The position numbers and the translations under genes are program-made. From Acidobacteriota bacterium (GTDB lineage Bacteria > Acidobacteriota > Terriglobia > 20CM-2-55-15): 38,976 nt of DNA. The DNA lies in NCBI GenBank assembly GCA_023265365.1, contig JAHFTY010000013.1:1-38976 (forward strand), given 5' to 3'. The notes under the pieces are model-generated. The model saw nothing but the letters and a program-made list of their open reading frames with translations, was not told where the DNA came from and ran no database searches. Positions 1 through 38,976 of the stretch are shown piece after piece. The first letter of the stretch is position 1; each line of letters starts with the position of its first letter.

Positions 1-2
1 CA

Positions 3-146
3 AACTACTTCCTTGAAAAGACTCATCTGGCCAGTCCCATGTTCAGAAATGTCAGATCCCTTACCGTATTGTCGAGTTTGAAATCATTGAACCTGCGCTT
101 GTGGGACGAAGAGGGGCGCGAACTGGTCGGATACGGGGATGGCTGA
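3..146 (+). CDS. C-terminal end of an unidentified protein (partial)
   Basis: A reading frame is open from the left edge of the window to a TGA at 144-146 and gives 47 residues ending in LRLWDEEGRELVGYGDG. The composition looks like real protein, and the frame stops 12 bases before the next start, as expected for a neighbour in the same transcription unit. The tail loosely resembles the C-termini of some membrane fatty-acid desaturase or hydroxylase proteins, but none of their histidine boxes lies in the window. That idea is only a guess, and no function is assigned. Confidence 0.4.
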   Translation, partial: NYFLEKTHLASPMFRNVRSLTVLSSLKSLNLRLWDEEGRELVGYGDG

Positions 147-158
147 TGACGAAAGGTC

Positions 159-1757
159 ATGGCAGTGGCTTTGCTTCATAAGAGTGGAGTCTCTCGAAAG
201 ACCATTCTGCGGGTCGCGGGAATCCTGGCGATGGCCGCACTCGCAACGGCGGGCCTGAGTCAAAACACCGCCAATTTCGCCGTTCAATTCCCCGCCAGCG
301 GAGTTCCCGCGGCTCACGACAAATTCATTCAAGGTCTGATCGCGCTCTACAATGCCACTCCCGGGGCCGCCGAAAGTTTTCGGGCAGCCCAGTCCATCGA
401 TCCGGACTTCGTCATGGCGTATTGGGGCGAAGCCATGACATTCAATCACACGTTTTCGGCCGAACAAGACATCTCGGGAGGACGGCGCGCCCTTGCGAAA
501 CTTGGCCCGGCGCGCGCCGCCCGTGCCGCGAAAGCGAAGACCGAGCGGGAACGCGAGTATCTCAACGCCGCCGAGATTCTTTATGGTGAAGGCGACAGGG
601 ACCAACGCGATTCCCGATTCGCCGATGCGATGCGTGCGCTTTCCCTTCACTACCCGGACGATGTGGACGCCTCGGTCTTCTACGCTCTGGCCCTTCTGGG
701 AACATTGCGGTTCACGGATCACACCTATGACATCCAGATGACCGCGGCCTCTGTTCTCGGGCCGCTCCTTGAAAAATTTCCCAACCATCCGGGCGCGCTT
801 TCAAGTTTCATTCATGCCAATGACGATCCTGAGCACGCACATCTCGCGTTGGCTGCCGCCGAGCGATACGAGGAACTGGCAGGCGACAATTTTCACGCGC
901 TCCACATGCCTTCGCATATCTACGTGCAGCTTGGCATGTGGCCGGAGGTGGTGCGCGCGAACAGAACGGCGTTCGAGGCCTCCGATCGTGACATGCGGGC
1001 AAAGGGACTCTCCGTGGCGTTCCGCGATTACCACAGCCTCGATTGGCTGATTTATGGCGAGTTGCAGATGGGCCAGTACCGGAAAGCGCGGGAACACGTG
1101 ATGCTGTCCCTGGAATCCGCGCAGCAGCCGAACGTCCCGAGAGGAATGGGCGGACAGGCCGCCGTTTTCGCGGCGCGATTTGCGGTCGAAACCGGACAGT
1201 GGGACATTCTTGCCCCGTTCCCTCAGGTCCACCGGACTGCCGAACTTCTATTTGCGCAAGGCATGGCGGCGGTGAACAGGAATGATCCTCACCGCGCCAG
1301 GAGCATCATTGCCGCACTCGACAGCCTGAGCCAGGAAGACAGCCGAAGCGGCCGGCGGACGAAAACGGCGCTCGATGACTCGCTGAAGAACGAGCTTGCC
1401 GCCGCCCTTGCCCTTTCAGAAAAGCGTCCGGCCGATGCGGAGCGGCTCGCCGCCGAATCCGTGGAATACGAAACGACAATCGAGTTCCCGTCCGGACCTC
1501 CCGACCTGATCAAGCCATCCTACGAGTTCTATGGCGAAACGCTGCTGGCTCTACACAAGCCCGCTCTGGCCGCACAGCAGTTCAGCATCGAGTTAAAACG
1601 GATGCCGAATCGCGCGCTCTCGCTTCTGGGATTGGCTCGAGCCCGCGCCGCAGAAAAGGACGAGGCCGGCGCGACCCGCGCCTATCGGGAGTTGGCAAGA
1701 ATCTGGGCGAACGCCGACCCCGAAGTTCGAAGCCGCATCGCGGACAAACTCCGCTAG
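159..1757 (+). CDS. Secreted tetratricopeptide-repeat protein
   Basis: The 532-residue product starts with a basic stretch followed by a hydrophobic segment (about residues 16-35, ending AATAGLSQN-like), which looks like a Sec signal peptide or N-terminal anchor, so it should act in the periplasm or at the envelope. The rest is mostly alpha-helical TPR-like repeats, with typical pairs near residues 55-100, 165-260 and 450-530. The segment HMPSHIYVQLGMWPEV (around residue 250) is typical of large TPR proteins in soil bacteria. No catalytic domain is visible, so a scaffold or binding role is the most that can be inferred. The ATG at 159 has AAAGG only 2 bases upstream; GTG 165 or TTG 171 in frame are possible starts. 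It is convergent with the CAP gene. Confidence 0.8.
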   Translation: MAVALLHKSGVSRKTILRVAGILAMAALATAGLSQNTANFAVQFPASGVPAAHDKFIQGLIALYNATPGAAESFRAAQSIDPDFVMAYWGEAMTFNHTFSAEQDISGGRRALAKLGPARAARAAKAKTEREREYLNAAEILYGEGDRDQRDSRFADAMRALSLHYPDDVDASVFYALALLGTLRFTDHTYDIQMTAASVLGPLLEKFPNHPGALSSFIHANDDPEHAHLALAAAERYEELAGDNFHALHMPSHIYVQLGMWPEVVRANRTAFEASDRDMRAKGLSVAFRDYHSLDWLIYGELQMGQYRKAREHVMLSLESAQQPNVPRGMGGQAAVFAARFAVETGQWDILAPFPQVHRTAELLFAQGMAAVNRNDPHRARSIIAALDSLSQEDSRSGRRTKTALDDSLKNELAAALALSEKRPADAERLAAESVEYETTIEFPSGPPDLIKPSYEFYGETLLALHKPALAAQQFSIELKRMPNRALSLLGLARARAAEKDEAGATRAYRELARIWANADPEVRSRIADKLR

Positions 1758-1784
1758 TGGAGTCTTGAAGAAAGGAATCTGTGG

Positions 1785-2285
1785 CTAACAGAATTCCTGG
1801 GTGATGTAGACCTTCAGGTCTCCCCCGATGGCCACCCCAAGGCCCGTCTTTGCCGCACGCGAACTCAGGATGTTGACGCGGTGACCCGGGCTGTCCATCC
1901 ATCCACGGACCGAGGACATGGCGATCTTGCTCTCGCTGTTCCACTCGTAAACAATCTGAGCGGCGACCGTCAGTGCCCGGTGGTAGAGATTGTTCTGGTA
2001 GATGTTTTCGGCAACAAACATACAGCTTTTGCCCGCCGCTTTGAGTCGATCCATCGGCGTCTGACCCGCCGGATTGATATGCGCGACGAAATTGTTCCGG
2101 GCCATGTCTTCGCTGTGGGCGCGCGCGATGTCCGAAAGCCTGGGATCCAGTTGGAGCGCCGGTAATCGGGCGCGGATGCGCTCGGCGTTGACCTGTTCGA
2201 AGACCGCTTTCTCCAGACTCGTCACATGGACGTCCGGACGCTGGGATTGAAACAGCATGATGAGCAGGGCGACGGCGAGTTTCAT
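1785..2285 (-). CDS. CAP/SCP-domain secreted protein (YkwD-like)
   Basis: The 166-residue product has a short hydrophobic N-terminus (MKLAVALLIMLF), consistent with export. It then carries a CAP domain (cysteine-rich secretory, antigen 5, PR-1 family). Family signatures are visible: VNAERIRARLPALQLDP at the start, HSEDMARNNFVAH with the cavity histidine, VAENIY, and SPGHRVNIL. I chose ATG 2285 because GGAAAGG lies 3 bases upstream; the frame is open further upstream but lacks an export signal there. Bacterial CAP proteins are extracellular or envelope proteins, usually of unknown biochemical role. The gene lies 63 bases downstream of the last pilin gene on the same strand and could be co-transcribed with it. 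Confidence 0.9.
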   Translation of the reverse strand: MKLAVALLIMLFQSQRPDVHVTSLEKAVFEQVNAERIRARLPALQLDPRLSDIARAHSEDMARNNFVAHINPAGQTPMDRLKAAGKSCMFVAENIYQNNLYHRALTVAAQIVYEWNSESKIAMSSVRGWMDSPGHRVNILSSRAAKTGLGVAIGGDLKVYITQEFC

Positions 2286-2348
2286 TGGCCTTTCCGTGTC
2301 AGTGGCTCCGGCAGCCGCCAGACAAAGCATAGCGCCGGGAAGACATTT

Positions 2349-2780
2349 CTAACGGACGGGCTCGCCGGCAAGGCCCGCCGGAGCGCGAGCCGAGTCTGTA
2401 CTGTAGCGAAGAACATAATCCGGAGACGTGTAGTAATCGTACCGGCCCATCACGCCGGAAGCGGCAATCGCGGTGGCGGTGTAATTCAGGCGATCGGTGG
2501 AAAGCGCGATGGTGTAGTTGTAGCCGGACTTGGTGCCCGTGAGGCTGGATTCCATCAGACCCTGCCCGATCAGTTCCGCCATCGAGCCGTACGTGCTGCC
2601 CGCCGCCGATGAATAGGTGACCTGGGCGGTGTTGATCATTTTCAAGGTCGAAACGGCAGCCGTCTCGTTGGCCGACTGGCGGGAACGCAGCAGGCTGGGA
2701 ATGGCGATGGTTGCAATGATCAGAATGATCGCGACAACAATCAACAGTTCCAGAAGTGAGAATCCTCGACTAAAACGCAT
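2349..2780 (-). CDS. pilA: Type IV prepilin, second sequence type (pilA-like)
   Basis: This 143-residue prepilin has a 6-residue leader (MRFSRG) followed by the class III signal FSLLELLIVVAI, with Phe at +1 and Glu at +5 of the mature protein, so it is a PilD-type peptidase substrate. The remaining N-terminal helix (LRSRQSANETAAVSTLKM) is followed by a small globular head with GYNYTIAL and a YYTSPDYVLRYST tail. It has no cysteine pair and hence no disulfide-bonded D-region. I chose ATG 2780 because it gives a normal short leader; ATG 2828 would add a proline-rich extension. Its head resembles the truncated copy at 3283-3639 more than the two full-length neighbours. It could be a second major pilin or a minor pilin. 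Confidence 0.88.
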   Translation of the reverse strand: MRFSRGFSLLELLIVVAIILIIATIAIPSLLRSRQSANETAAVSTLKMINTAQVTYSSAAGSTYGSMAELIGQGLMESSLTGTKSGYNYTIALSTDRLNYTATAIAASGVMGRYDYYTSPDYVLRYSTDSARAPAGLAGEPVR

Positions 2781-2853
2781 GGAAGTATTAAAGCTGAATC
2801 CGAAAGCAGGAGGAGGGCCCATTGCCAAAATGTGGCCCGCCTCCCGACATGAG

Positions 2854-3282
2854 CTATTGAACCGGGTTACCTGACCGGCTCGTCGGAGCCAGTGTGGTCA
2901 CCGTGGAGTACCGCACGACGCCGTCCGGCGTACTGTAGTAGCCATAACGGCCGTTATTAGTTGATGCCGGCGAAGCAAATACCGTGTAATCCGTGCCGCT
3001 GGTCGTCACCGAATAGTTGTATCCGCCCTTGGTGCCGTTGAAGCCCGAATCCAGCAAACCCGCGCTGACCAACTGCGATACGTCACCATAACTGCCGCCC
3101 GACGACGAAAGATACGTCACTTCGGCGGTCGTAATGGTTCGCACCTGAGCCACAGCAGCGGACTCGTTGGCCGCTTGACGCGATCGGAGCAAGCTTGGGA
3201 TCGCGATCGTCGCAATAATCAGGATGATCGCAACCACGATCAAGAGTTCCAACAGTGAAAAGCCCCTGTTGTTTTTGTTCAT
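2854..3282 (-). CDS. pilA: Type IV major prepilin, first sequence type (pilA-like)
   Basis: This is a 142-residue prepilin with leader MNKNNRG, cleavage before FSLLELLIVV, and Glu5. The head contains GTKGGYNYSVTTSGTDYTVFA and ends in RYGYYSTPDGVVRYST and NPVQ. It is nearly identical in protein sequence to the pilin at 3719-4156. I chose ATG 3282 because GGGAGGAC lies about 5 bases upstream, a very good ribosome binding site. However, the same frame stays open upstream through a truncated pilin up to 3639, so a longer double-pilin translation product is possible. A sigma-54-like promoter lies at 3321-3336. There are no cysteines. It polymerises into the pilus fibre if it behaves like family members. 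Confidence 0.93.
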   Translation of the reverse strand: MNKNNRGFSLLELLIVVAIILIIATIAIPSLLRSRQAANESAAVAQVRTITTAEVTYLSSSGGSYGDVSQLVSAGLLDSGFNGTKGGYNYSVTTSGTDYTVFASPASTNNGRYGYYSTPDGVVRYSTVTTLAPTSRSGNPVQ

Positions 3283-3639
3283 TAACTGTCCTCCCTGATT
3301 CGAATCGGTTTGGAAACGGCTGCATACTGACAGCCCTCGCTCCACAAAACGGGCCGATGTTAAAGATGGGCCGGCAGTACTGTCAACAACAAATGACCGA
3401 ACCGTCGTGTCCATCAGCCCGGCCGCAATCAGTTCCGGGAGCGATCCGTAGGTGCTTCCGGCGGCCGAGGAGTAAGTCACTTCGGCCGTGTTCACCATCT
3501 TCAACGTGGCCACCGCCGCCGTTTCATTCGCCGACTGACGCGACCGCAACAAGCTTGGAATGGCGATCGTTGCGATGATCAGGATAATCGCGACCACGAT
3601 CAACAGCTCGAGCAGAGAAAATCCCCGACGATTTTTCAC
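3283..3639 (-). pseudogene. Truncated type IV prepilin, in frame with the next pilin
   Basis: GTG 3639, preceded by GAGGGGG 4 bases upstream, starts a prepilin with leader MKNRRG and the full FSLLELLIVV helix. Similarity to the pilin at 2349-2780 (SANETAAVATLKM, TYSSAAGSTYGS, LIAAGLMD) continues to about 3403 and then stops abruptly. The next 40 codons are unrelated and correspond to the upstream region of the following pilin gene. There is no stop codon: the frame runs into the start of the pilin at 3282. The whole head of the pilin is missing, so the copy cannot make a normal subunit. Codon choices differ from the other copies while the helix protein sequence is kept, so it was under selection until recently or still is. 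ATG 3657 is an alternative start. Confidence 0.75.
3321..3336 (-). promoter_or_regulatory. Possible sigma-54 promoter of the pilin at 2854-3282
   Basis: On the minus strand the sequence GGGCTGTCAGTATGCA has the GG (-24) and GC (-12) dinucleotides at sigma-54 spacing, with GGC and TGCA matching the consensus TGGCAC-N5-TTGCA. It would start transcription about 30 bases before ATG 3282. It is weaker than the site at 4228-4243, and the GG-N10-GC pattern arises often by chance in GC-rich DNA. Confidence 0.4.
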
Positions 3640-3718
3640 CAAGCCCCCTCGCGCCATAACCAACGAACAACCGGGGAAACCCTTCACGGGCGACTTCCCC
3701 ATGCTCCTGCCTCATCAA

Positions 3719-4156
3719 CTACTGCACGGCGTTGCCGCTCTGGCCCGTGGGCGCGAGCGTGGTCACCGTGGAGTAACGCACCACACCGTCCGGAGTGCTG
3801 TAGTAGCCGTACCGGCCGTTGTTCGTGGAGGCCGGACTCGCGAAGATCGTGTAGTCGGTGCCACTGCTGGTGACCGAATAGTTGTATCCCCCTTTGGTGC
3901 CGTTGAAACCGGAATCCAGCAATCCCGCGCTGACCAGTTGCGTGACATCGCCGTAGTTTCCGCCTGAAGAGGAAAGGTAGGTCACTTCCGCAGTTGTAAT
4001 GGTTCGAACCGACGCGACCGCCGCCGATTCATTGGCAGCCTGTCTTGAGCGGAGCAAACTCGGAATGGCAATCGTGGCGATGATCAGAATAATCGCGACA
4101 ACGATCAGAAGTTCCAGCAACGAAAAACCACGGTCTCGATTCGATTGGACGTTCAT
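3719..4156 (-). CDS. pilA: Type IV major prepilin, first gene of the array (pilA)
   Basis: This is a 145-residue prepilin with a 10-residue leader (MNVQSNRDRG), cleavage before FSLLELLIVV, and Glu5. The hydrophobic helix is followed by RSRQAANESAAVASVRTI, the GTKGGYNYSV segment and a RYGYYSTPDGVVRYST tail; there are no cysteines. It is the promoter-proximal pilin: ATG 4156 has GGAG about 9 bases upstream, and a close match to a sigma-54 promoter lies at 4228-4243. It differs from the 2854-3282 pilin mainly in the leader and a handful of head residues. I infer that it is the main structural subunit of the pilus assembled by the PilB/PilC proteins encoded at 28118-31171. Confidence 0.93.
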   Translation of the reverse strand: MNVQSNRDRGFSLLELLIVVAIILIIATIAIPSLLRSRQAANESAAVASVRTITTAEVTYLSSSGGNYGDVTQLVSAGLLDSGFNGTKGGYNYSVTSSGTDYTIFASPASTNNGRYGYYSTPDGVVRYSTVTTLAPTGQSGNAVQ

Positions 4157-4227
4157 ATTTTAATTCTCCAGTTAAGGCCTCTCGAAGCCCGCACAGCCTC
4201 GTCAGCGCCAGTTGTGAACCGGTGGTT

Positions 4228-4243
4228 TGCAATTACCAGCCCA
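4228..4243 (-). promoter_or_regulatory. Sigma-54 (-24/-12) promoter of the pilin array
   Basis: The minus strand reads TGGGCTGGTAATTGCA: TGG at -24 and TTGCA at -12, at exactly the spacing of the RpoN consensus. The start point would be near 4218, giving a leader of about 60 bases before ATG 4156. In Pseudomonas and Myxococcus relatives pilA is transcribed by sigma-54 under PilR control. A PilR with an intact activator loop is encoded at 25211-26578, so the match is mechanistically coherent. Confidence 0.75.
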
Positions 4244-4423
4244 CCCTGAAAACCGAACAAACAAAACACTTAGGGCAAAACAGCGGCAGATGACTAACAA
4301 TTTCCGTCAGCCCGAATGTCGAAAAACGGCAAAAGGCGAAAGTCGGCGCCCTGACGCGGGAGTCCCGTCGCAGCGATTCAGGCAAAGCGTGCGGAGGGGG
4401 ATCGGACCTGTCCCGAAAGCCCC

Positions 4424-4434
4424 TGTGCTAGAGT
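4424..4434 (+). promoter_or_regulatory. Extended -10 element next to the start codon at 4441
   Basis: TGTGCTAGAGT contains a TG extension and a TAGAGT hexamer ending 6 bases before ATG 4441. No good -35 element is seen about 17 bases upstream. If used, transcription would begin at or next to the ATG, giving a leaderless message, which fits the absence of a Shine-Dalgarno sequence before 4441. Confidence 0.4.
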
Positions 4435-4440
4435 GGCCCG

Positions 4441-6363
4441 ATGTTGAAGACCCTCGGAGTCCATGACCGGCGTGAACTGGCGCTTCTTCTGACAATCGTC
4501 GCGCTCGTGGCGGTCACTCCGATGGGTAGGGAAGGCACTTCCGCAGTCGTGCTGGCGAGCCACCGGCTCCTGCTTGGAGCAATCGCGCTGGGCTGCTGGT
4601 CTCTTCTCAAAAACAAATCCGAACCGGAAGTTTGTCCTGTTTTTGTCGGCCTGTGCGGTCTGGCTCTGCTGGCGATGCTCGCGTCGATACTCTGGAACGA
4701 CGGGTCGCGCTTCGACGGCTATTACCGTTGGTATCAACACCTGTTCTTCGGCGCCGGTTTCCTCGCGCTGGCAGCGTTTCATCGCCAGAGTTCCGTTCAG
4801 TGGAAACGCACCGTACTCTGGGCGGTCCTTATTATCGATGCCGTTTACGTCCTGGTTGCGCTGTTCGCCGGACGCCGGCCACTGATGGGCCCTTTCATCA
4901 ATCCCAATTATTTCGCTTCGTTCCTCCTTGTTGGGTTTGCCGGCGGCCTGGCGATCGCTCAATTCGAACGGGAAATCCGGACGAGAATCGCGGGAGCGGC
5001 CCTGGCCGCGTTTTTCTATTACGGAATCACTCAGTGCTGGTCGCGCGGCGCTTCGATCGCCGCGATCCTCACAGCCGGATTGAGCGTCGTTCGTTTCACC
5101 AGCGGACGGAACGTTTCCCGGGTCAGGATCGCATTGATCGTGCTGGTGGCCGTGGTCGTGAGCGCGGCAGCCAGCCCCATTCTGATTCGGAAGTTTCTGG
5201 ATCGCGGGCAACTCGATCCCTATAACTACCAGCGTCCGCAATTGTGGATGAGCGCGCTTCGGGTGATTGGCGGCCATCCGGTCGCCGGCGTGGGGCTGGG
5301 AGGGTACTACCACGTTTCGAAAAAGTTCAGCCCGCCGGTCGAAGGGACGGTGGCGCGCTATCTCAAACGTCCGGGAATCGCGCACTCCGAATACCTGCAG
5401 TTCGCTGCGGAATGCGGCATTCCCGCCGCGATCCTGTTGTTCGGGCTCGCCGGCTGCACGGTGTTCGTCGCGATTCGGCGGGCCCGGCGGTGCAGCGCCC
5501 AACAGCGTGTCTTTCAGGAAGCCTCAATTCTGGTGGCGGGGAGCCTGGGTCTCCACGCGCTGGTCGACAACAACTGGAACGTTCCGGTCATGGCCGCCGG
5601 ACTCGTCGTCTTTTCGCTGGCGGAGGTACTGCCCCTGCGGGAGTGGCGCCTTCCCTTGAACCGGCAGCCGCGGCTGGCGATGGCCGGCGCTCTGCTGCTC
5701 GCGCTGGTCCTGATTCACGGCGTCGCGGTCCCGGGGCTGGCGGTTCACTTCAACGAACGGGGGCTGGCCGCATACGGCGCGGGAAACCTCGACGCCGCCG
5801 AGTCGGAATACCGGCTGGCGGCAGCCGTCGCGCCCAATCATGAAGTCTTTCTGAACAACGCCGGCACGGTGTATTTCGACAAGTTCATGAAGTCTCGAGA
5901 CCGTCGCTGGCTGGATTATGCGGAGACTTTTTTCGTGAAGGCGATGCAGGCCAATCCCAATTCCGAAGAATCGGGACGACACCTGGAGAACGCCGTCATC
6001 CAGCGCCTCACCGGGGATCCTTCGAAAGATCGCGCCGTTCATGAACGCATCGCCGCGATCGACCGGCAGATTCTAGCGATCGACCCGGTCAATATTTTCG
6101 TCAGGAAGAATCTGGCCGAGGCGCTTTACAACGCCGGAGAACGGGACGCAGCGGCAAGGCAACTGGAGCAGGCCATCGCTCTGGAGCCGAATTATGTACC
6201 GGCCTATTTGAGAATGTCCGACTGGTGCCGGGAACGCGGCAATGCGGCCGCGAGCGACGACTACCGGCAGAGGGGACTTGCTATCGTGATTCGGTATCGC
6301 GATGTCCCTGTCAAAGAAACCTACGAGGCCATGCTCCTGGGAAGGCCGGTCCGCACCCCATGA
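4441..6363 (+). CDS. O-antigen polymerase/ligase-like membrane protein with TPR tail
   Basis: In this 640-residue protein roughly the first 430 residues are a polytopic membrane domain of about 10-12 helices with features of the Wzy/WaaL/PglL superfamily: GPFINPNYFASFLLVG near residue 150, a large periplasmic loop with HPVAGVGLGGYYHVSKKF, and HSEYLQFAAECGI. The last 200 residues form soluble TPR-like repeats (GNLDAAESEYRLAAAVAPNHE and similar). The family polymerises lipid-linked repeat units, ligates glycans to lipid A, or transfers them to proteins; the sequence alone does not tell which. It overlaps the next, similar gene by ATGA. Its location directly beside the pilin array makes O-glycosylation of pilin a possibility. 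Confidence 0.85.
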   Translation: MLKTLGVHDRRELALLLTIVALVAVTPMGREGTSAVVLASHRLLLGAIALGCWSLLKNKSEPEVCPVFVGLCGLALLAMLASILWNDGSRFDGYYRWYQHLFFGAGFLALAAFHRQSSVQWKRTVLWAVLIIDAVYVLVALFAGRRPLMGPFINPNYFASFLLVGFAGGLAIAQFEREIRTRIAGAALAAFFYYGITQCWSRGASIAAILTAGLSVVRFTSGRNVSRVRIALIVLVAVVVSAAASPILIRKFLDRGQLDPYNYQRPQLWMSALRVIGGHPVAGVGLGGYYHVSKKFSPPVEGTVARYLKRPGIAHSEYLQFAAECGIPAAILLFGLAGCTVFVAIRRARRCSAQQRVFQEASILVAGSLGLHALVDNNWNVPVMAAGLVVFSLAEVLPLREWRLPLNRQPRLAMAGALLLALVLIHGVAVPGLAVHFNERGLAAYGAGNLDAAESEYRLAAAVAPNHEVFLNNAGTVYFDKFMKSRDRRWLDYAETFFVKAMQANPNSEESGRHLENAVIQRLTGDPSKDRAVHERIAAIDRQILAIDPVNIFVRKNLAEALYNAGERDAAARQLEQAIALEPNYVPAYLRMSDWCRERGNAAASDDYRQRGLAIVIRYRDVPVKETYEAMLLGRPVRTP

Positions 6364-7990
6364 AGAACAAACCCATCGTCACCATGCTGGCGTTTTCGTC
6401 ATTGTTCTTTGCGATGCTCCTCCCGCCCGAGGCCTATCCCAACGGCAAGCTTGCCGTTGTCCTCAGCGCCACGTTTGCGTTCGCCATCGCGATCTCGGAG
6501 CGCCGGATCCCCGCGCGTTTTCTGGGTATCGGAGGATGGATTTTCGGCCTGTTGATGCTTCACAGTCTGTTCGTATCCGTTGACCTGTACCGCTCGCTCG
6601 ACACTCTCGCATCGATCTGGGCCTATTACTGCCTGATCGGTTTCTTTATGTATTCGAGTGCGGGCCTCGAAAAGCAACTTGCCGGCGCAATGGTGGCGTT
6701 GTCGTTGATCGTTTCGGGCTATGGCCTCTACCAGTACTTCTGGGGTTTCGACCAGGTGTACTCGTACATCTTCTACGCCGGCTCCGATGAGATTGTGAAA
6801 ACCCCTGCCCTGAACATCATCGCCACGCGAAGGGTTTATTCGACGCTGGCACTGCCGGGCACGCTGTGGGGATTCCTGGTATGCGCGCTTCCCTTCCACG
6901 CGATTCTCTGGAGACGAAGCCGGCGGCTCGACGCGCTTCTGGCGGTCAGTGCAGTCATGCTTCTGGCGGCGGGCTTTCTGACACGGTCATTCGGTTTTCT
7001 GCTCGGCCTCTTCGTGCTGGCGGTCTCGTATGCCTGGGTTTGCCACCGGCGGATGTTCTGGAACCGCGTTGTGCCCATCGTGGCGGTGACGCTGATCCTC
7101 GCGGGAATTTTCTTTTATTCCGGCCGCCGCGGAGCGATCGAAGGTTCGAACCCGTTGGGACTGCGCTTCAAGAACTGGGTTTCCGCCTGGAACATTTTCT
7201 CGGTGAGGCCGCTCGGAACAGGACTGAACACCTTTGGCGTGGTCTATCCGGAATACATGCAGCCGGCGGCGAACGAAACGCAGTATGTCCACAACACGCC
7301 GCTCCAGCTGATGTCCGAACTCGGCATCCCGCTTCTCATTGCGGTCGCCTTCGTGCTGGTCCGAACCGCTTCTCGACATCCGAAATCCGAACTTCGAAAT
7401 CCGAAATTCCATCTGCTTCTGGCCCTCGCCGTCTGGGCCGCGCATAACATGGTGGACATCGACGTCTACTTTCCCAGTGTCGGCGCGCTCGGCGCCGTTT
7501 TGATCGGGTCGTACTTCGCGCGGGAGCAAACCGGCGCGGCAGCTCCATCGAAACCGGCGGTCGGGATCGCCGTTGCCTTCGCCGTACTGGTTGTGGCGTT
7601 CTCCGGCGTTTCGTGTATCGCGTCGGAACTCCAGCACCGGGCGCAGATCGAGTACGAAAACAAGAAGCTGGGTACGGCAGTGGACACTCTTGCCGTCGCG
7701 CGGCGCATCTGCCCGATCAATTCAAGCCTGCACCACGACGCCGGAGAGATCCTGCTCAATCTTTACCACCAGACCAAAAAACCCGACTATCTGGCCGAGG
7801 CCACCGCCGCGTTCCGCACGGCGGTCGGGCTGAGTCCTGAAAAGTCGGGATCGCACATCGGGTATGGACTGAGCCTGTCGTCGGCGAACCGGATGAGCGA
7901 GGCGCTGGAACAGATCCGCATCGCACAGAGCCTGTATCCGACCAGCGCGTATGTCCATTCGATTGCCCAGCTCATGGGCCAACGCATACA

Positions 7991-7994
<4 letters not shown>
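6360..7994 (+). CDS. Second O-antigen polymerase/ligase-like protein with TPR tail
   Basis: This is a 544-residue paralogue-like neighbour of the 4441-6363 gene. ATG 6360 overlaps its stop (ATGA), which fixes the start and implies translational coupling. It has about 10-12 membrane helices; the periplasmic loop has [17 protein letters not shown] and the ligase-family [13 protein letters not shown] segment. From about residue 400 a soluble tail carries TPR-like helices ([17 protein letters not shown]). A short stretch at 7374-7410 encodes the low-complexity peptide [13 protein letters not shown] in a loop between helices and looks like inserted repeat DNA. One of the two proteins could be the chain polymerase (Wzy) and the other a ligase or oligosaccharyltransferase; I cannot assign which. 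Confidence 0.85.
7374..7410 (+). repeat. Short tandem TCCGAAA-type repeat inside a coding region
   Basis: Four degenerate units related to ATCCGAAA/TTCGAAA follow each other and stay in frame, encoding [20 protein letters not shown]-like peptides of this kind recur in unrelated proteins of several soil phyla, where they come from an AT-richer intergenic repeat. Here the repeat lies in a loop between two membrane helices. Confidence 0.5.
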
Positions 7995-9938
<1,944 letters not shown>

Positions 9939-10024
9939 TGTCCGAAACTCCCCACCACCCCGCGAAAATTGTGTTGAAGGCGTGGTTCTTTGCATGAAAC
10001 CGTGGAGTCGCAGGATAGAGACTC

Positions 10025-10151
10025 TTTTTCCCCGCCTTGGCCAAGGCGGGGTGCCGCGAAGCGGCGGGGTGGTTCGACCAATAAAAATCAATTTCTTGAA
10101 AGCACCACCCCGGCGCTTCGCGCCACCCCTCCTCGTCGAGGAGGGGAAAAC
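10025..10151 (+). repeat. REPIN-like element: two inverted REP units, each with two hairpins
   Basis: Two units of about 49 bases (10025-10073 and 10104-10151) face each other around a 30-base AT-rich centre. Each has TTTT, a perfect hairpin with CCCC/GGGG ends, then T, then a GAA-loop hairpin, and GGGGTGGT. Stem sequences differ between units but always in paired positions: GCCGC-GAA-GCGGC against GGCGC-GAA-GCGCC, and CCCCGCCTTGG against CCCCTCCTCG with matching partners. The hairpins are therefore conserved in structure. This lies in the 384-base gap between fcl and the methyltransferase (9939-10322), in which I recognise nothing else. The element may also act as a transcript end. Confidence 0.75.
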
Positions 10152-10322
10152 CCTTGTCCTCGATTTCGCTTCATTGGGACAGCAGTGCCTCAACGAGGAG
10201 ACATCTGAGTTGTTTTCTCGTCCTGCGCCACTTTCTGAGCCGGGTGAAGCATCCGCGTAAAGCGGCGCGCCGAGAATTCCAGATTGCGCGGTCCGCGCCT
10301 TTCCCTTATTCTCGCCATCTTC

Positions 10323-11129
10323 ATGTTGCGCCGAATCGCATTGATCTGTAACGCCATCGCCGGCAAGGAACGGGTTCTGGCGCCATTGCGGTGGGCGGCA
10401 TGCCTCTCCCGTCGTTTCGCAAGCTTCGTTCATTTGCTCCTGTTTCGCGCGCAGTGGGGACTTCCGCCATCACCGGAATGGCACGATCAGAACACCACCA
10501 TGTATTCCCTCTGGGAGCGGCTGCAGCAGCCGTTCATGGCGGAACGAGGCGTCGTCAGCGTCTTTGCGATTCCCGAAGGAGCACACGTACTCGACCTCTG
10601 CTGCGGCGACGGCTATTACACCCACATGTTCCACAGCGGACGAGCGAGCCACGTCATCGCCGTTGACTTCGATTCCAGCGCGATTGCTTTTGCGCGGCAG
10701 TATCACTCCGCGCCAAACATCACCTACACGGTCTGCGACGTTCGCGCCGGGATTCCCGACGGTTCGTTTGACACGGTCATCTGGAACGGGGCGATCGAAC
10801 ACTTCACCGAACAGGAAATGAGCGCGATCCTCACATCGATCCGCCGGAGATTGAAACCCGGTGGAATGGTCGCCGGATATACAGTGGCCGCCTACGAAAC
10901 CGGAGAACTCCAGCTTTCACACCACGAGTACGAGTTTCCGTCCGCTGCCGCGCTTGCCGCGTTCCTGTCGAAATACTTCGAGCACGTTCGCGTATTCGAA
11001 AGCGTCTGGCCTGCCAAACCCTCGCTGGGAGGCGTCAAGCGCCACAATCTCTATTTCTACGCGGGCGCCGGCATTCTGCCGTTCGACGCGGAGTGGCCTT
11101 TCCAGGCGATCGCCTCGCGCGGGTGCTGA
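10323..11129 (+). CDS. SAM-dependent class I methyltransferase
   Basis: The 268-residue protein has a Rossmann-like methyltransferase core: motif I VLDLCCGDG at about residues 89-97, an acidic residue ending strand 2 (VIAVDFD), DVRAGIPDGSFDTVIWNGAIEHF as motifs II-III, and LKPGGMVAGYT as the post-motif. This is the Methyltransf_11/25 type used on small molecules, sugars or lipids. I chose ATG 10323; an earlier frame-start at 10284 lies in a GC-rich palindrome and adds hydrophobic residues. The substrate is unknown; methylation of the surface glycan is plausible from context. It is convergent with the sulfotransferase gene, 15 bases away. Confidence 0.85.
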   Translation: MLRRIALICNAIAGKERVLAPLRWAACLSRRFASFVHLLLFRAQWGLPPSPEWHDQNTTMYSLWERLQQPFMAERGVVSVFAIPEGAHVLDLCCGDGYYTHMFHSGRASHVIAVDFDSSAIAFARQYHSAPNITYTVCDVRAGIPDGSFDTVIWNGAIEHFTEQEMSAILTSIRRRLKPGGMVAGYTVAAYETGELQLSHHEYEFPSAAALAAFLSKYFEHVRVFESVWPAKPSLGGVKRHNLYFYAGAGILPFDAEWPFQAIASRGC

Positions 11130-11144
11130 GGATCATCGCGCCCA

Positions 11145-11885
11145 CTAACGGTCCAGGTCGTAGCCGGCCGGAAGGATTCGATCGCGGAAGAGCCGTGAGC
11201 AGAGGTGGAGTTGGAACGGCGAATAGGCGTTCTTGTGATCTCCGACGATTCCCTTACGAAAATCGAAGTTTGCGTTGTCTTCCGCTCCCTTTTGGCGTCC
11301 GCTCATCCGCTCGAACGTGAACTGGCTCACGGACTCTTCAATCAAGGACTGCGGCGCGTCCACTTCCAGGTAATCCAGGATTCCGCGCAGGACACCGGCG
11401 GGATCGCGGGAGAGGTCTTCGTAGCGGACGAGGTGATGCGGAATAGCCTTCCACGCGTGGAAGTATTTTGCCCACATCCGGCAGACGAACAGCAGGTTCA
11501 GTATCCTGGATCGCTGAATGTTCTGGGCGATCCGGATTTTCAGTGACGCGGGATTCCCTTCGCGAATCCTTCGTTGGTTCAGGTAAAACATCCCGACCGA
11601 CACGTCTCTTGGATCGCGAACCAGGAGAACGATCTTGTCCGTGAGGTCGTGCTTCGGCGAAGGGTAGTTGTGGGTCTTGATGACAAGCGAATACCGCGTT
11701 TGCTCGCGGCCCGGCAGCCTCCCGTTCACCAGGTTCCGAACGCGCTCGTCGTTGCTGAACGCTTCTCCACCGAGAACCAGGTAGGGCTCGATATACGACG
11801 CGTTCAGGATGTAGCAGAGCATGTAGCTCAGCCAGCCCTGGCCCGAGCGGCCGTAATCGGCGATAAGAACGACGTCCGCCTTCAT
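11145..11885 (-). CDS. PAPS-dependent sulfotransferase
   Basis: This 246-residue cytosolic-type sulfotransferase would transfer the sulfuryl group from PAPS to a hydroxyl. The 5'-phosphosulfate loop is YGRSGQGWL (residues 11-19), a KTH motif with the likely catalytic His is at 70-72, the 3'-phosphate site is LLVRDPRD ending near residue 94, and the C-terminal FRKGIVGDHKN provides the family's RKG nucleotide-binding motif. ATG 11885 overlaps the apsK stop (ATGA), fixing the start and coupling translation to PAPS synthesis. The acceptor is unknown; its position within a polysaccharide locus makes a glycan the best guess. Confidence 0.92.
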   Translation of the reverse strand: MKADVVLIADYGRSGQGWLSYMLCYILNASYIEPYLVLGGEAFSNDERVRNLVNGRLPGREQTRYSLVIKTHNYPSPKHDLTDKIVLLVRDPRDVSVGMFYLNQRRIREGNPASLKIRIAQNIQRSRILNLLFVCRMWAKYFHAWKAIPHHLVRYEDLSRDPAGVLRGILDYLEVDAPQSLIEESVSQFTFERMSGRQKGAEDNANFDFRKGIVGDHKNAYSPFQLHLCSRLFRDRILPAGYDLDR

Positions 11886-12400
11886 GCGGGCACCAGGGCT
11901 TTCACCAGTTCCCGGGCGCACGTCTCGGCGTCGAATGCCTCCGTGTCCAGCACGAGGTCAGGGGCCGCGGGTATTTCATAAGGAACTTCAGGAGCGATAC
12001 CGATCACACCTTGCAGTTCGCCGCTCCGCGCTCCGGCGTAAAGGCCCTTCGTGTCGCGGCGCGCCACTTCGTGGAGACTCGCCCGCACGTATACTTCAAG
12101 CATCGCGGCGCCCAGGGCCGCGCGCGCGTGAGCGCGCGAATCGCGGAAGGGCGCGATGACGGGAACAAGAATCACGTCGTAGTCTCCCAGGGACCGGCGG
12201 CACAGATCGACGATGCGCCGGTTATTCTCGCGGATGTCGTCAGGCGAAAAGCCCAGAGCCCCGTTCATGCGGGAGCGGATCTCGTCCCCGTCCAGCACCA
12301 GGACGCGGCAACCGCGGCCTTCCAGAAGTTCTTTCGCCCGGTTTGCGATGGTGGACTTTCCGGAACCCGACAGTCCGGTGAGCCAGGCCACTTTACCCAC
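11882..12400 (-). CDS. cysC: Adenylylsulfate (APS) kinase
   Basis: This 172-residue APS kinase makes PAPS from APS and ATP, releasing ADP. It carries the P-loop GLSGSGKS (9-16), LDGDEIR, the N-x-R-R region FSPDDIRENNRRIVDLCR, PVIAPFRDSRAHAR and KGLYAGARSGELQGVIG followed by APEVPYEIP, all in family order. It is slightly short compared with free-standing CysC (about 200 residues). The GTG start at 12400 lies 8 bases inside the end of the PK-sulfurylase gene, and its TGA overlaps the sulfotransferase ATG. No sulfite or PAPS reductase genes are nearby, so the PAPS is more likely used for sulfation than for cysteine synthesis. Confidence 0.95.
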   Translation of the reverse strand: MGKVAWLTGLSGSGKSTIANRAKELLEGRGCRVLVLDGDEIRSRMNGALGFSPDDIRENNRRIVDLCRRSLGDYDVILVPVIAPFRDSRAHARAALGAAMLEVYVRASLHEVARRDTKGLYAGARSGELQGVIGIAPEVPYEIPAAPDLVLDTEAFDAETCARELVKALVPA

Positions 12401-14561
12401 CGACGAAGACCTCCATGCCGCTCCGGATCTCGTCGAGGATCAGCCGCGACACTTCGTCCCGCATGTACCATGACGGCGGCAGCTCCCCTTTCGAGAGCAT
12501 TTCGCGCGACTTGGTTCCACTGATGCGCGCCGCTCCGTCCGCGCCGTGCGCGCATTGCTCCCGGTGCGTTCCGCATGCTTCGCAATAGTAGACCTCATTG
12601 AAAAACACCGGTTCAATTCCCAGGTTTCCGAGTTTTTCCGCAAGCCGGGCTGCGCCATCGGGTGGATAAAACGAACCGACTCCGGTGTGATCCCGTCCGA
12701 TGATGAAGTGGCTGCAACCGAAATTCCTGTGACACAACGCTGTGAAGATCGCCTCGCGCGGCCCCGCATACCGGGAATAGGTCATGAGGCTTCCGAGAAC
12801 CGCGCGGCCCGGAGCTTCGTAGTGGCGCAGCAGCGTTTGGTAGCTCTTCATCACCACGGGACCGGTGAAGTCGCCCTTCTTCTTCGGACCAAAGACAGGA
12901 AGAATCAAGACTCCGTCGCAGTTGTATTTCGTCATGGCCCGAATCTGCAGATACTCATGCGCTCGATGCGCAACGTTCCGCGTATGGAAACCGACGACCT
13001 TGCGCCAGCCGCGATGCTCGAACACCTGGCGCGACTGCGCCGGCGTGAATTCGAACGAGCCCCGGTTGGCGAGCCAGCTGTCTTCGAGCAGATCCACCTT
13101 TCCGGCGAGAAACGTACCGGTCCTCGAGTTCAGCGCAGCGACGCCGGGGTGCGCAGGATCGTCCGTGCCGAACCATTTGCGGGCGAGCGTCGAAAGGTCG
13201 TACTGAAACACCTCGTCGACCGTCATCAATGCGGCGACGACTCCTTTGTTCGAGAGCGCGAGCGTCTGTCCCGAAGCGAAGTCCTTCGGATCGGAAGACC
13301 CGAGTTGAAGGACGACCGGCATCGTCCACACTCCGCCCCCTGGAATCCGGTAATCCTGCAGAACGCTTTCCAACGTTTCGCGATTCATGAAACCCTGCAG
13401 CGGCGAAAACGTCCCGACGCCGATCTGCCGGACGTCCATCATCGCCGTCTCTGAAAGTTCAAGCTTCCGCAACTGGACGAGGTCGTCCTTCGAAGGCGAC
13501 GGAATGATCCGATTGACCAGATCCGTCGAGACCTCGTCCACCAGTTGACGCGATGGCGGCCCTGCCAGCGGCATGGGCGCCGCCCACTGGCGCTGGTATT
13601 CCGCAATCAGGGATCGAATCAGGCTGACACATTCGACCGGATGTTTTCCGATGGCGGTTTCAGCCGCAAGCACCAGCCCGTCCGCGCCGTCGATCAACGT
13701 GTTCATCACATCGTTCACTTCGGCACGAGTCGGCCGCGCGCTCACAACCATCGACTCCAGGAGGTTGGTCGCGACGTACACCGGAACGCGGCGGCGATTC
13801 GCACGCTGAATGATTTCTTTCTGAATGAACGGCAGCTTGGGCAGCGGGACTTCGCGCGACAGGTCCCCCCGATCGATCAGGATCCCATCCGCGATCTCGA
13901 GAATCTCATCCAGGTTGCTCAGGCCGGCACGGCTCTCGATTTTCGCGATGACCGGAATCCTGCCGCCGCTCTTCACGCGCACGAGTTCGACGTCGCTGCG
14001 CCGGTTGGCGAAAGACAGCGCGATGCAATCGATGTTCAGTTCCTGCGCGATCCGCATGGCCTGCTCGTCAACCGGTGTCAGGGGCGCCAGCGCCACCGGC
14101 CGGTCGATCGCAGCCGCTTTGTTCGTCCCGATCCGGCCTCCGCTCAACACGCGTGCCAGCGTCGTCTCGCCGGTTTGAATCACCTGAACCAGCGCGGTAT
14201 CGAAATCCAAACCGATCAGATCGCCCGGCGCCAGTTGACTCAGGACGCTCCCGGGCCACAGAGGAATCGTGAATTCATCTCCGGTTTCCGATTCCCCGGC
14301 GAGACGGACCTCGGAATCCTGTTTCAGAATCGCGCTCTTCTTTGCGAACGTGGCGGTGCGGAGCTGCGCGCCCTGTGTATCGAAACATACGGGGACCTTC
14401 GAATGGGTGCGCATCAGATCCACGAATCGCGGGAGGTCGGCCAAATCGGTGTGCGACAGGTTCAGCCGAAAAAGATCGACGCCCAGTTCCTCGAGACGCC
14501 GAATCACCGTTTCATTCAAGGAAGCGGGACCCAGCGTGCAGATAATTTTCTTTGCTTTCAA
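12393..14561 (-). CDS. Pyruvate kinase-ATP sulfurylase fusion protein
   Basis: The 722-residue protein joins two enzymes. Residues 1-330 are a pyruvate kinase A/B-domain unit: KKIICTLGPASLNE, FRLNLSH with Arg32, Asn34, Ser36 and His37, DTQGAQLR at 61-68 (DTKGPEIR in standard enzymes), AKIES with Lys207 and Glu209, RGDL with Asp233, ATNLLESM with Thr265, and PTRAEVNDV. The pyruvate kinase C-terminal regulatory domain is absent. Residues 345-722 are a full ATP sulfurylase: HTRNVAHRAHE at 526-536, GRDHTGVG from 622, CEACG and ISGTKSREML near 680-688. I chose TTG 14561 because AGGAGG sits 9 bases upstream; ATG 14597 has no such site. It is the first gene of a three-gene PAPS/sulfotransferase operon. 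ATP supply to Sat and CysC is an inferred role for the kinase half; a degenerate regulatory role is possible because of the DTQGAQ changes. Confidence 0.93.
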   Translation of the reverse strand: MKAKKIICTLGPASLNETVIRRLEELGVDLFRLNLSHTDLADLPRFVDLMRTHSKVPVCFDTQGAQLRTATFAKKSAILKQDSEVRLAGESETGDEFTIPLWPGSVLSQLAPGDLIGLDFDTALVQVIQTGETTLARVLSGGRIGTNKAAAIDRPVALAPLTPVDEQAMRIAQELNIDCIALSFANRRSDVELVRVKSGGRIPVIAKIESRAGLSNLDEILEIADGILIDRGDLSREVPLPKLPFIQKEIIQRANRRRVPVYVATNLLESMVVSARPTRAEVNDVMNTLIDGADGLVLAAETAIGKHPVECVSLIRSLIAEYQRQWAAPMPLAGPPSRQLVDEVSTDLVNRIIPSPSKDDLVQLRKLELSETAMMDVRQIGVGTFSPLQGFMNRETLESVLQDYRIPGGGVWTMPVVLQLGSSDPKDFASGQTLALSNKGVVAALMTVDEVFQYDLSTLARKWFGTDDPAHPGVAALNSRTGTFLAGKVDLLEDSWLANRGSFEFTPAQSRQVFEHRGWRKVVGFHTRNVAHRAHEYLQIRAMTKYNCDGVLILPVFGPKKKGDFTGPVVMKSYQTLLRHYEAPGRAVLGSLMTYSRYAGPREAIFTALCHRNFGCSHFIIGRDHTGVGSFYPPDGAARLAEKLGNLGIEPVFFNEVYYCEACGTHREQCAHGADGAARISGTKSREMLSKGELPPSWYMRDEVSRLILDEIRSGMEVFVGG

Positions 14562-14570
14562 ACGGCCGGT

Positions 14571-14576
14571 CCTCCT
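14571..14576 (-). promoter_or_regulatory. Shine-Dalgarno AGGAGG that fixes the TTG start of the fusion gene
   Basis: A consensus AGGAGG lies 9 bases before TTG 14561. The codons that follow directly encode the conserved KKIICTLGP start of pyruvate kinases. The ATG at 14597 lies upstream of this site and would only add 12 residues without family similarity. Confidence 0.7.
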
Positions 14577-14657
14577 ATAGAAGCCCCAGAGGATCACACG
14601 AGCAGAAACAGGATCAGCGGGCTCATCGACGGCATGCTAGCATGAAGCCAAGTTTCA

Positions 14658-16070
14658 ATGACGAGTCCTATACGAAAGCTGCCGAAGGCAGCCGCGATCT
14701 ATGCCACCGGCGACATCCTCATCCGCGCAGCCAATTTCTTCCTGCTTCCCCTGCTGACCCACTACATGTCGCCCCGCGAATACGGCATTCTCGGGAGCGT
14801 CACTCCGTTCACGCTTTTTCTGGGACTCATCCTTCAGTTGAATCTGAACGTCGCGATGATGCGTTTCTACGGCGATTTCGACGACGAGAACAAACGCCGC
14901 CAGTTCACGGGCACGCTGATGCTCTTCACTCTGGCGTGGGCGTCGCTCCTCGTCGTGCTGCTGAATATCCTGGGACCGGCGCTGCTCAATCACATCTACC
15001 GGGAGGTCCGGTTCGAGCCGTACCTGCGGGTCGGAACCTGGATCGCGCTCTGTAATACGATCGGCATTCTTCCGCTTGCCATGCTGCAGATGCAGCAGCG
15101 TCCCGGCATGCACCGTCTGTTTGCGATGAGCACATTCGCCCTGAACGCCGGATTCACGCTGTTCTTTGTGATTTATCTTCGGATGGGCGCGTATGGCGCT
15201 CTGCTCGGCCAGTTGATCGGGGCCGGCGCGGCGGCTGGCGCCTACCTTGTGCTGATCCGGCGTCACATTGAGCTGAAGATCGTTCGAAACATGCTGAAGT
15301 TGTGCCTGGCTTTCAGTTTGCCTCTACTCGTCTGCGCCCTGGGTGGTTGGGCCATGGACACGTCGAATCGAATCTTCATCGAGAGGCTCATCAGCCTGGA
15401 CCAACTGGGCCTCTTCAATCTGGCCAGCCAGTTCTCGATGATCCTCACCTACCTTTTGTCCGGTGTCGGCCTGGCATTCGCTCCCCTGTTTTACGAAACG
15501 GTGAAGATGCCCGGCGGCAAGGCGGTCCTTGCCCGATTCGGCGTCCTCTATATTGCGGCGGCGGCCGGCTTCACCCTGGCCGTGGCCGTTTTCTCGGGCC
15601 CTGCGATTCGCCTGTTGACGCAGCCGCGGTTCCACGATTCGGCTCGAATCGTGCCGATCCTCGCGCTGACGCAGGCCCTGACCGCGTTCTGGCAATTGAT
15701 TGTGTATCCGGTCATGTTGAAGGAAAGAACCTCCTGGCTGATGATCCTGGTCCTGATCTCCGCGGCGATCAGCATCGGATTGAATTTCTGGCTCGTGCCC
15801 GTCTTCGGCGTGATCGGCGCCGCATTGGCATCGCTCGGAGGCAACCTGGTGTTGAATGCGATCGTTTTTTTATTGTCCAGGCGGGTCTATCCCGTACCCT
15901 ACGACTATCGACGTATGGGAATCGCGCTGATTGTCGCTCTCGCTTTGTACCTTCCGGCTTCCGCCTCGCCCTCGATTCCGCTGCGGCTCGTTCTGGTCGC
16001 TGTCTATCCCGTGCTGCTGCTGGCGTTCGGAGTGGTCAGCAGGGAGCAGATCCGGCGGCTGGTCCGATGA
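14658..16070 (+). CDS. wzx: Wzx-type polysaccharide flippase (MOP superfamily)
   Basis: This 470-residue integral membrane protein has about 12-14 predicted helices throughout and little soluble sequence, as for lipid-linked oligosaccharide flippases. The N-terminal AIYATGDILIRAANFFLLPLLTHYMSP-like region (written here in part), SPREYGILG, the mid-protein DTSNRIFIERLISLDQLGLFNLASQ segment and the ARIVPILALTQALTAFW region fit the polysaccharide biosynthesis protein family. It would move undecaprenyl-linked repeat units across the inner membrane. It heads a nine-gene operon, and its stop overlaps the next start (ATGA). It diverges from the PK-sulfurylase gene, 96 bases away; a TGCTAGCAT element near 14636-14644 is a possible -10. 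Confidence 0.9.
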   Translation: MTSPIRKLPKAAAIYATGDILIRAANFFLLPLLTHYMSPREYGILGSVTPFTLFLGLILQLNLNVAMMRFYGDFDDENKRRQFTGTLMLFTLAWASLLVVLLNILGPALLNHIYREVRFEPYLRVGTWIALCNTIGILPLAMLQMQQRPGMHRLFAMSTFALNAGFTLFFVIYLRMGAYGALLGQLIGAGAAAGAYLVLIRRHIELKIVRNMLKLCLAFSLPLLVCALGGWAMDTSNRIFIERLISLDQLGLFNLASQFSMILTYLLSGVGLAFAPLFYETVKMPGGKAVLARFGVLYIAAAAGFTLAVAVFSGPAIRLLTQPRFHDSARIVPILALTQALTAFWQLIVYPVMLKERTSWLMILVLISAAISIGLNFWLVPVFGVIGAALASLGGNLVLNAIVFLLSRRVYPVPYDYRRMGIALIVALALYLPASASPSIPLRLVLVAVYPVLLLAFGVVSREQIRRLVR

Positions 16071-16918
16071 ACTGGCCGCGCATTTCAGTCGTCACACCCA
16101 GCTTCAACCAGGCGTCATTCCTGGAACAGACGATGCGATCCGTGCTCGATCAGGGGTACCCCAATCTCGAATACATCGTCATGGACGGCGGGTCGACCGA
16201 TGGCTCCATCGACATCATTCGGCGATACGAGAAACAGCTCGCCTGCTGGGTTTCGCAAAGAGACTCCGGACAGTCGGATGCGCTGGCAAAGGGATTCCAG
16301 CATTCGACCGGGTCCATTTACGCCTATCTGAACTCGGACGACCTCTACCTTCCCGGCGCCCTGCACACGGTGGCGCGGGTCTTCCTGGAATCGAAGGCCG
16401 ACGTCGTTTACGGCGACACCTGTTGGATCGATACTCGCGGAGAGAAGCTCGGAGAACGCCGGCAGACTCCGTTTGTTCCGGCCGGCTATCTGTATGGCGG
16501 GTTCGATCTGCAGCAACCCGCCACGTTCTGGGGCAGAAGCATTTACGAGGAGTCCGGCGGGATCGATCCGAGTTTCTCGTTCGCGTTCGACACCGAGTTG
16601 TTCACAAGGTTCGTCCTGAAGGGCGCGCGCTTCCGGCATGTGAGGAAAGCCGTTGCGAGTTTCCGCATTCATCCGGCGTCGAAATCGTCGACACAGTTCG
16701 AGCGTTGCGAAAGCGAACTGGCGCGCCTGAGGACGAAACATCTCCGCTACCCCTTCGGCTCGGTGCAGGCGGTTTGCGCGAGAAACTACGCCCGCGCTCA
16801 CAGGACCCTGTGTTATTTGCTTCAGGGCGACTTGTTCTGGTTGATCGGACGAATCCCCGATCGCATCCGGGCGCGGCGGTCTCAGGAGATTGTCGGGCCC
16901 CGGGCCCGATCGATTTAG
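16067..16918 (+). CDS. GT2-family glycosyltransferase
   Basis: The 283-residue GT-A enzyme opens with ISVVTPSFNQ, followed by DGGSTDGS at residues 40-47 and the metal-binding acidic motif NSDD at 89-92. DQGYPNLEYIVMDGG is the classic family 2 signature. The QQPATFWGRSIYEESGG and SFAFDTELFTRF segments are the acceptor-side motifs common in repeat-unit transferases. It uses an NDP-sugar in the cytoplasm to extend the lipid-linked unit; donor and linkage cannot be read from sequence. ATG 16067 overlaps the wzx stop. Confidence 0.92.
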   Translation: MNWPRISVVTPSFNQASFLEQTMRSVLDQGYPNLEYIVMDGGSTDGSIDIIRRYEKQLACWVSQRDSGQSDALAKGFQHSTGSIYAYLNSDDLYLPGALHTVARVFLESKADVVYGDTCWIDTRGEKLGERRQTPFVPAGYLYGGFDLQQPATFWGRSIYEESGGIDPSFSFAFDTELFTRFVLKGARFRHVRKAVASFRIHPASKSSTQFERCESELARLRTKHLRYPFGSVQAVCARNYARAHRTLCYLLQGDLFWLIGRIPDRIRARRSQEIVGPRARSI

Positions 16919-16928
16919 TCCGCAATTC

Positions 16929-16950
16929 GGTGTCAGGCACCACTGACACC
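16929..16950 (+). repeat. Hairpin repeat GGTGTCAG-loop-CTGACACC, copy 1
   Basis: An 8-base perfect stem (GGTGTCAG/CTGACACC) with a GCACCA loop lies in the 41-base gap between two glycosyltransferase genes and ends 9 bases before ATG 16960. A near copy with its own stem changes is at 38281-38306. The shape suggests a small mobile REP-type hairpin; it has no T-run, so it is not a clear terminator, although it could affect translation of the downstream gene. Confidence 0.65.
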
Positions 16951-16959
16951 CAGAATCGA

Positions 16960-18111
16960 ATGGCAAAAGCGAAAATCATCCACGTCATCACAAAGCTGGA
17001 GCTCGGGGGCGCGCAGAAGGTCACGCTCATGACGCTTGAGCGGTTGCCGCGCGATCGCTACGATCTCGCGCTGGTCACGGGGCCCGAGGGTCTGCTGGTG
17101 GACTGGGCGAACCGGATTCCCGATCTTTCCAGAGTCTGGCTGGCTTCGCTGATCCGCGAAGTTCGTCCCGTCGACGACGCGAAAGCGTTTCTGTCCCTTT
17201 GGCGTTTGTTCCGGCGGGAACGGCCGGACCTGGTCCATACCCACAGCTCGAAAGCGGGAATTCTCGGACGATGGGCGGCAAAGCTGGCGGGTGTTCCCTT
17301 CATTTTCCATACGGCTCACGGGTTCGGATTCAATGACTTTCAACGGCCGATGGTCCGCGCTATTTACGTCTGGATCGAGAAAATCACCACGAAAGTGACC
17401 ACCAAGTTGGTTGTCGTCTCCTACGCCAACGCCGAAAAAGGCGAAAAAAGCGGGGTCTTCCGGCGCGGCGACTGGATACTTTGCCGCGATGCAATTTCGG
17501 TGGACCAGTTCATCCAGCCCGGCCCGCGCCGCAACCGGCTGAGAGACTGGGGGATTCCGGAAGACCGGATCGTCGTGGGGATGATCGCGTGTTTGAAACC
17601 GCAGAAGTCGCCGGCGGACTTTGTGGACGTCGCTGCCCGGGTGGCCCGGGAGCGCAGCGACGTGCACTTCGTCATGGCGGGCGACGGCGAGCTGAGGCCC
17701 GCGGTGGAAGAGAGAATCCGGGAGCTTGGCATCGCGGATCGCGTCACGCTGCTGGGGTGGAAAAACGAAGACGAAATGCCGGAGGTTTACCGCAATCTCG
17801 ATATTGTTGTTCTGACGTCCTTATGGGAAGGTTTACCGTGCGTTTTCTCCGAGGCCATGGCGGCGGAGCTTCCCATCGTCGCGACTAACGTCGACGGAGC
17901 CCGCGAAGCCATCGTTGACGGCGAGAGCGGATTCCTTCACCAGCCGCACGATATCGAAGGAATGGCCCGCTCCGTGCTTAAGCTCATCGCCGATCCGGCG
18001 CTTCGGAAGGAGATGGGACGGCGGGGAAAGTCACGCGTGATGGAGTTCGACATCAGTACTTCGGTTGCGAACCTCGAAGCTGCCTACAGGGAGTGTCTGC
18101 GACAGGCATGA
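16960..18111 (+). CDS. GT4-family glycosyltransferase
   Basis: The 383-residue GT-B enzyme has an N-terminal KIIHVITKLELGGAQK acceptor-side signature and a C-terminal donor domain with MIACLKPQKSPADFV, VMAGDG, VTLLGW and the EX7E motif in SLWEGLPCVFSEAMAAELP. Family 4 enzymes are retaining transferases that use NDP-sugars at the inner face of the membrane. ATG 16960 is preceded by the hairpin repeat rather than a strong ribosome binding site. The frame is open further upstream, but that part overlaps two other clear genes and has no similarity. Its stop overlaps the WecA-like start. Confidence 0.92.
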   Translation: MAKAKIIHVITKLELGGAQKVTLMTLERLPRDRYDLALVTGPEGLLVDWANRIPDLSRVWLASLIREVRPVDDAKAFLSLWRLFRRERPDLVHTHSSKAGILGRWAAKLAGVPFIFHTAHGFGFNDFQRPMVRAIYVWIEKITTKVTTKLVVVSYANAEKGEKSGVFRRGDWILCRDAISVDQFIQPGPRRNRLRDWGIPEDRIVVGMIACLKPQKSPADFVDVAARVARERSDVHFVMAGDGELRPAVEERIRELGIADRVTLLGWKNEDEMPEVYRNLDIVVLTSLWEGLPCVFSEAMAAELPIVATNVDGAREAIVDGESGFLHQPHDIEGMARSVLKLIADPALRKEMGRRGKSRVMEFDISTSVANLEAAYRECLRQA

Positions 18112-19103
18112 TCAAGTATGGCGCCGCCTTCATGATGAGTTTCGTTTTCGCCCTTTACTGGACGCCGCTCATGCGGAAGGCCGCCCTCCAACTCGGCATT
18201 CTCGACGCTCCCGACCGCAAACTGAAGAAACATGAAAACGCCGTTCCCTACTTTGGCGGCGTCGCCGTCTTCCTCGGTTTCCTGATGACCGTCGGCGTGC
18301 TCACCGAGTTCGACCAAGCCACGCTCGGCCTGCTTCTTTCCGGAAGCATCGCGTTGATGGTCGGGCTGATCGACGATTTCGGGGTGCTGACTCCTCTTCA
18401 AAAACTTCTCGGACAGACACTCGCGGCGCTGGTTCTGGTGAAGTCGGGTACGTTCATCAAGCTGGAGTTCCTGCCTCTCTATGTGGCCATCCCCCTCACG
18501 GTGCTGTGGATCCTCGCGGTGACGAACGCCATGAACATCATCGACATCATGGACGGTCTCGCCTCCGGCGTCGCCACCATTGCGGCTCTCGCCATCGCCA
18601 TTGTAAACCTCATGGCCGGGCGAGACTCGCAGGCGTTCCTGTCCCTGGTGCTCGCCGGGGCCACGCTGGGATTCCTGCGGCATAATTTTCATCCCGCAAA
18701 GATCTTTCTCGGCGATGCCGGAAGCCTCTTCATCGGCTTCATGCTCGCCGCGCTCTCGATGAATGCGGGCTACACTCGAGTGAATCTGCTGGCGGTGATT
18801 TCTCCGGTTTTGATTCTCGGCATTCCGTTGTTCGATCTGGGCCTGGTGATGTTGATCCGATGGAACATGGGCATCCCGGTAATGAAGGGCAGCCCCGATC
18901 ATTTCGCCCTCCGGCTGCGACGCTGCAAACTTTCCGTCCGCGAGACCGCAGTCGTGACCTACATCGCCGGCGTCCTCCTGGCCGGAGTGGCGCTCCTGAT
19001 CACGCAGATTCCGATGGAGTGGGCTGTCGGAACGCTCGGAGGAACCGTGTCGCTTGCGGGCGTTTCCGCATACCTGCTGATGAAAGTGGACATGCGCTCG
19101 TGA
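18108..19103 (+). CDS. Undecaprenyl-phosphate sugar-1-phosphate transferase (WecA/TagO-like)
   Basis: This 331-residue member of the MraY/WecA family has about 10-11 membrane helices. It would transfer GlcNAc-1-P (or a related HexNAc-1-P) from UDP-sugar to undecaprenyl phosphate and so start the repeat unit. The hallmark motifs are DAPDRKLKKHENAVPYFGG (residues 33-51), LIDDFGVLTP with Asp89/Asp90, NAMNIIDIMDGL with Asn143, Asp146 and Asp149, FLGDAGSLFIGF, and the DHFALRLRR form of the UDP-binding loop. ATG 18108 overlaps the previous stop (ATGA). GTG 19100 of the next gene overlaps its own stop. Confidence 0.94.
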   Translation: MIKYGAAFMMSFVFALYWTPLMRKAALQLGILDAPDRKLKKHENAVPYFGGVAVFLGFLMTVGVLTEFDQATLGLLLSGSIALMVGLIDDFGVLTPLQKLLGQTLAALVLVKSGTFIKLEFLPLYVAIPLTVLWILAVTNAMNIIDIMDGLASGVATIAALAIAIVNLMAGRDSQAFLSLVLAGATLGFLRHNFHPAKIFLGDAGSLFIGFMLAALSMNAGYTRVNLLAVISPVLILGIPLFDLGLVMLIRWNMGIPVMKGSPDHFALRLRRCKLSVRETAVVTYIAGVLLAGVALLITQIPMEWAVGTLGGTVSLAGVSAYLLMKVDMRS

Positions 19104-20398
19104 AAAAAGTCGTCATCATCGGCGGCGGCCTTGCGGGACTGAGCGCCGGCCATCATCTGGCCGAGTTCGACCCGGTCGTTTTCGAAAAAGAAGAAGCGCT
19201 GGGGGGTCTCTGCCGTTCGTTCACACAGGACGGCTTTACATTCGACTGCACCGGCCATTTGATCCATCTCAAGAATCCGTACACGAAGGATCTTGTCGCT
19301 CGAATACTCCCGGACGCCTTCAACGCCCACGAGCGGCTCGCCGCCATATATTCAAAGTCGACCACGACGCCGTATCCTTTCCAGGCCAATACCTATGGAT
19401 TGCCGCCCGAAGTCGTGAAGGAGTGCATTCTCGGGTTTGTCGAGAGCCTGAAGGCCGGCGCCAATGGCGGCCCGAAGAATTTTCACGACTGGACCCTCCA
19501 GACTTTCGGAGCCGGTATCGCGAAACACTTCATGCTTCCCTACAACGAAAAATTCTGGAAGCAGGATCTGCGGACGATCACGTCGGACTGGGTCAGTTGG
19601 TCGATTCCAAAACCGAAACTCGAAGAAGTGGTGAATGGGGCGCTCGGTTTGACGAACAAAGGAATGGGATATAACCCCAAATTCATCTACCCGAAGACCG
19701 GCGGCATCGACTGTCTGCCGCGGGCGCTCGCAAAACCGGTCAGGAGAATATTCCGGAACGAGCATGTGGTTTCGGTTGACCCGAAAAAGAACGTCGTGCA
19801 CCTTTCCAGCGGCCGCGAAGAATCCTACGATTACCTTATTTCGACGCTCCCGCTGCCGTCGATTTTCGGAATGCTGAAGGACACTCCGGACAGCCTTCGC
19901 ATCGACGCGCGGAAACTCCGCGCGATATCCGTGCTGAACATCAACCTGGGCATCGATCGGCCGAAGATCCACGATCAGCACTGGCTTTACTTTCCCGAGG
20001 ACGAATTCATCTTCTCGCGCGTCGGCTTCCCGATGAATTTCTCGGACGCTGTCGCGCCGGCAGGCGCCAGTTCGATGTATATCGAGATCACGCATCAACC
20101 CGGGCGCCAACTGAACATCGAGGAGGCGACCGCGAAATCGATCGAGGGTCTGGAAAAGTGCGGCATTCTTCGAAAGGGCGACCGCCTTCTGACCCGCGTC
20201 GTTCTCGACATCCAACACGCCTATGTCGTCTTCGACGAACACCGCCAGAAATGCCTCCAGGGACTCCTCGATTACCTGGAATCGCGCCGCATCTTCTCCG
20301 CCGGACGTTACGGGAAATGGGATTACTATTCGATGGAGGATTCGATTCTGAGCGGAAAGGACGCCGCCGGCCGGATCCTGTCGCTGATTGAGAACTGA
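19100..20398 (+). CDS. FAD-dependent oxidoreductase of the amine-oxidase/UDP-galactopyranose mutase fold
   Basis: The 432-residue protein has an N-terminal FAD-binding VVIIGGGLAGLSAGHHL and FEKEEALGGLCRS (residues 3-38), a middle segment FMLPYNEKFWKQDLRTITSDWV, and STLPLPSIF near residue 260. These features place it with protoporphyrinogen oxidase-like or UDP-galactopyranose mutase-like flavoproteins that recur in polysaccharide loci. The substrate is not known; a nucleotide sugar or lipid-linked sugar is likely from context. The GTG start at 19100 overlaps the WecA-like stop (GTGA), so earlier in-frame codons can be dismissed. Confidence 0.8.
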   Translation: MKKVVIIGGGLAGLSAGHHLAEFDPVVFEKEEALGGLCRSFTQDGFTFDCTGHLIHLKNPYTKDLVARILPDAFNAHERLAAIYSKSTTTPYPFQANTYGLPPEVVKECILGFVESLKAGANGGPKNFHDWTLQTFGAGIAKHFMLPYNEKFWKQDLRTITSDWVSWSIPKPKLEEVVNGALGLTNKGMGYNPKFIYPKTGGIDCLPRALAKPVRRIFRNEHVVSVDPKKNVVHLSSGREESYDYLISTLPLPSIFGMLKDTPDSLRIDARKLRAISVLNINLGIDRPKIHDQHWLYFPEDEFIFSRVGFPMNFSDAVAPAGASSMYIEITHQPGRQLNIEEATAKSIEGLEKCGILRKGDRLLTRVVLDIQHAYVVFDEHRQKCLQGLLDYLESRRIFSAGRYGKWDYYSMEDSILSGKDAAGRILSLIEN

Positions 20399-20436
20399 TT
20401 GCCCGGATTCGTGACTCCGCCGACCCAAGGACCAGA

Positions 20437-21579
20437 TTGATCGACACAGCCAAAACATGGGACCTGGTTCTCTCCTACGGGGATCTTTCACGCGGGTCCG
20501 GGTACAAAACTCGAGTGCTTGGAGAACTCGAACACCTGGACGAAAACCCTTTCCTGCTGTTGTTCGACCGGCATCCCGAAGAATTCACCCGGAACGCCAG
20601 GATCGACGTCCCTTTCCGCGCAATCCCCCGGGCCGCCATGCTCCGTTTCTATCCCGAAGCGGCAAGGCTTGCGCGCCAGAAGCCCATCCGGCTTGTCCAC
20701 GCCCATAACCTCTACTCGGCCGCACTCGCAATCTCGGCAAGGGGTCTGCACCACTACCGCGTGATCCTGGACTACCACGGCCGGATCCCCGAAGAGTACG
20801 TCTTCCTGGGAAAAGGCGGAGACACCTCGCGGCGAGCCCTGGAGAGTCTGGAAGCATGGACCGTCAGGCGCGCCGATCACATCGTCACGGTGTCCGGCAG
20901 GCTTGCGGACTACATCAAAGATCGTTACAAAATCCAGGACTCAAAGATCTCCGTGATTCCCTGCGCGGCGGACTCGCGCCTTTTTCGATGGGACGCCGAA
21001 CTTCGCAGGCAAACCCGGCAACGGCTGAAACTGGACGGCCGCTTCGTCTGCGCCCATCTGGGTAGTTTTTTCGAATGGTACGAGCCGGACTTCCTGATGA
21101 GGACCTTCGCCGAAATCCGCCACACGTTTCCGGACGCCCACCTCATGGTGGTGACAAACGAAGTCGTCCGGGCTCAGGAGTATCTCGAAGCCAGGCTGGC
21201 CCGAAAAGATTTCAACGTCCTGAGCGCAGAGCACCGGGATGTGCCGGCCCTTCTCAACGCGTCCGACGCGGGCTTCCTTCTGCTCCGGTCGACGCCGAAT
21301 ATTCAGACCTCTTCGCCGGTAAAATTTGCGGAGTATCTTAACTGCGGACTTCCGGTCCTGATCACGCCTCACGTGGGAGATTACTCCGAACTCGTCGCGC
21401 GGTCGGGCGCGGGCGCCATCGTCAACAACGTCGACGCGACCGACCTTTCGATCCTCAAACGCCCGAGAGAAGAACTCGCCGCGCGCTGTACGGCGGCCGG
21501 GGCTCCGCTGACATGGCAGGCCCTGGGCGGCGCATGGAAGGGCGCTGTCGCCAATTGTGTTAGTGTTTCCGTACGATGA
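20437..21579 (+). CDS. GT4-like glycosyltransferase
   Basis: The 380-residue GT-B type protein has an N-terminal domain with LVHAHNLYSAALAIS and VILDYHGRIPEEY. The interdomain ADHIVTVSGRLADYIKDRY and ISVIPCAAD are typical of family 4, as are the C-terminal LNASDAGFLLLRSTPNIQTSSPVKFAEYLNCGLPVL segments (given in parts); the usual EX7E is replaced by an SSPVKFAEYL form known in some subfamilies. The TTG start at 20437 is supported by AAGGA 5 bases upstream; no ATG lies in a suitable place. It is the sixth gene of the operon starting at wzx. Confidence 0.85.
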   Translation: MIDTAKTWDLVLSYGDLSRGSGYKTRVLGELEHLDENPFLLLFDRHPEEFTRNARIDVPFRAIPRAAMLRFYPEAARLARQKPIRLVHAHNLYSAALAISARGLHHYRVILDYHGRIPEEYVFLGKGGDTSRRALESLEAWTVRRADHIVTVSGRLADYIKDRYKIQDSKISVIPCAADSRLFRWDAELRRQTRQRLKLDGRFVCAHLGSFFEWYEPDFLMRTFAEIRHTFPDAHLMVVTNEVVRAQEYLEARLARKDFNVLSAEHRDVPALLNASDAGFLLLRSTPNIQTSSPVKFAEYLNCGLPVLITPHVGDYSELVARSGAGAIVNNVDATDLSILKRPREELAARCTAAGAPLTWQALGGAWKGAVANCVSVSVR

Positions 21580-21633
21580 TCGGGAACAAGATGAGCGAGA
21601 CCAGTCGTGTTCGACCAAACTGAAACGAACCTT

Positions 21634-22617
21634 ATGCACCGGCACTTTCAAGGCAAGCGCATCCTGGTGACGGGCGGCCTTGGATTTATCGGATCGGCGC
21701 TGGCCCATCGGCTCGCCGGCATGGGAGCGAATGTCGTGCTGGTGGACAGCCTGGTTCCAGAGTATGGCGGCAACATGTTCAACGTGGCCGGGGTTCAGGA
21801 CAGAGTCCGCGTCAACATTTCCGACGTACGCGACGAATACAGCATGCAGCACCTCGTTCAGGGCCAGGATTTCCTGTTCAATCTTGCGGGCCAGACGAGC
21901 CACATGGACTCCATGCGCGATCCGTACACCGATCTTGAAATCAACTGCCGGGCCCAGCTCTCGATTCTGGAGGCGTGCCGCAAATGCAATCCGGGAATCA
22001 AAATCATCTTTGCGAGCACCCGCCAGTTGTACGGCAAGCCGGACTATCTGCCCGTCGACGAAAAACATCTCCTGCGGCCGGCCGACGTCAACGGCGTGAA
22101 CAAAATGGCGGGAGAGTGGTTCCACATTCTTTATAACAACGTTTATGGAATCCGGGCGTGCGCGCTCCGGCTGACCAACACGATCGGTCCCCGCATGCGC
22201 GTGAAGGATGCGCGCCAGACGTTCCTTGGGATCTGGGTGCGGCTTTTGGTCGAAGGTAAACCCTTTGAGGTGTGGGGCGGTGACCAGCTTCGCGACTTCA
22301 CGTTTGTGGATGACGCCGTTGAAGCGTTTCTGCTGGCGGCCGGGAACGAGGCCGCGAATGGACAGATCTTCAACCTGGGTGGAGATCAGGTGATCAGCCT
22401 CCGCGACCTGGCCGAATTGGTCGTGCAGGTCAACGGCGGCGGGGAGTTCACCGTGCGCGACTATCCTCCCGACCGGAAACCGATCGACATCGGCGACTAT
22501 TACGCGGATTTCACCCGTATCCAGTCGGTCCTGGGATGGAAACCTCAGGTCTCGTTGGCTGAGGCGTTAAAGCGGTCGATTGAATACTATCGGCTTCACC
22601 TGAAGAACTATCTCTGA
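21634..22617 (+). CDS. NAD-dependent sugar epimerase/dehydratase family protein lacking the catalytic Tyr
   Basis: This 327-residue extended SDR has a clear cofactor motif, TGGLGFIGS at residues 13-21, and sugar-nucleotide epimerase features (FNLAGQTSH, ASTRQLYG, LRLTNTIGPRM, RDFTFVDDAVEAF). The YxxxK catalytic motif reads NGVNK: Lys157 is present but Asn153 replaces Tyr. The family looks closest to UDP-glucose 4-epimerase or CDP-sugar epimerases, but the missing Tyr means the reaction cannot be assumed. GTG 21607 is a possible earlier start; ATG 21634 gives the usual short lead into the Rossmann fold. The TGATG overlap couples it to the aminotransferase, with which it may make an aminosugar precursor. 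Confidence 0.87.
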   Translation: MHRHFQGKRILVTGGLGFIGSALAHRLAGMGANVVLVDSLVPEYGGNMFNVAGVQDRVRVNISDVRDEYSMQHLVQGQDFLFNLAGQTSHMDSMRDPYTDLEINCRAQLSILEACRKCNPGIKIIFASTRQLYGKPDYLPVDEKHLLRPADVNGVNKMAGEWFHILYNNVYGIRACALRLTNTIGPRMRVKDARQTFLGIWVRLLVEGKPFEVWGGDQLRDFTFVDDAVEAFLLAAGNEAANGQIFNLGGDQVISLRDLAELVVQVNGGGEFTVRDYPPDRKPIDIGDYYADFTRIQSVLGWKPQVSLAEALKRSIEYYRLHLKNYL

Positions 22618-23720
22618 TGATTCTCCCTGCCGATCCGAAACGAAACTATCTCGCCCACAAAGCCGAAATCGACGAGGCCGTGCACCGGGTCATGGACGGA
22701 GGGTGGTACATCCTCGGCGAAGAAGTCGCTGAATTCGAACGCGAGTTCGCCGCATACCTCGGCCTGGCGCACGGCATTGGCGTCGGGAGCGGGACCGAGG
22801 CGGTCCAACTGGCTCTGAGAGCCTGCGGGGTGGGTCCGGGCGACTTTGTGATCACGGTTTCACATACGGCCGTCGCCACGGTGGCTGCGATCGAACTTGC
22901 CGGGGCGGCTCCGATTCTGGTCGACGTCGATCGCGAGACTTTCACGATGAGTGTGCCGGCCATCGAAGCCGCTCTGAACACTCATGGCCGCCGTGTGAAG
23001 GCGATCGTTCCGGTTCATCTTTACGGCCACCCCGCCGATATCGTGAACATCGTCGCGGCCGCCGCCGAACACAATGTCTTCGTCGTCGAAGACTGCGCCC
23101 AATCGCACGGCGCCGCATTCGGGGGACAGAAAACCGGCACTTTCGGGCAGATCGCCGCATTCAGCTTCTATCCGACGAAGAACCTTGGCGCGCTTGGCGA
23201 CGGCGGCGCCATCGTGACCAACGACTCGGGGCTCGCGGAAAGGGCGAAACTGCTTCGGCAGTACGGATGGCGCACACGGTATATCAGCGAAACCGCCGGA
23301 TTGAATTCGCGACTGGACGAAATGCAGGCTGCGATTCTTCGTGTGAAACTAAGATACCTCGATGATGAGAACCGAAGGCGCCGGCACATCGCATCGCGAT
23401 ATGAACAGGCGTTTTCGTCAACCACGCTTCGACTTCCAGTGACGAAACCGCAGGCGAGCCACGTGTTCCATCAATTCACCGTTCGCAGTGACCGGAGGGA
23501 TTCATTGCAGGCGTTGCTGAAAGAAGCCGGTGTCGGCGCCGCGATTCTCTATCCTCAGCCGGTTCACCTCCAGCAAGCCTACTGGGACCGCGTTCAAACC
23601 TGCGGCGGCATGGAGAATACCGAGCAGCAGGCGCGGGAAATCCTGTCGATTCCGATTCACCCGGATCTCACCGGCGAAGAGGTCGAGTGCGTGATCGATG
23701 CCGTTCGCCGTTCAGCGTGA
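22617..23720 (+). CDS. DegT/DnrJ/EryC1-family sugar aminotransferase
   Basis: The 367-residue PLP enzyme has the family start of DGGWYILGEEVAEFE, the VGSGTEAVQLAL cofactor-phosphate site, VEDCAQSHGA with Asp159 binding the pyridine nitrogen, and SFYPTKNLGALGDGG with the Schiff-base Lys188. GLNSRLDEMQAAILRVKL is the C-domain signature. It aminates a keto nucleotide sugar, typically with glutamate as donor. The substrate could be the product of the neighbouring SDR, or of an enzyme outside the window; the 3- or 4-position cannot be told from sequence. Start and stop overlap both neighbours as TGATG, a tight translational coupling. Confidence 0.93.
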   Translation: MILPADPKRNYLAHKAEIDEAVHRVMDGGWYILGEEVAEFEREFAAYLGLAHGIGVGSGTEAVQLALRACGVGPGDFVITVSHTAVATVAAIELAGAAPILVDVDRETFTMSVPAIEAALNTHGRRVKAIVPVHLYGHPADIVNIVAAAAEHNVFVVEDCAQSHGAAFGGQKTGTFGQIAAFSFYPTKNLGALGDGGAIVTNDSGLAERAKLLRQYGWRTRYISETAGLNSRLDEMQAAILRVKLRYLDDENRRRRHIASRYEQAFSSTTLRLPVTKPQASHVFHQFTVRSDRRDSLQALLKEAGVGAAILYPQPVHLQQAYWDRVQTCGGMENTEQQAREILSIPIHPDLTGEEVECVIDAVRRSA

Positions 23721-24706
23721 TGATCCGCTCGTTTTGCACCTACTTCGATCACCGGTACCTCTCCCGCGGACTGGCCATGTTCCGCTCCCTGAAAAACCAC
23801 TGCCCGTCCGCGCGATTATGGGTCCTTTGCCTGAGCACGGAATGTCACCGCGCGCTGACCGTGCAGGCGTTGCCGGACCTCATTCCGGTCGCGCTGGAAG
23901 ATTTCGAACGGGGAGACGACAGGCTGCTCGAGGCAAAAGCGAATCGCAGTGCGATCGAGTACTACTTCACCTGCACACCTTCGCTGCCGCTCTACCTCTT
24001 CAAACAGAATCCTGGCCTCGATACGATCACGTACATCGACGCCGACCTCTACTTCTTCGGTTCTCCCGAGCCGATCTTCGATGAGATCGGTTCGAGCCCG
24101 ATCGCAATCACTCCCCACCGGTTCCCGCAGCAACACAAGTGGATGGAACAGAACGGCGTCTTCAACGTCGGGTGGCTTACTTTCCGCCGGAACGGCCGGG
24201 GACTCTCGTGTCTCGAGTGGTGGCGGGATCGCTGCCTCGAATGGTGCCGCGACTACATCGACGGCGATCGATTTGCCGATCAGAAGTATCTCGACCGGTT
24301 TCCGAAACTCTTTCCGGGTTGCCACATCATCGAACACAAGGGAGCCAACCTGGCCGCGTGGAACCTCGGCAACTATCGCCTGAGCGAACGCGGCGGCCAA
24401 CTCCTGGTCGACGAGGCGCCGGTCATCTTCTATCACTTTCACGGCTTGAAGAAAGTTGCGCCGGGTGTGATCGATCCATCGTTCGCTTATTACGGCCTCC
24501 GGCTGTCGAGTCTCATGAAAGCCCGGTTGTTCCGGCCGTACTTTCAAAGCGTCGCAGAAGCCCAAAGTCTCGTGCGAGCCCCCGGGATCGAATCCCTGAA
24601 ACGCAAATCCGGAGGCGGCAGCCGGAGACCCGCAGCCGCACAGTTCATTGCGGCCTACGCCGGACTCCTGACCAGACGCTGCCTGCTCTCGACGCTGGCC
24701 CTGTAG
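23720..24706 (+). CDS. GT-A-fold glycosyltransferase (nucleotide-diphospho-sugar transferase)
   Basis: The 328-residue protein begins MIRSFCTYFDHRYLSRGLAM, as in enzymes related to families GT8 and GT77. The metal-binding motif is YIDADLYFF, with Asp-x-Asp. EQNGVFNVGWLTFRR and HIIEHKGANLAAWNLGNY are the usual acceptor-side motifs, and FADQKYLDRF fits the D/E-Q-x-x-L motif of this group. It is the last gene of the operon and is coupled to the aminotransferase by TGATG. I chose ATG 23720 over GTG 23717. It probably completes the repeat unit by adding one sugar; the donor is unknown. Confidence 0.88.
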   Translation: MIRSFCTYFDHRYLSRGLAMFRSLKNHCPSARLWVLCLSTECHRALTVQALPDLIPVALEDFERGDDRLLEAKANRSAIEYYFTCTPSLPLYLFKQNPGLDTITYIDADLYFFGSPEPIFDEIGSSPIAITPHRFPQQHKWMEQNGVFNVGWLTFRRNGRGLSCLEWWRDRCLEWCRDYIDGDRFADQKYLDRFPKLFPGCHIIEHKGANLAAWNLGNYRLSERGGQLLVDEAPVIFYHFHGLKKVAPGVIDPSFAYYGLRLSSLMKARLFRPYFQSVAEAQSLVRAPGIESLKRKSGGGSRRPAAAQFIAAYAGLLTRRCLLSTLAL

Positions 24707-24737
24707 TTGAATTGCCCGTGAGACCGCTCGATCGCGA

Positions 24738-25208
24738 TCAGTTGACCTGCCCGGGCTGGGCTTTTTTCAGAAGAACGATCTGGCCTGCGTGATAGATGTG
24801 ATGGTGAACGACGCCGTGAAGCAGAACGTAGATCGTGGGACCGTCCTTCATCACCGGCTCGTTCAATCTCGAATCGGACAGCTCTCGCATCAACTCCAGG
24901 ATCTTCCGTTGATTCTCCGCAAGCGAGTCCAGCGACCGTTGCCAGGCCTCGGTACCCGGTTTGGGCATGGGCGGAAAGTTAATGTCGTCCGTAATCGGAA
25001 ACATTTCGCCGAGAATGCGGCGGCGGGGAATATCGGCCCACGCGCCGATGTGGTGAACCAGTTCCCAGATCGTGTGCGCGCTGCCCATCCGGCGCGACGC
25101 GATTTCGGGGGTCACGCCCTCGAGCGCTTCTTTCACGGAAGGCCCGTGCCACGAAGGGCCTTCGTAGGCGCGTTGCAACAGGTCTGCGATGCGTTGAACT
25201 TCAGTCAT
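24738..25208 (-). CDS. DinB-family protein
   Basis: The 156-residue four-helix-bundle protein belongs to the DinB/YfiT-like superfamily. Histidines of the usual metal triad are visible in HTIWELVHHIGAW (residues 45-57) and HHHIYHAGQI near the C-terminus. Family members act as metal-dependent thiol transferases or hydrolases, but most have no known reaction. The start lies 2 bases after the pilR stop, so it is transcribed and probably translated with pilR, although nothing in the protein links it to pili. It is convergent with the polysaccharide operon. Confidence 0.88.
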   Translation of the reverse strand: MTEVQRIADLLQRAYEGPSWHGPSVKEALEGVTPEIASRRMGSAHTIWELVHHIGAWADIPRRRILGEMFPITDDINFPPMPKPGTEAWQRSLDSLAENQRKILELMRELSDSRLNEPVMKDGPTIYVLLHGVVHHHIYHAGQIVLLKKAQPGQVN

Positions 25209-25210
25209 AG

Positions 25211-26578
25211 TCAGATCTCGATGTTGTATTTCTGCATGTAGTGCCGGAACGAACGATACGTCATTTTCAGGAGTTCTGCGGCCTTGACCTGTACACCGTT
25301 CGAGCGGCGAAGCGCTTCTTCAAGATAGCTTTTCTGAAGAGACTCCACATAGTCTTCGAGACTAAACCCATCGTCCGGGATCGCGACCGGCGTGCGGGGC
25401 TTTGAGCCGGCGACGCTTTCCGGCAGGTGCTTGGCGGAAAGCTCTTCGGAAGTCTCCAGAATGAAAGCGCGCTCGATGGCGTTTTCGAGTTCGCGGACGT
25501 TGCCCGGCCAGCCGTAGGCTTCGATTCTTTTCAGCGCCTCGTCGGACAGCCGTCGAATCCCCCGCCCCATCGATGAGTTCAATCGGGACAGGAAGTGGTT
25601 CGCCAAAAGAGGAATGTCGTCGCGGCGATGCCGCAGCGGCGGAATCTCCAGAGGAATGACGCTGATTCGATAGTAGAGATCTTCGCGGAATTGTCCCTCC
25701 GCGACCATGGCGGGCAGATTTCGATTGGTGGCCGCGATGATACGCACATCGACGGGAATCTCTTCGGTGCCGCCCACTCTCCGGATCACGCGTTCCTGGA
25801 GAACACGAAGCAATTTGACCTGCATGGCGGGACTGGTTTCGCCGATCTCGTCGAGGAAGATCGTGCCTTTATCCGCGACTTCGAACAGTCCTTTCTTGTT
25901 CGTCGCGGCTCCGGTAAAGGAGCCTTTCACGTAGCCGAACAACTCGCTTTCCAGAAGAGTCTCGGTAAACGCCCCACAATTCACCGAAACGAACTGGCAA
26001 TCCGCGCGAGGGCTGTTGAGGTGGATTGCTTTGGCGACGAGTTCTTTTCCGGTGCCGCTTTCGCCGGTGACCAGAATCGTGCTGGCCGTCGCACTGACGA
26101 CCTCGATCATCTTGAACAGTTCCTGCATCTTCTGGCTCTTTCCGATGAGATTGCCCATGCCGTGAAGTTTGCGGAACTCCCGCCGGAGATAGGTATTCTC
26201 TTCCCGGAGGCGACGGTTCTCGAGCGCGCCGGCCACGACGAGTTTCAGTTCCTCGATGAAGTTCTCGGTCTTCTGGATGTAGTCGTATGCGCCCATCTTC
26301 AGCGCCTGAATGGCGGTTTCGGCGTCGGCGTAAGCGGTGAGGAGGATGAACTGGCCGTTGAAGCCCTGGTCGCGGACTTCGCGCAGGAGGTCAATGCCGG
26401 TCATGTTCGCCATCCTGATGTCGGAGATGATGAGATCGAGGTCCACTGTCTTTGCAAGCTGGAGCGCTTGTTCGGCGTCCGGGGAACTGGTCACCTCGTA
26501 GCCTTCCTTCTTCAGGAAGATTTCGAGAAGCTCCCGGATCGATAGAACGTCGTCGACAATGAGGATTTTGGCCCGCAT
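25211..26578 (-). CDS. pilR: PilR sigma-54-dependent response regulator
   Basis: The 455-residue NtrC-type activator has three parts. The receiver domain (1-120) has phospho-acceptor Asp53, Thr81 and Lys103. The AAA+ domain has the Walker A GESGTGKE at 172-179, Walker B TIFLDEIG from 239, the sigma-54 contact loop GSFTGA at 219-224, and the WPGNVRELEN sensor region. The C-terminal Fis-type helix-turn-helix contains AAELLKMTYRSFRHYMQKY. GSFTGA differs from the common GAFTGA only by Ala to Ser. Its ATG overlaps the pilS stop (TAATG). It most likely activates the sigma-54 promoter at 4228-4243. Confidence 0.94.
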   Translation of the reverse strand: MRAKILIVDDVLSIRELLEIFLKKEGYEVTSSPDAEQALQLAKTVDLDLIISDIRMANMTGIDLLREVRDQGFNGQFILLTAYADAETAIQALKMGAYDYIQKTENFIEELKLVVAGALENRRLREENTYLRREFRKLHGMGNLIGKSQKMQELFKMIEVVSATASTILVTGESGTGKELVAKAIHLNSPRADCQFVSVNCGAFTETLLESELFGYVKGSFTGAATNKKGLFEVADKGTIFLDEIGETSPAMQVKLLRVLQERVIRRVGGTEEIPVDVRIIAATNRNLPAMVAEGQFREDLYYRISVIPLEIPPLRHRRDDIPLLANHFLSRLNSSMGRGIRRLSDEALKRIEAYGWPGNVRELENAIERAFILETSEELSAKHLPESVAGSKPRTPVAIPDDGFSLEDYVESLQKSYLEEALRRSNGVQVKAAELLKMTYRSFRHYMQKYNIEI

Positions 26579-28107
26579 TACAAGTTAATGACGAACGTCG
26601 TGCCTTCGCCCTTCCTGGACCTTGCGACAATACTGCCGTTATGCGCGTTCACGATTTGATACACAATCGGCAACCCTAACCCGGTGCCATTGCGAAAGGA
26701 AGAATTGAACGGAACGAAAAGCCTTTTCAGCTCGTCGTCACTCAGGCCGACACCCGTATCCTGAAAACAGATCTGAGCGCCGCCGTTGTGTGCGGTGAGG
26801 GAAACGGTCAGGGTCCCTCCATCGGGCATCGCCTTGAACGCATTCGAGGCGAGATTATAAAACAGCTGGCGCATCATGCTTTCATCCACGCGAATCCGAA
26901 CGGACTCCAGTTGCGTGTCGATGCGATGCGAGGAGTTGAGTTCCGGACTGTTGCGCATCAGACTGGCGGTTTCCGTGATCAGGCGTCTCAGGTCCACCGG
27001 CTCCCTGTTCGGAGAAAGTGGCCGCGAATAATGAAGGAAGTCGGTCACGATCCTGTTCAGCCGCTCCGTCTCGCGCGAAATGATCGACATGAGCCGGCGC
27101 TGGTCGTCGTTCAGAGCCAGATCCGATTGAAGAAGATTGAACGATCCGGAAATCGAAGCGAGCGGATTCCGGATCTCGTGCGCGATTCCGGCGGACATCA
27201 CGCCGATGGCCGCCATCTGTTCCTTTTGCCGCATTTGTCGTTCGAGAAGACGCAGTTCGGTGAGATCGTCGAAGGACCAGACGTATCCGGCGGTGTTCTT
27301 CTCGTCGATCATGACGGGGCTGACGGAAAAGCGCAGATAGATTTCCTTCCCGTCGTGTTTCTTTGTCGGCAGCTCGAAACGGGCGGACTCCACCTTCGAG
27401 ACCATTCCCGGGAACACCTGCCACACCGTCATGCTCAATGCCTCGTCGGAACGCAGACCGGTGATGTCTTCGGCAGCTCGATTGAACAGGTAGATCCTTC
27501 CCTCAAGATCGGTGGTGACCAGGCCGCTGCCCATGCTGTCCACAATCCGGTCGCTGAACGCGCGGAAGAAGGCCACCTGACCCGCGGATCTTTCCAATTG
27601 GGCGCCCGTGCGCCTCAGGCTTTCGGCAAGGTGGTTTGAAAGGTAAGCGACGGCGCAAAATCCGAAAATGCTGAGGCTGATGATGTACTGCAGGACCGGC
27701 AGGTCGGCGCGCGTCCGGGCGGTCGACGGGATCTTCTGGAAATAATCCAGATCGAGGTGCGCGAAATGGATCAACGAACTCAGCGTGGCCGCGACGAAGG
27801 CGCCGCGGCGCTCGAGAAGGATGCTGGACATGACGATTTCGAGGAAATAGAGCGAGGAGAACGAGCTGTCGACGCCTCCGGTGCGATTCACGGTCCACGT
27901 GATCAGCAACAGATCCACCGCGATCTGCGCATAGGCCTGCCAGACGTAGCCTTTGCTGACGCGGAGGAGGATGTACCAGACGACAGAAAGAATGTAGACG
28001 GCCGTCAGAATGACAACCAGGTCGAAAACGGGCTGTGCCGCGACGAAGGCGGAGAAGATGATGACCCGGATAGGAATCAGGCGCAGGAGCCATTTCTTTC
28101 GATCCAT
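26578..28107 (-). CDS. pilS: PilS sensor histidine kinase
   Basis: This 509-residue inner-membrane kinase has about six helices in residues 10-165, as in PilS, where the membrane part senses pilin. A PAS domain follows (about 180-285), then the phospho-acceptor His310 in GIAHEIRNPLASIS, and an HATPase domain with NLASNAFKAM, DTGVGL and GTGLGL. I chose ATG 28107 because it directly precedes the basic start MDRKKWLLRLIPIRV; the frame reaches back to 28194 but that part overlaps the end of pilC. It phosphorylates PilR, encoded immediately downstream. Confidence 0.94.
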   Translation of the reverse strand: MDRKKWLLRLIPIRVIIFSAFVAAQPVFDLVVILTAVYILSVVWYILLRVSKGYVWQAYAQIAVDLLLITWTVNRTGGVDSSFSSLYFLEIVMSSILLERRGAFVAATLSSLIHFAHLDLDYFQKIPSTARTRADLPVLQYIISLSIFGFCAVAYLSNHLAESLRRTGAQLERSAGQVAFFRAFSDRIVDSMGSGLVTTDLEGRIYLFNRAAEDITGLRSDEALSMTVWQVFPGMVSKVESARFELPTKKHDGKEIYLRFSVSPVMIDEKNTAGYVWSFDDLTELRLLERQMRQKEQMAAIGVMSAGIAHEIRNPLASISGSFNLLQSDLALNDDQRRLMSIISRETERLNRIVTDFLHYSRPLSPNREPVDLRRLITETASLMRNSPELNSSHRIDTQLESVRIRVDESMMRQLFYNLASNAFKAMPDGGTLTVSLTAHNGGAQICFQDTGVGLSDDELKRLFVPFNSSFRNGTGLGLPIVYQIVNAHNGSIVARSRKGEGTTFVINL

Positions 28108-28117
28108 GGCCTTGCAG

Positions 28118-29332
28118 CTACTTGCTGCTGAGCTGGCCGACCAGAGTGAAGATCGGCAGATACATCGAGATGACGATGCCTCCGACGGTGACACCGAGAA
28201 CCACGATCATGGCGGGCTCCATCGCGGTCATCAGGTCGCCGACCGCCGCGTCCACTTCTTCTTCGTAGAAGTCCGCGATCTTGGTCAGCATCGTTTCCAG
28301 CGCGCCGGCCTGTTCGCCGACGCCGATCATGGATACCACCATGTTGGGAAACACTCCGGACGCTTTCAACGGCTCGACGATCGTGCGGCCCTCTTCGATG
28401 GCCCGCTTCACGGTCAGGATCGCTTCCTCGACGATCGCATTTCCGGAGGTGTGCGCCGTGATATCCAGACAGTCCAGGATCGGCACGCCGCTGGCGATCA
28501 GCGTCGCCATGGTCCGGGTGAATCGGGCCACGGCAATCTTTCGAAGCAGCGGTCCGAAGATCGGCGCCTTCAGCAGAATCTTGTCGACCATATGCCGGCC
28601 TTTTGGTGTTCGGTAATACGAACGGAAAACCGCGCCAAGCACGCCGAAGCCGATGATGATGAAGAGGCCGTAGCTCCCGACGAAACCGCTTGCGCCGATC
28701 ACGATGCGCGTCGGCAGCGGCAGCGTGACCTGCATGCTGTTGAACAATTCGGTGAATGCCGGGACCACCTTCCACAGAATCAGAGTGATGACGCCGCCCG
28801 CGATGATGACGACCGCGATCGGATAGACCATCGCCGATTGAACGGCGCGTTTCAGTTTGACGGCTTTTTCGATGTAGACCGAAAGACGCTGAAAGATGGT
28901 GTCCAGAATACCGCCCGCTTCTCCGGCGGCGACCATGTTGGTGTAGAGATCGTCGAACACTCTCGGATGCATCTTCATTGCGGCTGCCAGGTTATTTCCG
29001 GATTCGACGTCCTTGCGGACGGCGTTGAGGCATTCCTTGAACTTCTTGTTCTCCTGCGTGTCTCCCAGAATCTGCAGGCACTGCACGAGCGGCACGCCCG
29101 AATCGATCATGACCGAAAACTGACGCGTGAACACCGCAACGTCCTTCGGCGTCGGATTCCCCCCGAACTCGATGCTGCGGAGGCCGCCCTTCGCCTTCTT
29201 CTCTTCCGCGTCCATGAGGAAGATCTGTTCGCGCCGTAAAGCCATGGCCAGCGCCTGCCGGTTGTCGGCGACGCGCTCTCCACTGACCATCTCGCCCTGT
29301 CGATTTCTTCCCTTAAATCTGAAATTCGGCAT
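28118..29332 (-). CDS. pilC: PilC type IV pilus inner-membrane platform protein
   Basis: This 404-residue protein has two copies of the T2SF/GspF domain (about 68-191 and 271-393), each with the typical FTRQFSVMIDSGVPLVQCL and FTRTMATLIASGVPILDCL openings. AAGEAGGILD and GVGEQAGALE mark the cytoplasmic helices. Three membrane helices are at about 175-200, 215-240 and 370-395. PilC links the PilB motor to pilin insertion and extraction. GAGG lies about 7 bases before ATG 29332. The gap to pilB is 120 bases and contains a 7-base hairpin but no gene; no pilT is present between them. Confidence 0.95.
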   Translation of the reverse strand: MPNFRFKGRNRQGEMVSGERVADNRQALAMALRREQIFLMDAEEKKAKGGLRSIEFGGNPTPKDVAVFTRQFSVMIDSGVPLVQCLQILGDTQENKKFKECLNAVRKDVESGNNLAAAMKMHPRVFDDLYTNMVAAGEAGGILDTIFQRLSVYIEKAVKLKRAVQSAMVYPIAVVIIAGGVITLILWKVVPAFTELFNSMQVTLPLPTRIVIGASGFVGSYGLFIIIGFGVLGAVFRSYYRTPKGRHMVDKILLKAPIFGPLLRKIAVARFTRTMATLIASGVPILDCLDITAHTSGNAIVEEAILTVKRAIEEGRTIVEPLKASGVFPNMVVSMIGVGEQAGALETMLTKIADFYEEEVDAAVGDLMTAMEPAMIVVLGVTVGGIVISMYLPIFTLVGQLSSK

Positions 29333-29452
29333 ATCGGTCCTCGAAAATCATTCCGGTTTTCGGAATGCGGCCGGCGTTAACGGCTGGATTCTATTTGTGT
29401 GACGTGCCTCTGAGAACAAAAAAATCCGAACCGCGCAATCCGGCTTCCGAAC

Positions 29453-31171
29453 TTACTTCACGGTCTCGCGCACCACTTCCTCGATGGTGGTGATTCCTTC
29501 CTTGATCTTGGTCAGGCCGCTGCGCCGCAGGCTGACCATCCCGGACGAGAGCGCCTTGCGTTTCAACTCCATGCCGGTTACCCCGAGAATGATGGCCTCC
29601 CGCAGCTCGTCGGTCATCTCCATGACCTCGTAGAGGCCGACGCGGCCCTTGTAGCCGGACTGATTGCAGGTGGCGCAACCCGCCCCTTTGTAGATGATCG
29701 TCGTTTCCGCTTCCTCAGGAGTGTACCCGATATCGATCAATGCCTGGCGGGGCATCTTCACCTCCTGTTTGCAGTCCTTGCAGATGCGGCGCGCCAGACG
29801 CTGCGAACAGATGAGGTTGACGGAGGTGGCCACCAGGAAGGGCTCGATCCCCATGTTCATCAAACGCGACACCGTGCCGGGCGCATCGTTCGTGTGAAGC
29901 GTGCTCAATACGAGATGGCCGGTGAGCGCGGCTTTGATGGCGATCTCCGCCGTTTCGAAGTCGCGGATTTCGCCGAGCAGAATGATGTTGGGATCCTGGC
30001 GGAGGAACGAGCGCAGAGCGGCCGCAAAATTCAGGCCGATCTGCTCTTTCATGTTGACCTGGTTGATTCCCGGCAAATTGAACTCGACCGGATCTTCGGC
30101 CGTCATGATGTTGGTGTCCGGCTTGTTGAGCTGCGAAATCGCGGAATAGAGCGTGTTGGTCTTTCCACTCCCGGTGGGCCCCGTGACCAGCACCATCCCG
30201 AACGGTTTCGCAATCGCATTCTCGAAGCGGCGAAGCGATTCCGCCTCGAAACCGAGCTTGCGCATGTCGAACCGCAGGTTTTCCTTGTCGAGAAGACGGA
30301 GCACCACCTTCTCGCCGAAAAGCGTTGGAAGCGACGACACGCGGAAATCCAGCTCCTTCATCTTCCCGGAAATCTTCATGCGCATCTTGATGCGGCCGTC
30401 CTGCGGCAGCCTCTTCTCGGAAATGTCCAGCCGCGACATGATCTTGATCCGCGACGTCAGCGCATCGCGCAGTTTCAGCGGCGGATTCATCACGGTCTCC
30501 AGCACGCCGTCCACGCGGAAACGGACGCGCAGTTCGCGCTCGTACGGCTCGATATGAATGTCGCTTGCGCCGCGCTTGACGGAGTCCAGGAGAATGAGGT
30601 TCACCAGGCGGACAATCGGGGCTTCTTCGGATTCGCGTTCGAGCGACTGGACGTCGACTTCCTCCTCTTCTTCCTCCATCACCTCGACGTTGGAAGGATC
30701 CGTGTTGGACCCGAGATTCTGGTAGACGCGTTTCAGTTCCGCCTCGTGCGTCGTGCCATAGGCTTTCTCGACCGCCGTGCGGAGTTGGGACTCCGCCGCG
30801 ACCAGCGGCTCGATGTTCAGATTCGTAATGAACTTGAGCTCGTCGAGAACGGCCACGTTGTTCGGATCGCTCATGGCCACCTGCAGCGTCGTGCTTTCGC
30901 GGCTCAGCGGCACGACCTGGTATTTGTAGGCAATGTCGCGAGGAATGACCTTGATAATGTCGGCGTCCGGCTCGAAATACGTTAGATTGATGGACGCGAT
31001 TCCGTACTGCCGGGAAAGAGTGGACGTCAGGCTCTCCTCGGAAACAAAGTTGAGCCGCACCATGCAGCTTCCCAAGCGGCCGCCATGCGCTTTCTGGTAG
31101 GCGAGGGCCTCCTGAAGTTGATCCCGGGTGATCAGTTTTTCGCTGATTAGAAGTTCGCCAAGCCTGGACAT
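29453..31171 (-). CDS. pilB: PilB type IV pilus assembly ATPase
   Basis: This 572-residue GspE/PilB-type hexameric ATPase has N-terminal MshEN repeats (residues 1-140) of the kind that bind c-di-GMP in some homologues. An acidic linker contains six glutamates at 166-171, followed by the N2 domain (ASDIHIEPYERELRVRFRVDG). The ATPase core has GPTGSGKT at 331-338, MTAEDPVEF as the Asp box, LLGEIRD as Walker B and LSTLHTND as the His box. A zinc tetracysteine module reads CKDCK and CATC. It powers pilus extension. It is divergent from ntrY with 76 bases between them; no strong ribosome site is seen before ATG 31171. Confidence 0.96.
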   Translation of the reverse strand: MSRLGELLISEKLITRDQLQEALAYQKAHGGRLGSCMVRLNFVSEESLTSTLSRQYGIASINLTYFEPDADIIKVIPRDIAYKYQVVPLSRESTTLQVAMSDPNNVAVLDELKFITNLNIEPLVAAESQLRTAVEKAYGTTHEAELKRVYQNLGSNTDPSNVEVMEEEEEEVDVQSLERESEEAPIVRLVNLILLDSVKRGASDIHIEPYERELRVRFRVDGVLETVMNPPLKLRDALTSRIKIMSRLDISEKRLPQDGRIKMRMKISGKMKELDFRVSSLPTLFGEKVVLRLLDKENLRFDMRKLGFEAESLRRFENAIAKPFGMVLVTGPTGSGKTNTLYSAISQLNKPDTNIMTAEDPVEFNLPGINQVNMKEQIGLNFAAALRSFLRQDPNIILLGEIRDFETAEIAIKAALTGHLVLSTLHTNDAPGTVSRLMNMGIEPFLVATSVNLICSQRLARRICKDCKQEVKMPRQALIDIGYTPEEAETTIIYKGAGCATCNQSGYKGRVGLYEVMEMTDELREAIILGVTGMELKRKALSSGMVSLRRSGLTKIKEGITTIEEVVRETVK

Positions 31172-31247
31172 GTTGCAGGTCGGAGGCTAGTCTCAGTGCC
31201 GGTGGGATTACAAGCCGCCAAATCGAGTAAGACTCTAACATAAGTTC

Positions 31248-33329
31248 ATGAAAGTCATGGCAAGGAACACAAAGCTGTACATCTCGGGTTTCATCCTGCT
31301 GATGCTCGCCATCCTTGTTTTCGTCCAGCAGGCATTCGATCTGAACCCCCTTGTCAGTCATTCCTCCGCGAGCCAGATCGTCCTGCTCTACACGCTGTCG
31401 ACCCTGGTCTTCCTTGTTTTGATGGTCTTCGGCTTCGTTCTTGCCCGCACGTTGTTCAAGGTATGGACCGAGCGCAAACAACAGAAGCCCGGCTCGAAGT
31501 TCAAAACCAGCCTGCTGGTGACGCTCATTTCGCTGACGCTGGTTCCGGCCGTCCTCCTGTTTGCGTTCGGTCTCGGACTGATCAATCGCAGCATCGACAA
31601 ATGGTTCAGCGTGCCGGTGGACAGCATCCGGGACGCAACCAAGGAACTGGGCGACCAGTACCGGATCGAATTCGAAGGAATGGCCCGCAGCACGCTTCGT
31701 TATATCGCCATGGAACTGCCGCACGACCTCGATCCGGCCCGGCGCACGTTCGGTCTCGAGGCGCTTTTGCTCCTGACGCCGGACGGGAGGGTCGTGGAGT
31801 CGTCGGCTGAGGCGGACATCCTGAACCCTGAAATGTTGAAGGCCATCCGGATCGCGCTCGGCGACCGCGAAGAGGTGGTCATTCAGGCCGAGCCGTACTG
31901 GATTGGCGCCCGGCGCGTTCAGACCGCACAAGGCGTGGAAGTCCTGGCAGCGATTTTCCCGACGCCTCAGCGCATTCTCGACCTCACCGCGCAAATCGCC
32001 GGCCAGCGCGAGATCTATGCCACCCTGATTCAGAACCGGCTGTACTACAGGGACACGTACATTTACGTGCTCGCCCTGATGACCGTTCTGCTTCTGTTCG
32101 CAGCAGTCTGGATCGGCCTGAATCTTTCCAAGCGAATTACCCTGCCGATCGAAGCTCTGAGCGTGGCCACACGCGAGATCTCCGCGGGCAATCTCGACTA
32201 CCGCGTCGACGTCATCGCCGAGGACGAACTGGGATTGCTCGTCAAACTCTTCAACGACATGGCCGGGCGGCTCCAGGGCACCACGGCGGAACTCGAAGCG
32301 CGGCGGCGTTACACCGAGATCATTCTCGAAAGCATTCCGACCGGCGTGATTTCCTTCGACACCGGCCTGCGCATCAACACCATGAACCGCGCCGCCCACA
32401 GCATGTTCTCGAAGGACGATGCCACGCACCTCGACCAGGTATTTACCGGAGAAGACCTTACGGCAATTCAAGACGTGCTTTCTGCCGTGCAGGAGAGCGA
32501 GAGCGGGGCCGTGACGCGAGAAATCGCGTTTGCCGGGCCCAGCCGCCCCGCCCAAAGCGCGGTGACCGCGAGCCGGCTGACGGCGGGAGGGTTTGTCCTG
32601 GTTGTGGAGGATCTGACCGAAGTCGTTCGAGCGCAGAAGGCGAACACCTGGCGGGAAGTGGCCCGCCGGCTCGCGCACGAAATCAAAAATCCGCTCACGC
32701 CCATCCAACTCTCCGCCGAGCGCATCAGCCGTAACATTTCACGTCTGCCTGCGGCATCGCCCAAGGTCACCACGGTGATTGAAGAGTGCGTTGAAGCCAT
32801 CATTCAGGAAGTGTCCAGCCTGAAGCGCCTCGTCGATGAATTCGTCCGCTTCGCGCGCCTCCCGGCCGTGTCCCGTGTTCCCAACAGCATGAAGGAACTC
32901 GTCGACCGGACGATGGCGCTGTACGAAGACCGGCTGAACGGCACGCGCGTTTCCCTGGAAGTGCCGGACGATCTGCCGCCGGTGCTGATGGACTCGCTTC
33001 AAATGAAGCGCGTTCTCGTCAACGTGCTCGACAACGCACTGGAAGCGCTGAACGAGGAACCCGTGCAGGAATTGCGCATCAGTTGCGAACTGGCGCGAGA
33101 CAATACGATGGCGCGATTGACGATTGCGGACACCGGAAGAGGCATCGCCGCGGAGGACCGCGAGCGGCTCTTCACACCCTATTTCTCGACACGAAAGAAC
33201 GGGACGGGCCTCGGCCTCGCCATTTCGAGCCGCATTGTCGCCGATCATGGCGGCTACATCGGAGTCGAACCGAATTCACCAAAGGGCACGCGTTTTGTCA
33301 TTGAGTTACCGATATGCCAAGAATCCTGA
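31248..33329 (+). CDS. ntrY: NtrY-type membrane sensor histidine kinase
   Basis: The 693-residue kinase has helices near residues 10-28, 43-68 and 88-112, a large periplasmic region, another helix at about 272-295, then a HAMP domain (about 290-342), a PAS domain (350-460), His477 in RRLAHEIKNPLTPIQLSAERI, and an HATPase domain with NVLDNALEAL, DTGRGI and GTGLGL. HEIKNPLTPIQLSAERI is the NtrY signature. The usual role is redox, nitrogen or envelope signalling through NtrX. ATG 31248 or ATG 31257 could be the start. Its end overlaps ntrX by 16 bases. Confidence 0.93.
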   Translation: MKVMARNTKLYISGFILLMLAILVFVQQAFDLNPLVSHSSASQIVLLYTLSTLVFLVLMVFGFVLARTLFKVWTERKQQKPGSKFKTSLLVTLISLTLVPAVLLFAFGLGLINRSIDKWFSVPVDSIRDATKELGDQYRIEFEGMARSTLRYIAMELPHDLDPARRTFGLEALLLLTPDGRVVESSAEADILNPEMLKAIRIALGDREEVVIQAEPYWIGARRVQTAQGVEVLAAIFPTPQRILDLTAQIAGQREIYATLIQNRLYYRDTYIYVLALMTVLLLFAAVWIGLNLSKRITLPIEALSVATREISAGNLDYRVDVIAEDELGLLVKLFNDMAGRLQGTTAELEARRRYTEIILESIPTGVISFDTGLRINTMNRAAHSMFSKDDATHLDQVFTGEDLTAIQDVLSAVQESESGAVTREIAFAGPSRPAQSAVTASRLTAGGFVLVVEDLTEVVRAQKANTWREVARRLAHEIKNPLTPIQLSAERISRNISRLPAASPKVTTVIEECVEAIIQEVSSLKRLVDEFVRFARLPAVSRVPNSMKELVDRTMALYEDRLNGTRVSLEVPDDLPPVLMDSLQMKRVLVNVLDNALEALNEEPVQELRISCELARDNTMARLTIADTGRGIAAEDRERLFTPYFSTRKNGTGLGLAISSRIVADHGGYIGVEPNSPKGTRFVIELPICQES

Positions 33330-34624
33330 TCGTCGACGATGAGCCCGGAATCCGGCAGTCGCTGAAAGGAGTCTTCGATGACGAGGGCTTCGCCACCGAC
33401 GCTGTGGCGACCGGGGAAGAGTGTCTCCAGAAGGTTGCTGACGGTTCCTACGATCTCATCCTCCTCGACATCTGGCTGCCCGGAATCGACGGTCTCGAAA
33501 CGCTCCGCCGCGTTCGCGAGAAATCGCCGGACACCCATGTGATCATGATTTCAGGCCACGCCACGATTGCAACGGCGGTCAGCGCGACCAAACTCGGCGC
33601 GTACGATTTCATCGAGAAACCGCTGTCGCTGGAACATACGCTGCTCACGGCCCGCAACGCGCTGTCCCACCGGCGGCTCGAACAGACGAACGACATGCTC
33701 CGCCATGAAATCGAGGAGCGATTCCACATTGTCGGCGAGAGCATCCCGGTCAAGGCGCTTCGCAAACAGATCGCGATCGTTGCGCCGGCGAACAGCCGCG
33801 TGCTGATCTATGGAGAAAGCGGCACCGGAAAGGAACTGGTCAGCCGCAACATCCACTTCCTGAGCAACCGGTCTCACGGACCATTCGTCGAGGTGAACTG
33901 CGCCGCAATCCCGGAAGAAATGATCGAGAACGAACTGTTCGGCGACGCCAAGGAATCCCGAAAAGGCAAGTTCGCCCTCGGCGATGGAGGGACCCTCTTC
34001 TTCGACGAAATCGGCGACATGACCCTCAAAACCCAGGGCAAGGTCCTGCGCGCCGTCGAGGAGCAAAGCTTTCAGCCGATCGGCGCCTCCGCACCCGTTC
34101 GCGTCGACGTCCGCGTCATCGCCGCGACGAACAAGAACCTTCCCTCTGAAATCGCGGCCGGCCGTTTCCGCGAAGATCTGTTCTACCGCCTGAACGTGAT
34201 TCCCTTCTTTGTTCCACCGCTCCGCGAGCGCCGCGAAGACATTCCGGTTCTGGCCCGGTACTTCATGCGCGTCTTCTCCGTCGAACACGGCCGCAGCCCC
34301 AAGGACTTTAACGGAGACGCCCTCGACCTGATGTCGGACTATTCCTGGCCCGGCAACGTTCGGGAATTGCGCAACGAAGTCGAACGCCTCGTCATCATGG
34401 TTCAGGACGCGGCCATTCAGGCCTCCGATCTCTCGCTTCCCAATGGCGCGGTTTCCTCGAAAGCTTCCACACTTCACGAAGGCCGCGCCCAATTCGAAAA
34501 GGAGTTCATCCTTTCAAAACTGAAGGAGAACAACTGGAACATCTCCCAGACCGCCCGCATGCTCGGCCTCGAACGCAGCTACCTGTACCGGAAAATGAAG
34601 ACCTACGGCATCGAAAAACAGTAG
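33314..34624 (+). CDS. ntrX: NtrX-type response regulator without the sigma-54 contact loop
   Basis: The 436-residue regulator has a receiver domain with Asp52 and Lys102, an AAA+ domain with GESGTGKE at 167-174 and GTLFFDEIGD from 226, and a C-terminal Fis-type helix-turn-helix (ISQTARMLGLERSYLYRKMKTYGI). Where activators have GAFTGA, this protein goes from ELFGDAKES straight to RKGKFALGDGG, so the loop 1 motif is missing. It should therefore be unable to remodel sigma-54 holoenzyme and may act by binding DNA as a sigma-70 regulator or repressor. It overlaps ntrY and pairs with it. Elsewhere in the family, loss of this loop (R. capsulatus NtrC, TyrR) goes with sigma-54-independent action. 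Confidence 0.92.
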   Translation: MPRILIVDDEPGIRQSLKGVFDDEGFATDAVATGEECLQKVADGSYDLILLDIWLPGIDGLETLRRVREKSPDTHVIMISGHATIATAVSATKLGAYDFIEKPLSLEHTLLTARNALSHRRLEQTNDMLRHEIEERFHIVGESIPVKALRKQIAIVAPANSRVLIYGESGTGKELVSRNIHFLSNRSHGPFVEVNCAAIPEEMIENELFGDAKESRKGKFALGDGGTLFFDEIGDMTLKTQGKVLRAVEEQSFQPIGASAPVRVDVRVIAATNKNLPSEIAAGRFREDLFYRLNVIPFFVPPLRERREDIPVLARYFMRVFSVEHGRSPKDFNGDALDLMSDYSWPGNVRELRNEVERLVIMVQDAAIQASDLSLPNGAVSSKASTLHEGRAQFEKEFILSKLKENNWNISQTARMLGLERSYLYRKMKTYGIEKQ

Positions 34625-34675
34625 CCGCTGCAATCGCGCAGAGTGCGAACACCACAAGGACGACGTCGCGGATTT

Positions 34676-35614
34676 TTATGGGGTGACTCCGTAGAATTTT
34701 TCGAGATGTCCGATCGCGCTCATCCCCATCGCGTTCACGGCCTCGGCCGCATTTCCGGCGATGTGTGGCGTCGCAATGAGATTCGGCAGGGAAAGAAAGC
34801 TCAGGTCGTCCGGCGGCTCCTCCTCATACACGTCGATGGCGGCGCCGGCGATCCGGCCCGTCCGAAGAGCGTCCTTCAAATCCGCCTGATTCACGACCTG
34901 TCCGCGCGAGGTATTGATCAGGAACGCGGACGGTTTCATTGTTGAAAGCGTTTGCCGGTCGATCATGTGTCGAGTCTCGGAGGTCAGCGGTGTATGGATC
35001 GTCAGGATGTCCGACTCCCGAAACAGCACTTCCTTTGAAACTTCAATGAGGCCATGCGCCATGTAGTAACCGGCTTGCGGAATGATGTCGTTCACCAGGA
35101 TCCGGCAGTGAAAAGGCTCGATCAATCGGACCAGTTCCTTGCCGGCAAATCCCACTCCGACAATGCCCACCGTCTTTCCCGTCAACAAGGTCCCGCCGTC
35201 TTTCATCCAGGCGCCGGTTTTCAGGGCGTTTGAGGTTACGTAGAGATTGCGGCTGAGCGCCAGCATGAAACCCAGAGTCTCTTCCGCGACCGAAAGCCGG
35301 TTCACCCCTCCGGTCCAGCCGATCGCGACGCCGTGGCGGCGGCAGGCATCGGTGTCGATGTTATCCAGCCCCACGCCGTACTTGGCAACGATCCTCAAGT
35401 CCGGGCACCGGCCGAGGAGTTGCGCACCCACCGGTTCCATACCAACCAGCAGCGCATCGGCTCGTCCGAGGAAGTCCGCCATTTGAGTCTCCGTCAGGCG
35501 TTCGCCCGTGGCGTTGAAGAAGCTCTTCGGAAAACTCTGCAGCAGCCGGGCCCGCAGAAATTCGTTTTTGGAAAACGTGATGGAACTGACGCCAATGCGT
35601 CTGTCGCTGGTCAT
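34676..35614 (-). CDS. D-2-hydroxyacid dehydrogenase (phosphoglycerate dehydrogenase-like)
   Basis: This 312-residue NAD-dependent dehydrogenase has the GIVGVGFAGKELVRL cofactor motif, the catalytic Arg in NTSRGQVV, Glu in DVYEEEPPD, and His in TPHIAGNAAEA. The KYGVGLDNIDTDACRRHGVAI segment is the D-3-phosphoglycerate dehydrogenase form of the substrate-domain motif. There is no ACT domain, so it is a short-type enzyme. It may be a serine-pathway enzyme or act on another 2-hydroxyacid. I chose ATG 35614, as the extra N-terminus up to 35701 has no family similarity. It is divergent from the pheA leader. Confidence 0.88.
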   Translation of the reverse strand: MTSDRRIGVSSITFSKNEFLRARLLQSFPKSFFNATGERLTETQMADFLGRADALLVGMEPVGAQLLGRCPDLRIVAKYGVGLDNIDTDACRRHGVAIGWTGGVNRLSVAEETLGFMLALSRNLYVTSNALKTGAWMKDGGTLLTGKTVGIVGVGFAGKELVRLIEPFHCRILVNDIIPQAGYYMAHGLIEVSKEVLFRESDILTIHTPLTSETRHMIDRQTLSTMKPSAFLINTSRGQVVNQADLKDALRTGRIAGAAIDVYEEEPPDDLSFLSLPNLIATPHIAGNAAEAVNAMGMSAIGHLEKFYGVTP

Positions 35615-35711
35615 ACGGAAGCCGCATTCTCGCACACGGGAAGGCCCGGGCGGCTCGACGAATTCCATGCGCCGTTGCCTGCCTCGTGGTGAATTCGTCA
35701 AAACTTAGCGG

Positions 35712-35740
35712 TTGACAGACGTGGGGCCGCTGGGCAAGAT
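35712..35740 (+). promoter_or_regulatory. Sigma-70 promoter of the pheL-pheA leader
   Basis: TTGACA (35712-35717) is a perfect -35 element. After a 17-base spacer comes CAAGAT (35735-35740), a fair -10. Transcription would start near 35747, about 8 bases before the leader-peptide ATG at 35755, so the leader message has almost no 5' untranslated region. Confidence 0.65.
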
Positions 35741-35754
35741 GTGGCCTCGTCATC

Positions 35755-35823
35755 ATGAATCAACGAACCGGTTTCACGTTTAGCCCCTACTTTTATTTTT
35801 TTCCCTGCGGGGAAAGGGCGTAG
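35755..35823 (+). CDS. pheL: Phenylalanine leader peptide controlling pheA
   Basis: A 22-codon frame begins at ATG 35755 and ends at TAG 35821-35823. Its core is GFTFSPYFYFFP: five Phe and two Tyr codons in ten positions, then CGERA. It sits 8 bases after a predicted transcription start and 24 bases before a terminator in front of prephenate dehydratase. This is exactly the arrangement of enterobacterial pheL-pheA, where ribosome stalling at Phe codons prevents termination. There is no Shine-Dalgarno sequence, so initiation would be near-leaderless. The peptide itself probably has no function after translation. Confidence 0.85.
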   Translation: MNQRTGFTFSPYFYFFPCGERA

Positions 35824-35862
35824 TGGTCTAAACGCATAGCGGACCACAAGGGCCCGCTCCCC
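35800..35862 (+). promoter_or_regulatory. Competing leader RNA hairpins (anti-antiterminator and antiterminator)
   Basis: TTTCCC (35800-35805) can pair with GGGAAA (35810-35815). Alternatively GGGGA and GGGC (35809-35813 and 35816-35819) can pair with TCCCC and GCCC in the 5' arm of the terminator (35858-35862 and 35852-35855), 9 pairs with a small internal loop, and so prevent the terminator. A third hairpin, GTGGTC/GACCAC (35823-35828 and 35842-35847), lies inside the antiterminator loop. The two states exclude each other, as attenuation requires. Confidence 0.65.
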
Positions 35863-35891
35863 CAAAATGGGGAGCGGGCCTTTTTCTTTTT
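35848..35891 (+). terminator. Rho-independent terminator acting as pheA attenuator
   Basis: A 12-base perfect stem, GGCCCGCTCCCC with its complement, surrounds a six-base CAAAAT loop and is followed by TTTTTCTTTTT. The stem extends by G-T and A-T pairs on the outside. It ends 10 bases before ATG 35902 of pheA, so it can only work as a regulated stop in the leader of that gene. Confidence 0.92.
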
Positions 35892-35901
35892 GGGAGCGTT
35901 T

Positions 35902-36765
35902 ATGCCCGATAATCTTGTTTACGAAAGACAGACCTACGATGCGGCCTTCCAGGGAAGTCATGGCGCATTCAGCGAAGACGCCGCCGGGCTCCTGCTCCCG
36001 CCCAATCCGGAACTTTTGCCATGCGCGCGTCTCGAAGACGTTTTCGAGGCGGTCCATCGCGGCGTGGCGCGTTACGGCGTGATTCCCGTGGAGAATACGC
36101 TCGCGGGGTCGGTGCATCAGTCCTACGACCTGATGTCGGAATACGACCTCACCATCGTCGGCGAAGCGATCTCGCGCATCGACCACGGCCTGATCGGCCT
36201 GCCGGGCTCGTCGCTGGAAAACATCCGGCGGGCGCTTTCGCATCCGGTCGCCCTGGCGCAATGCGAAATGTTCTTCCGGAGGAATTCGTCCATCGAGCCG
36301 GTTTCGGTATACGACACGGCCGGCGCCGTCCAGGCGATTCTCAAAAACGGCGATCCGGCGTCCGCCGCCATCGCAAGCCGCCGCGCGGCGGAAGTCTGGG
36401 GCGGGGTGGTCCTGCTGGAGTCGGTTCAGGACCATCCGGAGAACTACACACGGTTCCTTTTGATTTCCAAACCGATGGAAATGGTGCGGCCGCAGACCGT
36501 GAACTACAAACGAACGATCGTTTTCCGGATCGCGAACGAGCCCGGCGCCCTTTGCCGCGCGCTTCAGCCGTTCATGATGCATGGAGTGGACGTGGCCCGG
36601 ATCGAAAGCCGGCCCGTCAAAGGGTCTCCGTTCGAGTACCTGTTTTATCTCGACCTGGTGGGCACGTCCGATTACGACCAGATGTATCAGGCGGTGGAGG
36701 AACTGCGAAGCCAGGCTTTGTCGCTGCGGGTTCTCGGCATGTACCCGCGCGCGACGCAAACTTAA
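35902..36765 (+). CDS. pheA: Prephenate dehydratase
   Basis: The 287-residue monofunctional enzyme makes phenylpyruvate from prephenate for phenylalanine synthesis. The catalytic domain has AFQGSHGAFSEDAA (15-28), VIPVENTLAGSVHQSYDLM (60-78), DTAGAVQ (138-144) and the key TRF motif (183-185) in NYTRFLLI. A C-terminal ACT domain from about 204 has RIANEPGALCRAL and the Phe-binding IESRP at 234-238, so feedback inhibition by Phe is expected. GGGAG lies 5 bases before ATG 35902. Expression is predicted to be attenuated by the leader upstream. The stop shares bases with that of the convergent yajQ. Confidence 0.96.
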   Translation: MPDNLVYERQTYDAAFQGSHGAFSEDAAGLLLPPNPELLPCARLEDVFEAVHRGVARYGVIPVENTLAGSVHQSYDLMSEYDLTIVGEAISRIDHGLIGLPGSSLENIRRALSHPVALAQCEMFFRRNSSIEPVSVYDTAGAVQAILKNGDPASAAIASRRAAEVWGGVVLLESVQDHPENYTRFLLISKPMEMVRPQTVNYKRTIVFRIANEPGALCRALQPFMMHGVDVARIESRPVKGSPFEYLFYLDLVGTSDYDQMYQAVEELRSQALSLRVLGMYPRATQT

Positions 36766-37262
36766 TTCGTGCGGTAATTCGTGAACTGCAACTCGATGCC
36801 GAAGTCCGACTGACGCAGAAGCGCGATCGCTTCCTGAAGCAGGTCGCGGCTCTTGCCGCTCACGCGCACGAGGTCGCCCTGGATCGAAGCCTGGACTTTG
36901 ATTTTGCTGTCCTTGATCTTCTTGACGATCTCCTTCGACTTCTCCACCGGAATTCCGGACTGGATCGTCACCTCCTGCCGCGACGTCGAACCGGCGGCCG
37001 GCGTGATGGTTCCATAGGTGAAGTTCTTCAACGGAACTTTCCGCTTTGCGAGTTTCTGCTGAAGGATCTCGACGACGGCGCGGAGTTTATAGTCGTCTGA
37101 ACTGGTGATGATCAGTTTCTTGTCTTTCTCGTTCAGCTCGACCTCCGACCTGGAGTCCTTCAAATCGAAACGTGTTTGAAATTCTTTTCTTGCCTGCTGA
37201 ACCGCATTCAGAACTTCAGGCATATCCACGACGGAAACCACGTCAAAACTGTTGTCAGGCAT
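36762..37262 (-). CDS. yajQ: YajQ-family nucleotide-binding protein
   Basis: The 166-residue protein matches the UPF0234/YajQ family over its full length: SFDVVSVVDMPEVLNAVQQA at the start (given in part), TRFDLKDSRSEVEL, ITSSDDYKLRAV, VEILQQKLAKR, GIPVEKSKEIVKKIKDSKIKV and VRVSGKSRDLLQEAI. Some homologues bind c-di-GMP (Xanthomonas XC_3703); others are described as nucleotide-binding. With PilB MshEN domains in the same window, a c-di-GMP link is possible but not shown. The start has a TATACT box 6 bases upstream and no Shine-Dalgarno site, suggesting a leaderless message. It overlaps pheA tail to tail by 4 bases. Confidence 0.95.
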   Translation of the reverse strand: MPDNSFDVVSVVDMPEVLNAVQQARKEFQTRFDLKDSRSEVELNEKDKKLIITSSDDYKLRAVVEILQQKLAKRKVPLKNFTYGTITPAAGSTSRQEVTIQSGIPVEKSKEIVKKIKDSKIKVQASIQGDLVRVSGKSRDLLQEAIALLRQSDFGIELQFTNYRTN

Positions 37263-37268
37263 GCCAGT

Positions 37269-37276
37269 AGTATAAT
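37269..37276. promoter_or_regulatory. Symmetric bidirectional -10 element between yajQ and the aldolase-like gene
   Basis: AGTATAAT reads TATAAT on the plus strand (37271-37276) and TATACT on the minus strand (37274 down to 37269). The plus-strand box would start transcription near 37283, just before the AGGAGG site at 37291-37296. The minus-strand box lies 6 bases before the yajQ ATG. No convincing -35 element is seen for either direction. Confidence 0.5.
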
Positions 37277-37300
37277 GCGTCGCTTACTCAAGGAGGTCGG

Positions 37301-38272
37301 ATGAAAGTCAGGATCCTGTCGATCGCGATTCTCGCTCTTATCATCGCCGTGGCGCTGGCGGCGCCCGGAGTTCAGGCGCAGAAAAAACACCAGAACGCCA
37401 TCATTGATATATGGACGCAGGGCAAGCCGGTTTTCGGCGTCTATGTGCCCTCCGTGGGTCAGCCGCTCTGGAACGAGCCGGCGCCGCCACCACGCGGGGG
37501 CGGCGCTCGCGGGCAGCAGCCCGGACCTCCGCCGGCTCCGGGAGCTCGTGGAGCAAGGCCGGATCCGTTTTATACGCGCGACATCGGCGAGGCGATGGCG
37601 AAGGATCCCCTGATCGACTTCGCTTTCATGAACCTCGAAGGACTCTATGACGCTTCCGGCGCGAAGGCCGTTCTCGACGGCCTCCGCAGCAATTCCGCGC
37701 ATCGCGTCAGCCTCCTCGTCCGCATTCCTTCGATTCAGGACGCCGGGCCGGATGTCACGCGCGTGCGCGTCAAACAATTATTCGACCTGGGCGTCGACGG
37801 CGTGGTTCATCCGGAAAACCGCGGTCTGGACGATGCGAAACTCGTCGTGAGCTTTCATCAGGAGGCAAAGGCGGATGTCTGGTCGCCCATGAATCCCAAC
37901 GGTGAAAAGATCGCCATGATCATGCTTGAAGACCCGGCGGCTGTCCTGCAGGCGAAAGAAGTCGCGGACATGAAAAACTTCAGCATTCTTGCCTGCGGCA
38001 TCGGCAGTCTCGGCGGGTCTTTCCGCGCAGGAGGCATCGTGAACGCACTGACGGCGTGGGGCCTCCTCGACCCCGCGAAAGGAAACGAACTGAATCAGAT
38101 CGGCACCGCCAGACTCCTCGCGGAAGCCAAACGCGCCGGAATGCCGGACATGCTGACCGCCAACTCCGGAGACGTGGAACGGCGCGTCAGGGAAGGCTTC
38201 CTTGCCCTCCTCATGTCCGGTCCCGGTTCCACTGAAGCGATCAAGCTGGGCCGCGCCGCCGCCGGCCGTTAA
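37301..38272 (+). CDS. Secreted HpcH/HpaI aldolase-like protein
   Basis: This 323-residue protein has a signal peptide (ILALIIAVALAAPGVQA, cleaved about residue 26). A proline/glycine-rich stretch lies near 62-90 (PAPPPRGGGARG and similar). The rest resembles the HpcH/HpaI TIM-barrel family: LVRIPSIQDAGPD, VKQLFDLGVDGVVHPE, and IMLEDPAAV with a possible metal-binding Glu and Asp. Family enzymes cleave 2-keto-3-deoxy acids with a divalent metal; export of such a protein is unusual and its role is unknown. AGGAGG 4 bases before ATG 37301 gives a strong start. Confidence 0.85.
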   Translation: MKVRILSIAILALIIAVALAAPGVQAQKKHQNAIIDIWTQGKPVFGVYVPSVGQPLWNEPAPPPRGGGARGQQPGPPPAPGARGARPDPFYTRDIGEAMAKDPLIDFAFMNLEGLYDASGAKAVLDGLRSNSAHRVSLLVRIPSIQDAGPDVTRVRVKQLFDLGVDGVVHPENRGLDDAKLVVSFHQEAKADVWSPMNPNGEKIAMIMLEDPAAVLQAKEVADMKNFSILACGIGSLGGSFRAGGIVNALTAWGLLDPAKGNELNQIGTARLLAEAKRAGMPDMLTANSGDVERRVREGFLALLMSGPGSTEAIKLGRAAAGR

Positions 38273-38280
38273 GGAGCATT

Positions 38281-38306
38281 CCGGTGTCAGGCGCCACTGA
38301 CGCCGG
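38281..38306 (+). repeat. Hairpin repeat CCGGTGTCAG-loop-CTGACGCCGG, copy 2
   Basis: This 10-base stem (one T-G pair) with a GCGCCA loop lies 8 bases after the stop at 38272 and 13 bases before ATG 38320. It shares GGTGTCAGGC-CCACTGAC with the hairpin at 16929-16950, differing by A-to-G changes in the loop and 3' arm. In both copies the repeat sits in a short gap just before a start codon. Confidence 0.65.
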
Positions 38307-38319
38307 AATGAGGAATAAG

Positions 38320-38754
38320 ATGGCAACTGCAGCAGATGGCATTTCCGGCGCCGGCAAGAAAAACTGGGCGCGCTCGATTGCCGCCGTGGCGGCGGGTTAC
38401 TTCACGATCTTCGTCTCGTTTGTGAGCCTTTCTCTGATCGCTGTGTTTTACCCCGGCTTTTTCACGCCTCGCGCCGAAAGTGACTTTCCGTGGACGCTGG
38501 CGGGCATCCTCGCCTATACCGTTGTTTTCCTCGTGCTGGCCGGGTTTGTCACGGCGCTGGTTGCAAACCGCGAACCGGGAAAACACGTCATGACGCTGGG
38601 AATCCTGCAATTCATCGGCAGCCTCGCGGTCGCATTTCTTTTCCGCGACATGCTGCCGCCGTGGTACGCCGTGCTCTCGGTGGTCTTTCAGATTCCCGCA
38701 ATCTGGCTGGGCGGCCGTTTAAAAGAGGTCTTCTGGTTCAATCGCCGGGTTTGA
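38320..38754 (+). CDS. Small membrane protein of unknown function
   Basis: The 144-residue protein has four predicted membrane helices: ARSIAAVAAGYFTIFVSFV-like (about 17-45), LAGILAYTVVFLVLAGFVTAL, MTLGILQFIGSLAVAFLF and WYAVLSVVFQIPAIWLGG. Only short polar loops and a basic C-terminal tail follow. I do not recognise a named family. I chose ATG 38320 because GAGGA lies about 6 bases upstream; ATG 38308 and 38284 are also in frame, but the latter would start inside the hairpin repeat. Confidence 0.75.
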   Translation: MATAADGISGAGKKNWARSIAAVAAGYFTIFVSFVSLSLIAVFYPGFFTPRAESDFPWTLAGILAYTVVFLVLAGFVTALVANREPGKHVMTLGILQFIGSLAVAFLFRDMLPPWYAVLSVVFQIPAIWLGGRLKEVFWFNRRV

Positions 38755-38805
38755 TAGCATCCCGGCCGTCACCTTCGCCCACTACTCTACGAACGGAAGT
38801 TACGC

Positions 38806-38976
38806 ATGCCTTATCGATGGGTCATTCTGGTTTTCGGAATGCTCGCCTACACGACGAGTTTTTTCGCCCGCACAAGCTACACCGGCATCGCGAAGTTCAT
38901 CGCGGCAGACCTGCACCTGGACAAGAGTGCGCTGGGCCTGATGGGTTCGGTGTTCTTCTATGCCTATGCGCTTTCG
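38806..38976 (+). CDS. MFS transporter, N-terminal part
   Basis: The first 57 residues of a protein run off the window edge. MPYRWVILVFGMLAYTTSFFARTSY forms the first membrane helix, followed by IAADLHLDKSALGLMGSVFFYAYAL, the start of helix 2. This pattern is typical of MFS anion:cation symporters (phthalate/hexuronate-type). ACGGAAG lies 6 bases upstream of ATG 38806. The substrate cannot be judged from this fragment. Confidence 0.75.
   Translation, partial: MPYRWVILVFGMLAYTTSFFARTSYTGIAKFIAADLHLDKSALGLMGSVFFYAYALS

Follow-up and report, generated by a model that had tools for sequence, protein, structure and literature searches.

A probable ribosome-mediated attenuator responding to phenylalanine supply upstream of pheA in an acidobacterium, and its counterparts in the phylum

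Contig C307, from a 4.72-Mb genome in 362 contigs, carries the stretch of DNA analysed here, 38,976 nucleotides long and termed the window. It contains pheA, the sole prephenate dehydratase (PDT) gene of this genome, which encodes a monofunctional enzyme of 287 amino acids with an ACT domain (Pfam PDT 1.2e-54, ACT 2.1e-9). The closest named relatives of this PheA are from 'Candidatus Sulfopaludibacter sp. SbA3' and an 'Acidobacteria gp5' MAG, which identifies the host as an acidobacterium. The surroundings look ordinary: a histidine kinase/sigma-54 response regulator pair lies upstream (31248-34624, forward strand), and a DUF520 (YajQ-like) gene lies antisense to and downstream of pheA (36762-37262, reverse strand). 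The region preceding pheA contains a compact series of elements:

34676-35701, opposite strand to pheA: D-2-hydroxyacid dehydrogenase gene, the upstream neighbour of the leader
35712-35740, forward: predicted sigma-70 promoter (TTGACA 35712-35717, 17-nt spacer, CAAGAT 35735-35740)
35755-35823, forward: leader peptide ORF MNQRTGFTFSPYFYFFPCGERA (ATG 35755, 22 codons, stop TAG 35821-35823)
35796-35805, forward: segment 1 UUUUUUUCCC, comprising the final Phe/Pro codons, which in RNA folds pairs with segment 2 and thereby protects the terminator
35809-35819, forward: segment 2 GGGGAAAGGGC, codons 19-22, an antiterminator strand that mimics the 3' arm of the terminator
35824-35847, forward: spacer hairpin GUGGUC...GACCAC from folds, 24 nt, after the stop codon
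35848-35892 with the T-rich run, forward: intrinsic terminator (stem 35848-35883, hairpin to 35884, 6-nt loop)
35850-35862, forward: segment 3 GGGCCCGCUCCCC, the terminator 5' arm, which forms the antiterminator with segment 2 or the terminator with segment 4
35869-35880, forward: segment 4, within the terminator stem
35902-36765, forward: pheA, starting at ATG 35902, which is preceded by GGGAG

The leader ORF, which contains GFTFSPYFYFFP, has the composition given in the original prediction, with five Phe and two Tyr codons among its 22. All seven fall within the ten codons 7-16 (Phe7, Phe9, Tyr12, Phe13, Tyr14, Phe15 and Phe16). A scan of the 39-kb window on either strand for short ORFs that have four or more Phe within 12 codons and a strong terminator behind them gave this locus alone, and only one short ORF has at least 7 Phe plus Tyr in 12 codons. 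TTT encodes four of the five leader Phe residues, compared with 36 TTT against 129 TTC in ten further ORFs from the window, of which six were Pfam-checked. The first 20 leaders collected from this and other genomes show the same bias (56 TTT versus 23 TTC), which is only suggestive as a sequence trend because the codon comparison mixes genomes.

The sigma-70 promoter proposed originally is present as far as its two hexamers are concerned, with a -35 box matching at 6/6 positions. The -10 box CAAGAT matches TATAAT at only 3/6, for which reason a consensus promoter scan rejected the site. We infer from sequence that the pheA leader uses this promoter; the leaders of relatives mostly have better promoters upstream, of the same TTGACx-16..18-TAxxxT type. 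The predicted transcription start near 35747 lies about 8 nt 5' of the leader ATG and would leave a 5' UTR of only ~8 nt, and the Shine-Dalgarno sequence of the leader is weak (-3.7 kcal/mol). Most relatives have 5' UTRs of 20-45 nt, compared with the ~8 nt predicted here. A 5' UTR this short would require near-leaderless initiation, and the sequence suggests that the window leader is translated in this manner. A precedent is found in Sinorhizobium meliloti, where the trpL transcript begins at its own AUG (PMC7298713). A leader ORF that opens at, or right beside, the 5' terminus of its transcript would be common to both cases, although S. meliloti trpL serves a Trp operon and the short 5' UTR of the window is a prediction only.

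The terminator with T-run before the prephenate dehydratase gene, originally described as having 12 base pairs, is indeed present, these 12 being the GC-rich core of a 15-bp stem. Its hairpin has a minimum free energy of -32.6 kcal/mol (z=-5.9), and 0 of 200 shuffled sequences folded as well; the entire leader fold reaches z=-3.6 against shuffles. Folding also bore out the proposed mutually exclusive pairings: UUUCCC in segment 1 can pair with GGGAAA in segment 2, the 1:2, 2:3 and 3:4 helices exclude one another, and the spacer hairpin joins segments 2 and 3 into one extended antiterminator. To represent ribosome positions, we folded RNA that ended before segment 4 and left free only the part downstream of the positioned ribosome, assuming that the ribosome covers 13 nt counted from the A-site codon. 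About nine 2:3 pairs formed when Phe7, Phe9 or Phe13 occupied the A site, eight for Phe15, four for Phe16 and none for the stop codon, in agreement with the proposal that stalling on earlier Phe codons frees segment 2 for the terminator 5' arm. The same RNA free of ribosomes folded mostly into 1:2. In the full-length RNA the 3:4 terminator was always favoured at equilibrium, so the switch must be kinetic. The 2:3 helix of the window contains a 2-nt internal mismatch, and its complementarity taken alone is not exceptional for its GC content (p=0.16 versus shuffles).

The locus thus combines a Phe-rich leader ORF, a terminator, a 2:3 antiterminator and a downstream gene that makes the sensed amino acid. 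From these elements we infer translation of the leader, pausing of the ribosome on it, and both the direction and the extent of control, as follows. With Phe plentiful, the ribosome would reach the stop codon at 35821, where segment 2 would be covered or re-paired with segment 1 behind the ribosome; with segment 2 masked, segments 3 and 4 would pair and transcription would stop before pheA. When charged Phe-tRNA is scarce, the ribosome would stall at the Phe codons, covering segment 1 and leaving segment 2 free to pair with segment 3 before segment 4 is made, and polymerase would continue into pheA.

This scheme resembles that of pheL-pheA in E. coli and other enterobacteria, which likewise comprises a Phe-rich leader peptide, alternative 1:2, 2:3 and 3:4 helices, a terminator and pheA. 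The two systems differ in several respects. Segment 2 of the window is embedded in the final leader codons (-13 to +1, counted from the stop), whereas that of E. coli pheL follows the stop codon; the window leader has 22 amino acids and includes Tyr codons, compared with 15 amino acids for pheL; a spacer hairpin lies between segments 2 and 3, unlike in E. coli; and the window pheA is monofunctional, while the E. coli gene encodes a chorismate mutase fusion. The original label 'pheL-type' is therefore apt for the mechanism but not for the RNA family: the element did not match Rfam RF01859 (Phe_leader) at its gathering score and was absent even at E<=10, while the E. coli pheL control scored 132.3 bits. 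Among full-length attenuator layouts, the best similarity below threshold was to RF00506 (Thr_leader, E=0.061), which scored 21.7 bits where the gathering score is 55. The leader is devoid of a Thr/Ile codon run, and this similarity is mostly due to the GC-rich terminator.

For comparative evidence, a scanner that recovered E. coli pheL as positive control was run upstream of pheA in relatives from the same family, class and phylum and in the best GTDB matches. A Phe/Tyr leader followed by a terminator was found before aromatic genes at 20 other loci, all among Acidobacteriota. Downstream genes at these loci were named from their translated sequence alone, that of L061 being judged by spacing only:

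Phe/Tyr leader and terminator in family f8: L028 MHRLSCPFIFFFNFSPAAWEVG; L037 MTSSMHRTGFSFAFRFFTGGAG; L046 (by inspection)
Before chorismate mutase-pheA, in f5, f11 and further acidobacteria: L035, L061, L126, L136, L146, L150, L152, L154, L078
Directly before pheA: L084, L216, L217, L219, L224
Before DAHP synthase: L090
Before chorismate mutase fused to DAHP synthase-like sequence: L206
Before a DJ-1/PfpI-like gene, then pheA: L214 (G699, family f22)

One of the leaders before chorismate mutase-pheA (L078) belongs to a named species, Pyrinomonas methylaliphatogenes (K22). The positions of L090 and L206 give the attenuator the appearance of moving between aromatic operons, and the arrangement at L214 hints that its DJ-1/PfpI-like gene belongs to the regulation of the Phe branch. 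A possible weaker Phe leader (3 Phe), ~175 nt upstream of pheA, was also observed in a member of the Gemmatimonadota (L069), where a strong terminator stands directly before the gene. Phe-rich ORFs at L131 (Dehalococcoidia), L011 and L193 were dismissed because they formed part of longer genes or because their stems were weak and atypical.

Two layouts are apparent among these loci. At the window locus and in f8, segment 2 extends as far as the stop codon, where a terminating ribosome would mask it directly. The segment 2 of f5-type leaders is situated 27-51 nt upstream of the stop, and masking would need a strong 1:2 hairpin re-formed behind the ribosome. Strong 1:2 hairpins, in which Phe/Tyr codons pair with the next codons, were observed at L061, L126, L136, L146, L150, L152 and L154, an example of the f5-type 1:2 hairpin being CGCUUCUCC/GGGGGGAAGCGG in L136. 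The window/f8, f5-type and E. coli layouts are versions of one mechanism.

Statistical controls over the collected loci support the pairing scheme. In a swap test with near-duplicates removed, segment 2 showed better pairing to the arm of its own terminator than to arms from other loci in 17/17 non-redundant cases, with a permutation p of 5e-5 that is the floor of 20,000 permutations; remaining relatedness should make this 2:3 test conservative, since relatives share arms. An earlier version restricted to the 12 nt at the start of the terminator arm, in place of the whole arm, gave p=0.003. Complementarity of segments 1 and 2 across loci was likewise significant (p=0.0009). Shuffling segment 2 alone gave p values from 0 to 0.22 for individual loci, as the segments are very GC-rich. 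Among 216 distinct upstream regions, a Phe-rich short ORF followed by a strong terminator occurred 12 times on the gene strand versus twice on the reverse strand, and thirteen other residues gave 0-4 forward and 0-1 reverse occurrences in the same regions.

Could the hairpin instead end an upstream transcript, or merely insulate a pheA that is expressed from elsewhere, with the Phe-rich ORF being fortuitous? GC-rich intrinsic terminators are common and the promoter before the leader is weak by consensus, but we regard this reading as very improbable: the neighbouring gene at 34676-35701 is on the opposite strand, so no nearby co-directional gene needs a terminator, a Phe-rich ORF with a terminator was found just once in the window, and the pairing of ORF and terminator recurs before aromatic genes at the 20 other loci while being rare on the reverse strand. 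Hardly credible, in our assessment, is control of the terminator by a trans-acting factor or metabolite (a protein-bound antiterminator, riboswitch or T-box) that would make leader translation irrelevant. Leader codons were reported to be irrelevant in some actinobacterial leuA leaders (PMC1262725), and the weak leader start of the window would fit such a model. Against it, no Rfam family matched at gathering score and none was credible at E<=10; moreover, unlike in a riboswitch, the loci retain Phe/Tyr content and 1:2:3:4 complementarity although sequence and stems vary freely among them.

A further alternative concerns the signal and is compatible with a Phe attenuator, namely that the leader does not respond to Phe alone but to both amino acids together, or chiefly to Tyr. 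The Tyr codons Y12 and Y14 are interspersed among the Phe codons, many relatives are equally rich in Tyr and Phe (e.g., RFYYFAFTYRYPF in L061 and WRYYDFTYCYP in L154), and some leaders precede chorismate mutase or DAHP synthase genes common to both pathways. For the window we nevertheless consider this variant unlikely, as its leader contains five Phe versus two Tyr, the final stalling codons are Phe15-Phe16, and pheA makes Phe only. Taken together, the anatomy, the ribosome-position folds, the Pfam identity of pheA and the comparative evidence all agree on a ribosome-mediated, translation-coupled transcription attenuator, through which pheA very probably responds to charged tRNA-Phe and, probably, also to tRNA-Tyr.

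The distribution of the leader is patchy. In the window's own family, leader and terminator were absent before pheA in 8/8 other genomes in which pheA was found, and pheA was missing from the incomplete assemblies of two further family genomes. The upstream comparison suggested with the original prediction revealed no terminator lacking a Phe frame; the leaderless family members are without the terminator, too. In a PheA tree, the window PheA groups with its own family, with L090 (leader present, long branch) as sister to that family, and at least 8-9 leader gains or losses are required. Tree and patchy presence together imply that the leader is either ancestral with frequent loss or was gained repeatedly. 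At sequence level, the 'RTGF[T/S]F' shared by L037 and the window and a common post-stop spacer of 19-34 nt favour common descent. The 'new or independent example' that was envisaged for this lineage is hence part of a set scattered over several Acidobacteriota groups with a shared layout, for which one origin with many losses and several origins both fit. Within the window's genome, pheS, trpE, a leuA-type gene and hisD have no comparable leader, and scans before pheS and trpE (for Trp codons) in this genome and its relatives yielded no convincing candidate, the few matches having weak stems or being far upstream; the Phe branch may be the only one under attenuation in this genome. Tentatively, and with slightly less than even confidence in the whole, we propose a family of attenuators that is specific to this phylum and senses Phe and Tyr together, and that Acidobacteriota either inherited from an ancestor or acquired repeatedly. 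Its members would carry the antiterminator strand inside the leader ORF and would relocate among the operons of pheA, chorismate mutase-pheA and DAHP synthase, the window copy being translated from an almost leaderless mRNA.

Classical attenuators outside Proteobacteria have likewise been predicted by comparison in Actinobacteria, for trp operons, leuS and trpS (PMC1262725), in a survey that did not find a phenylalanine RNA element (PMC1262725). Of the attenuators predicted in Acidobacteria, almost none had associated functions according to another survey (PMC2965389). An acidobacterial pheA attenuator was not found in the literature searched; as this search was incomplete, we do not claim priority for the phylum. 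The mechanism of Phe attenuation is itself classic, and what is added here is its wide scatter through Acidobacteriota. P. methylaliphatogenes K22 offers a named species in which the attenuator could be tested. The loci also constitute a comparative set for the study of attenuator gain, loss and transfer between operons despite little conserved primary sequence. Together with its relatives, the element described here would give acidobacterial attenuators a function, in which the supply of Phe and Tyr governs the operons of pheA, chorismate mutase and DAHP synthase.
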